From Roseomonas sp. (GTDB lineage: Bacteria; Pseudomonadota; Alphaproteobacteria; Acetobacterales; Acetobacteraceae): 64,000 nt of DNA. The stretch is from positions 1-64,000 of the forward strand of contig JADCGA010000016.1 of assembly GCA_020249265.1 (NCBI GenBank). The letters run 5' to 3'. Position numbers and translations under genes: made by a program. The notes under the pieces were generated by a model. It ran no database searches and was not told the origin of the DNA. It saw nothing but the letters and a program-made list of their open reading frames with translations. Positions within the stretch are counted from its first letter, which is position 1. Each line of letters opens with the position of its first letter. Shown here piece after piece: positions 1-64,000 of the stretch.

Positions 1-1092
1 GCTGACAAGACTGACCGTGACTGCCGAAGCCTGTCCAAAATAGTCCACCAAATCTACGCCCAGGCCGCCCATCAGGCTGTCACTGCCCAAGCCGCCGGTC
101 AGCTGATCGTCTCCAGCGCCACCATCAAGAGTATCGTTGCCGCTTCCGCCAACAAGTATGTCGTTACCCGCGCCGCCATTTAGCGTGTCGTTACCGCCAG
201 CACCTGCAAGTATATTGGCCTGCGCATCACCAACAAGCGTATCGCTATTGCTTGTGCCAATCACATCGACGAAATTGAAGATTTCAAATGTTGCAGAACC
301 AACCCGTGGGATATTGTTAATCACCAAACTAGGGTTAGTGGCGCCGAGATCGACAAAGAAGCTCGTCGTCTGTTCACCTGAAACAGTGCCATCAATAACG
401 TTTCTGGCACTAACAGCACCGATAATGCGCTCCATCCCAAAAATCTGATCTTGACCCAAAGTGCCCTTGCTGACGATGCCCTGGGACAGAAGCGAAATAG
501 GCCCGCCTAGCTCCGCATAATTCGCTGTGTCAAAGCCATCGCCACCATTCAGCGTATCACTACCGGTGCCGCCTTGAAGAATATCGTTGCCCGCGCGACC
601 ATTCAGTGAATCGTCGCCGCCAGCACCCGAGAGAAGATTAGCCTGCGCATCACCGAGCAACGTATCATTATTGGCTGTCCCAATCACATCAACAAAATTG
701 ACAACTTGAAAGCTTGCAGAGCCAAGCCCAGGGATATTGTTGACTATCAAGCTAGGGACAGCGCCGCCGAGATCGACAAAGAAATTTGTCACCTGGCTAC
801 CTGAGACAGTGCCATCAATGACATTTCTAAATCCAACGGCTCCGATAATCTTCTCCATGTTCTCAAGACGGTCCGAACCAAAGACGCCCTTATCAACGCG
901 TCCCTGATCGCGAAGCGTGATGGCCGTTCCAAGTCCCGCATAATTTGCCGTGTCGGAGCCAACGCCTCCATCAAAAGTATCGCTACCGGCGCCACCGAAC
1001 AAAACATCATTCCCGGCAAGGCTCACCAAAGAATCTGCACCTGCCGTACCAAATAGATTGTCGATTGATGATGTTCCGAAAATCGTGGCCAT
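1..1092 (-). CDS. RTX/hemolysin-type calcium-binding repeat protein, 3' end outside window
   Basis: The frame is open from ATG at 1092 to the window edge (364 codons read, no stop); the C-terminus is missing. A GGAGAG ribosome site lies 5 bases upstream. The protein has many glycine/aspartate nonapeptides of GGxGxDxLx type (for example GGAGNDILV, GGSGNDTLD, GGAGDDQLT), which bind Ca2+ as parallel beta rolls in type I-secreted proteins. There is no N-terminal signal peptide, as expected for that route. Two consecutive modules of 141 residues are clearly homologous, each with an ANYA...NVIDGTVSG...FFVDLG...NNIP...FVDVIGT...LLGDAQAN order. No catalytic domain is visible in this part. Base composition is less GC-rich than the neighbours, which may mean acquisition. 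The secreted role is inferred. Confidence 0.8.
   Translation of the reverse strand, partial: MATIFGTSSIDNLFGTAGADSLVSLAGNDVLFGGAGSDTFDGGVGSDTANYAGLGTAITLRDQGRVDKGVFGSDRLENMEKIIGAVGFRNVIDGTVSGSQVTNFFVDLGGAVPSLIVNNIPGLGSASFQVVNFVDVIGTANNDTLLGDAQANLLSGAGGDDSLNGRAGNDILQGGTGSDTLNGGDGFDTANYAELGGPISLLSQGIVSKGTLGQDQIFGMERIIGAVSARNVIDGTVSGEQTTSFFVDLGATNPSLVINNIPRVGSATFEIFNFVDVIGTSNSDTLVGDAQANILAGAGGNDTLNGGAGNDILVGGSGNDTLDGGAGDDQLTGGLGSDSLMGGLGVDLVDYFGQASAVTVSLVS
112..957 (-). repeat. Two tandem 423-bp modules inside the RTX gene
   Basis: Codons around 957-535 and 534-112 encode two copies of the same 141-residue module at an exact 423-bp offset. Matching landmarks are DTANYA, RNVIDGTVSG, FFVDLG, NNIP, FVDVIGT and GDAQAN. 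The copies have diverged at many synonymous and non-synonymous sites, so the duplication is not recent. Each module combines a non-RTX segment of about 95 residues with a block of RTX nonapeptides. Confidence 0.75.
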
Positions 1093-1293
1093 AGGAACTC
1101 TCCATTGATGGATTAACTTCTAATTCCACCTATGATTGTATTCATGGCCTGTCAAGAAAAACAAGTGTAATAAAAGTGTGAAATTAGTAGTGCTTCGCGT
1201 GTTTTTTTGTCACATTGCGCCAGTGTAGTGAAAGCTCATAGACATTGTTTTTGAGTAATTTTTAGCAAACCCGGTTATCAGCGACCAAAAAAC
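1093..1293. other. AT-richer intergenic region upstream of the RTX gene
   Basis: About 200 bases between the phosphatase stop and the RTX start have long A and T runs, unlike the rest of the window. It must contain the RTX promoter and the 3' end of the peptide-transport operon transcript. I cannot pick a convincing -35/-10 pair or a terminator hairpin. Confidence 0.4.
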
Positions 1294-2007
1294 TCACTTC
1301 GCCTGCAAAAACGCGAGGCTCTCCCCTTCCAACATCACCGCCGTCAGCCCCCCGCCGGACCAGGCGGCGGTATCAATGCAAATGCGGTTTTCCCGCACCA
1401 CCGGCATAAACCCCGCCGTATGCCCATGCACCACCACAAAGCCATGATCACGCGGGCTGTTCAGAAAATCATGCCGGATGCGGAGCAAATCCTCGCGCGA
1501 TTGGTCTGCCAGCGCGATACCTGGGCGAATACCGGCATGGACAAACAGGTAGCCGCCTTCCTCATGCCAAAGCGCCAAATCCCGCAGGAAGCGGCGCTGA
1601 TGCGCGGCAATCGCCTCGGGCCAGGCATCGCGCGGCGCATCGGGCGCCACACCCCAGGAATCAAGCGTCGCCCTGCCCCCACCCCAAAGCCAATCCGCTG
1701 CCGCCGCGCCATCACCCGAAAGCGCACTCAGCATGGTTTCCTCATGATTGCCCATCAGATGCAGCGTGGGCAGGCCGGGAATGGGATCACCGCCAGAAAG
1801 GTAATCCACCACGCCACGGGAATCCGGCCCCTTATCTACGTAATCACCCAGATGGATCAGCATGGCGGAAGCCACCGGGCGGCGGCGCAAATCCTCGGCA
1901 ATTTGCGTGTGCAGATCGCGCAGTTGCGGCAGCGAGCCGTGGATATCGCCAATGGCGTAAATGCGCCGCCCGCGCGGCAAATGCCCAGGCGCGCCGCGTA
2001 TTTCCAT
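1294..2007 (-). CDS. Metallophosphoesterase, PPP serine/threonine phosphatase family
   Basis: The protein has 237 residues and the full PPP metal-site signature: GDIHG (about 20-24), GDYVDKGPDSRG (54-65), GNHE (86-89), HAG (about 157) and HGHT (about 194). These ligands bind two metal ions that hydrolyse a phosphate ester; the family includes bacterial protein phosphatases and diadenosine tetraphosphatases, and sequence alone does not choose between them. The ATG at 2007 overlaps the upstream permease stop as TGATG; a GTG directly before it is an alternative. It is the last gene of a peptide-transporter operon, an odd partner that may be coupled only for expression. Confidence 0.85.
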   Translation of the reverse strand: MEIRGAPGHLPRGRRIYAIGDIHGSLPQLRDLHTQIAEDLRRRPVASAMLIHLGDYVDKGPDSRGVVDYLSGGDPIPGLPTLHLMGNHEETMLSALSGDGAAAADWLWGGGRATLDSWGVAPDAPRDAWPEAIAAHQRRFLRDLALWHEEGGYLFVHAGIRPGIALADQSREDLLRIRHDFLNSPRDHGFVVVHGHTAGFMPVVRENRICIDTAAWSGGGLTAVMLEGESLAFLQAK

Positions 2008-2876
2008 CACTTCCGATCCGCCCTTGGGTCCAGCGCATCGCGCAGCCCATCGCCCACCAAATTGAAAGCCAGCACCACCACGAAAATCGCCAACCCGGGA
2101 ATGATGGAAAGCCAGGGCGCCTGAGTCAAAAACCGTTGCGCGCTATTCAGCATGGACCCCCAGGAAGGTGCCGGCGGTTGCTGCCCAAGCCCCAGGAAGG
2201 AAAGCGATGCTTCGGCGATGATCGCCTCCGCAATGGCAAGGCTTGCCTGCACAAGCAAGGGCGGGATGATATTCGGCAGCACATGAAAAAGCCCGATGCG
2301 CCAGGGCGGGTTGCCAAGTGCGCGCGCTGCTTCCACCCAATCGGTTGATTTCGCATCAAGTGCCATGCCGCGCGTGAGCCGCACAAAAACTGGTGACGCG
2401 GTGATGGCAATGGCGAGCATGGCATTTTCCAAGGCGGGTCCCAGAAAGGCCGCCAGCGCAATCGCCAGAATCAGAAAGGGCACGGACAGCATGGCATCCG
2501 CCACGCGCGATATCAGCCCATCCACCCAGCCGCCAATCAAGCCTGCGAGCAAGCCAAGTGGCACGCCGATGAACAAGGCACCAAGCACGGAAATCACGCC
2601 GGCCATCAGCGAAGCCCGGGCACCCCATATCACGCGCGAAAGCACATCGCGGCCGTTTTCATCCGTGCCGAACCAATGCTCGGCGGATGGCGGCTTGCGG
2701 ATGCGGGTCCAGCTTGTTTGCAGCGGATCATAAGGCGCGATGAAGGGCGCCAGCAGCGCCATCAGCACAAAGGCAATCACCACCACCAGGCCAAACACCG
2801 CAAGCTTGTGGCGGAAAAACCGCTTCAGCGCGCGGCGCGTGGGGCTTTCACCCATGCTGATGGCGGCGGCGTTCAT
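2007..2876 (-). CDS. Peptide/nickel-type ABC transporter permease, DppC-like
   Basis: The protein has 289 residues with a cytoplasmic N-terminus, a first membrane helix at about 25-48, the family's periplasmic motif (GTDENGRDVLSR, 70-81) and five further hydrophobic helices. The EAARALG loop at 182-188 is the EAA motif that docks to the ATPase subunits. DppC/OppC subunits pair with DppB/OppB as the membrane channel for di- and oligopeptides. Its ATG overlaps the DppB-like gene's stop as ATGA, and its stop overlaps the phosphatase start, so translation is probably coupled. Substrate is not predictable from the permease. Confidence 0.92.
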   Translation of the reverse strand: MNAAAISMGESPTRRALKRFFRHKLAVFGLVVVIAFVLMALLAPFIAPYDPLQTSWTRIRKPPSAEHWFGTDENGRDVLSRVIWGARASLMAGVISVLGALFIGVPLGLLAGLIGGWVDGLISRVADAMLSVPFLILAIALAAFLGPALENAMLAIAITASPVFVRLTRGMALDAKSTDWVEAARALGNPPWRIGLFHVLPNIIPPLLVQASLAIAEAIIAEASLSFLGLGQQPPAPSWGSMLNSAQRFLTQAPWLSIIPGLAIFVVVLAFNLVGDGLRDALDPRADRK

Positions 2877-3820
2877 GCCTGACGCAGCCTTGGATTGATC
2901 GCCATGTAAAGCAAATCAGCCACCAGGGAGAGCAAAACGAAAATCAAGGCGGTCGCCAGCACAACACCCTGCACCACCGGATAGTCACGGTTGAACACCG
3001 CATCCACAATCAGCTTGCCGAAGCCAGGAATGGTGAAGACCTGTTCGGTCAACACGGCACCCGCCAGCAGTCGCCCGAATTCAATCGCGCCCAAGGTCAC
3101 CACCGGGATCAGCGCGTTGCGCAGCGCATGTTTCCAGACAACGACCCTTTCGCGCAGCCCCTTGGCGCGCGCCGTGCGCACGTAATCCTGCGACAGCGCT
3201 GTCAGCATCGCAGCACGCGTATGGCGCATCAGTACCGAGGCAACGCCCGAGCCCAGCACGAAAGCCGGCATGATGGTGGTGGCAATGGATTGCCAGAAAT
3301 CCTCGGTCAGCGGCACATAGCCTGATGGCGGCAACCAACCTAATTCCACACTGAAGAACAAAATCATCATAATGCCGAGCCAGAAATTCGGTGTGGAAAT
3401 ACCAAACAGCGCAACACCATTCGCCACCCAATCCGCGGGCCTATCGCGCTTCATGGCAGAGATAATACCCGCCGGCACGCCGATCAGCACCGCAATGATG
3501 AAGGACATGGCGGCAAGCTGCGCGGTGACTGGCAGCTTATCCAGAATAAGTTGGCTGACGGGCATCCTGATGCGCCAGGAAAAGCCGAAATCGCCCGTCA
3601 GCACATTGCCGATCCAATAAAGGTATTGTTCGTAGATCGGCCGATCAAGCCTGAGCTCCGCACGGATTTGCGCGAGCACTTGCGGGTCGCCGCGTTCTTC
3701 CCCTGCCAGGATCAGCGCCGGATCGCCGGGCATCAATTGCTGCAACCCGAAGATCAGGATGGAGAGGATGAAAAGCGTGGGCAGAACCTGCCCAATCCGC
3801 TTGAGAAGCCAGACCCACAT
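2873..3820 (-). CDS. Peptide/nickel-type ABC transporter permease, DppB-like
   Basis: The protein has 315 residues and the usual DppB plan: an N-terminal helix (KRIGQVLPTLFILSILIF), a large periplasmic segment with the conserved MPGDPA, then five helices and the EAA-type loop YVRTARAKGLRE. It forms the permease heterodimer with the next gene. It starts five bases after the receptor gene's stop and overlaps dppC by four bases. Length and motif order are typical. Confidence 0.92.
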   Translation of the reverse strand: MWVWLLKRIGQVLPTLFILSILIFGLQQLMPGDPALILAGEERGDPQVLAQIRAELRLDRPIYEQYLYWIGNVLTGDFGFSWRIRMPVSQLILDKLPVTAQLAAMSFIIAVLIGVPAGIISAMKRDRPADWVANGVALFGISTPNFWLGIMMILFFSVELGWLPPSGYVPLTEDFWQSIATTIMPAFVLGSGVASVLMRHTRAAMLTALSQDYVRTARAKGLRERVVVWKHALRNALIPVVTLGAIEFGRLLAGAVLTEQVFTIPGFGKLIVDAVFNRDYPVVQGVVLATALIFVLLSLVADLLYMAINPRLRQA

Positions 3821-3825
3821 GGCGA

Positions 3826-5340
3826 CTACTGCAACCGCACGCCTTGCAGCCGCACCAGGCCATCCGCGATGGGCCGATAACCCGTCAGCCGCGCGCTATG
3901 GGCCATGATGTTCTTGCGGTGCCAAAGATAAATGCGGTGGACATCATCGCCATAGGCGATGCGCGCGGCGCGAGCATACAGCGCCTGGCGCTTGGCCAAA
4001 TCCAATTCCGTGCGTGCTTCATCCAACAGCCGATCCACTTCAGCATTGGAATAGCGGCCATCATTCTGCCCGCCGCCAGTGCGCGTAAAGCTGAAGATAT
4101 TGCCATCCGGATCGGTGCGACCCGACCAGCCGACCAGATAGGTCTCGAACTCGCCGCGCGCCGCGGCTTGCAGGGATGAGGCAAATTCCATGGCGCGCAG
4201 ACGCAGATCGAAACCCGCTTCCTTCACCATCGCCTGAATGACTTCGCCCACCTGCCGCAGGTCAGGATTGTTGGGCACGGTCATTTCAATGGTGACTGGC
4301 AGCGTGGCACCCGCTTCACGCAGCAGCGCTTGCGCGCGCGCCAGATCGCGCGTGGTGGGCGGGAAATCACGCACGTGAAAGGGGCTCGCCGGCGGGAAGG
4401 GCTGGCGGGTTGGCACATACATGCCTTCATAGACAACCTGGTTCACCGCGGCGCGATCAATCGCCAATTCAAAGGCGCGGCGGATGCGCGCATCGCGCCC
4501 GAAGGGCGTATTGGCGCGTTCGCCATTGCCGGTATTGATGCTGATACTTTGATAGCCAAGCTCATCCACCGCAACGGCGCGCAGATTACGGCTGCGCTGG
4601 ATGGGCTTCATGTCATCAGGTTCCATCCGCTCGGCGAATTCCACCGCGCCGGATTGCAAATTGGCCAAGCGCACTGTGTTGTCCGGGATCGGCAGATAGG
4701 TGACGCGCGCGATATGGATATTCCGCGCATCCCAATATTCGGGGAAGCGTTCAGCAACAATGCGTTCCTGCGCCACACGCTCCACAAAGCGAAATGGCCC
4801 TGTGCAAACCGGGCGCGTGCCGAAATTGCGCCCCAGCGCTTCGGCTGCCTTGGGGCTGACTGGCATGCCGGCGCGGTCCGTGAGCGCCGCGAGGAAGGAA
4901 GCCGATGGCCCCTTCAGGCGAATACGGATCGTGAGCGGGTCCACCACTTCCACCGTTTCCATATCGGCGATTTCGCTGCGGCGGAAACTGCCCTGCAAGG
5001 TCAAATGTCGCAGCAGGGAATACTTCACAGCCTCTGCATCCATCACTTCATTGTCGTGAAAGCGCACGCCTTCGCGCAGGGTAATGATCAGGTTGCGCGG
5101 GTCTTCCCAGCGATGGCCGGTTGCCAATTGCGGCACGATTTCCAGCTTTTCATTGATATCAAAAAGCTTGTCGCACAGCGCTGCATAGACAATGCGCCCG
5201 ACAAAAGTGCGCGACAAAGTGGGGTCCAGAATATCGGGGTCTTCCTTCAGCGCAATGCGCAAATGCTGTGCGCTTGCGGGTGCTGCGGCGACGGCCAACA
5301 CACCAAAAGCGGCCAAGGCAGCGCGGATCATGGTTTTCAT
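3826..5340 (-). CDS. ABC transporter substrate-binding protein, SBP_bac_5 (peptide) family
   Basis: The protein has 504 residues. A Sec signal peptide (MKTMIRAALAAFGVLAVAAAP, likely cut after ASA24) precedes a family-5 solute-binding fold, recognisable by PDILDPTLSRTFVGRIVYAALCDKL-like N-terminal sequence, SGAVEFAERM, and TDPDGNIFSFTRTGG near the C-terminus. Such proteins capture peptides, opines, nickel complexes or glycosides in the periplasm. It lies between the ATPase genes and the permease genes, and its ATG overlaps the preceding ATPase stop (ATGA). The ligand cannot be assigned. Confidence 0.92.
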   Translation of the reverse strand: MKTMIRAALAAFGVLAVAAAPASAQHLRIALKEDPDILDPTLSRTFVGRIVYAALCDKLFDINEKLEIVPQLATGHRWEDPRNLIITLREGVRFHDNEVMDAEAVKYSLLRHLTLQGSFRRSEIADMETVEVVDPLTIRIRLKGPSASFLAALTDRAGMPVSPKAAEALGRNFGTRPVCTGPFRFVERVAQERIVAERFPEYWDARNIHIARVTYLPIPDNTVRLANLQSGAVEFAERMEPDDMKPIQRSRNLRAVAVDELGYQSISINTGNGERANTPFGRDARIRRAFELAIDRAAVNQVVYEGMYVPTRQPFPPASPFHVRDFPPTTRDLARAQALLREAGATLPVTIEMTVPNNPDLRQVGEVIQAMVKEAGFDLRLRAMEFASSLQAAARGEFETYLVGWSGRTDPDGNIFSFTRTGGGQNDGRYSNAEVDRLLDEARTELDLAKRQALYARAARIAYGDDVHRIYLWHRKNIMAHSARLTGYRPIADGLVRLQGVRLQ

Positions 5341-6398
5341 GCTTGGTCTCCCATCCCGTTGGGTTGCGGGGCATTGCCCCGGAAAAAGGATTGCAGCCTT
5401 GCCAGTCTTTCCCCGCCGCCGAGTGCGGCAATGCGCTCAGCGGGCGGCGGCAGGCTTTCGGCAAAATGGCAGGCCACTGCGTGGCCCCCACCTTCAAGTC
5501 GCGGCGTTTCAGCGCGGCAATGTTCGGCAGCAAAGGCGCAGCGCGTATGGAACCGACAGCCAGCAGGCGGCGCGATCGGGCTTGGCACATCGCCTTCCAA
5601 AGGCGGTGTTTTTGTCTGCGCGCCCGGCATGGCGGCGACCAGGGCGCGCGTATAGGGGTGGCGCGGCGCGCCCAGCACATCCTCTGCCGGGCCTTCTTCG
5701 ACAATGCGGCCAAGATACATCACCGCAACCCGGTCCGCGACATGGCGCACCACGCCAAGATCATGGCTGACCAGCACAAAGGTCAGGCGCAAATCGCGGA
5801 TCAGATCACGCAGCAGATTGATCACCTGCGCCTGCACGGAAACATCCAAGGCGCTGACAGGTTCATCGCCAATGATCAGGCGTGGGTTGCTGGCCAGAGC
5901 GCGGGCAATGGCGATGCGCTGGCGCTGCCCACCAGAGAATTCATGCGGCCAGCGTCCGGCATTTTCGGGCCGCAAGCCAACGCGCGTCAGCAATTCTGCA
6001 ACGCGCGCCGCTTCCTGGCCACGCGGCACCAAGCGATGCAACCGTAGTGGCTCAGCAATGGCCTGCGCGACCGTCATGCGGGGATCGAGGCTGCCGAAAG
6101 GGTCCTGGAAGATGATCTGCATATCGCGCCTGCGTGCGCGCAAGGCGGATGGCGAAAGGCTGGCGAGGTCCTCATCAGCAAACCGCACCGCACCGCTATC
6201 CGGTTCAATCAGGCGCAGCATCACGCGCCCAAGCGTAGATTTACCGCAACCGCTTTCACCGACAATGGCCAGCACCTCACCTTCCGCGACCGAGAGCGAA
6301 ACGCCATCCACCGCATGCACTGCACCTGCGCGCCGGCCCAAAGCATCACGCACCGGGAAATGCTTGACTACATCGCGCAATTCCAAAAGCGCGGTCAT
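5337..6398 (-). CDS. Peptide ABC transporter ATPase, DppF/OppF-like
   Basis: The 353-residue ATPase has Walker [10 protein letters not shown] (47-55), the signature FSGGQRQR (154-161), Walker B IIGDEP (175-180) and a C-terminal oligopeptide-ATPase extension with a cysteine-containing motif (CRFHTRCAFA...HCRAETP). That extension marks the DppD/F and OppD/F subfamily, where it can carry an Fe-S cluster. It energises the DppB/C channel together with the upstream DppD-like ATPase, whose stop codon overlaps its ATG. Confidence 0.93.
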   Translation of the reverse strand: MTALLELRDVVKHFPVRDALGRRAGAVHAVDGVSLSVAEGEVLAIVGESGCGKSTLGRVMLRLIEPDSGAVRFADEDLASLSPSALRARRRDMQIIFQDPFGSLDPRMTVAQAIAEPLRLHRLVPRGQEAARVAELLTRVGLRPENAGRWPHEFSGGQRQRIAIARALASNPRLIIGDEPVSALDVSVQAQVINLLRDLIRDLRLTFVLVSHDLGVVRHVADRVAVMYLGRIVEEGPAEDVLGAPRHPYTRALVAAMPGAQTKTPPLEGDVPSPIAPPAGCRFHTRCAFAAEHCRAETPRLEGGGHAVACHFAESLPPPAERIAALGGGERLARLQSFFRGNAPQPNGMGDQA

Positions 6399-7384
6399 GC
6401 CGCCACCCCCAGCATGCCATCGAGCGGCGCGCGCAGGCAGGCGCTGAAATGCCCAGGCGCAACTTCAGCCAGCGGTGGCGCGCCTTCAGCGCAGCGCGCA
6501 ACGGCAAACGGGCAGCGCGGCGCGAAGCGGCAACCGGGCGGCGGCGCGCGCAAATCCGGCACGGTGCCTTCAATGCTGGCCAGCCTTTCGCCGGGCCTGC
6601 CCGCCCCTGGCGCCGCGCCCAGCAACCCGACGGTGTAGGGATGCTCTGGCCGCGCAAATAGCGTTGAAGCTGGCGCCTGTTCCGCCACACGCCCGGCATA
6701 CATTACCACCACATCATCGGCATGATCCGCCACCACGCCAAGATCATGCGTGATCAGGATAACCGCCGTGCCAGTCTCCCGCTTCAGATCATCCAGCAGC
6801 GCCAGGATTTGCGCCTGCACCGTCACATCCAAGGCCGTGGTCGGTTCATCGGCAATCAGCAGCTTGGGCCGGCAGGCGAGTGCAATCGCGATCATCACGC
6901 GCTGACGCATGCCGCCTGAAAGCTGATGGGGGTATTGCCGCGCGCGCCGCGCCGCATCGGGTATGCGCACCTTCTCCAGCATCGCGATAGCCGCCTTGAA
7001 GGCCGCATCACGGTCCAGGCGCTGATGCAGGCGCAAAGCCTCGGCCACTTGTTCACCGGCAGTAAAGGCAGGGTTCAGGCTGGTCATGGGTTCCTGAAAA
7101 ATCATCGCCATTTCGGCGCCGCGCAACGCCCGGCGTTCTTCCGTGGACATGCCGAGTAAATCGCGGCCCATCAGCCGCGCGCTGCCAGACACTTCTGCAT
7201 TCTCTGGCAGCAGCCCCATGATAGCCAGCGATGCCACAGATTTCCCGCAGCCGCTTTCACCCACAATCGCGAGCGTCTTGCCGGCTTCGGCGCGAAAGGA
7301 AATGGCGTCCAGAATGTCGAGCATCCGCCCATCCTGGCGAAAGCCAAGACTAAGCCCGGACACGTCCAGAACCGGCGTGCTCAC
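6395..7384 (-). CDS. Peptide ABC transporter ATPase, DppD/OppD-like, GTG start
   Basis: The 329-residue ATPase has Walker A GESGCGKS (42-49), signature LSGGM (155-159), Walker B LLIADEP and the C-terminal motif [14 protein letters not shown] typical of DppD/OppD. The start is GTG at 7384: the frame has a TAG 14 codons upstream and no ATG between, so GTG is the first usable codon. It is the first gene of the six-gene operon (D-F-A-B-C-phosphatase), so the promoter should lie in 7385-7510. Confidence 0.92.
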
Positions 7385-7510
7385 AGGGAAATCCCGATGG
7401 CGGAAATGGGTGGCTTCATCACCCGCCTAGAAACCCCCAAAGCGCCGCTTTCGCAAGCCCTGCTGAGACGAGGCGCGCCCCAGAAGCGATACGCCATGCC
7501 CAAAAGCAAA

Positions 7511-7541
7511 GCGCCCCTGCCGCAAACCGCAGCAGAGGCGC
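7511..7541 (-). terminator. Rho-independent terminator of the Liv-type operon
   Basis: An inverted repeat, GCGCC..CTGC..GC on one side and GC..GCAG..GGCGC on the other, surrounds a five-base loop. On the minus strand it is followed by TTTGCTTTTG (7510-7501). It lies 25 bases past the livM stop at 7566 and before the peptide operon's first gene. Confidence 0.7.
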
Positions 7542-7565
7542 CCTGTTTCAGGAAAGCTCAGCCGC

Positions 7566-8552
7566 TTACAGGCGCACGCGCAGCAGATTGCCGATCTCGC
7601 CCACAATGCCGCGCCGGAAGGCCAGCACGCAAGCAATGAAGATCACACCCTGGATCACGGTGACCCAGGCGCCCATTTCCGCCAGGTAGTTCTGCATGGC
7701 GACAATCACGGCAGCGCCGATCATGGGGCCGAAAACCGTGCCAAGCCCACCCACCAGGGTCATCAGCAGCACCTCACCCGACATGGACCAATGCACATCA
7801 GTCAGTGTCGCAATGCCAAACACCAGCGACTTGGTGCCCCCCGCAACGCCGGCAAGCGTGGCGGAAAGGATGAAGGCCACCAGCTTATAGTCATCCGTCC
7901 GGTAACCAAGCGAGGTGGTGCGCGGTTCATTCTCACGAATGGCTTTCAGGACCTGGCCGAAGGGCGAATGCACAATGCGGTGGATCAGCAGGAAGCAGGC
8001 GACGAACACAATCGCGACAAACCAATACATCGTCATGTCATTGGCAAGGCTGATCACGCCAAAAAGATGGCCGCGCGGCACTGCCTGGATGCCATCCTCG
8101 CCGCCGGTGAAGGGCGCTTGCAGACAGAAGAAGTAGATCATCTGCGCCAGCGCCAGGGTGATCATGGCGAAGTAGATGCCCTGGCGACGAATGGCGATCC
8201 AGCCAAAAATCGCCCCCTGAACGCCAGCCAAAAGCGCGCCGACAAGGATGGAAAGCTCCGGCGTCAGCCCCCAAACCTTGGCGCTATGCGCAGCAATATA
8301 GCTGCCCATACCGAAATAGGCGGCGTGGCCGAAGGAAGTCAGCCCCACATAGCCAATCAGCAGATTGAAGGCGCACGCAAAAATCGCGAAGCAGAGCAGC
8401 TTCATCAAAAAGACGGGGTAAAGGAAGAAGGGAGCCACCACCAGGGCCACGAACATCACGCAAAGCGCGATGAATTGTGCCTTGGTGAAGCCGAAGATTT
8501 CTTCCTGCGGTCCCGCAGGCACGCTGCTGCTTGTCATGGATTGACCGGCCAT
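7566..8552 (-). CDS. Branched-chain amino acid-type ABC permease, LivM-like
   Basis: The 328-residue membrane protein has about nine hydrophobic helices and LivM landmarks: a G-Y-V-G-L-TSFGHAAYFGMGSY segment near residue 68, TGGEDGIQ, and the loop VLKAIRENEPRTTSLGYRTDDYKL that contacts the ATPase. It forms the channel with LivH. The ATG at 8552 follows a GGGAGG site and begins three bases after the livH stop. Last gene of its operon. Substrate may be an amino acid, amide or urea-like compound. Confidence 0.92.
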   Translation of the reverse strand: MAGQSMTSSSVPAGPQEEIFGFTKAQFIALCVMFVALVVAPFFLYPVFLMKLLCFAIFACAFNLLIGYVGLTSFGHAAYFGMGSYIAAHSAKVWGLTPELSILVGALLAGVQGAIFGWIAIRRQGIYFAMITLALAQMIYFFCLQAPFTGGEDGIQAVPRGHLFGVISLANDMTMYWFVAIVFVACFLLIHRIVHSPFGQVLKAIRENEPRTTSLGYRTDDYKLVAFILSATLAGVAGGTKSLVFGIATLTDVHWSMSGEVLLMTLVGGLGTVFGPMIGAAVIVAMQNYLAEMGAWVTVIQGVIFIACVLAFRRGIVGEIGNLLRVRL

Positions 8553-8555
8553 GGA

Positions 8556-9440
8556 TCACGCCCTCCCGAAAAGGCCGGCAGGACGCGCCAGCAAGACAAT
8601 AACCATGATGATGAAGATGACGGTGGCCGAGGCTTCCGGATAGAAAACCTTGGTCAGACCTTCAATAATGCCAAGCCCGAAGCCGGTCAGCACGGAACCC
8701 AGAATGGAGCCCATGCCGCCGATCACCACCACCGCAAACACCACGATGATAAGATTGGTGCCCATTTGCGGATTGACCGAATAAATGGGCGCGGCCAGCA
8801 CGCCGGCCAGCGCGGCCAGCGCAACACCAGCGCCATAGGTCAGTGTGATCATGCGCGGCACATTCACGCCAAAGGCCTGTACCAGCGGCGCGTTTTCCGT
8901 CGCCGCGCGCAGATAGGCGCCGAGTCGGGTCTTTTCGATCACGAGCCAGGTGGTGATGCAGGCAAAAAGCGCAAACACAACGACCCAACCGCGATAGACC
9001 GGCATGAACATGAAGCCGAGATCCCAAGCGCCCGAGAGTTCCGGCGGAATGCGATACGGCATACCGGATGAGCCGTATTGATTGCGGAATATACCTTCAA
9101 GGATCAGTGATAACCCGAAGGTTAGTAGCATGCCGTACAAATGATCCATCTTGTAAAGTCGACAGATCATTGTTCGTTCCAATATCACCCCCGTGAGCCC
9201 CACCAGCAATGGCGAGAGGAGCAGCGCCCACCAATAGCCGATGCCCAGATAATGCAGCAGCATCCATGCCACGAAGGCGCCCATCATGAATTGCGCGCCA
9301 TGGGTGAAGTTGATGATATTGAGCAGCCCAAAAATCACCGCAAGGCCGAGTGATAGCATCGCGTAGAAGGCGCCATTGATCAATCCGAGCAGAAGCTGTC
9401 CAAACAGCAGCGGCGTCGGTATGCCGAATATCTCATCCAT
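8556..9440 (-). CDS. Branched-chain amino acid-type ABC permease, LivH-like
   Basis: The 294-residue protein has the LivH pattern: GLINGAFYAMLSLGLAVIFGLL near the N-terminus, NFTHGAQFMMGAF, an ATENAPLVQAFGVNVPRM loop facing the ATPase, and VVIGGMGSILGSVLTGF before the C-terminal helices. It pairs with LivM. It is separated from the last of three receptor genes by 81 bases that carry a strong hairpin, so its level may be lower than that of the receptors. Confidence 0.92.
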   Translation of the reverse strand: MDEIFGIPTPLLFGQLLLGLINGAFYAMLSLGLAVIFGLLNIINFTHGAQFMMGAFVAWMLLHYLGIGYWWALLLSPLLVGLTGVILERTMICRLYKMDHLYGMLLTFGLSLILEGIFRNQYGSSGMPYRIPPELSGAWDLGFMFMPVYRGWVVVFALFACITTWLVIEKTRLGAYLRAATENAPLVQAFGVNVPRMITLTYGAGVALAALAGVLAAPIYSVNPQMGTNLIIVVFAVVVIGGMGSILGSVLTGFGLGIIEGLTKVFYPEASATVIFIIMVIVLLARPAGLFGRA

Positions 9441-9469
9441 GCGGAGAATTTCCCTCAGGGCACCGACGC

Positions 9470-9489
9470 CCCATGGCGGATGCCATGGG
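9470..9489 (-). promoter_or_regulatory. Intercistronic hairpin between receptor gene and livH
   Basis: Perfect 8-bp arms CCCATGGC and GCCATGGG flank a four-base spacer, with further G/C-rich complementarity outside. There is no T run, so it is more likely an mRNA-stabilising or partial-attenuation structure than a terminator. Such hairpins after receptor genes are known to raise receptor over permease levels. Confidence 0.5.
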
Positions 9490-9521
9490 CGGGGCGCGAA
9501 GTGGATAGGCCAAGTGTCATG

Positions 9522-10757
9522 TCAGGCCCGGATCATGGGGCAATTGCCCTCATTCATCGGGCGGAACGCTTCGTCCGCCGGCGTGGTTTGCAGCAGCTTA
9601 TAGTAATCAAAAGGCCCGCGACTTTCGGAAGGCGCCTTCACCTCAAACAGGTAGGAAGGGCAAAGCTTGCGACCATCGGCGCGGATAGTGCCTGGGCCGA
9701 AGGCGTCATCATCGCAGGGGATAGCCTTCATGCGGGCCACAACCTCAGCACCGGATGCCTTGGAAGCAGGCACACCCATATCGGCAATCGCCTTCAGGTA
9801 ATGCAGCGCGCCGGAGTAATTGGCGATGGACGCCATATTGGGCCGTACATCGCGCAACCTCGGGCGCAGCCTTTCAGAAATGGCGCGCGTGCGGTCATTC
9901 AAATCCCAATAGAAGCTTTCTGTCAGGATCAGCCCCTGCGCGGTTTGCAGGCCAAGCGCATGCACATCTGGAAGGAACATCAGCAGCGCCGCAAGCTTCA
10001 CGCCACGGCGCGTAATACCAAACTCCGCCGCCTGCTTCACGGTATTGATTGTATCCGCCCCGGCATTGGCCATGCCGATCACCTTCGCTCGCGAAGCCTG
10101 CGCCTGCACCAGGAAGGATGAGAAATCAGTCGTCGCCGGGAAGGGATAACGCACCTGCCCCATCACACGGCCACCGGCATTCCGCACGAAATTCGCCGTA
10201 TCGCGTTCCAGAGCATGACCAAAGGCGTAATCGGCGGTGATGAAGAACCAGCTATCGCCACCCGCGCGCACCATGGCGCCACCAGTGGATTTCGCCAGCA
10301 TATAGGTATCATACATCCAATGCACGGTATTGGGCGTGCAGGCCGGGCCAGTCAGGTCGGATGTCGCGGAACCGGTATTGACGCAGACCTTGTTCTTTTC
10401 CCGCGCGATATTGGCTACCGCGAGCCCGACCGAAGATGTCGGCACATCAATGACCATGTCCACGCCCTGATCATACCATTGGCGGGCAATATTCACGCCA
10501 ACATCAGGACGGTTTTGGTGATCGGCATTGATGATTTCGACATTGAAGCCGCGATTGCCGAACTCCTGAACCGCCTGGCGCGTACACTCCAAACCATAGG
10601 GGCCGCTGATGTCGCGGTAAGGCCCGGACATGTCGTTCAGCACGCCGATTCGGATGGTATTCGCGGCCTGCGCGCGGGCAGAGCGCCATGGCAAGCCACC
10701 AAGGGCAGCGCCGCCAGCAGCGGCACCCCCGAGAACGCTACGCCTCGTTCTTGTCAT
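9522..10757 (-). CDS. Liv-type ABC substrate-binding protein, tandem paralog 1
   Basis: The 411-residue receptor begins with a twin-arginine-like leader (TRTRRSVLGG, Ala-rich, ending near SARAQA), then the Peripla_BP_6 fold with IRIGVLNDMSGPYRD at its start. It shares long identical stretches with the next two genes upstream (FITADYAFGHALERDT, QAQASRAKVIG, FYWDLND, DYYKLLQTTP). Members of this family bind branched-chain amino acids, amides, urea or aromatic acids; the ligand is not readable here. It sits third in the receptor triplet, next to livH. An AGGAAG site precedes the ATG. Confidence 0.9.
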   Translation of the reverse strand: MTRTRRSVLGGAAAGGAALGGLPWRSARAQAANTIRIGVLNDMSGPYRDISGPYGLECTRQAVQEFGNRGFNVEIINADHQNRPDVGVNIARQWYDQGVDMVIDVPTSSVGLAVANIAREKNKVCVNTGSATSDLTGPACTPNTVHWMYDTYMLAKSTGGAMVRAGGDSWFFITADYAFGHALERDTANFVRNAGGRVMGQVRYPFPATTDFSSFLVQAQASRAKVIGMANAGADTINTVKQAAEFGITRRGVKLAALLMFLPDVHALGLQTAQGLILTESFYWDLNDRTRAISERLRPRLRDVRPNMASIANYSGALHYLKAIADMGVPASKASGAEVVARMKAIPCDDDAFGPGTIRADGRKLCPSYLFEVKAPSESRGPFDYYKLLQTTPADEAFRPMNEGNCPMIRA

Positions 10758-10785
10758 GACGCTTCCTCACCTTTTTTTGTTGCAC

Positions 10786-12012
10786 TCAGGAACGGACCAG
10801 GGCGCAGCCGCCTTCACCGATCGGGCGGAAGGCTTCCTCGGCCGGCGTGGTTTGCAGAAGCTTGTAGTAATCCCACGGCTTCGTGCTTTCGGCGGGCGTC
10901 TTTACCTCAAACAGGTAGGAAGGGATCAGGCGCCGTCCATCCGGACGGATGGTAGCCTTACCGAACAGTTCATCTTCCGAAGGCTGCGCCTTCATCCGGT
11001 TCACCAGGTCAAGCCCGGACGCCTTGGCTGCGGGCACGCCCATGGCCGCTACAGTCTTCAGGAAGTGCAGCGTTCCCGAATACACGCCGGCATGGATCAT
11101 GTTCGGGTAGTTGTTCGGAATGCGGCGCAGCATCCGTTCCGTCCAGGCGCGGGTCTTGTCATTCAGATCCCAATAGAAGCTTTCGGTGCAGACCAGCCCC
11201 TGCGCCGTTTGCAGCCCCATGCCATGCACGTCATTCACGAACAGCAGCAAGGAGGCAAGCTTGATGCCGCGCCGCGTCAGGCCGAATTCCGCCGCTTGCT
11301 TCACGCAATTCTGCGTATCGGCGCCAGCATTCGCAAGGCCAATGACCTTGGCGCGGGAAGCCTGCGCCTGCAGGAGGAAAGCCGAGAAATCGGTGGTGCC
11401 AGGGAAAGGTGTGCGCACCTGACCCAAAATGCGCCCACCAGCGCTACGCACAAAATTCGCCGTATCGCGTTCCAGCGCATGGCCAAAGGCGTAGTCAGCG
11501 GTGATGAAGAACCACGTATCCCCACCCGCGCGCACAGTGGCGCCACCGGTTGAGCGTGCCAACATGAAGGTATCATAGGCCCAATGAATAGTATTCGGGC
11601 TGCATTGCGCACCGGTCATGTCAGCCGTGGCTGAACCGACATTGATATAGGCCTTGTTCTTTTCCCGCGCGACGCCGGAGACGGCGAGACCCACGGAAGA
11701 AGTCGGCACATCAATGATCAGGTCCACGCCCTGGTCATACCATTGCCGCGCCAGATTGACGCCGACATCCGGGCGGTTCTGGTGATCAGCCTCGATGATT
11801 TCTATACGGAAACCATGGCTTGCGCCGAATTCGGAAGCGGCTTCGCGCGCGGCAGCAACCGAAGTCGGGCCCGTATTGTCGCGATAGGTGCCTGACATAT
11901 CAGTCATGACACCAATGCGAATGGTATTCGCCGCCTGCGCGCGGGCGAGAGAGAGCGGCAGCGCACCAGTGGCGGCTGCTCCGGCGAGGATATTCCGACG
12001 TGAAACCTGCAT
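10786..12012 (-). CDS. Liv-type ABC substrate-binding protein, tandem paralog 2
   Basis: The 408-residue receptor has a twin-arginine-like leader (QVSRRNILAGAAATGALPLSLARAQA) and the same fold as its neighbours. I place the start at ATG 12012, six bases after a GAGGGAG ribosome site; an ATG at 12018 is too close to that site, and a TTG at 12027 is unlikely. It differs from its paralogs in the ligand-proximal N-terminal region (TYRDNTGPTSVAAAREAASEF) and in the C-terminal lobe, which suggests altered specificity. This is inference. Confidence 0.9.
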   Translation of the reverse strand: MQVSRRNILAGAAATGALPLSLARAQAANTIRIGVMTDMSGTYRDNTGPTSVAAAREAASEFGASHGFRIEIIEADHQNRPDVGVNLARQWYDQGVDLIIDVPTSSVGLAVSGVAREKNKAYINVGSATADMTGAQCSPNTIHWAYDTFMLARSTGGATVRAGGDTWFFITADYAFGHALERDTANFVRSAGGRILGQVRTPFPGTTDFSAFLLQAQASRAKVIGLANAGADTQNCVKQAAEFGLTRRGIKLASLLLFVNDVHGMGLQTAQGLVCTESFYWDLNDKTRAWTERMLRRIPNNYPNMIHAGVYSGTLHFLKTVAAMGVPAAKASGLDLVNRMKAQPSEDELFGKATIRPDGRRLIPSYLFEVKTPAESTKPWDYYKLLQTTPAEEAFRPIGEGGCALVRS

Positions 12013-12044
12013 TTTCATCTCCCTCAAGCGATGTTGTTATGAGT

Positions 12045-13280
12045 TCAGCTGCGCACCAGCGGGCAATTGCCTTCAGCCAAAGGCCGGAAGGCTTCATCAC
12101 CCGGTGTGGTTTGCAAAAGCTTGTAGTAGTCCCAAGGACCGCGGCTTTCCGCCGGTGTCTTCACTTCGAACAGATAGGCCGGGTGCAGCTTGCGGCCATC
12201 GGCGCGGATGCTGCCCTTGCCGAAGCAATCATCATCCGTGGGGATCGCCTTCATGCGCGCCACCGCAGCGGCGCCATCGGCCTTGGCTGCGGCCGGCCCC
12301 ATATCAGCAACCGCCTTCAGGTAATGCAGCGCGCCAGCATAGGTGCCCGCATGGGTCATGGCCGGCATATTGGGCGACATGGCCGAACGCACCCGGTTGG
12401 TGAAGCGGCGCGTTGCGTCGTTCAAATCCCAATAGAAGGTTTCGGTCAGCACCAAGCCCTGCGCCGTTGCCAGCCCAAGCGCATGCACATCATTGATGAA
12501 CATCAGCAGTGAGGCGATCTTGATGCCGCGCCGCGTAATGCCGAATTCAGCGGCCTGTTTCACGCAATTGGTGGTATCGGAACCTGCATTCGCGAGGCCA
12601 ATCACCTTGGCGCGTGAGGCTTGGGCCTGCACGAGGAAAGATGAGAAATCAGTCGTGCCCGGGAAGGGGGTGCGCACCTGGCCCAGCACGCGCCCGCCAG
12701 CGGCACGGATGAAGGTGCCGGTGTCACGTTCCAGCGCATGGCCGAAGGCGTAATCCGCGGTGATGAAAAACCAGCTATCGCCACCCGCGCGCACCATCGC
12801 GCCACCGGTGGATTTGGCGAGCATCCAGGTATCATAGGTCCAGTGCACCGTATTGGCGTTGCAGCGCGCGCCGGTCAGGTCGCTGGTGGCGGCGCTGGCG
12901 TTGATGTGAACCTTGTTCTTCTCACGGCAAATATCGGAAACCGCCAGCGCCACCGAGGATGTGGTGACATCCAGCAACACATCCACGCCTTCGCGATCAA
13001 TCCATTGCCGCGCGATATTCACACCGACATCCGCGCGGTTCTGATGGTCAGCCGCCAGCACTTCGATATTGAAGCCGCGGCCCGCGAATTCCTGAACCGC
13101 CGCGCGCGCGCAGGCCACCGAACTCATGCCCGAAATATCACGATACATGCCGGACATGTCGTTCAGCACGCCAATCTTGATGGTATTGGCAGCCTGCGCC
13201 TTGGCGCTGCGATAAGGGAGGCCACCAAGGGCCGCGGCGCCGGCTGAACCGGCCAGAACATTACGACGTGAAAAGCTCAT
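12045..13280 (-). CDS. Liv-type ABC substrate-binding protein, tandem paralog 3
   Basis: The 411-residue receptor has the leader SFSRRNVLAGSAGAAALGGL and mature start near AQAANTIKIGVLNDMSG. It is the first of the three receptor genes in transcription order, 50 bases after livF. It appears closest to paralog 1 (shared VQEF..RGFN, GITRRG, SGALHYLKAVADMG-like segments). The twin-arginine leader in all three would imply export in folded form, unusual but known for some receptors; this needs a predictor. Confidence 0.9.
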   Translation of the reverse strand: MSFSRRNVLAGSAGAAALGGLPYRSAKAQAANTIKIGVLNDMSGMYRDISGMSSVACARAAVQEFAGRGFNIEVLAADHQNRADVGVNIARQWIDREGVDVLLDVTTSSVALAVSDICREKNKVHINASAATSDLTGARCNANTVHWTYDTWMLAKSTGGAMVRAGGDSWFFITADYAFGHALERDTGTFIRAAGGRVLGQVRTPFPGTTDFSSFLVQAQASRAKVIGLANAGSDTTNCVKQAAEFGITRRGIKIASLLMFINDVHALGLATAQGLVLTETFYWDLNDATRRFTNRVRSAMSPNMPAMTHAGTYAGALHYLKAVADMGPAAAKADGAAAVARMKAIPTDDDCFGKGSIRADGRKLHPAYLFEVKTPAESRGPWDYYKLLQTTPGDEAFRPLAEGNCPLVRS

Positions 13281-13297
13281 TTGTTGTCGCCCCTTTT

Positions 13298-13318
13298 TGT
13301 TTGCCGCGCCCGCAAACA
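13298..13318 (-). promoter_or_regulatory. Hairpin in the livF-receptor gap
   Basis: Perfect 7-bp arms TGTTTGC and GCAAACA flank a seven-base G/C-rich loop, between the livF stop and the first receptor's start. There is no T tail. It may be an mRNA-processing or stability element that separates receptor expression from the ATPases. Confidence 0.35.
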
Positions 13319-13330
13319 GCGCAGTTTGGG

Positions 13331-14074
13331 TTATACCCCGAGATACTGATGCAACCGATCTAGCGAGGCATTCAGGTCCTCATTCGCAACCATATCCACC
13401 ACGCGACCATGTTCCATCACGTAATGCCGATCAGCGACCGTCTGCGCGAAACGGAAATTCTGCTCCACCAACAGCACGGTAAAGCCGCGCTTCTTCAATT
13501 CGCGGATGGTGCGCCCGATCTGCTGCACAATCACCGGCGCCAGACCTTCTGAGGGCTCATCCAGCAGCAAAAGCCGCGCGCCGGTACGCAGAATGCGCGC
13601 AATGGCCAGCATCTGCTGCTCACCACCCGAAAGCTTCGTGCCTTGGCTGCGCGCCCTCTCCTTCAAATTAGGAAACAGGGTGTAGATTTCATCCAAGGGC
13701 ATCCCACCCGGGCGCACCGTTGGCGGCAGCATCAGATTTTCCGTGACATCGAGCGAGGCAAAAATGCCGCGCTCCTCAGGGCAATAGGCAATGCCGGCAC
13801 GCGCAATCACATCGGGGCGCGCATTGACGAATTCCTTGCCGTCATACTTCACCGAACCGGTGCGGCGCGGCACCAGCCCCATGATGGAACGCAAGGTGGA
13901 TGTCTTGCCCGCGCCGTTGCGGCCAAGCAGCGTCACCACTTCGCCTTCGCGGATATCAATATCCACGCCGTGCAATACGTGGCTTTCGCCATACCAGGCC
14001 TCAAGCCCGCGAATTTCCATCAGCGCGCCAGTGCTCGCCTTGGCGCCGGCGGGCGCTGTCATCACATCAGCCAT
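13331..14074 (-). CDS. Branched-chain amino acid-type ABC ATPase, LivF-like
   Basis: The 247-residue ATPase has Walker A GRNGAGKT (51-58), LSGGEQQM (148-155) and Walker B LLLLDEP (168-174) followed by SEGLAP, the LivF hallmark. The start at 14074 is chosen because GGAGG lies seven bases upstream and the ATG overlaps livG's stop by eight bases; a longer reading would add an implausible basic peptide. It works with LivG on the LivHM channel. Confidence 0.92.
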   Translation of the reverse strand: MADVMTAPAGAKASTGALMEIRGLEAWYGESHVLHGVDIDIREGEVVTLLGRNGAGKTSTLRSIMGLVPRRTGSVKYDGKEFVNARPDVIARAGIAYCPEERGIFASLDVTENLMLPPTVRPGGMPLDEIYTLFPNLKERARSQGTKLSGGEQQMLAIARILRTGARLLLLDEPSEGLAPVIVQQIGRTIRELKKRGFTVLLVEQNFRFAQTVADRHYVMEHGRVVDMVANEDLNASLDRLHQYLGV

Positions 14075-14861
14075 GGGCGGCCTCCGTCGGGGCTTCCGAA
14101 CCAAGATAGGCAGCAATCACATCCGGGTTGCGCGATACGGCGGCGTAGTCGCCTTCCGCCAGCACACTGCCGCGCGCGAGCACGGTGATGGTATCGCAAA
14201 GCCCTTGCACGACCCTAAGGTTGTGTTCCACCAGCAGAATGGTGCGGCCCACGGATACACGCTTCACCAGCGCCACCACCCGGTCCACATCATCATGCGC
14301 CATGCCCGCCGTTGGTTCATCCAGCAGCATCATGACCGGATCAAGTGCCAGCGTGGTTGCAATTTCCAAGGCGCGCTTGCGCCCATAGGGCAATTCACCC
14401 GCGGTCAGATGCATCCATTCGGTCAGGCCCACATCGGCCAGCAATTCCTCAGCCCGCGCATCAAACTTGCGCAAGACCGAATCGGAACGCCAGAAATCGA
14501 AAGAACCGCCACGGGCGCGTTGCAAGGAAACGCGCACATTTTCAAGCACGGTCAGATGCGGGAACACGGCGGAGATCTGAAAACTCCGCACCAGGCCAAG
14601 CCTGGCCACCTCGGCTGCCTTCATGCCCGTGATGTCGCGACCATCATAACGGATGGCGCCACGCGTCGGCGGCAGGAATTTCGTCAGCATATTGAAGCAA
14701 GTGGTCTTCCCGGCGCCATTCGGGCCGATCAAGCCATGGATGGTGCCCCGGCGGACGTTCAGGTTCACGTCGCTGACCGCGACGAAGCCCCGAAATTCCT
14801 TGGTAAGCCCTTCCGTTTCAAGGATGGTGTCAGACACCAGAACCACGCCCCCCTTTTTCAT
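14067..14861 (-). CDS. Branched-chain amino acid-type ABC ATPase, LivG-like
   Basis: The ATPase of about 264 residues has GPNGAGKTT (Walker A), GELPYGRKRALEIA (the variant LivG signature), LLDEPTAGM (Walker B) and the C-terminal LivG motif with GSVLAEGDYAAV...VIAAYLG. First gene of the seven-gene operon. The start is uncertain: ATG 14861 gives a normal family length, while a GTG at 14837 has a better-spaced G-rich site. Upstream codons beginning at TTG 14972 overlap the trigger factor terminator and are rejected. Confidence 0.9.
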   Translation of the reverse strand: MKKGGVVLVSDTILETEGLTKEFRGFVAVSDVNLNVRRGTIHGLIGPNGAGKTTCFNMLTKFLPPTRGAIRYDGRDITGMKAAEVARLGLVRSFQISAVFPHLTVLENVRVSLQRARGGSFDFWRSDSVLRKFDARAEELLADVGLTEWMHLTAGELPYGRKRALEIATTLALDPVMMLLDEPTAGMAHDDVDRVVALVKRVSVGRTILLVEHNLRVVQGLCDTITVLARGSVLAEGDYAAVSRNPDVIAAYLGSEAPTEAAHG

Positions 14862-14970
14862 GGCGGTTAAAACCGCGACGCCTCTTTGCACCTTACCTAT
14901 GCGAGGCTTGGCCTTCCTGCAAGCCACCCGCTTCATTTCCCGACAAAAATCGCCAGCGCACCATCTGAAC

Positions 14971-15003
14971 AAAAAAAGGGCAGAGGTTGCCCCCTGCCCT
15001 TTT
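14971..15003 (-). terminator. Rho-independent terminator after the trigger factor gene
   Basis: A ten-base stem (AAAAGGGCAG / CTGCCCTTTT) with a ten-base loop runs into seven T on the minus strand. It lies 22 bases after the stop at 15025 and isolates the gene from the Liv operon. Confidence 0.9.
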
Positions 15004-15024
15004 CAGTCTTTCCGGCAGACCGGC

Positions 15025-16875
15025 TCAGGGTTCCGATAATTCTTCAGGCTTCACCTGGCGTTCGGCAACCTTCGCCAATTCCAGGATGAAATCCACCACC
15101 TTTTCTTCAAAAATCGGCGCGCGGAGGTTCTCCATCGCTTCGGGATTCTTGCGGAAGAAATCAATCACCTGTTGTTCCTGGCCACGGTAACGCATGGCTT
15201 CCTGACGCAAAGCACCGCTCAGCTCATCCGGTGTGACCTGTATGTTGTTGCTGCGGCCAATCTCGGACAGCAGCAGGCCAAGCCGGATCCGGCGCTGGGC
15301 GATGCCGCGATATTCGTCGCGCAGCGTGGCCTCATCCTTGCCGGCATCATCGGAATCCAGCCGCCCGGCCTTCAAATCGGCTTCCACGCGCTGCCAGATC
15401 TGGCTGAATTCACCCTCCACCATGCCTTCCGGCACGGGGAAGCTCGCCTGATCGGCAAGCTTGTCCAACAGGGCGCGCTTCAGGCGCATGCGCGACATGG
15501 CGTCATATTCGCGCTGCAAGCCTTCTTTCACCTGGGCTTGCAGGGCGGCAAGATCGGCCTGGCCGACAGTCTTCGCCAATTCATCATCAATGGCGCGCGG
15601 CACGCGCTGCTGCAGCTTTTTCGCCGTGATAGAGAATAGCGCGCGCTTGCCAGCCAATTCCGCCGAGCCGTAATCCAGCGGGAAGACCACCTGGATATCG
15701 CGGCTATCGCCAACGGACATGCCTTCCATCTGTTCGGTGAAGCCCGGGATGAAGCCAGGGCCGCCGACTTCAATCGGCATATCGCTGGCCGACCCACCGG
15801 CGAAAGGCGCCAGTGCGGGTTCTTCCGTACCTGCAATCAACCGCGCCGGGCCGATGCGAAGCGTAAATTCCACCGCCGCACCCGCCGGCATGCCATGCAG
15901 GTAAATGAAGGGCCTGCAGGCGCCGATTTCAGCGTGGTTGGGGAAGGTGAAGGCAAGCGTGCTGCGCCCGGCCGTCACATCAAAACCCTCACGCTGCATA
16001 TCGAGGAAATCAACGCTGTCCTGGCCCAAGCTATAGAAATTGAAGCCAAGCTTCCCCTGAATGCCTTCCGGCAGGCTGCCGCCAGCCAGTTTGGTGCTGA
16101 CCATCAAGCTTTGCGTGGCACCCGGCGCGGCGGCAATGCCCTTCGCACCTTCCAGGAACACCTGCACCCAGCCAGCGTCACTGGTCGTGCCGCTCACGCG
16201 AAGATCGAAATAGGGCAAAGCCTCATCCGTTCCGATGGCAGCGATTTCCGACATCAAGCCGCCCGAAAGCCCAATTTCCCAACCGCGCGGCGCCTGGCCC
16301 GGAATGCCGGGCACGGCCCCAAGGGCCGGGCCATTGGTCAGCAGATCAGGCACCACGGAGCCGGCGAAATCGCACACCATCACCTCGCCCTTGGTGGCGG
16401 GGCGGGCTTCGGTCACGTCAGTCAATTCGCCATTGCGCGTCGCGAGCGTTTCCAGGATTTTGCTCACTTCCTCATCGGAAGGCTCAGCGCGCAGGCGTTC
16501 CAGCTCAATGCCGGAAAAATCAGGCATCGGCACATCCGGCAGCACTTCCAATTCCATGCGGAATTCAAGGTCACCGCCATCGGGGAAATTCGTCACCTCT
16601 ATCTTAGGTTGCAGCGCGGGCTTCAGGCCACGATCGCTGACAACCTTACGGGAGGCATCGCCCACGGATTCTTCCAGCACTTCACCCATCACGGCGGTGC
16701 CGTAGCGCTGGCGCACAATGGAAAGCGGCACCTTGCCCGGGCGGAAGCCCGGCAGCGAAACCGTCTTGGCGATTTCGGAAAGGCGCTTTTCGCGGCTTGA
16801 GGCGATATCGCCCGCCGGAAGCGTCACGGAATAGGCGCGCTTCAAACCTTCATGCGCGAGCTCATTAACCTGCAT
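15025..16875 (-). CDS. tig: Trigger factor with a large domain inserted in the PPIase domain
   Basis: Ribosome-associated chaperone/prolyl isomerase of 616 residues, where the family normally has about 430-450. The N-terminal ribosome-binding domain has the GFRPGKVP signature (43-50). The PPIase domain starts normally (KGEVMVCDFAGSV, about 162-174), is broken by about 183 foreign residues (175-357), then resumes at FAGGSASDMPIEVGGPGFIPGF and continues to LFSITAKKLQQRVPRAID. The helical C-terminal chaperone domain (about 425-616) is intact. Frame is kept on both sides. The start at 16875 (MQVNELAHEG) matches other trigger factors; an ATG at 16890 would add five residues. The gene follows tRNA-Leu and ends at a strong terminator; clpP/clpX are not next to it. 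Confidence 0.93.
   Translation of the reverse strand: MQVNELAHEGLKRAYSVTLPAGDIASSREKRLSEIAKTVSLPGFRPGKVPLSIVRQRYGTAVMGEVLEESVGDASRKVVSDRGLKPALQPKIEVTNFPDGGDLEFRMELEVLPDVPMPDFSGIELERLRAEPSDEEVSKILETLATRNGELTDVTEARPATKGEVMVCDFAGSVVPDLLTNGPALGAVPGIPGQAPRGWEIGLSGGLMSEIAAIGTDEALPYFDLRVSGTTSDAGWVQVFLEGAKGIAAAPGATQSLMVSTKLAGGSLPEGIQGKLGFNFYSLGQDSVDFLDMQREGFDVTAGRSTLAFTFPNHAEIGACRPFIYLHGMPAGAAVEFTLRIGPARLIAGTEEPALAPFAGGSASDMPIEVGGPGFIPGFTEQMEGMSVGDSRDIQVVFPLDYGSAELAGKRALFSITAKKLQQRVPRAIDDELAKTVGQADLAALQAQVKEGLQREYDAMSRMRLKRALLDKLADQASFPVPEGMVEGEFSQIWQRVEADLKAGRLDSDDAGKDEATLRDEYRGIAQRRIRLGLLLSEIGRSNNIQVTPDELSGALRQEAMRYRGQEQQVIDFFRKNPEAMENLRAPIFEEKVVDFILELAKVAERQVKPEELSEP
15805..16353 (-). other. Inserted domain in trigger factor, lectin/tail-fibre-like
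   Basis: This in-frame segment of about 183 codons replaces the short DGxx loop between GSV and FAGG of the FKBP-like domain. It reads like a domain I know from alphaproteobacterial phage tail and secreted proteins: DLLTNGPALGAVPG, then PRGWEIGLSGGL, GTDEALPYFDLRVSGTT, IAAAPGATQSLMVSTKLAGGSL, and FTLRIGPARLI at the end. Predicted to be all-beta from its alternating pattern. The similarity is from memory and the function is unknown. Confidence 0.75.
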
Positions 16876-16927
16876 CGGAGGATCGTCCATCCCAAGCTAG
16901 AGAAACAAAAGGCCGCGGCGGCGCCGG

Positions 16928-17012
16928 TGGTGCGGGCGAAGGGACTCGAACCCCCAAGGCTTGCGCCACCGGAACCTAAATCCGGCGTGTCTACCAATTC
17001 CACCACGCCCGC
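16928..17012 (-). tRNA. tRNA-Leu, anticodon UAG
   Basis: Read on the minus strand, the 85-base gene has acceptor stem GCGGGCG/CGCCCGC with the 3' CCA encoded (16930-16928). The anticodon stem CCGGA/TCCGG closes a loop TTTAGGT, giving anticodon TAG for CUA codons. The long variable arm typical of leucine tRNA and the GGTTCGAGTCC T-loop are present. It lies just upstream of tig, an arrangement found in other alphaproteobacteria. Confidence 0.95.
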
Positions 17013-17096
17013 GCCGAACGGCGCCGCGCCGCGATCGGAGGCAGGGCTTTAGCCCATGCCTTGGCGCTTTCCAAGTGAGGTTATTTCAAAATGACT

Positions 17097-19481
17097 TCAA
17101 GACACCAAAGCCTGGGCGCAGGCATCCAGAATGGCGGCTTCATCCAGCCCATATTCCCGGTAAAGGTCAGGAATATCGCCGGCCTGGCCGAAGCGGTCCA
17201 CGCCAAGCGGCACCACCTTTTGCCCGCGCACGGAACCAAGCCAGGCATGGGCCGCCGGGTGGCCATCCAGCACTGTCACCATGGCAGCGCCAGGGGCCAG
17301 CGGCGCCAGCAGGGTCTCAATCCAGCTTGGCGCCCCGAACCCAGCGCGCGCCTTGCGCCGTGCCGCGAGCCAATCCGTGTGCAGCTTGTCGGGGCTAGTG
17401 ATGGCCAAAAGCCCGGCTTCGGGGATGTCTTCCTTGATCGTCGCAAAGGCCGCCGCAGCTTCCGGCTCCAGCGCGCCCTGATAGGCCAGCGCAAAACCCG
17501 CCCCGGGTGCCGGCGGCACCACCCAATAGGCGCCGGCAATCACCGCTGCCGGGTCCAGAATGCGCTCAGGCTGCTCCAGCCCGCGTGTGGAAAGCCTAAG
17601 CCAGACCGCCGAGCCATCGGGCTTTTGCATGTGATGAAAGGCATGGCGCATCAGGATCGCCAATTCATCGGCATGGGCGGGTTCATAGGCAACCAGCCTA
17701 TCCTGCGCCATCCCAATCAAAGGCGTATTGACGCTTTGGTGCTGGCCGCCTTCTGGTGCCAAGGTCAGGCCCGAAGGCGTTGAAACCAAAAGAAACCGTG
17801 CATCCTGATAGCAGGCATAAATCAGCGCATCCAGGCCACGATTGACGAAGGGGTCATAAACCGTCCCCACCGGCAAAAGCCGCGCGCCGTAGAGCCTGTC
17901 GGCCAAGCCCAGCCCCGCCAGCAGCAGGAACAGATTTTGTTCCGCAATCCCCAATTCCACATGCTGCCCTTCCGGCGACATGCCCCAGCGCTGGGCCGAG
18001 GCCAGCTTGGCATCGCGGAACACGTCATTCTTCATGTGGCGGTCGAAAATCCCGCGCCGGTTCACCCAGGGGCCGAGATTGGTGGAAACCGTCACATCAG
18101 GGCTGGTCGTGACGATGCGCTTCGCAAGTTCAGCATTCTCCCCCTGCCCGCGGCCAATCTCGGCCAGGATTTCGCCAAAGGCAGCCTGGGTGGAGTGCTT
18201 GCGCCCCGCCGGTACGCGCGGCGTGGGGAAACGGTCCGGCACATGGATGACGGGCGATTGCAGGGCACGGCCCTGGGGGGATAGGGGCTTGGCGAAATCA
18301 ATGCTGGCCAGGAAGTCGCGCAATTCTTCCTCGGGCACCTCCAACCCTTCGAATTCATCCCATTCATGGCCGGGGCGGATGCGCATGGCGGCGCGGAAGC
18401 CTTCCATCTGCTCCTTCGTCATCAGCCCGGCGTGGTTGTCCTTATGCCCGGCAAAGGGCAGGCCCATGCCCTTGATGGTATAGGCAATGAAGCAAGTGGG
18501 CTGGTCGCCCGCCGCGTCCTGGGCGCGGAAGGCCTCGGTCAGGGTTTCAATGTCATGCCCGCCCAGATTGGTCATGAGCGCGGAAAGCTCATCATCCGAA
18601 AGCGGGTCAATGATGGCGCGAATGCCGGCAACGCGGCCAAGCTCGGCCAGGATCGCCGCACGCCACGCAGCACCACCCTGGAAGGTGAGTGCGGCGTAGA
18701 GGCTATTCGGGCAATCATCAATCCAGCGCCGCAATTGATCGCCATCTGGCCGCGCAAAGGCCGCTTCCAGCCTGCGGCCGTATTTGAGCGTGACGACATT
18801 CCAGCCCATATCGCGGAACAGGCCCTCGATCCGGCCAAAAAGCCTGTCCGGCACAACGGAATCGAGCGATTGGCGGTTGTAATCCACCACCCACCAGACA
18901 TTGCGGATATCGTGCTTCCAGCCTTCCAAAAGGGCTTCATAGATATTGCCCTCATCCAATTCCGCATCGCCCACCACGGCCACATGGCGGCCAGGCGGAA
19001 TACCCTCTGGCGCCATGCGGTGCAGATGAACGTAATCCTGCACGAGCGAGCCAAAAGACGCGAGCGCGACACCAAGCCCGACCGAACCGGTGGAAAAATC
19101 CACCTCAGAACCGTCCTTCACGCGCGACGGATAGGGTTGGATACCGCCGAATTGGCGCAGCGTTTCCAGCTTTTCCCGTTGCTGCCGCCCAAGCAGGTAA
19201 TTGATGGCGTGGAAAACCGGCCCCGCATGCGGCTTCACCGCCACGCGGTCGGCTGGTTTCAGAATGTCAAAGTAAAGCGCAGTCAGGATGGAAATGCAGG
19301 AAGCGCAAGACGCCTGATGCCCGCCCACCTTCAGCCCATCCCGATTGGGGCGGATATGATTGGCGTGATGGATCATCCAGGAGGAAAGCCAAAGCAGCTT
19401 CCTCTCTAGCGCATGCAGCATTTCCGTCCGCCGGGCGCTACCCGGCAAATGGCGGGCCTTGCCCTTGCCTTGCACTGTCAT
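17097..19481 (-). CDS. AceE/transketolase-like thiamine diphosphate enzyme
   Basis: The 794-residue protein has a transketolase-type TPP site: GDAELDEGN (171-179) followed by VVDYNRQSLD (about 198-207), which corresponds to GDGEMDEPE...NLQRLD of homodimeric pyruvate dehydrogenase E1. Middle and C-terminal transketolase regions follow (GIAEQNLFLLLAGLG, TPSGLTLAPEGGQHQS). It is about 90 residues shorter than typical AceE, and no E2/E3 genes are nearby, so the physiological 2-oxoacid or ketose substrate is open. Start ATG 19481 is chosen for the GGGGGG site just upstream; a TTG at 19499 is rejected. Confidence 0.8.
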   Translation of the reverse strand: MTVQGKGKARHLPGSARRTEMLHALERKLLWLSSWMIHHANHIRPNRDGLKVGGHQASCASCISILTALYFDILKPADRVAVKPHAGPVFHAINYLLGRQQREKLETLRQFGGIQPYPSRVKDGSEVDFSTGSVGLGVALASFGSLVQDYVHLHRMAPEGIPPGRHVAVVGDAELDEGNIYEALLEGWKHDIRNVWWVVDYNRQSLDSVVPDRLFGRIEGLFRDMGWNVVTLKYGRRLEAAFARPDGDQLRRWIDDCPNSLYAALTFQGGAAWRAAILAELGRVAGIRAIIDPLSDDELSALMTNLGGHDIETLTEAFRAQDAAGDQPTCFIAYTIKGMGLPFAGHKDNHAGLMTKEQMEGFRAAMRIRPGHEWDEFEGLEVPEEELRDFLASIDFAKPLSPQGRALQSPVIHVPDRFPTPRVPAGRKHSTQAAFGEILAEIGRGQGENAELAKRIVTTSPDVTVSTNLGPWVNRRGIFDRHMKNDVFRDAKLASAQRWGMSPEGQHVELGIAEQNLFLLLAGLGLADRLYGARLLPVGTVYDPFVNRGLDALIYACYQDARFLLVSTPSGLTLAPEGGQHQSVNTPLIGMAQDRLVAYEPAHADELAILMRHAFHHMQKPDGSAVWLRLSTRGLEQPERILDPAAVIAGAYWVVPPAPGAGFALAYQGALEPEAAAAFATIKEDIPEAGLLAITSPDKLHTDWLAARRKARAGFGAPSWIETLLAPLAPGAAMVTVLDGHPAAHAWLGSVRGQKVVPLGVDRFGQAGDIPDLYREYGLDEAAILDACAQALVS

Positions 19482-19546
19482 GATCCATCCCCCCGACAAG
19501 TTCGGCTGAATATGGCGGTTTGGTCCTGCCGGCGAAAGAGGGGATT

Positions 19547-20935
19547 TCAGGCCCGGATCAGCCGCTTCAGCCCGCCCGAGGCCGCGCGCTGGCCATCCCC
19601 GACATAGGCTTCGTGGTTGTTTTCGATGGAGGCCGGATCATAGAGGTAATTCACCATCAACCCGCAGGATTGGCGGAGACCATTCTCCGAGACGTCAGCC
19701 CGCCAATTCAGCCTTTCGACGCGCGCGCCATTGGAGAGGTGGAAATGCGCCACGGGGTCCAGCGCGCGCCCTGCCCTGCCCGCCGGTGCTTCCTTCAACA
19801 GGTATTGCGCGCCAAGCCGGATCAGCATGGGCCCCAAGGCGCGGGAGAGTGCCTCCTGCTTGAGCCAGGCGCGGTCCGCCAAAGCCCGAGCGCAATCCAG
19901 CGCCGCGCCGCCATTGGCGGCAGTCAGCACCGCCTCTTCCTCGGCCGTCAGCAGCGCGGTCTTATTGGCCAGGCTTTTGTCGAGCCAGGCGCGAAAGCCC
20001 GGCATGGGGGAAAGCGTGCAAAAGGTTTTCAGCTTCGGGAATTCGGCCGCGAGCAATTCCACCACGCGCTTGATCAGGAAATTGCCGAAGGAAATGCCAT
20101 CCAAGCCGCGCTGGCAGTTATTGATGGAATAAAACACGGCCGTATCCGCCTGGCCGGCATCCTGCAACGGCGCCTTTTCATCAAGCAGCTTTTGCACACT
20201 AGCCGCCATGCCGCGTTCAAGGGCGACTTCGACGAAGATCAGTGGCTCATCAGGCATGCGCGGGTGGAAAAACGCGTAGCAGCGCCGGTCTGAATCAAGC
20301 CGATTGCGCAAATCGCGCCAGGTGCGGATGCGATGCACTGCTTCATATTGCACCAGCTTTTCCAAAAGCGCGGCAGGCGATTTCCAGTCAATCGCGCGCA
20401 ATTCCAGAAAGCCAACATCGAACCAGGAAGCGAGCAAGCCCTTGAGGTCAGTCTCCAAAGCCTGCAAGGGCGGTTCATCATCCTTGAGGCGCAGCAATTC
20501 CGCGCGCATTTCGACCAGGAATTTCACCCCATCCGGAATGGCGGCAAAGGCCGTCAACAGCTTCAGGCGCGGCGGTTCCAAAGCGCGGCGCAGCCCCGCC
20601 AAGGCAATGGCGCGCAAAGCAGCGTCCGTTGCGGCGCTCAGTTTTTCAATGGCGTTGGTCACCGCAGCCGCGTTGGAATCAAAACTGGCCAAGGCGCGGA
20701 GGAAATCCAGCTTGCCGGCCTCATCCAAGCCACGATAGCGCATAGCAAGTGCTGCCGCGCGGTTGCGCGCGGAAACCTCGCCACCGCGTGCCTGGAGGCA
20801 TTCGCGGAATTCTTCAGCAAAATCATTGGGTACTTGCGGGCTGCGCTGCACCACACTGGCCAGATCGCGCCAGAAGGACGCCACGCGCTGCATGGCACGA
20901 TTCATCAAGCCGGCTTCAATGGCGATATCGGACAT
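19547..20935 (-). CDS. Malonyl-CoA decarboxylase
   Basis: The 462-residue protein matches the MCD family: an N-terminal helical domain followed by the acyltransferase-like catalytic domain with CYAFFHPRMPDEPLIFVEVAL-type sequence, FYSINNCQRGLDGISFGNFLIKRV, and LSPMPGFRAWLD. The C-terminus has LNWRADVSENGLRQSCGLMVNYLY and NHEAYV, including the conserved His/Ser region. It decarboxylates malonyl-CoA to acetyl-CoA, for malonate use or to limit malonyl-CoA. No malonate ligase or carrier is adjacent. ATG 20935 is preferred to GTG 20944. Confidence 0.92.
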   Translation of the reverse strand: MSDIAIEAGLMNRAMQRVASFWRDLASVVQRSPQVPNDFAEEFRECLQARGGEVSARNRAAALAMRYRGLDEAGKLDFLRALASFDSNAAAVTNAIEKLSAATDAALRAIALAGLRRALEPPRLKLLTAFAAIPDGVKFLVEMRAELLRLKDDEPPLQALETDLKGLLASWFDVGFLELRAIDWKSPAALLEKLVQYEAVHRIRTWRDLRNRLDSDRRCYAFFHPRMPDEPLIFVEVALERGMAASVQKLLDEKAPLQDAGQADTAVFYSINNCQRGLDGISFGNFLIKRVVELLAAEFPKLKTFCTLSPMPGFRAWLDKSLANKTALLTAEEEAVLTAANGGAALDCARALADRAWLKQEALSRALGPMLIRLGAQYLLKEAPAGRAGRALDPVAHFHLSNGARVERLNWRADVSENGLRQSCGLMVNYLYDPASIENNHEAYVGDGQRAASGGLKRLIRA

Positions 20936-21017
20936 GGTGTGCACCGAACCCCTTCTGGGGAAAGCCTATCGAAACATTTGTTAAAAAACAAAGGTTTTGT
21001 GGCGCGCTAGATGGGCT

Positions 21018-22448
21018 TCAGGAAGAAAGATCATGCCGCGCCTTGGCGATCAACGCCGGCAAATCCTCGGCGATCAAACCGGGTGGACCTGAAGCCGCAG
21101 CGGCGCCATGCAGCCAGACACCAGCGGCGGCGGCCTCGAAAGGCGCCATGCCTTGCGCCAGCAAGGCTGCGATGGCGCCGGCCAGGATATCGCCCGTGCC
21201 GGCGGTGGCGAGGCAGGGCGGCGCATTGTCATTGATGATCACGCGGCCATCCGGCGCGGCGATGATGCTATCCGGGCCTTTAAGCACGACAACCGCACCA
21301 AGCCGCGCCGCTGCAATGCGCGTGGCGCTGAGCCTATCCGCGCCCGGCGTGCCGAAAAGCCGGTCGAATTCGCCGGCATGGGGCGTGATCACCGCAGCGC
21401 CGCGCAGCAGGTCCGGCGCCTCGGCAGCGGCCATCAAGGCGCCGGCATCCGCCACCAGGATTTTGCCGGCCTCAATCAGGCTGCGGATGGCGGCGCGCGT
21501 TGCCTCATGCGGCAAAAGCCCAGGCCCGGCCAGCCAGACCTTGCGCCGCGCATCCGCCAAAAGCGCTTCCAGCGTTGCGTCGCTCACCAATTGGCCGGGC
21601 GCATCGGCGCGCAGCATCGCGGCCAGTTCCAGGTTTTCGGCATGCAGCGTGACCAACCCCGCGCCAAGCCGCCGCGCCGCCGCCGCTGCCAGCCGCGCGG
21701 CACCGGGCATGCTTGCCCCGGCCAGAATGGTCAGATGGCCGCGCGTGAATTTATGCGCGCTGACCCCAAGTGATGGGAGCGCCCAAAGCGAGGGGTGATT
21801 GCGCCAACACTGCGGCGCGATGCCTTCCAACACGGCCTCAGGCAGGCCGATATCGGCGAGCAAGGTCTTCCCGCAAAGCGCGCGGCCCGGCAGCAGCAAA
21901 TGCCCGGGCTTGAGGCGAAAGAAGCTGATGGTCAGCGCCGCTTGCGGGGCATGACCCAGCACCTGCCCGGTTGCGCCATCAAGCCCTGAGGGCACATCCA
22001 CCGCGACCAAGGGGGCGCGGTTCGCTTGCAGGATTTGGGTCACTTGCGGCGATAGCGGGCGTGTTAGCCCGGCGCCAAACAGCGCATCCACCACTAGCCC
22101 GGCCCGGGCGACCTCGATTTCAGAAAACGGGACCATCAGCCCATGCCAGCGCGCTGCCGCCGCCGCGGCGACCGTGCCAGGGCTGGGGGGAGCCAGCGCC
22201 GCAACCGCGACGGGCCAGCCCGCCTGTTCCAGATAGCGGGCGGCGACATAGCCATCCCCGCCATTATTGCCCGGACCCGCCAGCACCAGGGTGCGGCAGG
22301 GACGAAACCGGGCGCGGATGGCGCGTGCTACCGCCCGCCCCGCTGCTTCCATCAGGGTTTCGGTCGGCATGCCTGCCACAAGCGCCGCGGCATCAGCGCG
22401 CGCCATCTCAGCGGGGGTCAGCAATTCGGTCGGGTAAGGGCGCGGCAT
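21018..22448 (-). CDS. nnr: Bifunctional NAD(P)HX epimerase/dehydratase
   Basis: This metabolite-repair enzyme of about 476 residues has an N-terminal YjeF_N epimerase domain (LAGPGNNGGDGYVAARYL, VDALFGAGLTRPL, VDVPSGLDG) and a C-terminal ADP-dependent NAD(P)HX dehydratase domain (TPHAGEFDRLFG, VVLKGPDSIIA, AGTGDILAGAIAALLAQG). It repairs hydrated NADH and NADPH. The start at 22448 (MPRPYPTELLTPAEMARADAAA) fits the family better than ATG 22481. Confidence 0.93.
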   Translation of the reverse strand: MPRPYPTELLTPAEMARADAAALVAGMPTETLMEAAGRAVARAIRARFRPCRTLVLAGPGNNGGDGYVAARYLEQAGWPVAVAALAPPSPGTVAAAAAARWHGLMVPFSEIEVARAGLVVDALFGAGLTRPLSPQVTQILQANRAPLVAVDVPSGLDGATGQVLGHAPQAALTISFFRLKPGHLLLPGRALCGKTLLADIGLPEAVLEGIAPQCWRNHPSLWALPSLGVSAHKFTRGHLTILAGASMPGAARLAAAAARRLGAGLVTLHAENLELAAMLRADAPGQLVSDATLEALLADARRKVWLAGPGLLPHEATRAAIRSLIEAGKILVADAGALMAAAEAPDLLRGAAVITPHAGEFDRLFGTPGADRLSATRIAAARLGAVVVLKGPDSIIAAPDGRVIINDNAPPCLATAGTGDILAGAIAALLAQGMAPFEAAAAGVWLHGAAAASGPPGLIAEDLPALIAKARHDLSS

Positions 22449-22543
22449 GGATGGTCTATAGCCGATCTGCGCGCCGCCCATATGGGCTGGATCAAGTGGC
22501 GCCCCAAGCTGCTATAGAAGGGCTTCGAGAACAGGAGTCGTGC

Positions 22544-23185
22544 ATGGCCTTCGTGATCGCCATCGCCCAGCGTAAGGGCGGCGCCGGCAAATCCACCGTG
22601 GCGGCCAATCTGGCCACCGCGCTCGCAGAAGCTGGCCATCGCGTCGGGCTTTTGGACATAGACCCGCAGCGCAGCCTGGCGCGTTGGGACCAGCAGCGCG
22701 GCGTGAGCAAAAAGGCCCATACGCTGCATTTTGAGGCACCCACCGGCTGGCGCCTGGGCGCGACGCTGGAAAGGCTGAAGCGGGAACAGGATTTTGTGCT
22801 GCTGGATACCGCGCCGCATGATGACACGGATGCCAAGCTTGCCATTCGCGGCGCCGATCTGGTGCTGGTGCCCTTGCAGCCCTCGGCGGCTGATCTTTGG
22901 TCCATGGACGCCACACTTGATCTGGCCAAGCAGGAAAGGCGACCTTTCCGGCTGCTGCTGAACCGCGCGCCCGCTTCGGGCAGGCTGCGCGAAGATATCG
23001 AAGGCCAAATCCGCGACCGTAATTTGCCCATGCTGGATGCGGTACTTGGCAATCGCACCGCCTATGCCCAGGCTTTCATGGCCGGGCTTGGCGTAGTGGA
23101 AGCCGCGCCCCGCGGCCCCGCTGCGGCAGAAGTACGCAACCTTGCAGCGGCGCTGGAAGCGATCCGGAAAAAGGGTTTGAAATGA
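22544..23185 (+). CDS. Orphan ParA-family ATPase
   Basis: The 213-residue protein starts MAFVIAIAQR and has a deviant Walker A KGGAGKST (11-18) with the signature lysine of ParA/MinD proteins, a DIDPQ motif and LLDTAPHDD (Walker B region). It is short, like single-domain ParA proteins that position chromosomes, plasmids or large protein complexes. No parB or parS-like repeat is visible nearby. AGGAG lies upstream of the ATG. Its stop overlaps the next gene's ATG (ATGA), so it is in an operon with a membrane protein and an acetyltransferase. Confidence 0.85.
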   Translation: MAFVIAIAQRKGGAGKSTVAANLATALAEAGHRVGLLDIDPQRSLARWDQQRGVSKKAHTLHFEAPTGWRLGATLERLKREQDFVLLDTAPHDDTDAKLAIRGADLVLVPLQPSAADLWSMDATLDLAKQERRPFRLLLNRAPASGRLREDIEGQIRDRNLPMLDAVLGNRTAYAQAFMAGLGVVEAAPRGPAAAEVRNLAAALEAIRKKGLK

Positions 23186-23646
23186 TGAGTGATTTATTGC
23201 TGGCGCTGCATCTGCTGGGCGCGGTGCTTTGGGTGGGCGGCATGGGCTTCGCGCTTTTGGTGCTGCGCCCCGCCGCGCATGAGGTGCTCCAAGCGCCGGA
23301 GCGTCTGGCCCTGGCGCAGGCGGCCTTTAGGCGTTTCTTTCTGATTGTATGGCATGCCATGCCAATCGTGCTGCTGACCGGCTGGGCCTTGTTCTTCTTC
23401 TGGCATGGCGGCTTTGGCGGCGCGCGATGGAGCCTGCATCTGATGCATTTGCTGGGGCTAATTATGGCATTGGTCTTTCTTGCGCTATTCTTTGGCCCTT
23501 GGGGTGCCATGCGCCGGGCGATGGCGGCGGGCGACAAGCCCAATGCGGCGCGCGCGCTGGAGAGTATCAGAAAGCTGGTATTGGTGAATTTGATCATGGG
23601 GTTGGTCGTGGTGGCATTTTCCGGCGTTGGGCGCATCGCGGGATGA
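23182..23646 (+). CDS. Small integral membrane protein, CopD-like
   Basis: The 154-residue protein has four hydrophobic helices (about 4-26, 48-70, 80-105, 128-150). The N-terminal HLLGAVLWVGGMGFALLVLRP and later WHAMPIVLLTGW and LHLMHLLGLIMAL, with histidines inside the helices, resemble the CopD/DUF2269-type families, which may bind copper or haem. It overlaps the parA-like stop and the next gene's start, so all three are translationally coupled. Function is not known. Confidence 0.75.
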   Translation: MMSDLLLALHLLGAVLWVGGMGFALLVLRPAAHEVLQAPERLALAQAAFRRFFLIVWHAMPIVLLTGWALFFFWHGGFGGARWSLHLMHLLGLIMALVFLALFFGPWGAMRRAMAAGDKPNAARALESIRKLVLVNLIMGLVVVAFSGVGRIAG

Positions 23647-24080
23647 GCATTGCGCTGAAGGATGGCATCCAGATTGTTGAGGATGCCGCGCCGGAATTCG
23701 AAGCAGTCGCCGCCATCCAGCGCGGGCTGCACAACTTCAACCAGGAAACCGGCGGGCCTTATGACCGGGAGCCTGTGACGCTTCTGGTGCAGGATGCGGA
23801 TGGCAAGACGCTCGGCGGCTTACTCGGCCTGACCTTCTGGGGCTGGCTGTTCATTGATTGGCTTTACCTGGAACGCGGCATGCGCCGGCGCGGCATTGGT
23901 GAGGAATTGCTGCAACGCGCTGAGGCGATTGGCCGCGAACGCGGTTGCACCAATGCCTATACGGATACTTTCAGCTTCCAGGCGCCAGGCTTTTGGAAGC
24001 GCAATGGCTATGTGGAATTCGGCAAGCTGGAAGGCATGCCGGCTGGCCATGCGCGGGTGTGGTTGCGGAAGAAGTTGTAG
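23643..24080 (+). CDS. GNAT-family N-acetyltransferase
   Basis: The 145-residue protein has the acetyl-CoA-binding beta4-alpha3 segment IDWLYLERGMRRRGIGEELLQRAE (R/Q-x-x-G-x-G/A loop) and the C-terminal FWKRNGYVEFGKLEGMPAGH typical of GNAT enzymes. The substrate is unknown. Its ATG at 23643 overlaps the membrane-protein stop. It ends two bases before the convergent Bug receptor gene. Confidence 0.88.
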   Translation: MSIALKDGIQIVEDAAPEFEAVAAIQRGLHNFNQETGGPYDREPVTLLVQDADGKTLGGLLGLTFWGWLFIDWLYLERGMRRRGIGEELLQRAEAIGRERGCTNAYTDTFSFQAPGFWKRNGYVEFGKLEGMPAGHARVWLRKKL

Positions 24081-24082
24081 CT

Positions 24083-25051
24083 TTATTCCACTTTGATCCC
24101 GGCCTTCGCCACCACATCGGCCCACATCGCAATTTCTCGCTTCAGCACCGCATCGAATTCGGCCGGGCTTTGCCCGCCGGGTTCGGTGCCCAGTTCCAGG
24201 ATGCGTTGCGTCAGATCCGGCGCCGCAATGGCCGTTGCAAACGCTTCATATAATTGCGCCTGAATGGCGGGCGCCGTGCGCGCGGGCAGGAAGGCCGCCA
24301 CCCAGGTATCCGCTTCGAACCCCGGCACGGTTTCGGCAACACTCGGCACATCCGGAAAAGCGCGGTTGCGCGTGGGGGAAGTGACCGCGATGGGCCTGAT
24401 CTGCCCACCCCGTGCCAGCCCCGCCGAGGCGGTGAGCGAATCAAAGCCAAGCTGTACATTGCCCGCGGCCAAATCCTGCAAGGCAGGGCCAGAGCCGCGA
24501 TAGGGGATGAATTGGATATCAATCCCGGTGGTCAGGCGAAACAAGGTCGCGCCCAGATGCGGCCCGCCGCCGGGGGAACCCGCCGTGAAATTCAGCTTGC
24601 CCGGATTGGCCCGCGCATAAGTGAGCAATTCCGAGATATTGTGGATAGGTAGGCTTGGCGTGGCAGTGACCAGCAACGGCGTGCGCCCCAGCATGGTGAT
24701 GGGCAGGAAGGCGCTTGGAATGTCGAAGGGCGCCTTGTCCTTATGCGTCGTCGGCAGGATGGAATGCGCCGAGGCATTGATCAGCACCGTATAGCCATCC
24801 GGCGCCGCGCGGGCGACCTCACCCATACCAATAATGCCTGAAGCGCCGGCGCGGTTTTCAACCACAATCTGCCAGCCTTTTTGTTCGGCAATCTTGCGCG
24901 CAACCAAACGGCCCAGAATGTCACTCGGCCCACCTGGCGGGAAAGCGATGACGAAACGGATGGGCGCCGCGGGCCAAGCGCCTTGCGCTTTCAGGGTGGC
25001 AGGCGCGAAAAGCCCGGCTGCAAGCACCCCCCGACGAGATAAAAGCGGCAT
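24083..25051 (-). CDS. Bug/TctC-family periplasmic receptor (1)
   Basis: The 322-residue protein has an export leader with a possible twin arginine (LLSRRGVLAAGLFAPATLKAQG) and the Bug fold start WPAAPIRFVIAFPPGGPSDILGRL. Conserved family positions VVENRAGASG and APDGYT line the ligand site; D in the PSDI loop usually contacts a carboxylate. These proteins serve tripartite tricarboxylate transporters (with TctA/TctB) for citrate-like acids, nicotinate, glutamate and others. No TctA/B gene is adjacent, so partners would have to act in trans. Confidence 0.92.
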   Translation of the reverse strand: MPLLSRRGVLAAGLFAPATLKAQGAWPAAPIRFVIAFPPGGPSDILGRLVARKIAEQKGWQIVVENRAGASGIIGMGEVARAAPDGYTVLINASAHSILPTTHKDKAPFDIPSAFLPITMLGRTPLLVTATPSLPIHNISELLTYARANPGKLNFTAGSPGGGPHLGATLFRLTTGIDIQFIPYRGSGPALQDLAAGNVQLGFDSLTASAGLARGGQIRPIAVTSPTRNRAFPDVPSVAETVPGFEADTWVAAFLPARTAPAIQAQLYEAFATAIAAPDLTQRILELGTEPGGQSPAEFDAVLKREIAMWADVVAKAGIKVE

Positions 25052-25460
25052 GGCCGATCCCCCTCACCTTCACAAAGAAATAGCGTGACCCAGTTTCCCG
25101 GATCACGCCATAGCCCTACTTGCAGAAGGTGCCGCCGCGGGGTGAGTGAATTTATTTGCCGGTGCCTGGCATCTCATCCCCGCAGAACGGGCGTGATGCG
25201 GTGCGATTCTTCGCCTGATAACGCTGCCGGGCGCGTATTGCGAGGCGCGGCGCTTGGACGGGAGCTTGGCTTTTTCTTGCTGGTTCCGACCAGGGCGGAG
25301 AGCGCGCGGCCGTAATTTAGAGCGCGATCCAGACTGAAAAGCTAAATGGTGTTGTTCAGCGAGCCTGATCGGCCCACGTAATGGTTCGCGCGCCACCGGG
25401 TCTCGCCACCACGCCTTAGGACATGCAACTGCTGAACGGGCTGCTGGCAGCACTCAGGGG
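25052..25460. other. Gene-free stretch of about 400 bases
   Basis: I find no coding frame with recognisable family signal, no RNA gene and no convincing hairpin. The overlapping open frames have Arg/Pro/Ala-rich translations typical of non-coding strands in GC-rich DNA. It may hold the promoter of the Bug receptor and remnants of decayed sequence next to the GFA-family gene. Confidence 0.5.
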
Positions 25461-25847
25461 CTAAGCGATATCCGTTTCCACATGCCACCATTTCGGCCTT
25501 GTGCTGCGAAAGGAATGCGCCGTCGGGCGGAGGGCCGCCGCCGGCTTGTCGAATACACCAAGGAGCAAGCCCACCACCGGCTTGTCGTCGATAGCACCGA
25601 GAGAGGTGCCGCAGGTCTTGCAGAAGGCGCGGCTTGAATAGGGCGACGAACGATATGTGGCGGGCTTTCCGGCCTTGCCTGTCCAGGTGACCGCATCGCG
25701 CGGAAATTCGACCCAGGCGAGTGTAAGGCCGCCGGTATGGCGCTGGCACATGCGACACGAACAGGTGTGCGGCCTGGCGGCGGGCGCCTTGGCTTCGAAG
25801 CGGATCGCACCGCACAGGCAGCCGCCGCTATAGGTCTTCACTGACAT
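25461..25847 (-). CDS. GFA-family (glutathione-dependent formaldehyde-activating-like/CENP-V) protein
   Basis: The 128-residue protein carries the GFA zinc ligands: GGCLCG (C10, C12), CSCRMC (C29, C31, C34) and FCKTCG (C76, C79). These seven cysteines bind two zinc ions in the family. The formaldehyde-glutathione activity proposed for Gfa is not established for most members, so the role is open. It is an isolated gene flanked by a gene-free region on one side and icd on the other. Confidence 0.9.
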   Translation of the reverse strand: MSVKTYSGGCLCGAIRFEAKAPAARPHTCSCRMCQRHTGGLTLAWVEFPRDAVTWTGKAGKPATYRSSPYSSRAFCKTCGTSLGAIDDKPVVGLLLGVFDKPAAALRPTAHSFRSTRPKWWHVETDIA

Positions 25848-25986
25848 TTCCCAGACGAACCTTCCTAACAGCCAAAACGCTCACGATCTGCCCGCTTTCG
25901 AGTCAATCAGCAGACGCATGCCATAGCTTTCTTTTGCCTTCGCCGCGTCCGCCGCCCGCAATCCAGTTCGATCAACCCATTTAAGG

Positions 25987-28221
<2,235 letters not shown>

Positions 28222-28362
28222 TCAACCTTCCATAGCCTGGGCCGTTCGGGCCGCTTTGCGTGTTTTGGCAATCTGGACGGGTTTGTCGCACCGGGGGGGG
28301 AGAAGGGCAAGTGGGTGGCGGGGCCAGAGAGGCCTTCCACCAGCGGTTATATTGCGCCCTTT

Positions 28363-29355
28363 TTAACGATCCCCGTAGCCCTGGGGATGCGCTTCCCGCC
28401 AGGCCCAGGTGGTGCGGACAATGGCGTCAATATCGGCAAAGCGGGGCGCCCAGCCGGTCTCTGCGCGCAGCCTCTCGCTCGCTGCGACCAGAACGGCAGG
28501 ATCTCCGGCGCGGCGTGGGCCTATGCTGTGGGGCACCGCGCGGCCACTGACGCGTTCAATTGCATCCAGCACCTGCTTCACCGAATGGCCTTCGCCATTG
28601 CCGATATTGTAGCGGCAGGAACCATGTGTCTCTAGCCGCGCGAGCACGCGCAAATGCGCATCCGCCAGATCGGTCACATGCACGTAATCGCGAATGCAGG
28701 TGCCATCCGGCGTTGGGTAATCATCACCAAAAACCGTCAGCGCCGGGCGCCGGCCAAGCGCCGCATCAATCGCGAGCGGCACAAGATGGGTTTCGGGATT
28801 GTGGTCTTCCCCCGCGCGCCCGGCGGGGTCCGATCCGGCGGCGTTGAAGTACCGCAGCGCGGCATAGCGCAGGCCATGGATGCGTTCCGCCCAGGCGAGT
28901 GCGGTTTCCACCATCAGCTTGCTCTCGCCATAGGGATTGCCGGGGACGACGGGGCAATCCTCATCAATCGGCACGCGTTCAGGCTTGCCGAATAGCGCTG
29001 CGGTGGAAGACAGCACGAAGCGCAGGCAACCGGCTTCAACCGCCGCTTCAATCAGCCGCAGGCTATTCCCGAGATTTTCCGCAAGGTAATGCATGGGCGA
29101 CTTCATGCTTTCGCCCACCAGGGAAAGCGCCGCGAAATGCAGCACCGCGTCAAAGCGCCCATCGGCGAAAACGCGCTTCAATTCGGTACGATCCGAAAGT
29201 GGCGCCTGCACCAAAGTCGCTGAGGCAGGCACAGCAGCGCGGTGGCCCTGGCTGAGATCATCCAGCACCACCACCTCATCACCGCGATCAAGCAAAGCCA
29301 GCACCGCATGGCTGCCAACGAAACCCGCCCCGCCTGTCACCAGATAACGCGCCAT
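28363..29355 (-). CDS. galE: UDP-glucose 4-epimerase
   Basis: The 330-residue extended SDR has GGAGFVGS (8-15) for NAD, SSTAALFG, the catalytic YGESK, RYFNAAGSDPAGRAGE and SIGPRRAGDPA near the C-terminus, all GalE features. It interconverts UDP-glucose and UDP-galactose for surface polysaccharide or galactose use. I start it at ATG 29355 (MARYLVTGG), since the longer reading to 29493 overlaps the upstream gene and adds non-conserved residues. It follows the L,D-transpeptidase gene by 22 bases, so both may be one unit for envelope synthesis. Confidence 0.92.
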   Translation of the reverse strand: MARYLVTGGAGFVGSHAVLALLDRGDEVVVLDDLSQGHRAAVPASATLVQAPLSDRTELKRVFADGRFDAVLHFAALSLVGESMKSPMHYLAENLGNSLRLIEAAVEAGCLRFVLSSTAALFGKPERVPIDEDCPVVPGNPYGESKLMVETALAWAERIHGLRYAALRYFNAAGSDPAGRAGEDHNPETHLVPLAIDAALGRRPALTVFGDDYPTPDGTCIRDYVHVTDLADAHLRVLARLETHGSCRYNIGNGEGHSVKQVLDAIERVSGRAVPHSIGPRRAGDPAVLVAASERLRAETGWAPRFADIDAIVRTTWAWREAHPQGYGDR

Positions 29356-29377
29356 ATCCAAACCCTGCCTTACAGCT

Positions 29378-30880
29378 TCACGGCCGGGGCGTTGCCTCTG
29401 CCAGCCTTTCGCTGCGCGGTGCATCCAGCGCGCGAAGATAGGCGGCATCAAGACCGTAGATATCCCGGCGCATGACCACGTTTCCGGCTTCAACCATCAC
29501 CGTGTCATAATGAAGGCGCACAGGGATCGCCCGCGCGAGCGAAATACCCTGCGTCGCGCCGCTTTCCAACACGCGGTCAAATCTTTCGCGGTTCCAGGCC
29601 GGCATGCCGTTGAAGGCTTCGCTCAGCAAATCCATCGGTCTTTCAAGCCGAATGCAGCCGGATGAAAAGGCGCGGTCCGGGCGGCGGAACAAATGCCGAT
29701 CCGGCGTGTCATGCATGAAAATGTCATCGCGATTGGGCATAACGAATTTGATCCGCCCAAGCGCATTTGCCTCGCCGGGGTCCTGGCGAATGATGAAGGG
29801 GAAGCGATCCTTGGAATAGGTGCTGAAATCCAACGTGGTGGCGTCAATTTCCGTGAGTTCGCCATCAATGCGCCGATAAAGCCGATAGCCCAAGGCCTGC
29901 ATGCGCCCAGGCTCCCTGCGGAAGCGCGGCAGCAAATCTTCCCGCGCATTGCGATCCGGCACGCCCCAGGGTGGGTTGAATTGCACCGCGACCAGGCGGA
30001 CATCAAGCATGGGGGTTTGCCGATCAGGACGGCCCACAATCACCGCCATATCCAGCACCACGCGCCCGGCATCCGTCAGGCGCAGGCGGAAATGGGGGAT
30101 ATTCACGTCAATCCGCCGGTCGGGCGGGGCGGCCAAACCACGGCGCATATCAAGCGCCACGCGAAGCTGCCCGATTTTGGTTTCAACAGGCGTATTCAAG
30201 GCGGCCCAAGTCAGGCGACCGATGCGGCCATCGGCTTCCAGCCCTTCTTCCGCCTGAAAGCGCCGGACAGCCGCTTGCAGCTGCGCATCATAAACGGCGC
30301 TTTCCGCCGCTGCGCCGCGCAACACTTCCGGGTCAAGCACCGCAAGCCGTGCACGAAGCTGGCCAACCCGCGCCGCATCCAGGGCGTCGGGTTCCAATGT
30401 GCTCGCAAGGTTCCCTTCAATCAACGGCCAACCTCCACGCGCGGCAATCGCCCTGAAGCGTGCAAGTTCCGCATTGATCGGCGCCGTATCGGGATGCAGC
30501 GCCGCTGCCTGATCAAGCACGCTGGCTGGATCGCTGCTCGCGAAAAGCCTTTCGCGCCAGGCAGGAAAATTCGCCCGTGCCGCATCGCGCCTGATATCCA
30601 CGCGCCCCGGCAAGGAAGCGACGCGCCCCAGCACCAGATCGCTCAAGGCCGCTTCCGCGCGCCGCATGGTCGCATCGCGATCCGTCAGCGCAGCGCCGCC
30701 CGGCAGGTCATAATGGCGCGGGTCAAGGCCATCTTCGCCCAGGGCTTCCACCCTTGCCGCCAAAGCTTCCAACGCCGCGCGGGATGCTGCGCTGGCGCGG
30801 CACGACATGCCAGCCGCAAGCACAGTCACACCCAGCCCCAGCATGGCCCTGCGGGGCGCGAATCGCTTTGAATCACTCAT
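29378..30880 (-). CDS. L,D-transpeptidase (YkuD) with peptidoglycan-binding domain, YcbB-like
   Basis: The 500-residue protein has an N-terminal export leader (RRAMLGLGVTVLAAGMSCRASA), an N-terminal scaffold, a PG_binding_1 repeat (YDAQLQAAVRRFQAEEGLEADGRIG, about 197-221) and a YkuD catalytic domain with HDTP (390-393) and SSGCIRLE (catalytic Cys about 409). Such enzymes make 3-3 cross-links in peptidoglycan or attach proteins to it, in the periplasm. The order matches LdtD/YcbB. The start at 30880 (MSDSKRF) precedes the leader directly. Confidence 0.93.
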   Translation of the reverse strand: MSDSKRFAPRRAMLGLGVTVLAAGMSCRASAASRAALEALAARVEALGEDGLDPRHYDLPGGAALTDRDATMRRAEAALSDLVLGRVASLPGRVDIRRDAARANFPAWRERLFASSDPASVLDQAAALHPDTAPINAELARFRAIAARGGWPLIEGNLASTLEPDALDAARVGQLRARLAVLDPEVLRGAAAESAVYDAQLQAAVRRFQAEEGLEADGRIGRLTWAALNTPVETKIGQLRVALDMRRGLAAPPDRRIDVNIPHFRLRLTDAGRVVLDMAVIVGRPDRQTPMLDVRLVAVQFNPPWGVPDRNAREDLLPRFRREPGRMQALGYRLYRRIDGELTEIDATTLDFSTYSKDRFPFIIRQDPGEANALGRIKFVMPNRDDIFMHDTPDRHLFRRPDRAFSSGCIRLERPMDLLSEAFNGMPAWNRERFDRVLESGATQGISLARAIPVRLHYDTVMVEAGNVVMRRDIYGLDAAYLRALDAPRSERLAEATPRP

Positions 30881-30931
30881 GTCGTTCTGGTAGCGCTTCA
30901 AATGGCTTAAACACAATTTCTAATGGAGGCC

Positions 30932-32341
30932 TCAGGGAAGACTATCAACGCGCTGCTGCGCGCTAGCCAGTTCCTGTACGGTGATGGGCTTATAGGGCGC
31001 ACGGGGGCGGAAATGCCCCACCTCCTCCACCGGCACGTTTCGGGTTTCGGCAATCACCGCCGCCACGGTCGGGCCGCAAAGCCGCCCCTGGCACGGCCCC
31101 ATCCCACAGCGCAGATAGGCCTTGGCCTGGTTGGGACCGGTCGCGCCAATCGCTGCCGCCCAGCGAAGCGAGCCCGCGGTCACTTCCTCACACCGGCAGA
31201 TGATGGTGCCTTCCTCAGGTGGCGCCAGGAGTTCCTGTGAGGGTGCGTAAAGCGCATCCAGAAAGGGCCTGAGGGCGCGCGCCTGCAACAGCGCATCCGC
31301 GCTGGCCTCAGCGCGTGAATCCCGATCCGCGCGCGAAATGCGCCCAAGGCGAAGCCCCGCATCCAAGGCGGCCAATTGCCCCGCCGCCACGGCGGCTTCC
31401 CAGCCGCCAATCCCCGCGCCATCGCCTGCGACCGCAATGCGCGCATGGGATGATGCGCCAAAGACATCCAGCTTGGGCCGCCAGCAAATCTGTTGCGCAT
31501 CCCAGCCATGTTCCAGCCCAATCGCCATGGAGATATGCGTCGAAGGAATCACCCCTTCATGCAGCAAAAGCGTATCGCAAGGCGCAACGCCGCCTTCAAA
31601 GCGCAGCGCCTGCACCCGGGCCGAGCCTTCAGCGCGCAAATGCCGCGCACCCGAAATCACCCGCAACCCCGCCTGACGCGCCTTCAGGATCAGGCCGATG
31701 CCTTTTGCAAGCTGCGCAAAGCCGCTGAAGATGCCGCCTGCCTCCAGCGCCGTGCGCAGAATGGGCTGGGTGCGTGTTTCCACCAGCACCGGCATCACAC
31801 CCGCGCGGATCAATTGATTGGCGAGCAGCCACATCAGCGGCCCCTGCCCCGCCAGCACCACCTTGCCCGATGGCACCATGCCGGCAGTTTTCAGCGCGAT
31901 TTGCGCGGCGCCCGCACTCATCACGCCAGGCAGCGTCCAGCCCGGAATGGGCACCGGCCTTTCCTGTGCACCGGTGGCAAGCAGGATGCGCTCAGCCGTG
32001 ACTTCCAACGTCTCACCCTGACGCGCGAGGGAAAGCGTGCCGGTATCCGGTTCCAGCATCCAAAGCGTGGTGCCGGGACGATAGGTGATATCCAAAGCGC
32101 GAAACCGCGCGATCAATTCAAGCCCGGGTGCCATGTCGCGCACCAGCGCGGGATCGGCGCCGGCCAATTCGGCAGCGCGAAATACCTGCCCGCCGGGCGC
32201 GGCGTTTTCATCCACCACAAGCACGGAAAGCCCGCATTCGCGCGCCGTGATCGCGGCGGCCATACCGGCAGGCCCGGCACCGATAATGGCAAGATCGAAC
32301 TTACGCGGCGCTTCGGCGGCTTTCACGGGCACCAGGCTCAT
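30932..32341 (-). CDS. FAD/Fe-S amine dehydrogenase, subunit A (HcnB/LhpB/OoxA type)
   Basis: The 469-residue protein has GAGPAGMAAAITARECG (FAD), GGQVFRAAE, an internal NAD-like Rossmann segment and a C-terminal BFD-like [2Fe-2S] module (CRCEEVTAGS...CGMGPCQGRLCGP). This architecture is found in the alpha subunit of hydroxyproline, octopine/nopaline and hydrogen cyanide synthase complexes. Together with the next two genes it forms a membrane-associated heterotrimer that oxidises an amino acid or imino compound. Its start overlaps the small Fe-S gene's stop (ATGA). Confidence 0.88.
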   Translation of the reverse strand: MSLVPVKAAEAPRKFDLAIIGAGPAGMAAAITARECGLSVLVVDENAAPGGQVFRAAELAGADPALVRDMAPGLELIARFRALDITYRPGTTLWMLEPDTGTLSLARQGETLEVTAERILLATGAQERPVPIPGWTLPGVMSAGAAQIALKTAGMVPSGKVVLAGQGPLMWLLANQLIRAGVMPVLVETRTQPILRTALEAGGIFSGFAQLAKGIGLILKARQAGLRVISGARHLRAEGSARVQALRFEGGVAPCDTLLLHEGVIPSTHISMAIGLEHGWDAQQICWRPKLDVFGASSHARIAVAGDGAGIGGWEAAVAAGQLAALDAGLRLGRISRADRDSRAEASADALLQARALRPFLDALYAPSQELLAPPEEGTIICRCEEVTAGSLRWAAAIGATGPNQAKAYLRCGMGPCQGRLCGPTVAAVIAETRNVPVEEVGHFRPRAPYKPITVQELASAQQRVDSLP

Positions 32342-32634
32342 CGCTGCACCTCCCGCGCGCCTTGCTGGCGGGCGATGCGCATGCCAGCTGCGACCGGCAC
32401 CATGCAGGCTTGCCGATTGGCCACACCATCAATCTCGGCGAGGCAATCATAGCAAACGCCCATCATGCACCAAGGCAGGCGTGGGCTGCCGGAGACCGGC
32501 GTTTCGCGGATGGAAGAAAGACCCGAGATCAGGATAGCAGCGGCGGCGCTGCTGCCTTCCGGCACCATCAGGGCGCGGCCTTCAACAAAAACCTGCACGG
32601 TTTCCGGCCGCTGATCGGGGCGCGTGCGAAACAT
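32338..32634 (-). CDS. Small [2Fe-2S] subunit of amine dehydrogenase (HcnA/LhpD-like)
   Basis: The 98-residue ferredoxin-like protein has cysteines at 56, 61, 64 and 77 (C-x4-C-x2-C-x12-C, in PWCMMGVCYDC...QAC), the plant-type [2Fe-2S] pattern of the Fer2_4 family. It links the FAD subunits. It overlaps both neighbours by 1-4 bases, a gene order (beta, gamma, alpha) seen in hydroxyproline/opine dehydrogenase operons. Confidence 0.9.
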   Translation of the reverse strand: MFRTRPDQRPETVQVFVEGRALMVPEGSSAAAAILISGLSSIRETPVSGSPRLPWCMMGVCYDCLAEIDGVANRQACMVPVAAGMRIARQQGAREVQR

Positions 32635-33737
32635 CAGAAACGCTCAGCCGAAAAGGGCGCAAGGAACGGGTCAAGCGCGCCGCGCGCTATCATGGGGGCC
32701 AGCAGCTTTCCATGCGCGGCGGCGAGTGTGACGCCGGAATGGCAACTGGCCGTATAGGCGCCGGCTAGGGTTTCGGATTGATCATAAATCGGCAGCCCAT
32801 CGGGTGACATGACGCGCAAGGCCGACCAGGCGCGCACCACATTCAGCTTGCCAATCCAGGGAAAACAAAGCGCCGCGCGATGGGCGATTTCCGCCATGAC
32901 AGGCTGGGTTTGGCGTGTGTCAAACCCCACTTCCTCCACACTATCGCCCAGCATGATGCTGCCTTCACCGGTTTGGCGAATGGTGGTGGTGGGCATGGGA
33001 AGGGCAGCGCGCGTGCGTTCCGTCACCAGCACCTGGCCACGCTGCGGGCGCACCGGCGCCTTCAACCCGAAATGGGACGCAAGCGTTGCATTGCCGAGGC
33101 CAGCGGCCAGCACCGCTCGTTCCGCCTGGATGGTGCCGAGGTTGGTTTCCAACAGGAAATTGCGCGGCGCCGTCGCGATACCGGTGATCTTCACATTGGG
33201 CAGATAAACCCCGCCAAGCGCCGTAAAACCGTGATGCAGGCTGCGCAGCAGTGCAAGCGGGCTGACATGCCCATCATAGGGCGTGAAGGAAGCGCCCACC
33301 ACGGCGGGGCCAAGCCCGGGCAGCATCTCCCGCGCTTCCCGCGCATCCAGCATTCGGTACTCAAACCCGTAATTGCCGGCTTCGCGCTTCATCTGTTCCA
33401 GGCGCTCAGCACGTTCATTCATTTCACGATCGGAAAGGCACAAATGCAGCCCGCCCGGTTGAGACAGACCCAGCGATAGCCCGGTTTGATTGGCCAGATC
33501 ATTCGCCAACTCAGCCCAGCTTTCCGCCGATTGGCGTGTCCAGCGCTGATACCAGGGCGCGCCAAGCCCCTTGGATTGCACCCAAACCAGACCGAAATTG
33601 CCGCGGCTCGCGCGAAAGGCAGCATCCCCTTCATCCAACAGCGCAACAGACAGCCCTTCGCGCCTGAGGCCCCAGGCAATGGCGGAACCCACCAGCCCGC
33701 CACCAATCACCATTGCATCAAAGCGTCGTCCCGTCAT
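32634..33737 (-). CDS. FAD-dependent amino acid oxidase, catalytic subunit (HcnC/LhpE-like)
   Basis: The 367-residue DAO-family flavoprotein has the N-terminal MVIGGGLVGSAIAWGLRREG, the middle GQVLVTERTR segment and the C-terminal MSPDGLPIYDQSETLAGAYTASCHSGVTLAAAHG that closes the FAD site. It would carry substrate oxidation, passing electrons to the Fe-S subunits encoded downstream. Candidate substrates are D-hydroxyproline, sarcosine-like amines or opines; the sequence does not decide. It follows an SDR gene by 44 bases. Confidence 0.88.
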   Translation of the reverse strand: MTGRRFDAMVIGGGLVGSAIAWGLRREGLSVALLDEGDAAFRASRGNFGLVWVQSKGLGAPWYQRWTRQSAESWAELANDLANQTGLSLGLSQPGGLHLCLSDREMNERAERLEQMKREAGNYGFEYRMLDAREAREMLPGLGPAVVGASFTPYDGHVSPLALLRSLHHGFTALGGVYLPNVKITGIATAPRNFLLETNLGTIQAERAVLAAGLGNATLASHFGLKAPVRPQRGQVLVTERTRAALPMPTTTIRQTGEGSIMLGDSVEEVGFDTRQTQPVMAEIAHRAALCFPWIGKLNVVRAWSALRVMSPDGLPIYDQSETLAGAYTASCHSGVTLAAAHGKLLAPMIARGALDPFLAPFSAERF

Positions 33738-33781
33738 GACAACACCAGCTTATACCTTTCCGGTTAAGGAAAGATGCGGGA

Positions 33782-34531
33782 TCAGCGCCCGCCCCCCACT
33801 TGCATACAAGAAGCTGTCACATAGGAAGCAGCGTCTGACGCCAGGAACAGAATGCATTCCGCCACTTCCTCGGGCTTGCCAGGCCGACCCATGGGCACCA
33901 GCGGCCCAAGCCGCGCGAGCCGATCCGGCGCGCCGCCACGGGCATGGATTTCTGTCTCGATCAGGCCCGGATTGACCGCATTCACCCGCATGCCTTCCTG
34001 CGCCACTTCGCGCGCCAGGCCGATGGTGAGCGTATCCACGGCTGCCTTGCTGGCAGCGTAATGCACATATTCGCCAGCACTGCCGAGTTCTGACGCGCGG
34101 GAGGAGACATTCACAATCGCGCCCCCCTTGCCGCCCTGCTTGGTGGACATGCGCTTCACCGCTTCGCGGCAGAACATGGCAAGGCCGGTGACATTGGCGC
34201 CCATGGTATTGGCCCAGCCGGCATGGGTGATGGTCTCCAACCGCCCACGCGGGCCGGTGCCGCCGGCATTATTCACCAGCACATCAATGCGCCCAAAATG
34301 CTTCATGACGGCGTCAAAAGCGCCAATCGCATGCGCCTCATCCTCGACCGAACCTTGCAGCAACAGCACTTTCGCGCCTGCCGCTTCGCAATCGCGCTGA
34401 ACGGCTTCGGCGCTGGTCAGATCATGTTGGAAGGTCAGGCATAGATCATAGCCGCGGGCAGCCGCCATGCGCGCAGTGGCCGCGCCAATGCCGCGCCCGG
34501 CGCCAGTGATCATCATGACTTTGCGTGACAT
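33782..34531 (-). CDS. SDR-family oxidoreductase (A)
   Basis: The 249-residue classical SDR has TGAGRGIG (NAD(P) loop), NNAGG, and the catalytic YAASK preceded by Ser in NVSSRASELG. The C-terminal PMGRPGKPEEVAECILFLASDAASYVTASCMQVGGGR is typical. It heads the amine dehydrogenase operon, so it may process the aldehyde, keto or hydroxy product. Specific substrate unknown. Confidence 0.9.
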   Translation of the reverse strand: MSRKVMMITGAGRGIGAATARMAAARGYDLCLTFQHDLTSAEAVQRDCEAAGAKVLLLQGSVEDEAHAIGAFDAVMKHFGRIDVLVNNAGGTGPRGRLETITHAGWANTMGANVTGLAMFCREAVKRMSTKQGGKGGAIVNVSSRASELGSAGEYVHYAASKAAVDTLTIGLAREVAQEGMRVNAVNPGLIETEIHARGGAPDRLARLGPLVPMGRPGKPEEVAECILFLASDAASYVTASCMQVGGGR

Positions 34532-34735
34532 GGGCTTTCCTCCCCTTTGTTTAAGCGGCCTTTATGCCATGGGATGGCGGGCTTGCCGATACCTGCGCGG
34601 CGGGCGAGCATTGGGGCGGAGGCACGCCATGACACAATATTCCCACGCCCGCTTCAAACCGGTGACTTTTCGTGATGCCGCGCCGTGTTTTCTTTAGGGG
34701 CGTGCAACACCGCGCAAGACAGGAAAGGCTGAAGC
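34532..34735. other. Divergent intergenic region between two SDR genes
   Basis: About 200 bases separate the minus-strand amine dehydrogenase operon from the plus-strand SDR-ECH-ADH operon, so promoters for both must lie here. The right end has an AGGAAAGG ribosome site for the plus-strand gene. I see no clear operator palindrome. Confidence 0.4.
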
Positions 34736-35506
34736 ATGACACGCGATCTTGAGGGCAAAAGCGCGCTGGTGACCGGTGGCGCCTCTGGCATAGGGCGGGC
34801 CACGGCGCTTGCCTTTGCGCGTGAGGGCGCGCGGGTGGCGGTGGCCGATATCATGCAGGATGCGGCGCAACGCACAGTCAACGAAATCAAGGCCATGGGC
34901 GGCCAGGCCCTGGCGATTGCCTGTGATGTCACGGATGATGACGCGGTCAAGGCCATGATCGCCGCGACGGTGGATGCCTTTGGCAGCCTTGACTGCGCCT
35001 TCAACAATGCTGGCATCGCGCCTTATCAGGTGAATGCCGGGGGGCAGAAAATCGCGGATGTCGCACCCGAAGCCTGGCGCCGCTTGATTGATGTGAACCT
35101 GACCGGCGTCTGGCTATGCCTGCGGCATGAAGTGGCACAGATGCGCGCGCAGGGTTCGGGCGGCGTCATCATCAATACTGCTTCGATCCTAGGGTTGGTC
35201 GGAACGGCCACCTCCTCAGCCTATGTTGCGGCGAAGCATGGTGTGGTGGGCTTGACCAAGGTTGCGGCGGCGGACCATGCCGCAGATAACATCCGCGTCA
35301 ATGCGGTCTGTCCCGGCTATATCGAAACGCCCATGACCGAGGAGACGATGCGCCGGCGCGGTGAGCGCATTATGGCGCGCGTGCCAATGGCACGCATGGG
35401 CAAGGCAGCGGAAATCGCCGAAGCGGTGGTATGGCTTTGCAGCCCGAAAGCAAGTTTTGTGACGGGTGTCTCCTGGGCGGTGGATGGCGGCTATACGGCG
35501 ATTTGA
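34736..35506 (+). CDS. SDR-family oxidoreductase (B)
   Basis: The 256-residue classical SDR has TGGASGIG (14-21), an acidic DIMQ at the end of beta2 (suggesting NAD preference), NNAGIAP and the catalytic YVAAK. It resembles 2,5-dichlorohydroxycyclohexadiene dehydrogenase/cyclopentanol dehydrogenase-type SDRs. First gene of a plus-strand cluster with an enoyl-CoA hydratase and an Fe-ADH. Confidence 0.9.
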   Translation: MTRDLEGKSALVTGGASGIGRATALAFAREGARVAVADIMQDAAQRTVNEIKAMGGQALAIACDVTDDDAVKAMIAATVDAFGSLDCAFNNAGIAPYQVNAGGQKIADVAPEAWRRLIDVNLTGVWLCLRHEVAQMRAQGSGGVIINTASILGLVGTATSSAYVAAKHGVVGLTKVAAADHAADNIRVNAVCPGYIETPMTEETMRRRGERIMARVPMARMGKAAEIAEAVVWLCSPKASFVTGVSWAVDGGYTAI

Positions 35507-35582
35507 CGCCCTTTCTGAAGCGGGCATGATTGCGCGCTGGATTGCCGCGCCCATCCCGCCCATCAGCCCTTGAGGAAACGCC

Positions 35583-36371
35583 ATGTCTGAAATCCTGATC
35601 AGTGATGATGCCGGCCTGCGCATCATTCGGCTCAACCGGCCCGAGAAGAAAAACGCCCTGACGCGGGCCATGTATAGCGCGATTGCTGCAGCCTTGCGGG
35701 AAGCGGCAAGCGCGCCGGGCATTCGTGCTGTTCTGATCACAGGTGGCGATGCCTGCTTTACCTCTGGCAATGATGTTGCGGATTTCAGGGCGCGCGGGGA
35801 ACAGCAGGCGGAAGTCCCCTCCCCCGCGCGGGACATGCTGGCCGCCCTTGGCGAATGCCCGAAGCCCGTGGTGGCGGCGGTGGCGGGTTATGCGATTGGG
35901 ATCGGCACGACGCTTCTGCTGCATTGTGACTTGGTCTATGCCGGGGAAAACGCCATCTTCCGCATGCCCTTTGTGGATTTGGGGCTTTGCCCGGAAGGCG
36001 GTTCATCACTTTTGGTGCCGATGCGTGGTGGGCAATTGCTGGCCAATGAATTGCTGATGCTGGGTGAGGCCTTTGCGCCAGAAGTCGCGCTGCGTGCCGG
36101 CATCATCAATGCCGTGGTGCCCGCAGCGGAATTGCTGGCCCATGCGGAAGCCAAGGCGCGCGCCCTAGCCGCCAAGCCACCCGCTGCCATGGCGCAAACC
36201 AAGGCGCTGCTGCGCCGCGCTGATGCCGCGCGCATCGCCGAACATATGCAGGTAGAATTTGCGGCCTTTGGCGCCTTGTTGCGCGGGCCGGAAGCGGCGG
36301 AAGCGGTTGCGGCGTTCCAGGAAAAGCGCAAGCCGGATTTTTCACGTTTTTTTCTCTCAGGAAAGGCATAA
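35583..36371 (+). CDS. Enoyl-CoA hydratase/isomerase family protein (A)
   Basis: The 262-residue crotonase has RLNRPEKKNALT near the N-terminus, the oxyanion loop SGNDVADF and AGYAIGIGTTLLLHCDLVYA, and FVDLGLCPEGGSSLLVP with a glutamate at the usual catalytic loop. The GEAFAPEVALRAGIINAVVP segment is typical of this family. It hydrates or isomerises enoyl-CoA thioesters, consistent with acyl-CoA catabolism. GAGGAA precedes the ATG. Confidence 0.92.
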   Translation: MSEILISDDAGLRIIRLNRPEKKNALTRAMYSAIAAALREAASAPGIRAVLITGGDACFTSGNDVADFRARGEQQAEVPSPARDMLAALGECPKPVVAAVAGYAIGIGTTLLLHCDLVYAGENAIFRMPFVDLGLCPEGGSSLLVPMRGGQLLANELLMLGEAFAPEVALRAGIINAVVPAAELLAHAEAKARALAAKPPAAMAQTKALLRRADAARIAEHMQVEFAAFGALLRGPEAAEAVAAFQEKRKPDFSRFFLSGKA

Positions 36372-36375
36372 CGAC

Positions 36376-37515
36376 ATGCTGCATCAATGGCCGGCCCAGG
36401 CGCGGGTTTATCATGATGTTGCCGTGGCCGAAGCGCTGCCGAATGAGGTTGGTGGCGCGCAACGCATTGCGCTGGTCACCACCAGATCACTCGCGGGTAG
36501 CCGCATCGCGGCGGCGGTGCGTGATGCCTTGGGCGCAAGGTTGGTCGCTGAGACCGCCGCCATGCGCGCTCATAGCCCGGTGGAAGATGTGCTGGCTTTG
36601 GCCGCGCTGCTGCGTGAAAGCCGCGCTGAATTGGTGGTGGCGCTTGGTGGTGGTTCGGTGATTGATGGTGCGAAGGTCGCTTGCCTTGCGGTTTGGCGGG
36701 GCATTACGGACCCTTCGGCGCTGATTGAAGCGGCGGTTTCGCGCGGAGCCTCGCCCGGCGCTTGGGATGGCGCAGCGCCCTCTCCGCGCTTGATTGCCGT
36801 GCCCACCACGCTTTCGGCGGCGGAATTCGCGCCCCATGCCGGCTATACGGATTTGGCCGAGGGACGGAAATATCGCGCGCTTGATCCCTGGATGGTGCCG
36901 CGTGCCGTGCTGCTGGACCCTGCTGCCACATTGGAAACGCCGGCGGAGCTTTTCCTTTCTTCCGGCATTCGCGCCCTGGATCACGCGGCGGAGCGTTGGT
37001 GCGCTTTGGAAACGGCGCCCTTCTCCGATGCGGTATCGCGCCAGGCCATGCTGATGCTGGCTGATGGCCTGCCGCGTGTTGCCGCAGCAGCCGGGGATTT
37101 GCGGGCGCGCGCGCTTTGCCAGCAAGCCGCTTGGCTTTCCGTTCAGGGCGGCTGGGCGGGTGTGCCCGTCGGTGCCAGCCATGGGCTTGGCTATATTCTG
37201 GGGGCGGCGCGCGGTGTGCCGCATGGCATCACTTCCTGCCTCATGCTGCATGCGGTGATGCGCTGGAATGCGCCGGTGAATGCGGCGCGGCAAGCGGATA
37301 TTGCGGCGATTTTCGGCGGCGCAGAAGCGGGGCCGGCGATTGAGGAATTTGTCGCGGGGCTTGGTCTGCCTACGCGGTTGCATCAGCAAGGCATTACGGA
37401 AGCGGAAATCGCGGGCCTCGCCGCGCGCTGGAATGGCGATGCGCCGATTGCGACCAATCCGCGCCCGGTGCGCGGGGCCGCGGATTTGGAGGAAATTTTG
37501 CGGCTGGCAAGTTAA
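36376..37515 (+). CDS. Iron-containing alcohol dehydrogenase, maleylacetate reductase-like
   Basis: The 379-residue group III alcohol dehydrogenase has GGGSVIDGAKVAC (NAD loop), PTTLSAAEFAP and the metal/active-site segments GIRALDHAAE and GASHGLGYILGAARGVPHG. The last resembles maleylacetate reductases more than ethanol dehydrogenases, which would fit ring-cleavage product reduction; this is a tentative assignment. The start at 36376 lies just after the ECH stop. Its TAA overlaps the convergent SDR gene's TAA by two bases. Confidence 0.85.
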   Translation: MLHQWPAQARVYHDVAVAEALPNEVGGAQRIALVTTRSLAGSRIAAAVRDALGARLVAETAAMRAHSPVEDVLALAALLRESRAELVVALGGGSVIDGAKVACLAVWRGITDPSALIEAAVSRGASPGAWDGAAPSPRLIAVPTTLSAAEFAPHAGYTDLAEGRKYRALDPWMVPRAVLLDPAATLETPAELFLSSGIRALDHAAERWCALETAPFSDAVSRQAMLMLADGLPRVAAAAGDLRARALCQQAAWLSVQGGWAGVPVGASHGLGYILGAARGVPHGITSCLMLHAVMRWNAPVNAARQADIAAIFGGAEAGPAIEEFVAGLGLPTRLHQQGITEAEIAGLAARWNGDAPIATNPRPVRGAADLEEILRLAS

Positions 37516-38291
37516 AGATTGCGCCGTTCCTCACGCAGCGTCGGCAAACCAATACCCGTCGCGTCAAAGCCGCCATCAACGGCGATCACCTGCCCGGTCA
37601 GGTAGCTGGCGCGATCGCTGCACAGGAAGAACACTGCCTCCGCCAATTCCGCTTCCAGCCCATAGCGATTGAGCGGCAAGTGGTCATGATAATCCGCACG
37701 GATTTCCGGCGTATGCACAGCCTTGGCCATCGCCGTATCCACCGGGCCGGGCGCCACGGCATTGACGCGAATGCGAAGACTCGCGAATTCCACCGCTTGC
37801 TGCTTGGTCAGATGCGCAAGCCCAGCCTTGCTGGTGCCATAGGCAACGCGTAGCGTTGAAGCCCGCAGGCCGGAGATGGAGGTGATATTCACCATGGCCC
37901 CGCCGCCGCACTCTGCCATGATCGGCGCTGCCGCCTGCGCTGCCAGGAATGGGCCGGTCAGGTTCACCGCCAGCACGCGCGCCCAATCTTCCGGCGTTGT
38001 TTCCAGGATGGGTTTGAAAATGGCGATGCCGGCATTATTCACCAGCGCATCCAGCCGCCCGAAATGCGCGGCGGCATGGCGCACGGCGGCAGCGACGGCC
38101 GCCGGGTCTGAAACATCGCAGACAAGCACTAGGGTTTTGGCGGGCTCCGCCAGCGCTGCCATGGTTTCGCGCAACTGATCCGCATTGATATCCAACAGCG
38201 CGGCATTCCAGCCTTCGGCCAGAAAGCGGCGCGCCACGGCAAGGCCAATGCCGCGCGCGGCGCCTGTCACCAGGGCGGTTTTTACGGTCAT
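37512..38291 (-). CDS. SDR-family oxidoreductase (C)
   Basis: The 259-residue SDR has TGAARGIG, DINADQL after beta2 (acidic, NAD preference), NNAGIAIFKP, Ser in NITSISG and the catalytic YGTSK. It lies at the 3' end of a dadA-like, SDR, SDR minus-strand operon, 11 bases after SDR D. The substrate is unknown. Confidence 0.9.
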   Translation of the reverse strand: MTVKTALVTGAARGIGLAVARRFLAEGWNAALLDINADQLRETMAALAEPAKTLVLVCDVSDPAAVAAAVRHAAAHFGRLDALVNNAGIAIFKPILETTPEDWARVLAVNLTGPFLAAQAAAPIMAECGGGAMVNITSISGLRASTLRVAYGTSKAGLAHLTKQQAVEFASLRIRVNAVAPGPVDTAMAKAVHTPEIRADYHDHLPLNRYGLEAELAEAVFFLCSDRASYLTGQVIAVDGGFDATGIGLPTLREERRNL

Positions 38292-38302
38292 GGTTTGATC
38301 CT

Positions 38303-39106
38303 TCAGCGCGGCATGGTCCCGGCGCGGCCAGCGGTAGCCCCGCCATCAATCACCAATTCACTGCCGGTCATGTGGCGGGATGCGTCAGAGGCCAAGAACA
38401 CCACGCCAGCGGCGATATCCGCCGCCGTGCCGGCCTCACCCAAAGGCACGATATTCGCCGCCAATTGGCGCGGGTCCACCGGCGCGTTGCGCCCGCCTGT
38501 GCTTCCCTGCGGCATTTTCTGCCAGATATCGGTTTCAATCACGCCGGGATGGACGGAATTGCAGCGAATGCCATCCCGCGCGCCCGCGCATTCCAGTGCC
38601 ACGGATTTCGAAAAAAGCCGCACCGCGCCCTTGCTCGCAGAATAACCGGCCAGCCCGGCGGAACCCCGAATACCGGCGATGGACGACATCATGATGATGG
38701 AACCCCCTCCCGCACGGCGCATCGCTGGAATGGCGTACTTTACCGATAGAAACACGCCATCAAGATTTACCGCATTCTGCCGTCGCCAATCCGCAAGCGA
38801 CATATCAAGCAAGGGTTTCATGATGGCGATGCCGGCATTGGAAACCAGCACATCAAGCCTGCCATGTTTCGCTTCAATAGAGGCAATCACCTCGGCCCAG
38901 CGTGCCTCATCCGTCACATCCTGATGCAGGTAAAGCGCATCGTGACCGGCGGACCGGAGCGTGGCGGCCAAAGCCTCACCGCGAGTATCATCAAGATCGG
39001 TCAGCACCACGCGCGCCCCTTCGGCGGCGAGTGCTTCCGCACAAGCAGCGCCAATGCCCGCCGAAGCGCCTGTAATCAGCGCGACCTTGCCTTGAACCTG
39101 TCCCAT
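38303..39106 (-). CDS. SDR-family oxidoreductase (D)
   Basis: The 267-residue SDR has TGASAGIG (13-20), DLDDT after beta2, SNAGIAIMKP, Ser in MMSSIAG and the catalytic YSASK. It is related to cyclopentanol dehydrogenase/3-hydroxyacyl-type SDRs. Middle gene of a three-gene operon with a DadA-like oxidase upstream (18-base gap). Confidence 0.9.
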   Translation of the reverse strand: MGQVQGKVALITGASAGIGAACAEALAAEGARVVLTDLDDTRGEALAATLRSAGHDALYLHQDVTDEARWAEVIASIEAKHGRLDVLVSNAGIAIMKPLLDMSLADWRRQNAVNLDGVFLSVKYAIPAMRRAGGGSIIMMSSIAGIRGSAGLAGYSASKGAVRLFSKSVALECAGARDGIRCNSVHPGVIETDIWQKMPQGSTGGRNAPVDPRQLAANIVPLGEAGTAADIAAGVVFLASDASRHMTGSELVIDGGATAGRAGTMPR

Positions 39107-39124
39107 CGCCTTCTCCCTTTATGA

Positions 39125-40378
39125 TTATGAAAAACGTTCCGCCGCGAAGGGCGCGAAATCGAAATTGGGCTTTTCGCCCGCGACCAGCGCACCCATCAGC
39201 GCGCCCGTCGGTGCCGAGCCCGTCAGCCCCAAATGCCCATGGCCAAAGGCGCAATAAAGCCCCTGCCAGGCGCTGACCGGCCCCATCACCGGCACGCTAT
39301 CGGGCAGGCAGGGGCGATGGCCCATCCAGATCTTGCCGCCTTCCGTGCGCGCCTTCGGAAACACCTTTTTCAGATCATCCAGCAGCAGCATGGCGCGCGC
39401 TTCCGTGGGCGGCGCATCAAGCCCTGCAATCTCCACCGAACCTGCAACGCGTAAGCCATCTTCCATCGGACTGATAAAAACCTTGCGATCAGCGGGCGAG
39501 AGCACGCGCCCTACGCGCACCCCCGCATCCGGCAGCATCACATGATAGCCGCGTTGGGTTTCCAACGGCACCTTCAGCCCAAGGGGTGCCAGCAAACGCG
39601 CGGACCAGGCGCCGGCGGCCAAAACCACCTGATCGGCGGCAATATCTTCCCCCGCGCAGCGCACACCAACCACGCGCTTGCCCTCGGTCAGAATCGCCTG
39701 CACCTCAGCGGTGCGAATGTCGCCCCCCATGCGGCGCACGCCATTGGCGACCACGGCAGCCAGCCGTGCGGGGTTCACGCAGGAACCATGATCGGGCAGA
39801 TAAAGGCCAATCTGATAATCTTCCGAAACTTCAGGTTCCAATTCATGCAGCGCCGGCCCGACCAGCTTCTGCACCTTCAGCCCATGCTTCTGTCGCAACG
39901 CGAGTGAGGCATTGTCCTTCGCCAATTGTTCCTCATTCCGATACAGATACATCTGGCCTTCTTCGCGGATAAGGCCAGTGGCACCCTCGGCGGCCAGGAT
40001 TTCGCGATGCCGATCGGGCGCGGAAAACAACAGCGCGGAAAGCGCAACCGCGGCCGATTCCACCTTCTCCCGCCGGGCAGAAGCCACGAAGCGCAGCAGC
40101 CAGGGCATGGCGCGCAGCCAATAGCGCGCCGGGATATGCAGCGCGCCGGCGGGGTCCATCAGCATTTTCGGCACCTGCGCCAGCACCCCCGGCATGGCGA
40201 GCGGCGCCACCGAACCATGGCTGATGGCGCCCGCATTGCCGGTATAGGCCGCGCCTTCCTTGGCGGCTTCCAGCACCAGCGGCTTCAGCCCGCGCCGGGC
40301 CAAGTGCCAGGCGATGCAAAGGCCAACGATTCCCCCGCCGATAATCACCGGGGCGGGCTTGTGTGGGGCGGTTTCCAT
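39125..40378 (-). CDS. D-amino-acid dehydrogenase-like FAD oxidoreductase
   Basis: The 417-residue DAO-family protein has IIGGGIVGLCIAWHLARRGL (FAD), the DadA-like EGAAYTGNAGAISHGSVAPLAMPGVL, VVLAAGAWSARLLAPLGLKVPLETQRGYHV and a C-terminal MGHRPCLPDSVPVMGPVS...FGHGHLGLTGSAPTG. DadA enzymes oxidise D-amino acids to 2-oxoacids, passing electrons to quinone. The start at 40378 is chosen because the frame above it runs into the divergent tauD-like gene. Two SDRs follow on the same transcript. Confidence 0.88.
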   Translation of the reverse strand: METAPHKPAPVIIGGGIVGLCIAWHLARRGLKPLVLEAAKEGAAYTGNAGAISHGSVAPLAMPGVLAQVPKMLMDPAGALHIPARYWLRAMPWLLRFVASARREKVESAAVALSALLFSAPDRHREILAAEGATGLIREEGQMYLYRNEEQLAKDNASLALRQKHGLKVQKLVGPALHELEPEVSEDYQIGLYLPDHGSCVNPARLAAVVANGVRRMGGDIRTAEVQAILTEGKRVVGVRCAGEDIAADQVVLAAGAWSARLLAPLGLKVPLETQRGYHVMLPDAGVRVGRVLSPADRKVFISPMEDGLRVAGSVEIAGLDAPPTEARAMLLLDDLKKVFPKARTEGGKIWMGHRPCLPDSVPVMGPVSAWQGLYCAFGHGHLGLTGSAPTGALMGALVAGEKPNFDFAPFAAERFS

Positions 40379-40392
40379 GCCCCCATCCTGAC

Positions 40393-40411
40393 CCAAGCCG
40401 CGGCGGCTTGG
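40393..40411. promoter_or_regulatory. Inverted repeat in the divergent dadA-like/tauD-like promoter region
   Basis: CCAAGCCG and CGGCTTGG form perfect 8-bp arms around CGG, 15 bases upstream of the dadA-like start and 62 bases upstream of the tauD-like start. It could be an operator for a regulator shared by both transcripts, or an mRNA hairpin. No regulator gene is adjacent. Confidence 0.35.
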
Positions 40412-40472
40412 AAGCGCCCGGTTGACGCCCGCAAGCCGGGGCATCACTTTTGCCCATCCGGAGGATGCCATC

Positions 40473-41354
40473 ATGCAAATCACCCCCAATAATGCCGGGC
40501 TAGGCGCACGTGTCGAAGGGATTGACCTGCGCGAGACTGCCTCGCCTGAGGATTTCCGCACGCTTTTGCGCGCGCTTGGCGAATATGGCGTGCTTTGCTT
40601 CCCGAAGCAGGATTTGGAAGCGCCGCAAGTGGCCGCTTTCGGCAAGCGCTTTGGCGATTTGGAAGTGAATGTCGCCAATCTGTTCCATGCGCCAGGCCAT
40701 CCGGAAGTGATGATCCTGTCCAATATGAAGGATGATGCCGGCAAGCCGCTTGGCCTGAATGATGCCGGCCAGGGCTGGCATACGGATATGTCCTATTCCA
40801 AGGAAATCGCGCTGGCCAATATGCTGCACGCCAAGCGTGTGCCGCGCCGTGATGGCAAGGTGCTGGGGGCGACGCAATTCCGCAATATGCATGCCGCCTA
40901 TGCGGATTTGCCCGCCGAGGTGAAGGCGCGCATTGAAGGCCGCGTTGCCATTCATGATTTCAGCAAATTTTGGGACATGATGCGCCAGCGCCCAGGCAGT
41001 ATTCGCGGACCACTGACACCCGAACAGCGCGCGAAAAAGCCGCCGGTTGAACAGCCGATTGTGCGTATTCATCCCATTACCGGGCGGCCCGTGCTCTACT
41101 GCAATTGCGGCTATGCCATGTATATCGAAGGCATGGAGCGCGCTGAGTCCGATGCGTTGCTTGATTATTTGTTCCGCCATCAGGCGCAGGATAAGTATCT
41201 TTACACGCATGAATGGGCCGAAGGTGATGTGCTGATCTGGGACAATATCGGTACCATGCATAATGCGGTGGCGGATTACGTACCGGGCGAGGATCGGTAC
41301 ATTCTGCGCGTACAGGTCATGGCCACGCTTGATTACGCGGCGATGGCGGCATGA
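40473..41354 (+). CDS. TauD/TfdA-family Fe(II)/2-oxoglutarate dioxygenase
   Basis: The 293-residue protein has the facial triad H103-x-D105 (in WHTDMSY) and distal H263 (TMHNAVADY), plus R279 for 2-oxoglutarate binding (RYILR). The family hydroxylates taurine, sulfonates, 2,4-D, carnitine precursors and similar acids. GGAGG lies eight bases before the ATG at 40473. It is the first gene of a six-gene plus-strand operon and its stop overlaps the FAH gene's start. The substrate is probably an organic acid imported by the Bug receptors downstream. Confidence 0.9.
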   Translation: MQITPNNAGLGARVEGIDLRETASPEDFRTLLRALGEYGVLCFPKQDLEAPQVAAFGKRFGDLEVNVANLFHAPGHPEVMILSNMKDDAGKPLGLNDAGQGWHTDMSYSKEIALANMLHAKRVPRRDGKVLGATQFRNMHAAYADLPAEVKARIEGRVAIHDFSKFWDMMRQRPGSIRGPLTPEQRAKKPPVEQPIVRIHPITGRPVLYCNCGYAMYIEGMERAESDALLDYLFRHQAQDKYLYTHEWAEGDVLIWDNIGTMHNAVADYVPGEDRYILRVQVMATLDYAAMAA

Positions 41355-42259
41355 AGCTGCTGACTTTTCAGGGTGCGCATGGCGCGGCCCTTGGCGGGGT
41401 GGTGGGGGAAAGCGTGGTCGCGCTGCGCCCGGCCCTGGCGGCAGCAATGAACGCCGCTGGTGAAGCGGATCGCAGCAGCGAAGTAATCCCCGGCGATATG
41501 GTGACGCTGCTGGGTGATGAGGCAGCCATGACTGCCGCAGGCCGCGCGCTTGCCTTTGCGGCACGGGCGGAAAATGCGGCGCTGCGCCAGCCGCTTGCGG
41601 CGGTGAAGCTGCTTGCACCCTTGAAGCCCGGCAAGATTCTGGGCGTTGGCCGCAATTACGGTGATCACGCCAAGGAAGTGGGCGGCCCCAAGCTGGAAAT
41701 GCCGCGCATTTTCATGAAGCCCGCTTCTTCCGTGGTGGGGCCGGGCGCGGTGGTGAAGATTCCACGCGATGTGAAGAAACCAGATTGGGAGGTTGAGCTT
41801 GGCGTTGTCATTGGCAGGCCCGCGCGCGACGTGCCGGAAGGCGTCGCGCTGGATTACGTGGCAGGCTACACGGTGCTGAATGATGTCAGCGCGCGGGAGT
41901 TTCAATTCGACGTGCCGCTTGCCATGACATCCTTCGCCAAGGGCATGGATGGCTTTTGCCCCATCGGCCCCTGGATCGTGACACCAGAAGAAGTCGGTGA
42001 GCCCTGGATGCTGGATGTGAAATGCTGGCTGAATGGCGAAGAGGTGCAGGATGGCAATACGCGCGATCTGATCTTTTCTGTCTCCGCGCTCATTGCCTTT
42101 CTGTCGCGCTACATGACGCTGGAACCAGGCGATGTGATTGCGACTGGCACGCCGGCCGGGGTTGGGCATTTCCGCAATCCACCGCGCTATTTGAAGCCGG
42201 GCGATAAGCTGCGGCTGGAAGTAGAACGCGTTGGCGTCTTGGAACATTCGATTGGTTGA
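41351..42259 (+). CDS. Fumarylacetoacetate hydrolase family protein
   Basis: The 302-residue protein has the FAH catalytic-domain hallmarks GVGRNYGDHAKEVG, FMKPASSVVGPG, the metal-binding WEVELGVVIGRPA, YTVLNDVSAREFQ, KGMDGFCPIGPWIV and ATGTPAGVG. These enzymes hydrolyse or decarboxylate beta-diketo acids, as in homoprotocatechuate, fumarylpyruvate or ureidoglycolate-like pathways. It is coupled to the TauD-like gene by an ATGA overlap. The exact substrate is not assigned. Confidence 0.92.
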   Translation: MKLLTFQGAHGAALGGVVGESVVALRPALAAAMNAAGEADRSSEVIPGDMVTLLGDEAAMTAAGRALAFAARAENAALRQPLAAVKLLAPLKPGKILGVGRNYGDHAKEVGGPKLEMPRIFMKPASSVVGPGAVVKIPRDVKKPDWEVELGVVIGRPARDVPEGVALDYVAGYTVLNDVSAREFQFDVPLAMTSFAKGMDGFCPIGPWIVTPEEVGEPWMLDVKCWLNGEEVQDGNTRDLIFSVSALIAFLSRYMTLEPGDVIATGTPAGVGHFRNPPRYLKPGDKLRLEVERVGVLEHSIG

Positions 42260-42277
42260 AATAACAGGGAGGCAATA

Positions 42278-43264
42278 ATGAAAAAGACTTTTCTGACCGC
42301 GGCATTGGCCGCGCTAATAGCGCTACCCGCTTGGGCGCAGCCCAAGGCGCCAGGCACGGATTACCCGAACAGACCGGTCCGCGTGATCGTGGCCTTTGCC
42401 GCCGGCGGCAATGCCGATATCAATGCTCGGCTGATTTCAACCGCGCTGTCGCAGCAATTGGGCCAGCAATTCGTGGTGGAAAACCGGCCATCCGGAGGCG
42501 GCACCGTTGCCTTTGAAACCATCGCGCAAACCCCGCCTGATGGCTATACGCTTTTGGTTGGCGCGCTTGGGTCCCATACGCTGAATGTTGGGCTTTATGG
42601 CGACAGGTTGCGCATCCATCCGCTGACCGGCGTGGATCACATCACCATCTCCAGCCATTCGCCGATTGTGCTGGCAACACACCCTTCGATGAATGTGCGC
42701 ACGCTGGCGGAGTTTCGTAGCGCTGTCGCAGCCGGTGGCGGCAATGTGCTGTATGGGTCTTCCGGCAATGGCTCCACCGGGCATATCTCCTCGGCCTTGC
42801 TGCTGCACCTGCTTGGCGTAACTGCCACCCATGTGCCCTATCGTGGATCAGCTGCGGCTTTTCAGGATTTGATGGCGGGGCGCATCAGCTTCCAATCCGA
42901 TACCATTTCCTTCCTTGCCGAGCATATCAGGAACGGCACGGTGAATGGCATTGTGATCGGCACGCCAGAACGCTCACCCATGGCGCCCGATGTGCCAACA
43001 GCAGCCGAAGCCGGGCTACCCGCCTTCCAGGCGACAACCTGGACGCCGTGGTCAGCGACACTCGGTACGCCACTGCCGATCCGGCAGTTTCTTTATGAGC
43101 AAATCGCGATTGCGCTCCGCAAGCCGGAGGTACGCGATCGGCTGATCCAACTTGGCAATACCATCCCGGAAGGCATGACACCGGAGGCAACGCGCGCATT
43201 TATCGCGGCAGAGCTTGAAAAATGGGTGCCAATTGTGCGTGCGACAGGCGCCCGAGTGGATTGA
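42278..43264 (+). CDS. Bug/TctC-family periplasmic receptor (2)
   Basis: The 328-residue receptor has a Sec leader (KKTFLTAALAALIALPAWAQ) and YPNRPVRVIVAFAAGGNADINARLI at the start of the Bug fold. The ligand-contact loop is GGNAD rather than GGPSD or GGSTD. AGGGAGG precedes the ATG. It lies in the TauD-FAH operon, adjacent to a second Bug gene; duplicate receptors in one operon suggest two related acids. No TctA/B genes are present. Confidence 0.92.
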   Translation: MKKTFLTAALAALIALPAWAQPKAPGTDYPNRPVRVIVAFAAGGNADINARLISTALSQQLGQQFVVENRPSGGGTVAFETIAQTPPDGYTLLVGALGSHTLNVGLYGDRLRIHPLTGVDHITISSHSPIVLATHPSMNVRTLAEFRSAVAAGGGNVLYGSSGNGSTGHISSALLLHLLGVTATHVPYRGSAAAFQDLMAGRISFQSDTISFLAEHIRNGTVNGIVIGTPERSPMAPDVPTAAEAGLPAFQATTWTPWSATLGTPLPIRQFLYEQIAIALRKPEVRDRLIQLGNTIPEGMTPEATRAFIAAELEKWVPIVRATGARVD

Positions 43265-43277
43265 GAGGAAACATAAG

Positions 43278-44246
43278 ATGAACATCGCAAGACGCGCACT
43301 TTTCGGCGCCATGGCCGCCACCGCGCTGCCGCTGGCCGCGCAAGCGCAAGATTTGACTTGGCCCACCAAGCCGGTGCGCGTGATCGTGCCCTATGCGGCC
43401 AGTGGCGGCACCGATATTCTGGTGCGTGCGATTGGTGAGGCGTTGCGCAACACCCTGCCCCAGCCCTTCATTGTTGAAAATCGCGCAGGTGCGGCAGGTG
43501 TGATTGGTTCCGAAGTGGTGGCGCGGGCGGAACCTGATGGGCATACCCTGCTGGTCGTGGTCTCGACGCATGTGATGAACAAATACCATCTGCCCAGCAT
43601 GCCTTATGATGCCATCCGCGATTTCACGCCGATTGCGATGTTGACGCGCAATACCATGGTGCTGGTCGCGGGCGCCAATCAGCCGTTTGATTCGCTTAGC
43701 ACCATGCTCGCTTACGCCAAGGCCAATCCGGGCAGAGTCGGCACTGGTTCCACCGAGGCGCTGTCTTCCTTCATTGGGCAGGAAATGGCGCGGCGCGCGG
43801 GGGTGGAAATGCCCGATATTGCCTATCGCAGCGGTGGGCCATTGATGAATGATATTGTAGCCGGCCATTTGCCGAGCGGTTGGACCAGCACCGTCAGCGC
43901 CATGCCGCATATGCAAACCGGGCGCGTGCGCGTGCTTGCGGTTTCGACCGGCACGCGTTCGCCCTTCTTCCCGGATGCGCCAACGCCGGCTGAACAAGGC
44001 GTGCGCGATTTTGATCTTTCAGGCTGGGTTGCCATGCTGGGGCCGCCGCGCATGGCGCCCGCATTGGTGGACCGTATCTATCGCACCGTCGGCGCGGTTT
44101 TCGCTGATGAAACCTTCAAGCAACGGCTGATGGCGCTTGGTGTGGAAGCCGATATGCGCCCTGGCGCAGCGCTGCTGGAAGCCATGCAACGCGATGATCG
44201 CATTTGGGCCGCGGCCAGCGCTGCCGGCCATATCCGGCCTCAATAA
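43278..44246 (+). CDS. Bug/TctC-family periplasmic receptor (3)
   Basis: The 322-residue receptor starts at ATG 43278 (NIARRALFGAMAATALPLAAQAQ leader, possible twin arginine) and continues TWPTKPVRVIVPYAASGGTDILVRAI. VVENRAG-type sequence is FIVENRAGAAGVIG. It is 13 bases after receptor 2 but clearly divergent from it in the body, so the pair is not a recent duplication. GAGAGGAAAC provides the ribosome site. Confidence 0.92.
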   Translation: MNIARRALFGAMAATALPLAAQAQDLTWPTKPVRVIVPYAASGGTDILVRAIGEALRNTLPQPFIVENRAGAAGVIGSEVVARAEPDGHTLLVVVSTHVMNKYHLPSMPYDAIRDFTPIAMLTRNTMVLVAGANQPFDSLSTMLAYAKANPGRVGTGSTEALSSFIGQEMARRAGVEMPDIAYRSGGPLMNDIVAGHLPSGWTSTVSAMPHMQTGRVRVLAVSTGTRSPFFPDAPTPAEQGVRDFDLSGWVAMLGPPRMAPALVDRIYRTVGAVFADETFKQRLMALGVEADMRPGAALLEAMQRDDRIWAAASAAGHIRPQ

Positions 44247-44263
44247 ACCATAAAGGAACTGAA

Positions 44264-45142
44264 ATGGCTAATCCATCCTTGCGCCAGGCGCTTGCCGCCA
44301 AGCGCTTCATCCTCGCCCCCGGCGTTTTCGACATGATTTCGGCTAAAGTCGCCGATGGCATGGGGTTTGACTGCATTTATGGCACGGGCTTTGGCGCTGT
44401 TGCATCAGCGCTTGGTGTCGCGGATGCAGGCATTGCCACCTATGCGGATATGGTGGCGCGCATGGGCACCATGGCACGCGGCTGCAAAACGCCTTTGGTG
44501 GCGGATGCCGATACGGGCTATGGCGGTCTTCTGAATGTGCGCCACACAACGCTTGGCTATGAAGCCGCCGGCATGACCGGCATTCAGCTTGAAGATCAGG
44601 AAATGCCAAAAAAATGCGGCCATACACCGGGCCGGCGCGTGATCCCGGCTGAAGAAATGGTGCTGAAGATCAAGGTTGCCGCAGAGGCGCGGCGCGACCC
44701 AAATTTCCTGATTGTGGCACGCACGGATTCCCGCACCACGCTTGGCCTGGAAGAAGCCATTCGCCGCGGGCGCATGTATGGCGATGCAGGCGCTGATATT
44801 GTTTTCATCGAAAGCCCGGAAAGCGAAGATGAAATGCGCGCCATTGGCAAGGCAATCTCCAAACCCTTGCTGGCCAATATGGTCGAAGGCGGGCGCACAC
44901 CCATTCTGCCCGCGGCGCGCTTACAGGAAATTGGCTATGCCATGGCGATCTATCCCGCCATTGGCTTCCTGGCCGCCGCCGCCGCGCTGGAACGCGCCTA
45001 TGCGCATTTGAAGGCAACGGGGGATAGTCTTGCCCTTGGTGAATCCTATGGTTTCGCCAAAATGACCGAGTTAATGGGCTTCCCGGATGTCTGGGATTTT
45101 GAAAAGAAATGGGCCGTTCCCGAAAAGGACACTGCAGCATGA
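44264..45142 (+). CDS. Isocitrate lyase/PEP mutase superfamily protein
   Basis: The 292-residue TIM-barrel protein has the substrate/Mg site DADTGYGG, the catalytic-loop KKCGH (in EDQEMPKKCGHTPGR) and ARTDSRTTLGLEEAIRRGR. KKCGH is found in isocitrate and 2-methylisocitrate lyases and 2,3-dimethylmalate lyase. Lyase activity on a substituted malate or methylisocitrate-like acid is likely. It sits after two Bug receptors and overlaps the HAD gene (ATGA). The start at 44264 has an AAAGGA site. Confidence 0.9.
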   Translation: MANPSLRQALAAKRFILAPGVFDMISAKVADGMGFDCIYGTGFGAVASALGVADAGIATYADMVARMGTMARGCKTPLVADADTGYGGLLNVRHTTLGYEAAGMTGIQLEDQEMPKKCGHTPGRRVIPAEEMVLKIKVAAEARRDPNFLIVARTDSRTTLGLEEAIRRGRMYGDAGADIVFIESPESEDEMRAIGKAISKPLLANMVEGGRTPILPAARLQEIGYAMAIYPAIGFLAAAAALERAYAHLKATGDSLALGESYGFAKMTELMGFPDVWDFEKKWAVPEKDTAA

Positions 45143-45864
45143 GCGCGCTTCCGGAAGTGAAAGCTTTGGTCTTCGACGTTTTCGGCACTGTGGTGGATTG
45201 GCGCAATGGTATTGCGCGCGATGCACGGACCTTCCTGGCCCGCCATGGGCGCAGCGATATAGACCCGCATCGCTTCGCCGATGCCTGGCGCAAGCGCTAC
45301 CAACCCGCCATGGAAGAAGTACGCAGCGGGCGGCGCCCCTTCACGCGGTTGGATGTGCTGCATCGGGAAAACCTCGATGGTGTCTTGAAGGATTTCGGGG
45401 TGAGCGTAGCGGGCGTGGGTGCGGAGGAGCTTGAGTGGCTGAACCGCGCCTGGCATCGGCTGGACCCTTGGCCCGATACCATCCCGGGCTTGATCCGCCT
45501 GAAGGCCAAGCACTTCATCGCGCCATTATCCAACGGCAATATTCTGCTGCTGGCGAATATGGCCAAGCGCGCTGGCATGCCTTGGGATGCGATCCTGGGC
45601 GCTGAAACGGCGCAGGCGTATAAGCCGCAACCCGAAGCCTATTTGCGCACTTGCGAAATTCTTGGTCTTCAGCCGGCGCAAGTGGCACTTGTCGCCGCGC
45701 ATAACGGGGATTTGGCCGCTGCGCGCAAATGTGGCTTATCAACCGCTTTCGTGCTCCGCCCCTATGAACACGGGGCGGATCAAGCCACGGATACCAAGGC
45801 CGAACAGGATTGGGGCGTGATCGCAACCAGCTTTGAGGATTTGGCCGATAAGCTTGGTTGCTGA
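45139..45864 (+). CDS. Haloacid dehalogenase, type II
   Basis: The 241-residue HAD protein has nucleophile D13 in VFDVFGTVVDW, motif II SNGN, the lysine motif YKPQPEAY and motif IV AAHNGDLAAARKCGLSTAFVLRP. The AHNGDL form, with Asn where phosphatases have Asp, is characteristic of L-2-haloacid dehalogenases, so it may dehalogenate 2-haloacids; an organic-acid phosphatase is less likely. Last gene of the operon started by the TauD-like gene. Confidence 0.88.
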   Translation: MSALPEVKALVFDVFGTVVDWRNGIARDARTFLARHGRSDIDPHRFADAWRKRYQPAMEEVRSGRRPFTRLDVLHRENLDGVLKDFGVSVAGVGAEELEWLNRAWHRLDPWPDTIPGLIRLKAKHFIAPLSNGNILLLANMAKRAGMPWDAILGAETAQAYKPQPEAYLRTCEILGLQPAQVALVAAHNGDLAAARKCGLSTAFVLRPYEHGADQATDTKAEQDWGVIATSFEDLADKLGC

Positions 45865-45873
45865 TCGGCTTTT

Positions 45874-45898
45874 CCGCGCCGGGGTTTACTCGGCGCGG
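45874..45898. terminator. Hairpin between convergent HAD and Bug genes
   Basis: Perfect 8-bp arms CCGCGCCG and CGGCGCGG enclose a nine-base loop that contains the Bug gene's stop codon. It begins ten bases after the HAD stop. There is no long T run, only ATATTT on the plus side. A bidirectional 3'-end structure is likely. Confidence 0.5.
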
Positions 45899-46869
45899 AT
45901 ATTTCCTTCACGGATCACCGGCGTCCATTTCGCGTGATCACGCGCAATCAGTGCCGCAAATTCCGCGGGGCTGGAGGCGATTACGTCAGCCGCCTGCACG
46001 CGCTGGACGGTTTCCTTCACCTCGGCTGAGGTGATGATGGCGCGGAACACGCGATTGGCCGCCACCACCACATCATCCGGCATGCCGGCGGGCCCAACAA
46101 TGCCGTGCCAAGTCATTGCCTCAAACCCCGGAAAGCTTGCTGCAACGGAAGGCACGCCGGGCAGCGCCGCAACCGGCGCGGGCGTGCCAATTGCCAAGGC
46201 GCGCACGCGGCCTTCACGAATGAAGGGGAGTGCCGTGGAAACAGACGGGAAGGAGAATTCCGTTTCACCCTGGATCAGGCTGCGCATCACATCAGCGCCG
46301 CTTCGGTAATGCACGGCCGTCAGCTTCACGCCGGCGCGGCGACCCAAAAGCTCGGCGGCCAAATGGCTGACATGGCCAACACCAGGGGACGCATATTGAA
46401 TGCCATCAGCGCGCGCCCGCGCACGGGCCAGCAATTCCTCAAGACTTTGTACAGGCAGATTGGCCGGAACAATCACGGCAATCGGCAAATTGACCAAATG
46501 CGAGACCGGCGTGAAGGCGCGCATCGGGTCGTAATTCAGCGCTGGCTGCAATTCCTTGCCGATGCAATTGGCGCCAAGGTCAGCCATCATCAGCGTATAG
46601 CCATCCGGCCGGCTTTGCGCGACGAAAGCCCCCGCAATGGCACCGCCGGCGCCAGAGCGGTTTTCCACCACCATCGCCTGACCATTCGCCTGCGTCGCAA
46701 AGCCATTGGCAACCAGACGGGAAAGCGTATCCACCGCGCCGCCCGCACCAAAGGGCACAATCAACCGCACCTGACGATCCGGCCAGGCCGCTTGCGCGGA
46801 AACCACTGATGGTAGCAGCGAAGCAAGGCCCAAACCTGCAAAGCCGCGGCGTGAAATGGAAATAGTCAT
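45886..46869 (-). CDS. Bug/TctC-family periplasmic receptor (4)
   Basis: The 327-residue receptor begins at ATG 46869, nine bases after GGGAGG, with a twin-arginine-like leader (TISISRRGFAGLGLASLLPSVVSAQA). The fold starts WPDRQVRLIVPFGAGGAVDTLSRLV and has MVVENRSGAGGAIAG. A much longer in-frame reading upstream exists but it is antisense to the DUF1028 gene and is not credible. It stands alone between two plus-strand clusters. Confidence 0.92.
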   Translation of the reverse strand: MTISISRRGFAGLGLASLLPSVVSAQAAWPDRQVRLIVPFGAGGAVDTLSRLVANGFATQANGQAMVVENRSGAGGAIAGAFVAQSRPDGYTLMMADLGANCIGKELQPALNYDPMRAFTPVSHLVNLPIAVIVPANLPVQSLEELLARARARADGIQYASPGVGHVSHLAAELLGRRAGVKLTAVHYRSGADVMRSLIQGETEFSFPSVSTALPFIREGRVRALAIGTPAPVAALPGVPSVAASFPGFEAMTWHGIVGPAGMPDDVVVAANRVFRAIITSAEVKETVQRVQAADVIASSPAEFAALIARDHAKWTPVIREGNIRAE

Positions 46870-46974
46870 GGCAAGAAACCTCCCGTTTCGGCTTATTTTG
46901 GCATGGGGTGGGCTTCCTGCAAGCGTCGCGGCGCGGTTAAGCTTTTGCCCTGATGTCAGAGAAAGGCCCGCCGC

Positions 46975-47694
46975 ATGACCTGGTCCATTGTTGCACATGA
47001 TCCTGCCACGGGCGCCTTCGCGGTTGCGGTAACCACCTGCAATATCGCGGTTGGCGCCACCTGCCCTTTCATGAAATCGGGCGTCGGTGCCGTCAGCACG
47101 CAATCCATGAGCAACCGCTATTTGGGCCCCGCCGTGCTGCACGGGCTGGAACGCGGCCTGACGCCCGCCAAGGCCATTGAAGCAGCGCTGGTGGGTGATG
47201 AAGGCAAGGGCTTGCGCCAAATCCACGCGGTAGATCGCCATGGCCGCAACGCCGCCTGGACCGGCGATAATTGCGTTGAATGGTGCGGGCATATGGGTGG
47301 TGATGGTTTCAGCATCGCGGGCAATATGCTGGCGGGTGGTGGTGTGGTGCAGGCGAGTTTTGATAGCTTCCGCGCCAATGCGGGCCTTGCGCTGCCGGAA
47401 CGCCTGATCACAGCGCTTGATGCCGGTGAAACGGCGGGCGGGGACAAGCGCGGACGCCAATCGGCTGCGTTGATGCTGACCACGACGGAAGATTTCCCCG
47501 ATATCAATTTGCGCGTTGATGATCACACCGCGCCGCTTGCGGAATTGCGCCGCCTGCTTGGTCTTTGGCGCATTCAGGCGGAACCCGGGCTTGCCGCCCG
47601 CCCGAGCAAGGCCAATCCCTCCGGCGAAACGGATCTTGATGTGATCGAATCCGCCTGGATTGCGCGCGGGCTGAATTTGCGCCTCAGGCGCTGA
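46975..47694 (+). CDS. DUF1028 (Ntn-hydrolase-like) family protein
   Basis: The 239-residue protein has the family pattern: start MTWSIVAHDPATGAFAVAVTT, the polar segment ATCPFMKSGVGAVSTQS, GDNCVEWCGHMGGDGFSIAGNML and ALDAGETAGGDKRGRQSAALML. DUF1028 folds like Ntn hydrolases and is often next to amino-acid or organic-acid catabolic genes, but no activity is established. It is the first gene of a three-gene plus-strand cluster with a tartrate/malate-type dehydrogenase and a cyclase-family hydrolase. Confidence 0.88.
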   Translation: MTWSIVAHDPATGAFAVAVTTCNIAVGATCPFMKSGVGAVSTQSMSNRYLGPAVLHGLERGLTPAKAIEAALVGDEGKGLRQIHAVDRHGRNAAWTGDNCVEWCGHMGGDGFSIAGNMLAGGGVVQASFDSFRANAGLALPERLITALDAGETAGGDKRGRQSAALMLTTTEDFPDINLRVDDHTAPLAELRRLLGLWRIQAEPGLAARPSKANPSGETDLDVIESAWIARGLNLRLRR

Positions 47695-47712
47695 AGAAAG
47701 GACGTTCTGAAC

Positions 47713-48789
47713 ATGAAGACGTATCGCATTGCAGCCATGGGCGGGGATGGCATTGGGCCAGACGTGATCCGGGCAGGTTGCCAAGTGTTGCAGGCTTTGG
47801 CTGAAAAGGCTGGCAGCTTCGCGCTGAGCTTCAAGGATTTCGATTGGGGCAGCGATTACTATCGCCGCACCGGGCGGATGATGCCCGCAGATGGCTTGCA
47901 GCAATTGGAAGGATTTGACGCCATTTTCTTCGGTGCCGTTGGTGCGCCGGATATTCCTGACCATGTCACGTTGTGGGAGCTAAGGCTCGCGATCTGCCAG
48001 GGCTTTGACCAATACGCCAATGTGCGCCCGACACGCCTTCTGCCCGGCATCAAAGGGCCATTGCGCCCTGATCTGGGCGAGCAGATAGATTGGGTGATCG
48101 TGCGCGAAAACAGCGAAGGCGAATATGCCGGCGTAGGCGGGCGCGCGCATCGCGGCTTGCCGATTGAAGTCGCCATGGATGTCTCCGTCTTCACCCGCGA
48201 AGGTGTTGCGCGCATTTGCCGCCATGCCTGTGAAGTGGCCATGGCTCGCCCGCGCAAGCATCTGACGGTGGTGACGAAATCCAACGCGCAGCGCCATGGC
48301 ATGGTGATGTGGGATGAGGTTTGCGCGGAAATCACAGCGCAATATCCGGCCCTCACGGTTGAGAAAATGCTGGTGGATGCCATGACCGCGCGCATGGTGA
48401 TGAAGCCTGGCAGCGTTGACACCGTGGTCGCCACCAACCTGCATGCGGATATCCTTTCCGATCTGGCCTCGGCCTTGGCAGGTTCGCTGGGCATTGGTGC
48501 TACAGGCAATATTGATCCGTCCCGCAAGCGCCCTTCCATGTTTGAACCGATCCATGGTTCGGCCTTTGACATTACCGGCAAGGGCATCGCCAATCCGCTG
48601 GGGGCTTTCTGGACCGCTTCAATGATGCTGGAACATTTGGGGGAAGCCCCGGCTGCCGCGCAGTTGATGCGCGCTGTGGAAAGAGTGACAAGCCGCGGCG
48701 ATGTGCTGACGCCTGACCTCGGCGGCAAGGCCACTACGGATCAGGTGACGGAAGCGATCATCAATGCCATTCGCGGCGTCAATGTCTAG
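47713..48789 (+). CDS. Tartrate/D-malate dehydrogenase (IPMDH family)
   Basis: The 358-residue beta-decarboxylating dehydrogenase has GDGIGP, GAVGAPDIPDHVTLWELRL (tartrate/D-malate type rather than leuB), NVRPTRLL, VRENSEGEYAGVGGR, catalytic TKSNAQRHG, NLHADILSDLAS and FEPIHGSAFDI. TtuC/DmlA-type enzymes convert tartrate or D-malate oxidatively with NAD+. Position between DUF1028 and a cyclase-family gene points to hydroxyacid catabolism. Confidence is high for family, moderate for substrate. Confidence 0.9.
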   Translation: MKTYRIAAMGGDGIGPDVIRAGCQVLQALAEKAGSFALSFKDFDWGSDYYRRTGRMMPADGLQQLEGFDAIFFGAVGAPDIPDHVTLWELRLAICQGFDQYANVRPTRLLPGIKGPLRPDLGEQIDWVIVRENSEGEYAGVGGRAHRGLPIEVAMDVSVFTREGVARICRHACEVAMARPRKHLTVVTKSNAQRHGMVMWDEVCAEITAQYPALTVEKMLVDAMTARMVMKPGSVDTVVATNLHADILSDLASALAGSLGIGATGNIDPSRKRPSMFEPIHGSAFDITGKGIANPLGAFWTASMMLEHLGEAPAAAQLMRAVERVTSRGDVLTPDLGGKATTDQVTEAIINAIRGVNV

Positions 48790-48815
48790 ACACTACACAA
48801 CAAAGGAACACGCCC

Positions 48816-49505
48816 ATGGAATTCGTTGATCTCAGCCGTGAAATCTTTCACCGCACGCAGACGCATCCAAGCCACCCGCCTGTTGTCATGACCGTTTGGG
48901 GTGATCATTCCGAGAAGAAGGTGGCAGGCAATACAACCTTCACCAGCAAGGCACTGTATTTTTCAATGTCGGATCACGCCGGCACGCATGTGGATGCGCC
49001 GGTGCATTTCGACCCTCGGCCTGATGCGCTATCGGTCGAGCAAATGCCGCTTGAGAAATTCTACACCAGCGCCATTTGCCTTGATCTTTCCCATGTGCCG
49101 CTGAAGCACGCCGTCACGGTGAAGGAGATGGAGGCAGCGCTTGCGGCTTCAGGGCAGGAAATCCGCAAGGGCGATACGGTGCTGATCTGGATGGCAACGA
49201 ATGAAAGGCTGCTCGGCAAGCCTGGCTATTTGCATGACTTCCCTGGGCTGGCGCTGGAATCCGTGCATTGGCTCGCAGATCGCGGTATCGGCATGTTTGG
49301 CGTTGAAGCCATCAGCCCCGCGCCGGAAGGTGAATTGAATTTCCAAGCCCATATGGCATGCGCCGAACGCGGCATTACGCATATGGAATGCCTCGCCAAT
49401 CTGGATAAGCTGATTGGCCGCGGGCGCTTCACCTTCATCGGTTTTCCGCTGAAAATCAGGGGCGGCACGGCAAGTCCTATCCGTGCCGTTGCCATGTTCC
49501 CCTGA
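48816..49505 (+). CDS. Cyclase-family hydrolase (kynurenine formamidase-like)
   Basis: The 229-residue protein has the metal site motif H54-x3-H58-x-D60-x3-H64 (DHAGTHVDAPVHF) shared by Mn-dependent kynurenine formamidase and isatin hydrolase. It hydrolyses an amide or lactam-like bond in those cases. Family members are common in catabolic clusters with unknown substrates. An AAAGGA site precedes it. Confidence 0.88.
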   Translation: MEFVDLSREIFHRTQTHPSHPPVVMTVWGDHSEKKVAGNTTFTSKALYFSMSDHAGTHVDAPVHFDPRPDALSVEQMPLEKFYTSAICLDLSHVPLKHAVTVKEMEAALAASGQEIRKGDTVLIWMATNERLLGKPGYLHDFPGLALESVHWLADRGIGMFGVEAISPAPEGELNFQAHMACAERGITHMECLANLDKLIGRGRFTFIGFPLKIRGGTASPIRAVAMFP

Positions 49506-49519
49506 TAGCGTCGCGCAGA

Positions 49520-50260
49520 TTAGCGCCCGCGAAAACGTGGCGGACGCTTTTCCCGGAAGGCGGCCTTGCCTTCGGCAAAATCCTCTGAAGCGCGAATGGC
49601 GCCCATGCGTTGGCCATGGATTGCCATTTGCTCCGAAGGGCCGCGCGGCAGAATTTCCTCGGTCACCATGCGCTTCAATTCTGCCACCACCATGGGCGCC
49701 ATGCCGGTCAGTTCCAAAGCCCAAGTCTTGGCGGTCTCCAGCGCCTTGCCGTCTTCCACCACCTCATTCACTAAGCCAATCGACGCCGCACGATCCGCAT
49801 CCACGGTGCGGCACAGCAGCATAATTTCCATGGCGATCTTGTGCGGAATGCGACTGACCAGGCCGGCGATCATGCCGCCTGTCAGGCCAAGCTTCGCTTC
49901 CGGATAGTAGAATTTCGCGCTTCTGCCGCAGACCAGCAAATCGGCCATCATCGCCAGCACAATGCCGCCGCCCACACACCAGCCTTCAACCGCGCAAATA
50001 ACGGGCTTGAGCGGCCGATAGCCGACGCTTGGAATGGTCCGCCATAGCTCCGGCGGGTCAGACACATCGGCGCCAAAGGTGAAGGCTCGCGTGCCGGCGG
50101 CGGTGATGATGGCGCAGCGCAAATCATCCCGCGCTTCAAATTCGCGCATGGCGGCCTGCACTGCCTCGCCCATTGGTTTGCTGATGGCATTGCCCTTGGC
50201 AGAGTTGTTCAGCGTAACAATTCGGATCGGGCCTTCATCGGTGATGGTAACATGTTCCAT
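49520..50260 (-). CDS. Enoyl-CoA hydratase/isomerase family protein (B)
   Basis: The 246-residue crotonase has RIVTLNNSAKGNAIS, FTFGADVSDP (oxyanion loop), EGWCVGGGIVLAMMADLLVCG and YYPEAKLGLTGGMIAGL, where the second loop lacks the clear pair of catalytic glutamates. It may be an isomerase or CoA-thioester hydrolase rather than a hydratase. It ends an operon MBL-Bug-ECH on the minus strand. Confidence 0.88.
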   Translation of the reverse strand: MEHVTITDEGPIRIVTLNNSAKGNAISKPMGEAVQAAMREFEARDDLRCAIITAAGTRAFTFGADVSDPPELWRTIPSVGYRPLKPVICAVEGWCVGGGIVLAMMADLLVCGRSAKFYYPEAKLGLTGGMIAGLVSRIPHKIAMEIMLLCRTVDADRAASIGLVNEVVEDGKALETAKTWALELTGMAPMVVAELKRMVTEEILPRGPSEQMAIHGQRMGAIRASEDFAEGKAAFREKRPPRFRGR

Positions 50261-50261
50261 G

Positions 50262-51218
50262 TCAGTTCACTCTTGCTCCTGTTCTTTCGATTACGCCTTG
50301 AAAGACGGCGCGATCTTCGCGGATACGCCGGGTGAAGGTATCACCTGTTTCGAAAGCGGGCCGCAGCCCGCCAATCGCCATGCCGGAAGCAACCGCCGGC
50401 GCGCGAAGTGATTCCTCCAGGCTGGCTGCAATGCGCGCCTGGATATCAGGCGGCGTGCCAGCGGGCGCGGCAATGCCGAACCAGGACAGGGCGCCGCGTT
50501 CCGCGAGACCCAATTCCATCAGGGTCGGCACATCCTTGAATTCCTCATGCCGCTTGTCACCAAAGCTTGCCAGCGCAATCAACCGGCCATCACGCACACC
50601 AGGCAAGGCAGCGGGATCGCAAATCATCTGAATGCGCCCGGCCAGCAGGTCAATGAAGGATTGGCCGGAACCGCGATAAGGCACATGTTCCAGCTTGATG
50701 CCGGCAGCTTCAGCGAAGATCTCGCATTGCAATTGGGTGATCGTGCCATTGCCGGCAGAACCAAAACGCAATTCGCCCGGCCTTTGCTTGGCCAGGGCAA
50801 CAAGATCACGGATATGCCGTGCGGGGACCGAGGGATGGACGATCACAAAAGCATCGGAAGCCGCCACACGCGCAATCGGCACAAAGGCGCGATCCACATC
50901 ATAGGGAAGCTGCATCATATGCGGGCTGATGGTGAAAATCGTCGTCGGGAAAAGCAGCAACGTATGTCCATCGGGCCGCGCGTGCGCCACCAGATCAGCG
51001 CCAATCGTGCCCCCTGCCCCGCCGCGATTTTCAATCACCACGGTTTGGCCGAGCACCTTGCCCCATTCCTGCACCAAGGGCCGCGCGACATTATCCGTGC
51101 TGCCGCCCGGCGGATAAGGCACAATCAGGCTAATGGGCCGATTGGGCCAAGCCGTTTGCGCGAAAGCGAAGGCTGGCAGCAGCACCAACCAAGACAGCAA
51201 CCCAATCACACGCCACAT
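50262..51218 (-). CDS. Bug/TctC-family periplasmic receptor (5)
   Basis: The 318-residue receptor has a Sec leader (WRVIGLLSWLVLLPAFAFAQ) and the fold start WPNRPISLIVPYPPGGSTDNVARPL with VVIENRGGAGGTIG. GGSTD is the common carboxylate-binding loop. It lies one base before the ECH gene and three bases after the MBL gene's stop, so it is in one transcript with two enzymes acting on CoA thioesters or lactone/ester-like compounds. No TctA/B here. Confidence 0.92.
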   Translation of the reverse strand: MWRVIGLLSWLVLLPAFAFAQTAWPNRPISLIVPYPPGGSTDNVARPLVQEWGKVLGQTVVIENRGGAGGTIGADLVAHARPDGHTLLLFPTTIFTISPHMMQLPYDVDRAFVPIARVAASDAFVIVHPSVPARHIRDLVALAKQRPGELRFGSAGNGTITQLQCEIFAEAAGIKLEHVPYRGSGQSFIDLLAGRIQMICDPAALPGVRDGRLIALASFGDKRHEEFKDVPTLMELGLAERGALSWFGIAAPAGTPPDIQARIAASLEESLRAPAVASGMAIGGLRPAFETGDTFTRRIREDRAVFQGVIERTGARVN

Positions 51219-51221
51219 GAT

Positions 51222-52094
51222 TCAATCCACCGCTTCAGCGCGAAAACCATTGCCCCAGCGCTTGATCCGCCCGCGGGATGGTGACGGGAAATGCCCAAAG
51301 CAGAGAATGGTGGAGGTATCGCAGGCACATTCCATCACGCGCCGCCTTGTGACAGCCGCCTGCACGGGATCACTATCGGCACGCATGGAAATCTCCGGAT
51401 AGCGCGCTTGCAGCGGCGAATGGATCAAATCCCCTGTCGCCAGCGCATCAGCGCCCTTTTTGCCAAGCCGCACCGCCACATGATCCGGCGTGTGGCCGGG
51501 CGTTGATTCCAACTTCACCAAATCATTCATCTGATAGTCATTGGCGACAAAATCCACACGCCCCGCTTCCACCACAGGCAAAACACTATCTGCAAAAACC
51601 GGCGAAGGCGCCTTCGCGTGTGCCCTTTCCCAATGGGCATATTCTTCCTTTGCGAAAAGATAACGCGCCTTCGGGAAGCTCGGCACCCAGCGGCCATTTT
51701 CTAGCCGCGTATTCCAGCCGACATGATCCACGTGCAAATGCGTACACATGACGAAATCAATATCGCTAACGCCAAGCCCAAGCGCGGCCAGGTTGCGCAT
51801 ATAGGCTTCGCTCTTCATCTGGTGCCAAAAGGAATGCGACGGGCGGTTCTTGTCATTGCCGACACAGGTATCAATCAGGATATTGTGATGCGGCGTGCGC
51901 ACCACCCAGGATTGGATGCAAAGCATCAACTTGCCTGTCTCAGGGTCCAGCGCCTTGGGTTGCAGCCATTCGCGGTTTTCGGCCAACAATTCCGGCGTCA
52001 GGTTCGGGAAGAAGGTCAGCGGATCAAAGATAGGTCTTTCTTCCTCCACAACCCGTTGAATCGTAAGCTCGCCAAGCTGAAAACCTTTATCCAT
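51222..52094 (-). CDS. MBL-fold metallohydrolase
   Basis: The 290-residue protein has H119-L-H121-x-D123-H124 (CTHLHVDHVGW), TPGHTPDHVAV and ATGDLIHSPLQ, the dinuclear zinc ligands of the metallo-beta-lactamase fold. N-terminal features and CACDTSTILCFGHFPSPSRGR at the end resemble lactonase/arylsulfatase-like members. First gene of the MBL-Bug-ECH operon. A lactonase role would fit the neighbouring acid-uptake receptor but is inferred. Confidence 0.88.
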   Translation of the reverse strand: MDKGFQLGELTIQRVVEEERPIFDPLTFFPNLTPELLAENREWLQPKALDPETGKLMLCIQSWVVRTPHHNILIDTCVGNDKNRPSHSFWHQMKSEAYMRNLAALGLGVSDIDFVMCTHLHVDHVGWNTRLENGRWVPSFPKARYLFAKEEYAHWERAHAKAPSPVFADSVLPVVEAGRVDFVANDYQMNDLVKLESTPGHTPDHVAVRLGKKGADALATGDLIHSPLQARYPEISMRADSDPVQAAVTRRRVMECACDTSTILCFGHFPSPSRGRIKRWGNGFRAEAVD

Positions 52095-52204
52095 GGACTT
52101 TCCCCTTTACGCATTTCGGGTAGCATAGCGCGGCTGGCGTGCGTTGACAGTCCCGGCGGAAGGCTTTCCGCTGGCCCCTGGAAGACACGCCTTGGAGGAA
52201 GAAC

Positions 52205-53830
52205 ATGGCACAGGAACATCATGGCGCTGTCATTGTGGGCGCGGGCTTTGCCGGGCTTTACCTGCTGCATCGCCTGCGCGGGCTTGGCATCCCCGCGATT
52301 TGCCTGGAAGCGGCGGATGATGTGGGCGGCACCTGGTATTGGAACCGCTATCCTGGGGCCCGCTGCGATGTTGAAAGCATGCAGTATTCTTTTTCTTTCT
52401 CTGAGGAATTGCAGCAGGAATGGCGCTGGTCTGAACGCTTCGCGGCGCAGCCGGAAATCCTGGCCTATGCGCGCCATGTCGCGCAGCGTTTCGATTTGCG
52501 CCGCGATATCCGCTTTGAAACCCGCGTGACGGATGCAGCCTGGGATGATGCGGCAGGGGTCTGGAACATTGCGACCAATCGCGGAAAAAAGCTTACCGCG
52601 CGCTATTTCTTCATGGCAACAGGCTGCCTTTCCGCGGCCCGGCTGCCGAATATTCCGGGCCTTGCCGATTTTAAGGGCAGGCAGTTCCATACTGGCTATT
52701 GGCCGCATCACAAGGTTGATTTCACTGGCCGTAGAGTGGCGGTGATCGGCACCGGGTCTTCCGCCATTCAATCCATCCCCGTGATTGCTGAACAGGCTGC
52801 GCAGCTCACGGTTCTCCAGCGCACGCCCAATTTCAGCATCCCATCACGCAATCGCCCGATGGATGATGAATATGAACATGGGTGGAAGCGCGATTACGCC
52901 AATCTGCGCCACCAAGCGCGCATGATGCGCACCGGCATTCTGTATGGCCTGAGCGATACACCCGCCATGTCCGTCAGTGCCGAGGAACGGAAAGCGGAAT
53001 ATGAAAAGCGCTGGGCCGTGGGCGGCACCGCCTTCATGGGTTCCTTCCGCGATTTGCTGCTAGATCCGGCCGCGAATGACACAGCGGCGGAATTCGTGCG
53101 CAGCAAGATTCGTGAAACCGTGAAAGACCCAGCAACTGCCGAAAGACTCTGCCCACGCAATCACCCAATCGGCACTAAGCGCATTTGCGTGGATACCCAG
53201 TATTACGAGACCTATAACCGGCCCAATGTCACGCTGATTGACCTCCATGAAGCGCCGATCACGCGCATCACCGCAACCGGCATTGAAGCTGGCGGCGTGG
53301 CGCATGAATTCGACGATATTGTCTTCGCCACAGGCTTTGATGCCATGACCGGCGCGCTGCTTGGCGTTGATATCAAGGGCCGCGCGGGTGAAAGCCTCAA
53401 CGCCAAATGGGAGGCCGGGCCGCGTACCCTGCTGGGTATTATGACGGCAGGTTTTCCGAATATGTTCATGATCACAGGCCCTGGCAGCCCATCGGTTCTG
53501 AGCAATATGATCGTGTCCATCGAACAACATGTGGATTGGATCATGGATTGCCTCGCGCAGATGCAGGCCAAAGGCCAGGTCACCATCGAAGCCGATCGCG
53601 GGGCCGAGGATTCCTGGGTGGAAGAAGTGAACACGGTCGCGCATCGCACGCTCTATCCGCGCGCCGCGTCCTGGTACATGGGCGCCAATGTGCCCGGCAA
53701 GCCAAGGCTTTTCATGCCCTATGTGGGCGGGGTTGGAAATTACCGCGTGCTCTGCGATGAAATCGCCACAGAAGGTTATCGTGGCTTTCATTTTGATGGC
53801 AAAGAACGCCCAGCAGCGGCAGCGGAATAA
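52205..53830 (+). CDS. Baeyer-Villiger-type flavin monooxygenase
   Basis: The 541-residue protein has a first Rossmann GAGFAG (12-17), GGTWYWNRYPGARCD (41-54), the Baeyer-Villiger fingerprint F-x-G-x2-x-H-T-x2-W-P at 156-167 and a second Rossmann GTGSSA (182-187) for NADPH. This places it among cyclohexanone/phenylacetone monooxygenase-like enzymes that turn ketones into esters or lactones. An esterase gene follows by 12 bases, which is the expected next enzyme. GGAGGAAG lies upstream of the ATG. Confidence 0.92.
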   Translation: MAQEHHGAVIVGAGFAGLYLLHRLRGLGIPAICLEAADDVGGTWYWNRYPGARCDVESMQYSFSFSEELQQEWRWSERFAAQPEILAYARHVAQRFDLRRDIRFETRVTDAAWDDAAGVWNIATNRGKKLTARYFFMATGCLSAARLPNIPGLADFKGRQFHTGYWPHHKVDFTGRRVAVIGTGSSAIQSIPVIAEQAAQLTVLQRTPNFSIPSRNRPMDDEYEHGWKRDYANLRHQARMMRTGILYGLSDTPAMSVSAEERKAEYEKRWAVGGTAFMGSFRDLLLDPAANDTAAEFVRSKIRETVKDPATAERLCPRNHPIGTKRICVDTQYYETYNRPNVTLIDLHEAPITRITATGIEAGGVAHEFDDIVFATGFDAMTGALLGVDIKGRAGESLNAKWEAGPRTLLGIMTAGFPNMFMITGPGSPSVLSNMIVSIEQHVDWIMDCLAQMQAKGQVTIEADRGAEDSWVEEVNTVAHRTLYPRAASWYMGANVPGKPRLFMPYVGGVGNYRVLCDEIATEGYRGFHFDGKERPAAAAE

Positions 53831-53842
53831 GGGAGAAGGCAG

Positions 53843-54787
53843 ATGACACTCGATGCAGGCGCACAACATGTCCTCAACCTGATCAAGGAAGCCAAACGCC
53901 CGGCTTTCAATACCCTCACGCCAACGGAAGCGCGCGAGGTTTCCGCGGCTTCCCGCCGCGTGATGCAGCCAGACCCGCCAGAGGTTGCGCTGGTGGAAGA
54001 CCTGAAATGCCCTGGGCCAGCCGGCAAATTTCGCTTGCGGCGCTACCGCGGCATTGGCACAGACCCCAATGCCGCCCTGCCCTGTCTGGTCTATATGCAT
54101 GGCGGCGGCTGGGTGATTGGTGATCTAGACAGCCACGACCAGGTCTGCCGGCGCCTTGCAAATCTGACTGGCGCTTCAGTGATTGCGATTGACTACCGAC
54201 TTGCACCGGAGCATCGCTACCCAGCGGCAGTCGAGGATTCGGCTGCGGCCTATAGCTATATCTGCCGCCAGGCAAAGCGCCTTGGCATAGACCGTACGCG
54301 GATTGCGGTGGGCGGCGATAGCGCTGGCGGTAATCTGGCCGCCGTGCTGGCGCTGATGGCGCTGCATGGCGAACTCCCCATGCCGGGCTATCAGGTGTTG
54401 TTCTATCCAGTCACAGATATGGCAGGCAATCCGCCATCCTATGATCGCTTTACTGAAGGCCTGGTGCTGACCCGCGATGTAATGAAGTGGTTCATCGCGC
54501 ATTATCTCGGCCCCAAGGAAAAGGGTATTGATTGGCGCGCTTCACCCTTGCGCGCGCCATCCCTCGCTGGCCTGCCGCCGGCTTTCCTGATGACGGCGGG
54601 TGTTGATCCCTTGGTGGATGAAGGCATTGCCTATGCGAAACGCCTGGATGAAGAAGGGGTGAATGTCACGCATCTTCATGTCGCGGATCAGATCCATGCC
54701 TGCCTGACCATGGGGCGCTTCATCCCAAAATCCGATCTGGTGCTGCAACATGCCGCTGCCAGCCTGCGCGCGCATTGGGGAAACTAG
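53843..54787 (+). CDS. Alpha/beta hydrolase, HSL-type esterase
   Basis: The 314-residue protein has the HGGGW oxyanion motif (86-90) and GDSAGG nucleophile elbow (158-163, Ser160) of the hormone-sensitive-lipase family, with D in AGVDPLVDEG and H in VADQIHAC as likely triad partners. It would hydrolyse the ester or lactone made by the upstream monooxygenase. GGAGAAGG provides the ribosome site. Confidence 0.92.
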   Translation: MTLDAGAQHVLNLIKEAKRPAFNTLTPTEAREVSAASRRVMQPDPPEVALVEDLKCPGPAGKFRLRRYRGIGTDPNAALPCLVYMHGGGWVIGDLDSHDQVCRRLANLTGASVIAIDYRLAPEHRYPAAVEDSAAAYSYICRQAKRLGIDRTRIAVGGDSAGGNLAAVLALMALHGELPMPGYQVLFYPVTDMAGNPPSYDRFTEGLVLTRDVMKWFIAHYLGPKEKGIDWRASPLRAPSLAGLPPAFLMTAGVDPLVDEGIAYAKRLDEEGVNVTHLHVADQIHACLTMGRFIPKSDLVLQHAAASLRAHWGN

Positions 54788-54789
54788 TA

Positions 54790-55707
54790 TCAGCGCTTCA
54801 CGCCTAGTTTCATCTCGCGATACCAGATGTAAAGCCCTGCGCCGACCAACACCAGAATGCCCAGGAAATCCCAGGCATCCGGCATTTCCGCCCAGATCAA
54901 GGCGCCAAGCGCCGTGGTCCAAATGATCGCTGAATATTCAAAGGGCGCCAGCAAGGAAGCCTCTCCCTTGCGGTAGGCGTCCGTCATCATGATTTGCGCG
55001 ATGGCTGACACCAGGCCGATGCCCGCCAGCAGCGCCCATTGCGTGGGGCTTGGCCAGACCCAAACGGGGATCATCGCAATTCCGGACAGCACGGCAGAGA
55101 AAAACGCAAACCAAAACACAATTGCAACGCCGCTTTCGCCGGCCTCACCCATTTTGCGAATGGTGATCATCGCCAAGGCCCAGGCGAGCGACCCCAAAAT
55201 GCACAGCCCCAACGCCAACCATTGCGTATCCGTGGTGCTCTGTTCGGGCCGCACCATCAGCAGCACGCCACAAAACCCGACCAGCACCGCAAGCCAGCGG
55301 CGCCAGCCAACCTTCTCGCCCAGAATAGGGATCGCAAGCAGCGTCAGGAACAACGGCATGGTGAAGCCAAGCGCTGTCACCGTCACCAGCGGCAGATGGA
55401 CATAGCCATAGAAGGAACCAACCATGCCCATCATGCCGAAAATCATGCGCAGTATGTGGCTGCCAGGATTGCGCATCCGCAATGCCGCAAGACCGCCAGC
55501 GCTGATCACCACAGGCAAAAGCGGGATCAGCGCGAAGAAGTTCCGGAAGAAAATCACCTCCGCCACCGGAATACCCGTGCCGATGGTCTTGGCAAAGGCC
55601 GCCGAGATGGAAAAGCTCGCCGCCGCCAGAACAACCAGTATCACGCCACGGCGGCGCGCACGCCGGGTCCGGGCGGGATCGAGGGGGTGGGAATCGTTTT
55701 CTGTCAT
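54790..55707 (-). CDS. EamA/DMT-superfamily exporter
   Basis: The 305-residue protein has about ten hydrophobic helices in two EamA halves. Landmarks include FFRNFFALIPLLPVV, VTALGFTMPLFLTLLAIPILGEKVGWRRWLAVLVGFCGVLLMVRP in the first half and LLAPFEYSAIIWTTALGALIWAEMP in the second. Such proteins export amino acids, metabolites or xenobiotics. It converges with the esterase gene (two-base gap). Substrate unknown. Confidence 0.9.
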   Translation of the reverse strand: MTENDSHPLDPARTRRARRRGVILVVLAAASFSISAAFAKTIGTGIPVAEVIFFRNFFALIPLLPVVISAGGLAALRMRNPGSHILRMIFGMMGMVGSFYGYVHLPLVTVTALGFTMPLFLTLLAIPILGEKVGWRRWLAVLVGFCGVLLMVRPEQSTTDTQWLALGLCILGSLAWALAMITIRKMGEAGESGVAIVFWFAFFSAVLSGIAMIPVWVWPSPTQWALLAGIGLVSAIAQIMMTDAYRKGEASLLAPFEYSAIIWTTALGALIWAEMPDAWDFLGILVLVGAGLYIWYREMKLGVKR

Positions 55708-55813
55708 GCGACTGGCTATCGGAAACTAGCCCGAAATCCATCCCGGCGGCAGAGGTTTTGTTCCAGCGCTTTCTGGCCTAGCCTATCCCCTTAAGGTAAC
55801 GCCCAGGAAACGC

Positions 55814-56533
55814 ATGACTGAATTGCTTTATCGTGAAGACGCCTATGTTGCGGAAATCAGCTCCAAGGTGCTTGCGGCTTCGGCCGAAGCGATCGTTACG
55901 GACCGCACGAATTTCTATGCTCAGGCCGGCGGTCAGCCTGGCGATACCGGCGTGCTGCGTTGGGCGGGCGGCGAGGCGCGCATTGCCAATACTACCAAAG
56001 GACCCGAAGATACCGTGCTGCATGTGCCGGAAGCCGGCGCGGCCTTGCCGGAAGTGGGAACCACGGTCACGCTCGCGCTTGATTGGCCGCGACGCCTTCG
56101 CCTGATGCGCATGCACACGACGCTGCATTTGCTATGCAGCCTGATCCCAGGCGCGGGTGTTACGGGTGGGCAGATTGGGCTTGAGAAATCGCGCCTCGAT
56201 TTCGATCTGCCGGAACCGCCCAGCAAGGAGAGCCTGACCGAAGGCTTGAATGCGCTGATCGCCGCCAATCATCCCATCGCGCAGGAATGGATTTCCGAAT
56301 CCGAGCTTGATGCCAATCCCGGCCTGGTGCGCACGCTTTCCGTGCAGCCGCCGCGTGGCGCGGGGCGTATTCGCTTGGTACGCATCGGCAATGCAGATGC
56401 GCCGATTGATCTGCAGCCCTGCGGCGGGACGCATGTGCGCCATACCGGCGAAATCGGGCGTGTGGAGGTCACGAAAATCGAAAACAAGGGCAGGCAGAAT
56501 CGCCGCGTTTCCCTGGTGCTGGTGGAGGATTGA
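55814..56533 (+). CDS. Alanyl-tRNA editing protein, AlaX type
   Basis: The 239-residue protein is a free-standing editing domain: H101-x3-H105 (RMHTTLHLL) and C203-GGTH207 are the zinc ligands that bind mischarged Ser/Gly-tRNA(Ala). FYAQAGGQPGDTG near residue 34-46 is the family's N-terminal motif. It deacylates Ser-tRNA(Ala). It heads an operon with a rhodanese and a cystathionine beta-lyase-like gene. Confidence 0.92.
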   Translation: MTELLYREDAYVAEISSKVLAASAEAIVTDRTNFYAQAGGQPGDTGVLRWAGGEARIANTTKGPEDTVLHVPEAGAALPEVGTTVTLALDWPRRLRLMRMHTTLHLLCSLIPGAGVTGGQIGLEKSRLDFDLPEPPSKESLTEGLNALIAANHPIAQEWISESELDANPGLVRTLSVQPPRGAGRIRLVRIGNADAPIDLQPCGGTHVRHTGEIGRVEVTKIENKGRQNRRVSLVLVED

Positions 56534-56535
56534 TC

Positions 56536-57378
56536 ATGCATGATCTGGTTTCAACCGAATGGCTGGCCGAGGCATTTGGCGCGCCTGATCTGATGGTGTT
56601 TGACGCCACCAAATACCTGCCCAATGAACCCTTTGATGGCCTAGCCAAATACCGCGAAGCGCATATTCCGGGCGCGCGTTTCTTCGATATTGATGTGGTG
56701 GCCGATCCCGACACCACCCTGCCGCATATGGCGCCAACCGCTGGGCGCTTCGCGCGGCTGATGGGTGAAATGGGCATCAGCAATGCAACGCGCGTGATCT
56801 TCTACGATCAGAAGGGGCTGCAATCCTCGGCCCGCGGCTGGTGGCTGATGAAGCTGTTCGGGCATGAGAAAACCGCCGTGCTGGATGGCGGCTTGCCGAA
56901 ATGGTTGGCGGAAGGCCGCGCGACGGAAAGCGGTGACGCCAAGTCAGCCACCCCCGCTAGCTACACACCGGATTTTCGCGCTGATCTGCTGAAAGGTATC
57001 GGCGATGTGAAGCGCATTATCGCTGATGGCAGCGCGCTTATCTTGGATGCGCGCGCCAAGGGTCGCTTTGATGGCACGGCGCCGGAACCGCGCCCGGGCC
57101 TGCCTTCCGGTCATATGCCCGGTGCCAAAAGCGTGCCCTTCAATGAATTGCTCAATGCCGATTTCACCATGAAGGATGCGGCAGCGCTGCGTGCGCGTTT
57201 CGCCGCCGCTGGAGCGGATGGCGCCACACCCATCGTCACAAGCTGCGGCACGGGCGTTACTGCCTGCATTCTGGCACTTGGCCTGAAACAGGCCGGGCTT
57301 GGTGATGTGGCAATTTATGATGGTTCCTGGACCGAATGGGCCGGCAGGCCTGAAACCCAAAAGGAAAAGAGTAGCTGA
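56536..57378 (+). CDS. Thiosulfate/3-mercaptopyruvate sulfurtransferase (tandem rhodanese)
   Basis: The 280-residue protein has two rhodanese domains. The N-terminal one has HIPGARFFDIDVVADPDT and lacks an active cysteine; the C-terminal one has the catalytic C237-GTGVTA loop after DARAKGRFDG and GHMPGAKSVPFNELL. The CGTG(V/I)TA form indicates a mercaptopyruvate-like sulfurtransferase. ATG 56536 has GGAGG seven bases upstream; a TTG at 56530 is less likely. It overlaps nothing but starts two bases after alaX ends. Confidence 0.92.
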   Translation: MHDLVSTEWLAEAFGAPDLMVFDATKYLPNEPFDGLAKYREAHIPGARFFDIDVVADPDTTLPHMAPTAGRFARLMGEMGISNATRVIFYDQKGLQSSARGWWLMKLFGHEKTAVLDGGLPKWLAEGRATESGDAKSATPASYTPDFRADLLKGIGDVKRIIADGSALILDARAKGRFDGTAPEPRPGLPSGHMPGAKSVPFNELLNADFTMKDAAALRARFAAAGADGATPIVTSCGTGVTACILALGLKQAGLGDVAIYDGSWTEWAGRPETQKEKSS

Positions 57379-57379
57379 T

Positions 57380-58576
57380 ATGGCCGACAACAACGCCAAA
57401 CACGGGCAAGGCTTCGCCACACGCATGTCTCATGCCGGGCGCGCGGGGACGCGTGTGCATGGTTTCGTTAATCCCGGCGTGCATCGCGGCTCCACCGTGC
57501 TCCACCCAAATTCCGAATCGCGCCGCGCCTTCCAGAAGGACAAATGGAACCGCGTAATGACCTACGGCACCGCCGGCGGTCCCACGCAATATGCTTTGGA
57601 AGATGTGGTTGCGGAAATTGAAGGCGGCACGCGCTGCGTGCTGGTCGGCACGGGTTTGGCGGCGGTGACGGTGCCGCTGATGGCGTACCTCAAGACCGGC
57701 GATCATTGCCTGATGCCCGATTCCGCCTATGGCCCCGCGCGTAATGTTTGCAATGGGTTGCTGAAGGATTGGGGGGTGGAGACCACCTATTACGATCCGC
57801 TGATGGATGAGGCCGGCATTCGTGCACTCATCCGCCCCAATACCAAGGTGGTCTATACGGAAAGCCCGGGCAGCCACACATTCGAAGTGCAGGATGTGCC
57901 GGCTATTGCGCGTGCGGCGCATGCGGCGGGCTGCGTGGTGATGATGGACAATACCTGGGGCATTCATCACTTCATGCCCTTCCAGCATGGCGTGGATGTT
58001 TCGATCCAGGCGCTAACGAAATATGTCGGCGGGCATTCGGATGTGCTGCTGGGCTCCATTACCGTGAATAGCGAAAAGGATTATGAGATTGTGCGCGGCG
58101 CGGCCTCCCAAATGGGGCATTTCGCGGCACCTGATGATTGCTGGCTGGCGCTGCGTGGTGCGCGCACCATGCCCATTCGCTTAAAACAGCAGGAGAAAAG
58201 CGGGCTTGAAGTCGCGCGCTGGTTTGAAAACCGGCCGGAGGTGCTGAGTGTGCTGCACCCTGCCCTACCATCGCACCCGCAGCATGCGCTATGGAAACGT
58301 GATTTTACTGGCGCCTGTAGCCTATTCGGCGTGGTGTTCAAGCCGCACTATACGGAAGCGGATATCTTCAACTTCATTGATAGCCTAAAGCTTTTTGGCA
58401 TTGGCGCTTCATGGGGTGGGTTTGAAAGCCTCGCACTACCCACCACCGGCTTCATCACCCGCACGGCGACCAGCCCGGATTTGGGCGGCTTCACGGTGCG
58501 CATCCATATCGGGCTTGAAGATGTTGGCGATCTGGTCGCTGATCTGACGCAAGGTTTGGCGGTGCTGCCGAAGTAA
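57380..58576 (+). CDS. metC: Cystathionine beta-lyase-like PLP enzyme
   Basis: The 398-residue Cys/Met-metabolism enzyme has TYGTAGGPTQYALED near the N-terminus, MMDNTWG (D190) for the PLP ring nitrogen and K214 in LTKYVGGHSDVLLGS as the internal aldimine. It cleaves cystathionine to homocysteine, pyruvate and ammonia in methionine synthesis, or acts on other sulfur amino acids. It begins two bases after the sulfurtransferase stop, linking PLP sulfur chemistry to sulfane sulfur transfer. A gene symbol is a family-level call. Confidence 0.88.
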   Translation: MADNNAKHGQGFATRMSHAGRAGTRVHGFVNPGVHRGSTVLHPNSESRRAFQKDKWNRVMTYGTAGGPTQYALEDVVAEIEGGTRCVLVGTGLAAVTVPLMAYLKTGDHCLMPDSAYGPARNVCNGLLKDWGVETTYYDPLMDEAGIRALIRPNTKVVYTESPGSHTFEVQDVPAIARAAHAAGCVVMMDNTWGIHHFMPFQHGVDVSIQALTKYVGGHSDVLLGSITVNSEKDYEIVRGAASQMGHFAAPDDCWLALRGARTMPIRLKQQEKSGLEVARWFENRPEVLSVLHPALPSHPQHALWKRDFTGACSLFGVVFKPHYTEADIFNFIDSLKLFGIGASWGGFESLALPTTGFITRTATSPDLGGFTVRIHIGLEDVGDLVADLTQGLAVLPK

Positions 58577-58589
58577 GGCAGAGGGTTAA

Positions 58590-58615
58590 GGGCCGCCCTG
58601 CCAATCGGGCGGCCC
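58590..58615. terminator. Bidirectional hairpin between metC and lipoprotein genes
   Basis: Perfect 9-bp arms GGGCCGCCC and GGGCGGCCC flank an eight-base loop in the 46-base gap between convergent genes. There is no T run on either side. It is a probable shared 3'-end structure. Confidence 0.55.
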
Positions 58616-58622
58616 AATAGGC

Positions 58623-58898
58623 TCAGCGCTGGCTGCGCCCCGTCTCGACACCACGCTGATACGCGCGCTGTTCATTCTGACGCGATTGGCCAACCGCCAA
58701 GCCGCCAGCAGCACCGACGCCAGCACCAATCAGCGCGCCCCAACCGGCATTGCCGGAAAAGGAGCCGATCGCCGCACCGCCCAGCGCGCCAGCCCCGGCG
58801 CCCATCGCTGTGCTGCGCTGCTTATCACTCATATCCGCACAGCCGGTCGCTGCCAGCAGCGCCACACACGCAATACCTGTTTTCAATTTGCCAGCCAT
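58623..58898 (-). CDS. Small glycine-zipper lipoprotein
   Basis: The 91-residue protein has a lipoprotein signal with lipobox LAATGC (Cys20) and then an Ala/Gly-rich glycine-zipper stretch (MGAGAGALGGAAIG, WGALIGAGVGAAGGLAVG) of the 2TM family often found in outer-membrane lipoproteins such as OsmB-like proteins. The end is polar (NEQRAYQRGVETGRSQR). AAGGAG lies six bases before ATG 58898; a longer start at 58922 lacks this and breaks the signal. Role is likely envelope-related and is otherwise unknown. Confidence 0.82.
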   Translation of the reverse strand: MAGKLKTGIACVALLAATGCADMSDKQRSTAMGAGAGALGGAAIGSFSGNAGWGALIGAGVGAAGGLAVGQSRQNEQRAYQRGVETGRSQR

Positions 58899-58938
58899 CG
58901 GAATCTCCTTGGCGATTGCCAATTCTGTCAGTCTTCAA

Positions 58939-59364
58939 TCAACGCCGCGTCGAACGTGCGGCGCATGGGTATTGCGTCGCGGCAAAACGCAGCAGCCCAT
59001 CCGAAGCGCGCAAGCCATCAAATTGCGGATTGGCCGCGGACCAAGCCACAAAACTCGCCGCTACCTGATCGAGCGTGGGCGATGGTGAGGGCAGGCAAAA
59101 GCTGGGCCGCGTGCCCTGGCGCTTATGCATGGCATCGCTGGTCTGTCCCGTACCCACCATCACGCCATGGCAGAAATGCACCGCCGCCGCATAAACCGCT
59201 TCCTGGGCGTTTGCGCCGCATAGCCGTGCCAAGGCGCCCGTTGTGCCGGCGGTGAAGGTTTCGCCCGTAATGGCATTCTGCTGTGCAGAAGCCATTGGCG
59301 CCGTGCCCATTGCCACCGCAAATGCCGCCATGGGGAGGAAAGAGCCAAATCCGCGTAACGCCAT
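58939..59364 (-). CDS. Rap1a/Tai-like secreted protein
   Basis: The 141-residue protein has a Sec signal (ending near MASAQQ), then conserved cysteines in ARLCGANAQEAVYAAAVHFCHGVMVG, SFCLPSPSPTLDQVAASFVAWSAANP and a C-terminal YPC, the layout of the Rap1a/Tai immunity family of type VI secretion amidase effectors. No effector or T6SS gene is nearby, so an immunity role is doubtful; a general periplasmic role is possible. Start ATG 59364 has AGGAGG five bases upstream. Confidence 0.7.
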   Translation of the reverse strand: MALRGFGSFLPMAAFAVAMGTAPMASAQQNAITGETFTAGTTGALARLCGANAQEAVYAAAVHFCHGVMVGTGQTSDAMHKRQGTRPSFCLPSPSPTLDQVAASFVAWSAANPQFDGLRASDGLLRFAATQYPCAARSTRR

Positions 59365-59435
59365 TGCGTCCTCCTGAACCACCAAGAGCATTCAAGATAC
59401 GCAACACGCCACCTGCTTGGCAACTTAAATAATGT

Positions 59436-59927
59436 CTATGTGCTGTGCGGAGCGTCCCCGCATTTGCCGCAAAACCCTTCAATCTCGACCGTCGCACGCG
59501 CAGCAGAAAAGCCGGCCTTGGCGGCGGCCGTGCTGATTGCCTCAGCCACACCGTGATCGGAAATCTCCCGCGTCGCACCACACCCACGACAGATCAGGAA
59601 TTGATGCGGATGGTCATGCGCATGGTCGTGATGCGCGCCATGCCCTTCCAAGGCCTCATTACAGCCCATGAAGGCATTCAGCCTTTCAAGCCGATGGATC
59701 AAACCCTGTTCCAGCAGAAAATCCAGCGCGCGATATACCGTCGGCGGCGCGGCCTTGGCGCGGCTTGCCTTCAATTGATCAAGCAAAGCATAGGCGCCGA
59801 TCGGCGCATCCGCTTCCAGCACCAGGCGCAGCACATCGCGGCGCAAAGGGGTCAATTGTACGCCGCGCTTTTGGCAAAGCGCCTCTGCCCGTGCCAAGGA
59901 TGTCAGATGTGGTTCAGAACCATGCAT
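59436..59927 (-). CDS. zur: Zinc uptake regulator, Fur family
   Basis: The 163-residue Fur-family repressor has a winged-helix N-terminal domain (GVQLTPLRRDVLRLVLEA, PPTVYRALDFLLEQGLIHRL), a histidine-rich sensor loop (HHDHAHDHPHQF, about 99-110) and the CRGCG (C113, C116) plus FCGKCG (C153, C156) structural zinc site. The His-rich loop and gene context favour Zur over Fur. It is divergent from hisI and COG0523, with a candidate Zur box in the 40-base gap, so it probably represses them and itself. Confidence 0.88.
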   Translation of the reverse strand: MHGSEPHLTSLARAEALCQKRGVQLTPLRRDVLRLVLEADAPIGAYALLDQLKASRAKAAPPTVYRALDFLLEQGLIHRLERLNAFMGCNEALEGHGAHHDHAHDHPHQFLICRGCGATREISDHGVAEAISTAAAKAGFSAARATVEIEGFCGKCGDAPHST

Positions 59928-59952
59928 ACCGCTTCCTAACAGGAATCGCGCA

Positions 59953-59967
59953 TGTTATAAAGTAACA
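59953..59967. promoter_or_regulatory. Zur-box-like operator between zur and hisI
   Basis: TGTTA-N5-TAACA is a perfect inverted repeat with core TGTTATAAAGTAACA, matching the AT-rich GTTATAxxATAAC-like sites known for Zur. It ends directly at the hisI ATG (59968). The overlapping TATAAA at 59956-59961 could be a -10 box that would place the transcript start at about the A of that ATG, giving a leaderless mRNA; no ribosome site is visible upstream of hisI. Confidence 0.65.
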
Positions 59968-60381
59968 ATGTCAGCCCCCAGCATTTCCGCCACCGCGCGC
60001 GACGCACTGCTTGCCGCCATAAAGCCCGATGCCGCCGGCCTGATCCCCGCCATCGCTCAGCAGCATGATACGGGCGAAGTGTTGATGATGGCCTGGATGA
60101 ATGCCGAAAGCCTAGCCGAGACACTCTCAACCGGTCGCGTCTGCTATTATTCGCGTTCCCGCAAGGCGCTGTGGCGCAAGGGGGAAACATCGGGTCAGGT
60201 GCAGATGCTGGTGGATCTGCGGCTTGATTGTGATGGCGATACCATCCTGCTGCTGGTGGATCAGCAGGGGGTTGCCTGCCATACCGGGCGGCGCAATTGC
60301 TTCTACCGCGCCCCGCGCGGCGAAACACTCGCCAACATCGCGGAGCCACTCATGGACCCGGAAGCGCTTTACCGCACATGA
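59968..60381 (+). CDS. hisI: Phosphoribosyl-AMP cyclohydrolase
   Basis: The 137-residue enzyme opens the adenine ring of PR-AMP in histidine synthesis. It has [15 protein letters not shown] (substrate), the Mg site D87-x-D89-x-D91 and zinc ligands C88, C104 and C111 ([14 protein letters not shown]). All zinc cysteines are present, so this is not a zinc-free variant. It sits apart from any other his gene, directly after a Zur-box-like site and overlapping a COG0523 GTPase (ATGA). It may be a zinc-starvation paralog of a housekeeping hisI elsewhere. Confidence 0.93.
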
Positions 60382-61421
60382 AGCTCATTCCCGTTACGGT
60401 GCTGACCGGCTTTCTCGGCGCGGGCAAGACCACGCTGTTGAACCGGCTGCTGAAGCACCCGGACATGGCCGGAAGCGCCGTGCTGATCAATGAATTTGGC
60501 GAGATTGGGCTGGACCATCTGCTGGTCGAAAAGCTGGATGAAGATACCGTTTTGTTGAATGCGGGCTGTCTGTGCTGCACCATCCGCGGTGATTTGCAGC
60601 GCGCTTTGCGTGATTTGGCGCTGAAGGCCGAAGCCGGGCATGAAATTCGCCGCGTGCTGATTGAAACCACGGGCCTCGCTGACCCTGCGCCGATTCTGCA
60701 AACGCTGATGAGCGACCCGGTGGCGCTGCGGTCCTTTCGCTTGGATGGCGTGGTGACAGTGGTGGATGCGGTGGTAGGCACGGCCACGCTGGATAGCCAA
60801 ATCGAAGCGGTGAAGCAGGCCGCGGTTGCTGACAGGCTGATCATCAGCAAGACGGACATCTCGGGCGCTGATCAAATCAGCGCAATTGAAGCGCGCCTGC
60901 ATGCGCTCAATCCCGGCGCGCCGATCAGGCGCGTTGTGGCGGGGGATGTGGCGCCGGATTTCCTGTTTGGTACCGGCGGTTTTGATCCAGCCAGCAAGAT
61001 CGCCGATGTCGCCAATTGGCTGGCGGCAGAAGCGGCGCATCACCATCATCATGTTCATCACCATGATCCGAACCGCCATGATGCGCGCATCCAGGCCTTT
61101 GGCCTGAGCTTTGCCGAACCTCTCCCATGGGAGGGGTTGGCGAGTTGGCTTGAAATGCTCGCCATCACGCGCGGCGCCAGTATTTTGCGCATGAAGGGTA
61201 TTCTGAACCTGGAAGGAGAAGACCGGCCCGTGGTGCTGCATGGCGTGCAGCACGTCTTTCACCCGCCGGAACGCCTGGCCGCCTGGCCGGCAGGGCATGA
61301 CCGGCAATCAAGGCTGGTCTTCATCCTGCGCGATCTGGACCGCGCCGTGGTGGAAGAAGGCCTGGCCGCCTTCCTGCAAGCAGCGCGCGACAAGGCTGCG
61401 CTTAGCGCCGGCTCAGCGTAA
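60378..61421 (+). CDS. COG0523 (CobW/ZigA-type) GTPase, putative zinc chaperone
   Basis: The 347-residue G3E GTPase has Walker [10 protein letters not shown] (11-19), the metal site GCLCC (63-67), SKTD (157-160) in place of NKxD, and a histidine run (221-229) before the CobW C-terminal domain. Family members move zinc, cobalt or nickel using GTP; the His run and Zur linkage favour zinc. Coupled by ATGA to hisI, a zinc enzyme that may be its client. The nearest known case is the ZigA type. Confidence 0.9.
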
Positions 61422-61456
61422 TTCCGCCGCGCGGCAATCTCGGCTAGTAACGCGCC

Positions 61457-62059
61457 ATGCCCCCTGCCCCTTTGACCTTCAAAACCCTCTCTGGCGCTGC
61501 GCTTACCGCGCGGTTGGATACGCTGGCTGGCCTGCGCATTCGTGTCTTTCGCGAATGGCCGTATCTTTACGATGGCGATGCGGCGCATGAGGCGCGCTAT
61601 CTTGCAGCTTATGCGCAAAGCCCGGGCGCGCTGGTGGTGGCGGCCAGCACGCCACAGGGCGCAGCGGTTGGTATGGCGACATGCCAGCCGGGGCAGGAAG
61701 CCAGCGAAAAGCTCCGCGCTTCCTGGGCTGCGGCAGGGCTGGATGCGGCGACACTATGTTATTTCGGTGAGAGTGTTTTATTGCCCGAATATCGCGGCCA
61801 GGGTGCGGGCGTGCGATTCTTTCAGGAACGCGAAGCCCATGCGCGCCACTTGGGGCTTTCCATCGCTGCCTTCTGTTCCGTTGTGCGCAATGAAAACGAC
61901 CCGCGCCGCCCGCGCGATTACACGCCCTTGGATGATTTCTGGCGCAATCGCGGCTATGAACCGCGACCCGATATCTCCACCGTCATGCATTGGCGCGAAG
62001 TGGGCGACACACGCGAAACGCCGCATGTGCTTTCCTTCTGGATCAAGAATCTTTCATGA
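61457..62059 (+). CDS. GNAT-family N-acetyltransferase
   Basis: The 200-residue protein has YFGESVLLPEYRGQGAGVRFFQEREAHAR, the GNAT acetyl-CoA loop (R-G-Q-G-A-G), and a C-terminal DDFWRNRGYEPRPDISTVMHW. Its first 60 residues (DTLAGLRIRVFREWPYLYDGD) resemble a GNAT subfamily often fused or adjacent to nitrilases. It overlaps the nitrilase gene by ATGA. Substrate unknown. Confidence 0.85.
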   Translation: MPPAPLTFKTLSGAALTARLDTLAGLRIRVFREWPYLYDGDAAHEARYLAAYAQSPGALVVAASTPQGAAVGMATCQPGQEASEKLRASWAAAGLDAATLCYFGESVLLPEYRGQGAGVRFFQEREAHARHLGLSIAAFCSVVRNENDPRRPRDYTPLDDFWRNRGYEPRPDISTVMHWREVGDTRETPHVLSFWIKNLS

Positions 62060-62946
62060 CCCCGGCACAACCCATCAGGCTTGGATTGCTGCAATATCCG
62101 GTGGGGCGCCCGGCCTCCATTGCGGATTTCGCCAAGGGGCTTGATCGCTGGCTGGAAGAAGGCCGCGTGAGCGCGGATTTGCTGGTGCTGCCTGAATATG
62201 CCGCTGTGGAACTCGGCGCCGGGCTGAATGGTGGCGAGGCCACTGAAGCTGCCGAGCTTGCCGCCATGGTCGCCGCCGCGCCCGCCATCCTTGAAGCGAT
62301 GCGCAATGCCGCGCAGCGCCATCAGGTATGGCTACAGCCCGGCACCCTGCCCATGCGCGCCGCCGATGGCCGCGTGGTGAATCGCGCGCCCTTGATCACG
62401 CCGGAAGGGCGGATGGCCTTTCAAGACAAGCGCGCCATGACGCGCTTTGAGAGCGAGCGCTGGGGCGTCAGCCAAGGCGCCGATCCCAATGTGTTTGACA
62501 CGCCCTGGGGCCGGATCGGCATTTCCATCTGCTATGATATCGAATTTCCGAAGCATGCCCGCGTGCAGGTCATGGCCGGCGCCTGGTTGATCCTTTCGCC
62601 AAGCTGCACGGATACGCTCGCTGGTTTCAACCGCGTGCATTTTTCTGCCCGCGCCCGCGCACTGGAAAACCAATGCTATGTCGCCATCACGCCGACCGTC
62701 GGTGAAGCGCCATGGTCCGCCGCGCTTGATGTCAATCATGGTCGCGCTGGCGTTTTTGGCCCGATGGATCGTGGCTTTCCCGCTGATGGTATCCTCGCCG
62801 AAGGCCAGATGGATGTGCCGGGCTGGGTGTTTTGCACGCTCGATCCCAGCTTGATTGAGGCCGTGCGGCGCGATGGCGCTGTGCGCAATCACCGGGATTG
62901 GCCAAGGGCGCCCTTTGGCTCGCCCAAGCCCGCCAGCTTCGCATGA
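62056..62946 (+). CDS. Carbon-nitrogen hydrolase (nitrilase superfamily)
   Basis: The 296-residue hydrolase has the E-K-C triad: E47 (LPEYAAVE), K125 (FQDKRAMTRFE) and C159 (ISICYDIEFP). The architecture matches amidase/omega-amidase-like members, often paired with GNAT proteins (and sometimes fused to them). It is translationally coupled to both neighbours (ATGA on each side), including lpxB. An amide substrate or metabolite-repair role is likely but not assigned. Confidence 0.92.
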   Translation: MTPAQPIRLGLLQYPVGRPASIADFAKGLDRWLEEGRVSADLLVLPEYAAVELGAGLNGGEATEAAELAAMVAAAPAILEAMRNAAQRHQVWLQPGTLPMRAADGRVVNRAPLITPEGRMAFQDKRAMTRFESERWGVSQGADPNVFDTPWGRIGISICYDIEFPKHARVQVMAGAWLILSPSCTDTLAGFNRVHFSARARALENQCYVAITPTVGEAPWSAALDVNHGRAGVFGPMDRGFPADGILAEGQMDVPGWVFCTLDPSLIEAVRRDGAVRNHRDWPRAPFGSPKPASFA

Positions 62947-64000
62947 CGCTGATCTATATCATCGCTGGCGAGGCTTCGGGTGATGTGCTCGGCGCGCGGC
63001 TGATCGCGGCCTTGCGCAAGGCACGGCCTGATCTGAATTTCGCCGGCATTGGCGGCGAACGGATGGCCGAAGAATGCATGCCAAGCCTGTTCGATTACCG
63101 CGAATTGGCGCTGATGGGCTTGCTGGAAGTGCTGCCGCGCATTCGGCAATTGAAGCGCCGCCTGGCCGAGACCGAAGCCGATATCCTGATGCGCCATCCC
63201 GCCCTGCTGGTCACGATTGACAGTCCCGGCTTCACGCTCCGCATCGCGCAAGCGGTGAAGCCGCTCGGCATTCGCGTGATGCATTATGTCGCGCCGCAGG
63301 TTTGGGCCTGGCGGCCAGGGCGCGTCAAAAAACTCAAGCAGAAGATAGATCATCTGCTCTGCCTGCTGCCTTTTGAACCGGCGTTTTTCGAAGCCGCCGG
63401 CATTCCGGTCCGCTTCGTAGGCCATCCGGTGCTGGAAAGCGGCGTGGATCAGGGCAATGCCGCAAGGTTCCGCGCCCGTCATGGGCTGGCGGCCACCGAT
63501 CGCCCGCTGATCATCATGCCCGGCAGCCGGCGCATTGAAGCCACGCGCTTGCTGCCGATTTTTGGCGCCACATTGAAAGCCGTGTTGCCACAAAACCCTG
63601 CGCTGCGGCCGGTGGTCGCTGTCTCACCTATTGTGGCGCCTTTGGTGCGCGCGGCGGCGGCGCAATGGCCGGCCCCGCCCATTCTGATTGAAGATTTGGC
63701 TGACAAGCACGATGCTTTCGCCGCGGCAGCAGAAAACGGCGCTGGGCTGATCAAATCCGGCACCTCGTCTTTGGAGATGGCCGTCGCAGGTGTCGCGCAT
63801 ATCGTTGCCTATCGCGTCAACCCCATCACGGCGGCGATTGCGCGGCGGCTGATCAAGGTGCCGCATGTCTCGCTGGTCAACCTGCTCTGCGCGCGGGAAG
63901 TAGTGCCGGAACGCATTCAGGAAAACTGCACGCCGGAAAAACTGACCGCCGCGCTATTGCCGCTTTTGCAAAACCCCGCATCCATCGCAGCGCAGCGCCA
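62943..64000 (+). CDS. lpxB: Lipid-A-disaccharide synthase, 3' end outside window
   Basis: The 5' 352 codons are present. The protein has IIAGEASGDVLGARLIAALR, the GIGGERM motif, SPGFTLRIAQAVK, HYVAPQVWAWRPGRVKKLK and GHPVLESG...MPGSRRIEATRLLP, the standard LpxB glycosyltransferase motifs. It joins UDP-2,3-diacylglucosamine and lipid X in lipid A synthesis on the cytosolic side of the inner membrane. Its ATG overlaps the nitrilase stop. Usual partners lpxA/lpxD/fabZ are not upstream in this window. Confidence 0.95.
   Translation, partial: MTLIYIIAGEASGDVLGARLIAALRKARPDLNFAGIGGERMAEECMPSLFDYRELALMGLLEVLPRIRQLKRRLAETEADILMRHPALLVTIDSPGFTLRIAQAVKPLGIRVMHYVAPQVWAWRPGRVKKLKQKIDHLLCLLPFEPAFFEAAGIPVRFVGHPVLESGVDQGNAARFRARHGLAATDRPLIIMPGSRRIEATRLLPIFGATLKAVLPQNPALRPVVAVSPIVAPLVRAAAAQWPAPPILIEDLADKHDAFAAAAENGAGLIKSGTSSLEMAVAGVAHIVAYRVNPITAAIARRLIKVPHVSLVNLLCAREVVPERIQENCTPEKLTAALLPLLQNPASIAAQR

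Follow-up and report, generated by a model that had tools for sequence, protein, structure and literature searches.

A phage-tail-type domain within the prolyl isomerase domain of trigger factor in Roseomonas-like Acetobacteraceae

Trigger factor (TF) typically follows a three-domain plan. Among bacterial chaperones it is the only general one associated with the ribosome (PMC11559001), and its variants include chloroplast TIG1 and the TFs of bacteria with multiple copies, where the extra copies often lack the ribosome motif (PMC9527764, PMC11559001). No inserted domain is mentioned in the available portions of these two reports (PMC9527764, PMC11559001). The prolyl isomerase (PPIase) pocket of TF is formed by F168, F177, I195, F198, F217, Y221 and F233 (E. 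coli numbering), of which F177 also lines a cleft for the second Trp of the client (PMC6166725). Guest domains near the active site of an FKBP-fold prolyl isomerase are found in SlyD, SlpA and FKBP18. In SlyD-type FKBPs this IF domain sits in the flap, and placing an IF domain into FKBP12 greatly increased its folding activity (PMC11013033).

The TF described here is encoded in the window, the whole stretch of 64,000 nucleotides that was analysed, from a contig of a Roseomonas sp. (JADCGA010000016.1; Table 1). Its frame is open throughout from the ATG at 16875 or 16890 to the stop codon at 15025-15027. A score of 376 bits against the NCBIfam equivalog TIGR00115 (cut-off 180.2), together with Trigger_N, Trigger_C, the GFRxGxxP signature and the pocket residues, identifies the product as a trigger factor, and it is the sole TF match in its genome of 72 contigs. 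Two genes for branched-chain amino-acid type ABC transporter ATPases (livF-like and livG-like, 13331-14972) follow tig on the same strand and stay beside it in relatives of the window's genus.

Table 1. Coordinates of tig, its encoded domains and the adjacent tRNA gene in the window
Feature	Position	Strand	Remarks
tig (trigger factor, TF)	15025..16875	-	616 aa from ATG 16875 (MQV...); in-frame alternative ATG 16890
Trigger_N ribosome-binding domain, residues 1-144	16444..16875	-	Pfam E 2.3e-37
GFRPGKVP ribosome-binding signature, residues 43-50	16726..16749	-	Fits the GFRxGxxP motif of PMC11559001
FKBP/PPIase piece 1, residues 150-174	16354..16428	-	Runs up to ...CDFAGSV; holds pocket residue F170 (E. 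coli F168)
Inserted phage-tail-type CBM4-like beta-sandwich, residues 175-356 (182 aa)	15808..16353	-	Replaces E. coli residues 173-175
PPIase piece 2, residues 357-425	15601..15807	-	Pocket residues F358, I376, F379, F398, Y402, F414
Trigger_C C-terminal chaperone domain, residues 442-599	15079..15552	-	Pfam E 8.9e-37
tRNA-Leu	16928..17012	-	Directly upstream of tig

Compared with the standard bacterial protein (Tig; TIGR00115; E. coli 1W26), the window TF has 182 additional residues between V172 and E176. Alignment to E. coli TF breaks off at residue 174, the equivalent of V172, and restarts at residue 357, the equivalent of E176, the insert occupying the place of just three residues (D173-E175). 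The Pfam FKBP_C match is limited to residues 358-416 (E 4.5e-9), the part after the insert. The insertion site is a tight hairpin turn joining two strands of the PPIase domain, where TF relatives without the insert mostly have a five-residue DGxxF-like stretch. A first-pass annotation had described a normal TF split in frame, which the Pfam matches and the E. coli alignment bear out; its insert boundaries were correct to about one residue.

The junction lies one residue ahead of F177. The pocket residues, whose window counterparts are given in Table 1, are kept in 29 insert-bearing TFs except for one V at F177, and equally in 41 insert-less TFs apart from Y at F168 in two cases and V at I195 in one. 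Whereas the IF domains are about 65 residues long and sit in the flap, the TF guest measures 182 residues, is of phage-tail/CBM4 type and is lodged between E. coli positions 172 and 176, in the turn before F177; its host, moreover, is a ribosome-bound chaperone. The flap of the FKBP fold in TF is taken here to lie near Y221. The earlier placement of the insert beside the prolyl isomerase site but elsewhere than in the SlyD flap is thus confirmed by the E. coli alignment. The full-length model of the window TF has a pTM of 0.54 and does not establish that the domain lies over the pocket.

The first-pass annotation had called the insert a lectin/tail-fibre-like domain, a reading that would suffer if the segment had no fold of its own. 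In structure prediction the insert folds independently as a beta-sandwich, and fold comparison assigns it to a CBM4-like jelly-roll of the CBM4/phage tail-fibre type. The best fold matches are the carbohydrate-binding modules CBM4, CBM16 and CBM22, and the fold also resembles tailspike and fibre domains. A tail-type HMM reveals sequence homology to alphaproteobacterial phage tail proteins, and significant similarity extends to domains of phage tail or baseplate proteins, including prophage-like tail modules (L148, L149). In one of these modules (L149, genome G418 of the same genus) a baseplate-wedge protein bears the domain. Computation thus shows the insert to be a domain of phage tail/baseplate-protein type with a CBM4-like jelly-roll fold, set in the hairpin turn of the PPIase domain, so that the tail-type beta-sandwich part of the earlier label stands. 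The insert is akin to phage tail, baseplate and fibre domains (the phrog_5939 tail protein, gp49 of Azospirillum phage Cd and a GP46-type baseplate protein, L050) in sequence and in its tailspike/fibre fold, but it stands in a cellular chaperone and forms its own group in two of three insert trees. With CBM4 (CBM_4_9; Rhodothermus marinus CBM4-2) it shares the jelly-roll fold at 14% identity, yet the inserts have no Pfam CBM match and apparently no broadly conserved aromatic platform.

Searched alone, the insert gave no match of note in Pfam, where none of 10 inserts hit a CBM family at E <= 1; the best PHROG match among 10 inserts had an E of 0.31, and a PDB sequence search with the insert returned no match. 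PHROG tail families do match the tail proteins containing the domain, and L050 matches Pfam CBM_4_9 below the cut-off (E 0.021). The tail-type domains compared here were gathered with the insert profile and are hence those most similar to the insert. PHROG tail families account for 16 of the 19 rows termed tail, L056 with no better than E 0.0064, while L055, L128 and L129 have no such match and are so termed as domain-bearing proteins other than TF. Scanning viral_contigs with conserved peptides of the TF insert yielded 32 stretches and no relatives; because these peptide patterns are TF-specific, this result does not count against a phage origin. A search for free-standing relatives (about 100-325 aa) scored 7,996 candidates and yielded four short proteins; two of these have TF Pfam domains, and no domain is listed for the other two. 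In the window's genome, no copy of the domain besides that in tig was found at E <= 10.

How widespread is the insert? A database search with the insert region retrieved 46 proteins, all with TF Pfam domains; the near-full-length ones measure 592-621 aa, and one is named Neoroseomonas nitratireducens. A named genome collection held 28 loci with an insert-bearing TF, from MAGs and from Neoroseomonas and Roseomonas strains; several of the MAG loci are titled as lake-derived and many are called Roseomonas sp. Two MAGs titled Asaia bogorensis (L064, L086) have tig inserts 91-94% identical to that of the window, and their titles are probably wrong. Of 35 genomes that belong to the window's genus, 33 give a match at E <= 1e-20, and the insert is present in all 33 with a readable region. 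In G832 of this genus tig leaves the contig end after 98 residues, and G828, which is 78% complete, gave no TF match.

At wider range, the first insert profile finds matches at E <= 0.01 in at least 70 of 397 genomes from the family. A wider profile matches at least 63 of 299 genomes in the order sample and at least 2 of 385 in the class, one being the window's own genome; the matched genomes of the order sample, like the unmatched ones listed, all belong to that family. The sole class-level match outside the family is a 402-aa ORF with the domain in another family (L146, G545). Tail proteins contribute to these family, order and class counts, which are minimum values, as 8-11 first-look candidates were scored per genome; the 28 named loci and the genomes of the family, order and genus counts overlap and are not independent samples. 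TF was found in 186 of 200 genomes, and among the matches listed 17 TF frames reach 588 aa or more, of which 12 carry the insert and five just have a long upstream frame. The insert is absent from all 37 TFs sampled outside the family within the class: each of the 28 that were aligned shows a five-residue turn, and the other nine have frames of 428-518 aa, too short for the insert. Genera g17 and g4 each contain insert-bearing and insert-less species. This survey of tig across Acetobacteraceae, which the first-pass annotation had called for, finds the insert to be patchy and, in these samples, limited to one clade of the family; its presence throughout the order, which would have made it a known feature, does not apply.

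The distribution can be set against a TF tree computed with the insert left out, rooted with 28 outgroup rows and of the quick kind without bootstrap. Its rows are best TF hits, long frames and insert carriers and are not a random sample; four second copies were excluded from the TF trees and many near-identical rows of the genus were dropped. A clade of 42 (SH-aLRT 100) unites 29 insert-bearing main TFs with 13 insert-less ones. All 56 rows outside this clade have exactly five residues at the turn, whereas nine of the 13 insert-less rows inside it have 7-16 residues (e.g. L015, L005, L091, L105, L110). The remaining four, from g73 and g45, have the plain five-residue turn and represent either clean losses or the ancestral state. 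This pattern of turn lengths fits one gain followed by several imprecise deletions. Most likely, the ancestor of Roseomonas-like Acetobacteraceae acquired the domain in a single event, and several later losses followed, most of which left an elongated loop behind. Such losses show that some lineages can do without the domain.

The PPIase pocket, the ribosome-binding domain and the C-terminal domain are all kept alongside the insert. What might the insert do? The tentative answer, to which we give slightly less than an even chance, is that a phage-tail-type domain was captured once, lost several times, and serves the PPIase head as a rigid accessory that adds client surface. Leaving the turn one residue from F177, the domain may overhang the pocket mouth. 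This second surface could hold or filter nascent chains before or during prolyl isomerization, much as the IF domain of SlyD does from another turn. Such an accessory holding surface appears the most likely role because of the analogy with IF domains, which raise the folding activity of FKBP12.

The main rival, doubtful but to be taken seriously, is that the domain is a tolerated passenger, captured by chance, harmless at a permissive turn, without a job and lost whenever deletions arise. Repeated loss within the clade, with remnant loops, would be expected of such a passenger, and the likeness of the pocket residues with and without the insert agrees with it, as does the apparent want of a broadly conserved ligand-type aromatic platform. 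Selection gives a divided answer. In Neoroseomonas (13 sequences) the insert has a median dN/dS of 0.65 (range 0.23-1.05) against 0.18-0.28 for the TF domains, which argues for fast evolution of the insert and suits a passenger. In the window's clade (13 sequences, 78 pairs), however, its dN/dS is 0.098, in the range of the remaining protein (N domain 0.142, PPIase flanks 0.058, C domain 0.056), a value that speaks for the insert having a job. Its presence in all readable genomes of the genus likewise tells against a passenger, as does its retention in second TF copies that have lost the pocket.

Second TF or TF-like genes with the insert occur in genus g1 (L121, L122, L123, L151, L156) and in other genera (L046/L152, L118/L153, L119/L154, L130/L155). 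The pocket is eroded in L121, L122 and L123 of g1 and in the very divergent L130 of another genus, with the insert retained: F168 is replaced by V or I in all four, and Y221 by H in three and S in one. Pfam FKBP_C is absent at 1e-4 from L121, L123 and L151. Of the TF-like ORFs with the insert, L046 and L119 have Trigger_C above the cut-off and L118 below it, and the ribosome motif is absent from L046, L118, L119 and L130. Since the insert is kept where the pocket is lost, its role, if any, would be separable from isomerization. A stronger version, also on the doubtful side, is that the domain was domesticated once as a working chaperone part, a second head binding clients or ligands, and after duplication became the main part of a new TF-like class (the g1 copies, L046, L118, L119 and L130) in which the pocket is gone or unrecognizable, the last four lacking the ribosome motif as well.

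The neighbours of these second copies were considered as a clue to function and dropped, as they share no common theme. At L122:5611-11813, and by clustering also L121:1430-7620, a TIR-domain protein, a gamma-glutamyltranspeptidase, a weakly sulfotransferase-like protein and the TF paralog are encoded in a run, the first two scanned in L122 and the third in L121; fewer than 10 bases separate the sulfotransferase-like gene from the TF paralog. At L152:3838-8715 a TF-like gene with the insert directly precedes a two-module glycosyltransferase gene on the same strand, about 10 bases apart. Elsewhere the neighbours are a sugar transferase and GT2 (L154), an RTX-Hint gene (L153), GSP synthase (L156), ribonucleotide reductase (L123) and a molybdopterin enzyme (L155).

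A different history, which we consider unlikely, would have related tail domains captured several times independently at one hot-spot turn. The TF trees require at least six to seven changes, very long branches separate the inserts of different genera, and the longer loops could be a permissive state preceding insertion. A third domain tree, with other boundaries and more rows, moreover nests the g64 inserts among the tail domains. Against this, one branch splits 30 TF-type inserts from 19 tail domains (100/99), and the same split is recovered from the core alone, without TF-derived ends (98/93). A single clade of TF inserts is not rejected (p-AU 0.567), and the constrained tree scores slightly higher. 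Furthermore, genera g17 and g4 come out as sisters both by their inserts (95/84) and by their TFs (100/98); therefore the insert would have been present in their common ancestor, older than the insert-less members of both genera, which would be losses. On these sequence comparisons a single capture is preferred over several, being favoured and not proved.

More improbable still is a working lectin or carbohydrate-binding module that steers TF to a glycan or a glycosylated client. The idea draws on the CBM4, CBM16 and CBM22 fold matches and on the glycan-related genes beside some second copies (L121 and by clustering L122, L152, L154), but the other second copies adjoin unrelated genes and no Pfam CBM family matched any of the 10 inserts. 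The window insert has 17 positions with an aromatic residue or His, and W199 and Y222 alone come close to being invariant: an aromatic residue stands there in 26 of 29 TF inserts. Both are also common in the tail domains and are probably structural. F223 is the one TF-leaning exception, with an aromatic residue in 18 of the 29 inserts but in none of the 19 tails. The cytosol, where trigger factor acts at the ribosome, also has few glycans. A true lectin thus seems less likely, and this half of the earlier lectin/tail-fibre label is weakened.

Finally, a phage contig misjoined into tig by assembly or contamination, for which no supporting evidence was found although the window's genome lies in 72 contigs and which the first-pass annotation had named as a possible undoing of its observation, has virtually no likelihood and is ruled out, because the same in-frame architecture recurs in many assemblies, including 33 of 35 genomes of the genus and cultured Neoroseomonas strains, and the order transketolase, tig, livG, livF is conserved in relatives over the stretches compared.

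Taken together, the component families are known, while the combination, position and history of the TF insert appear to be new to us; a literature search for a domain inserted into trigger factor, with subscription papers beyond its scope, found no report. With insert-bearing and insert-less relatives in the same genera (g17 and g4) and leftover loops among them, nature has provided an experiment in which close relatives allow a test of how a guest domain affects prolyl isomerization and the handling of nascent chains. The TF insert also offers a traceable route by which a phage structural protein may pass into the core machinery of the cell.
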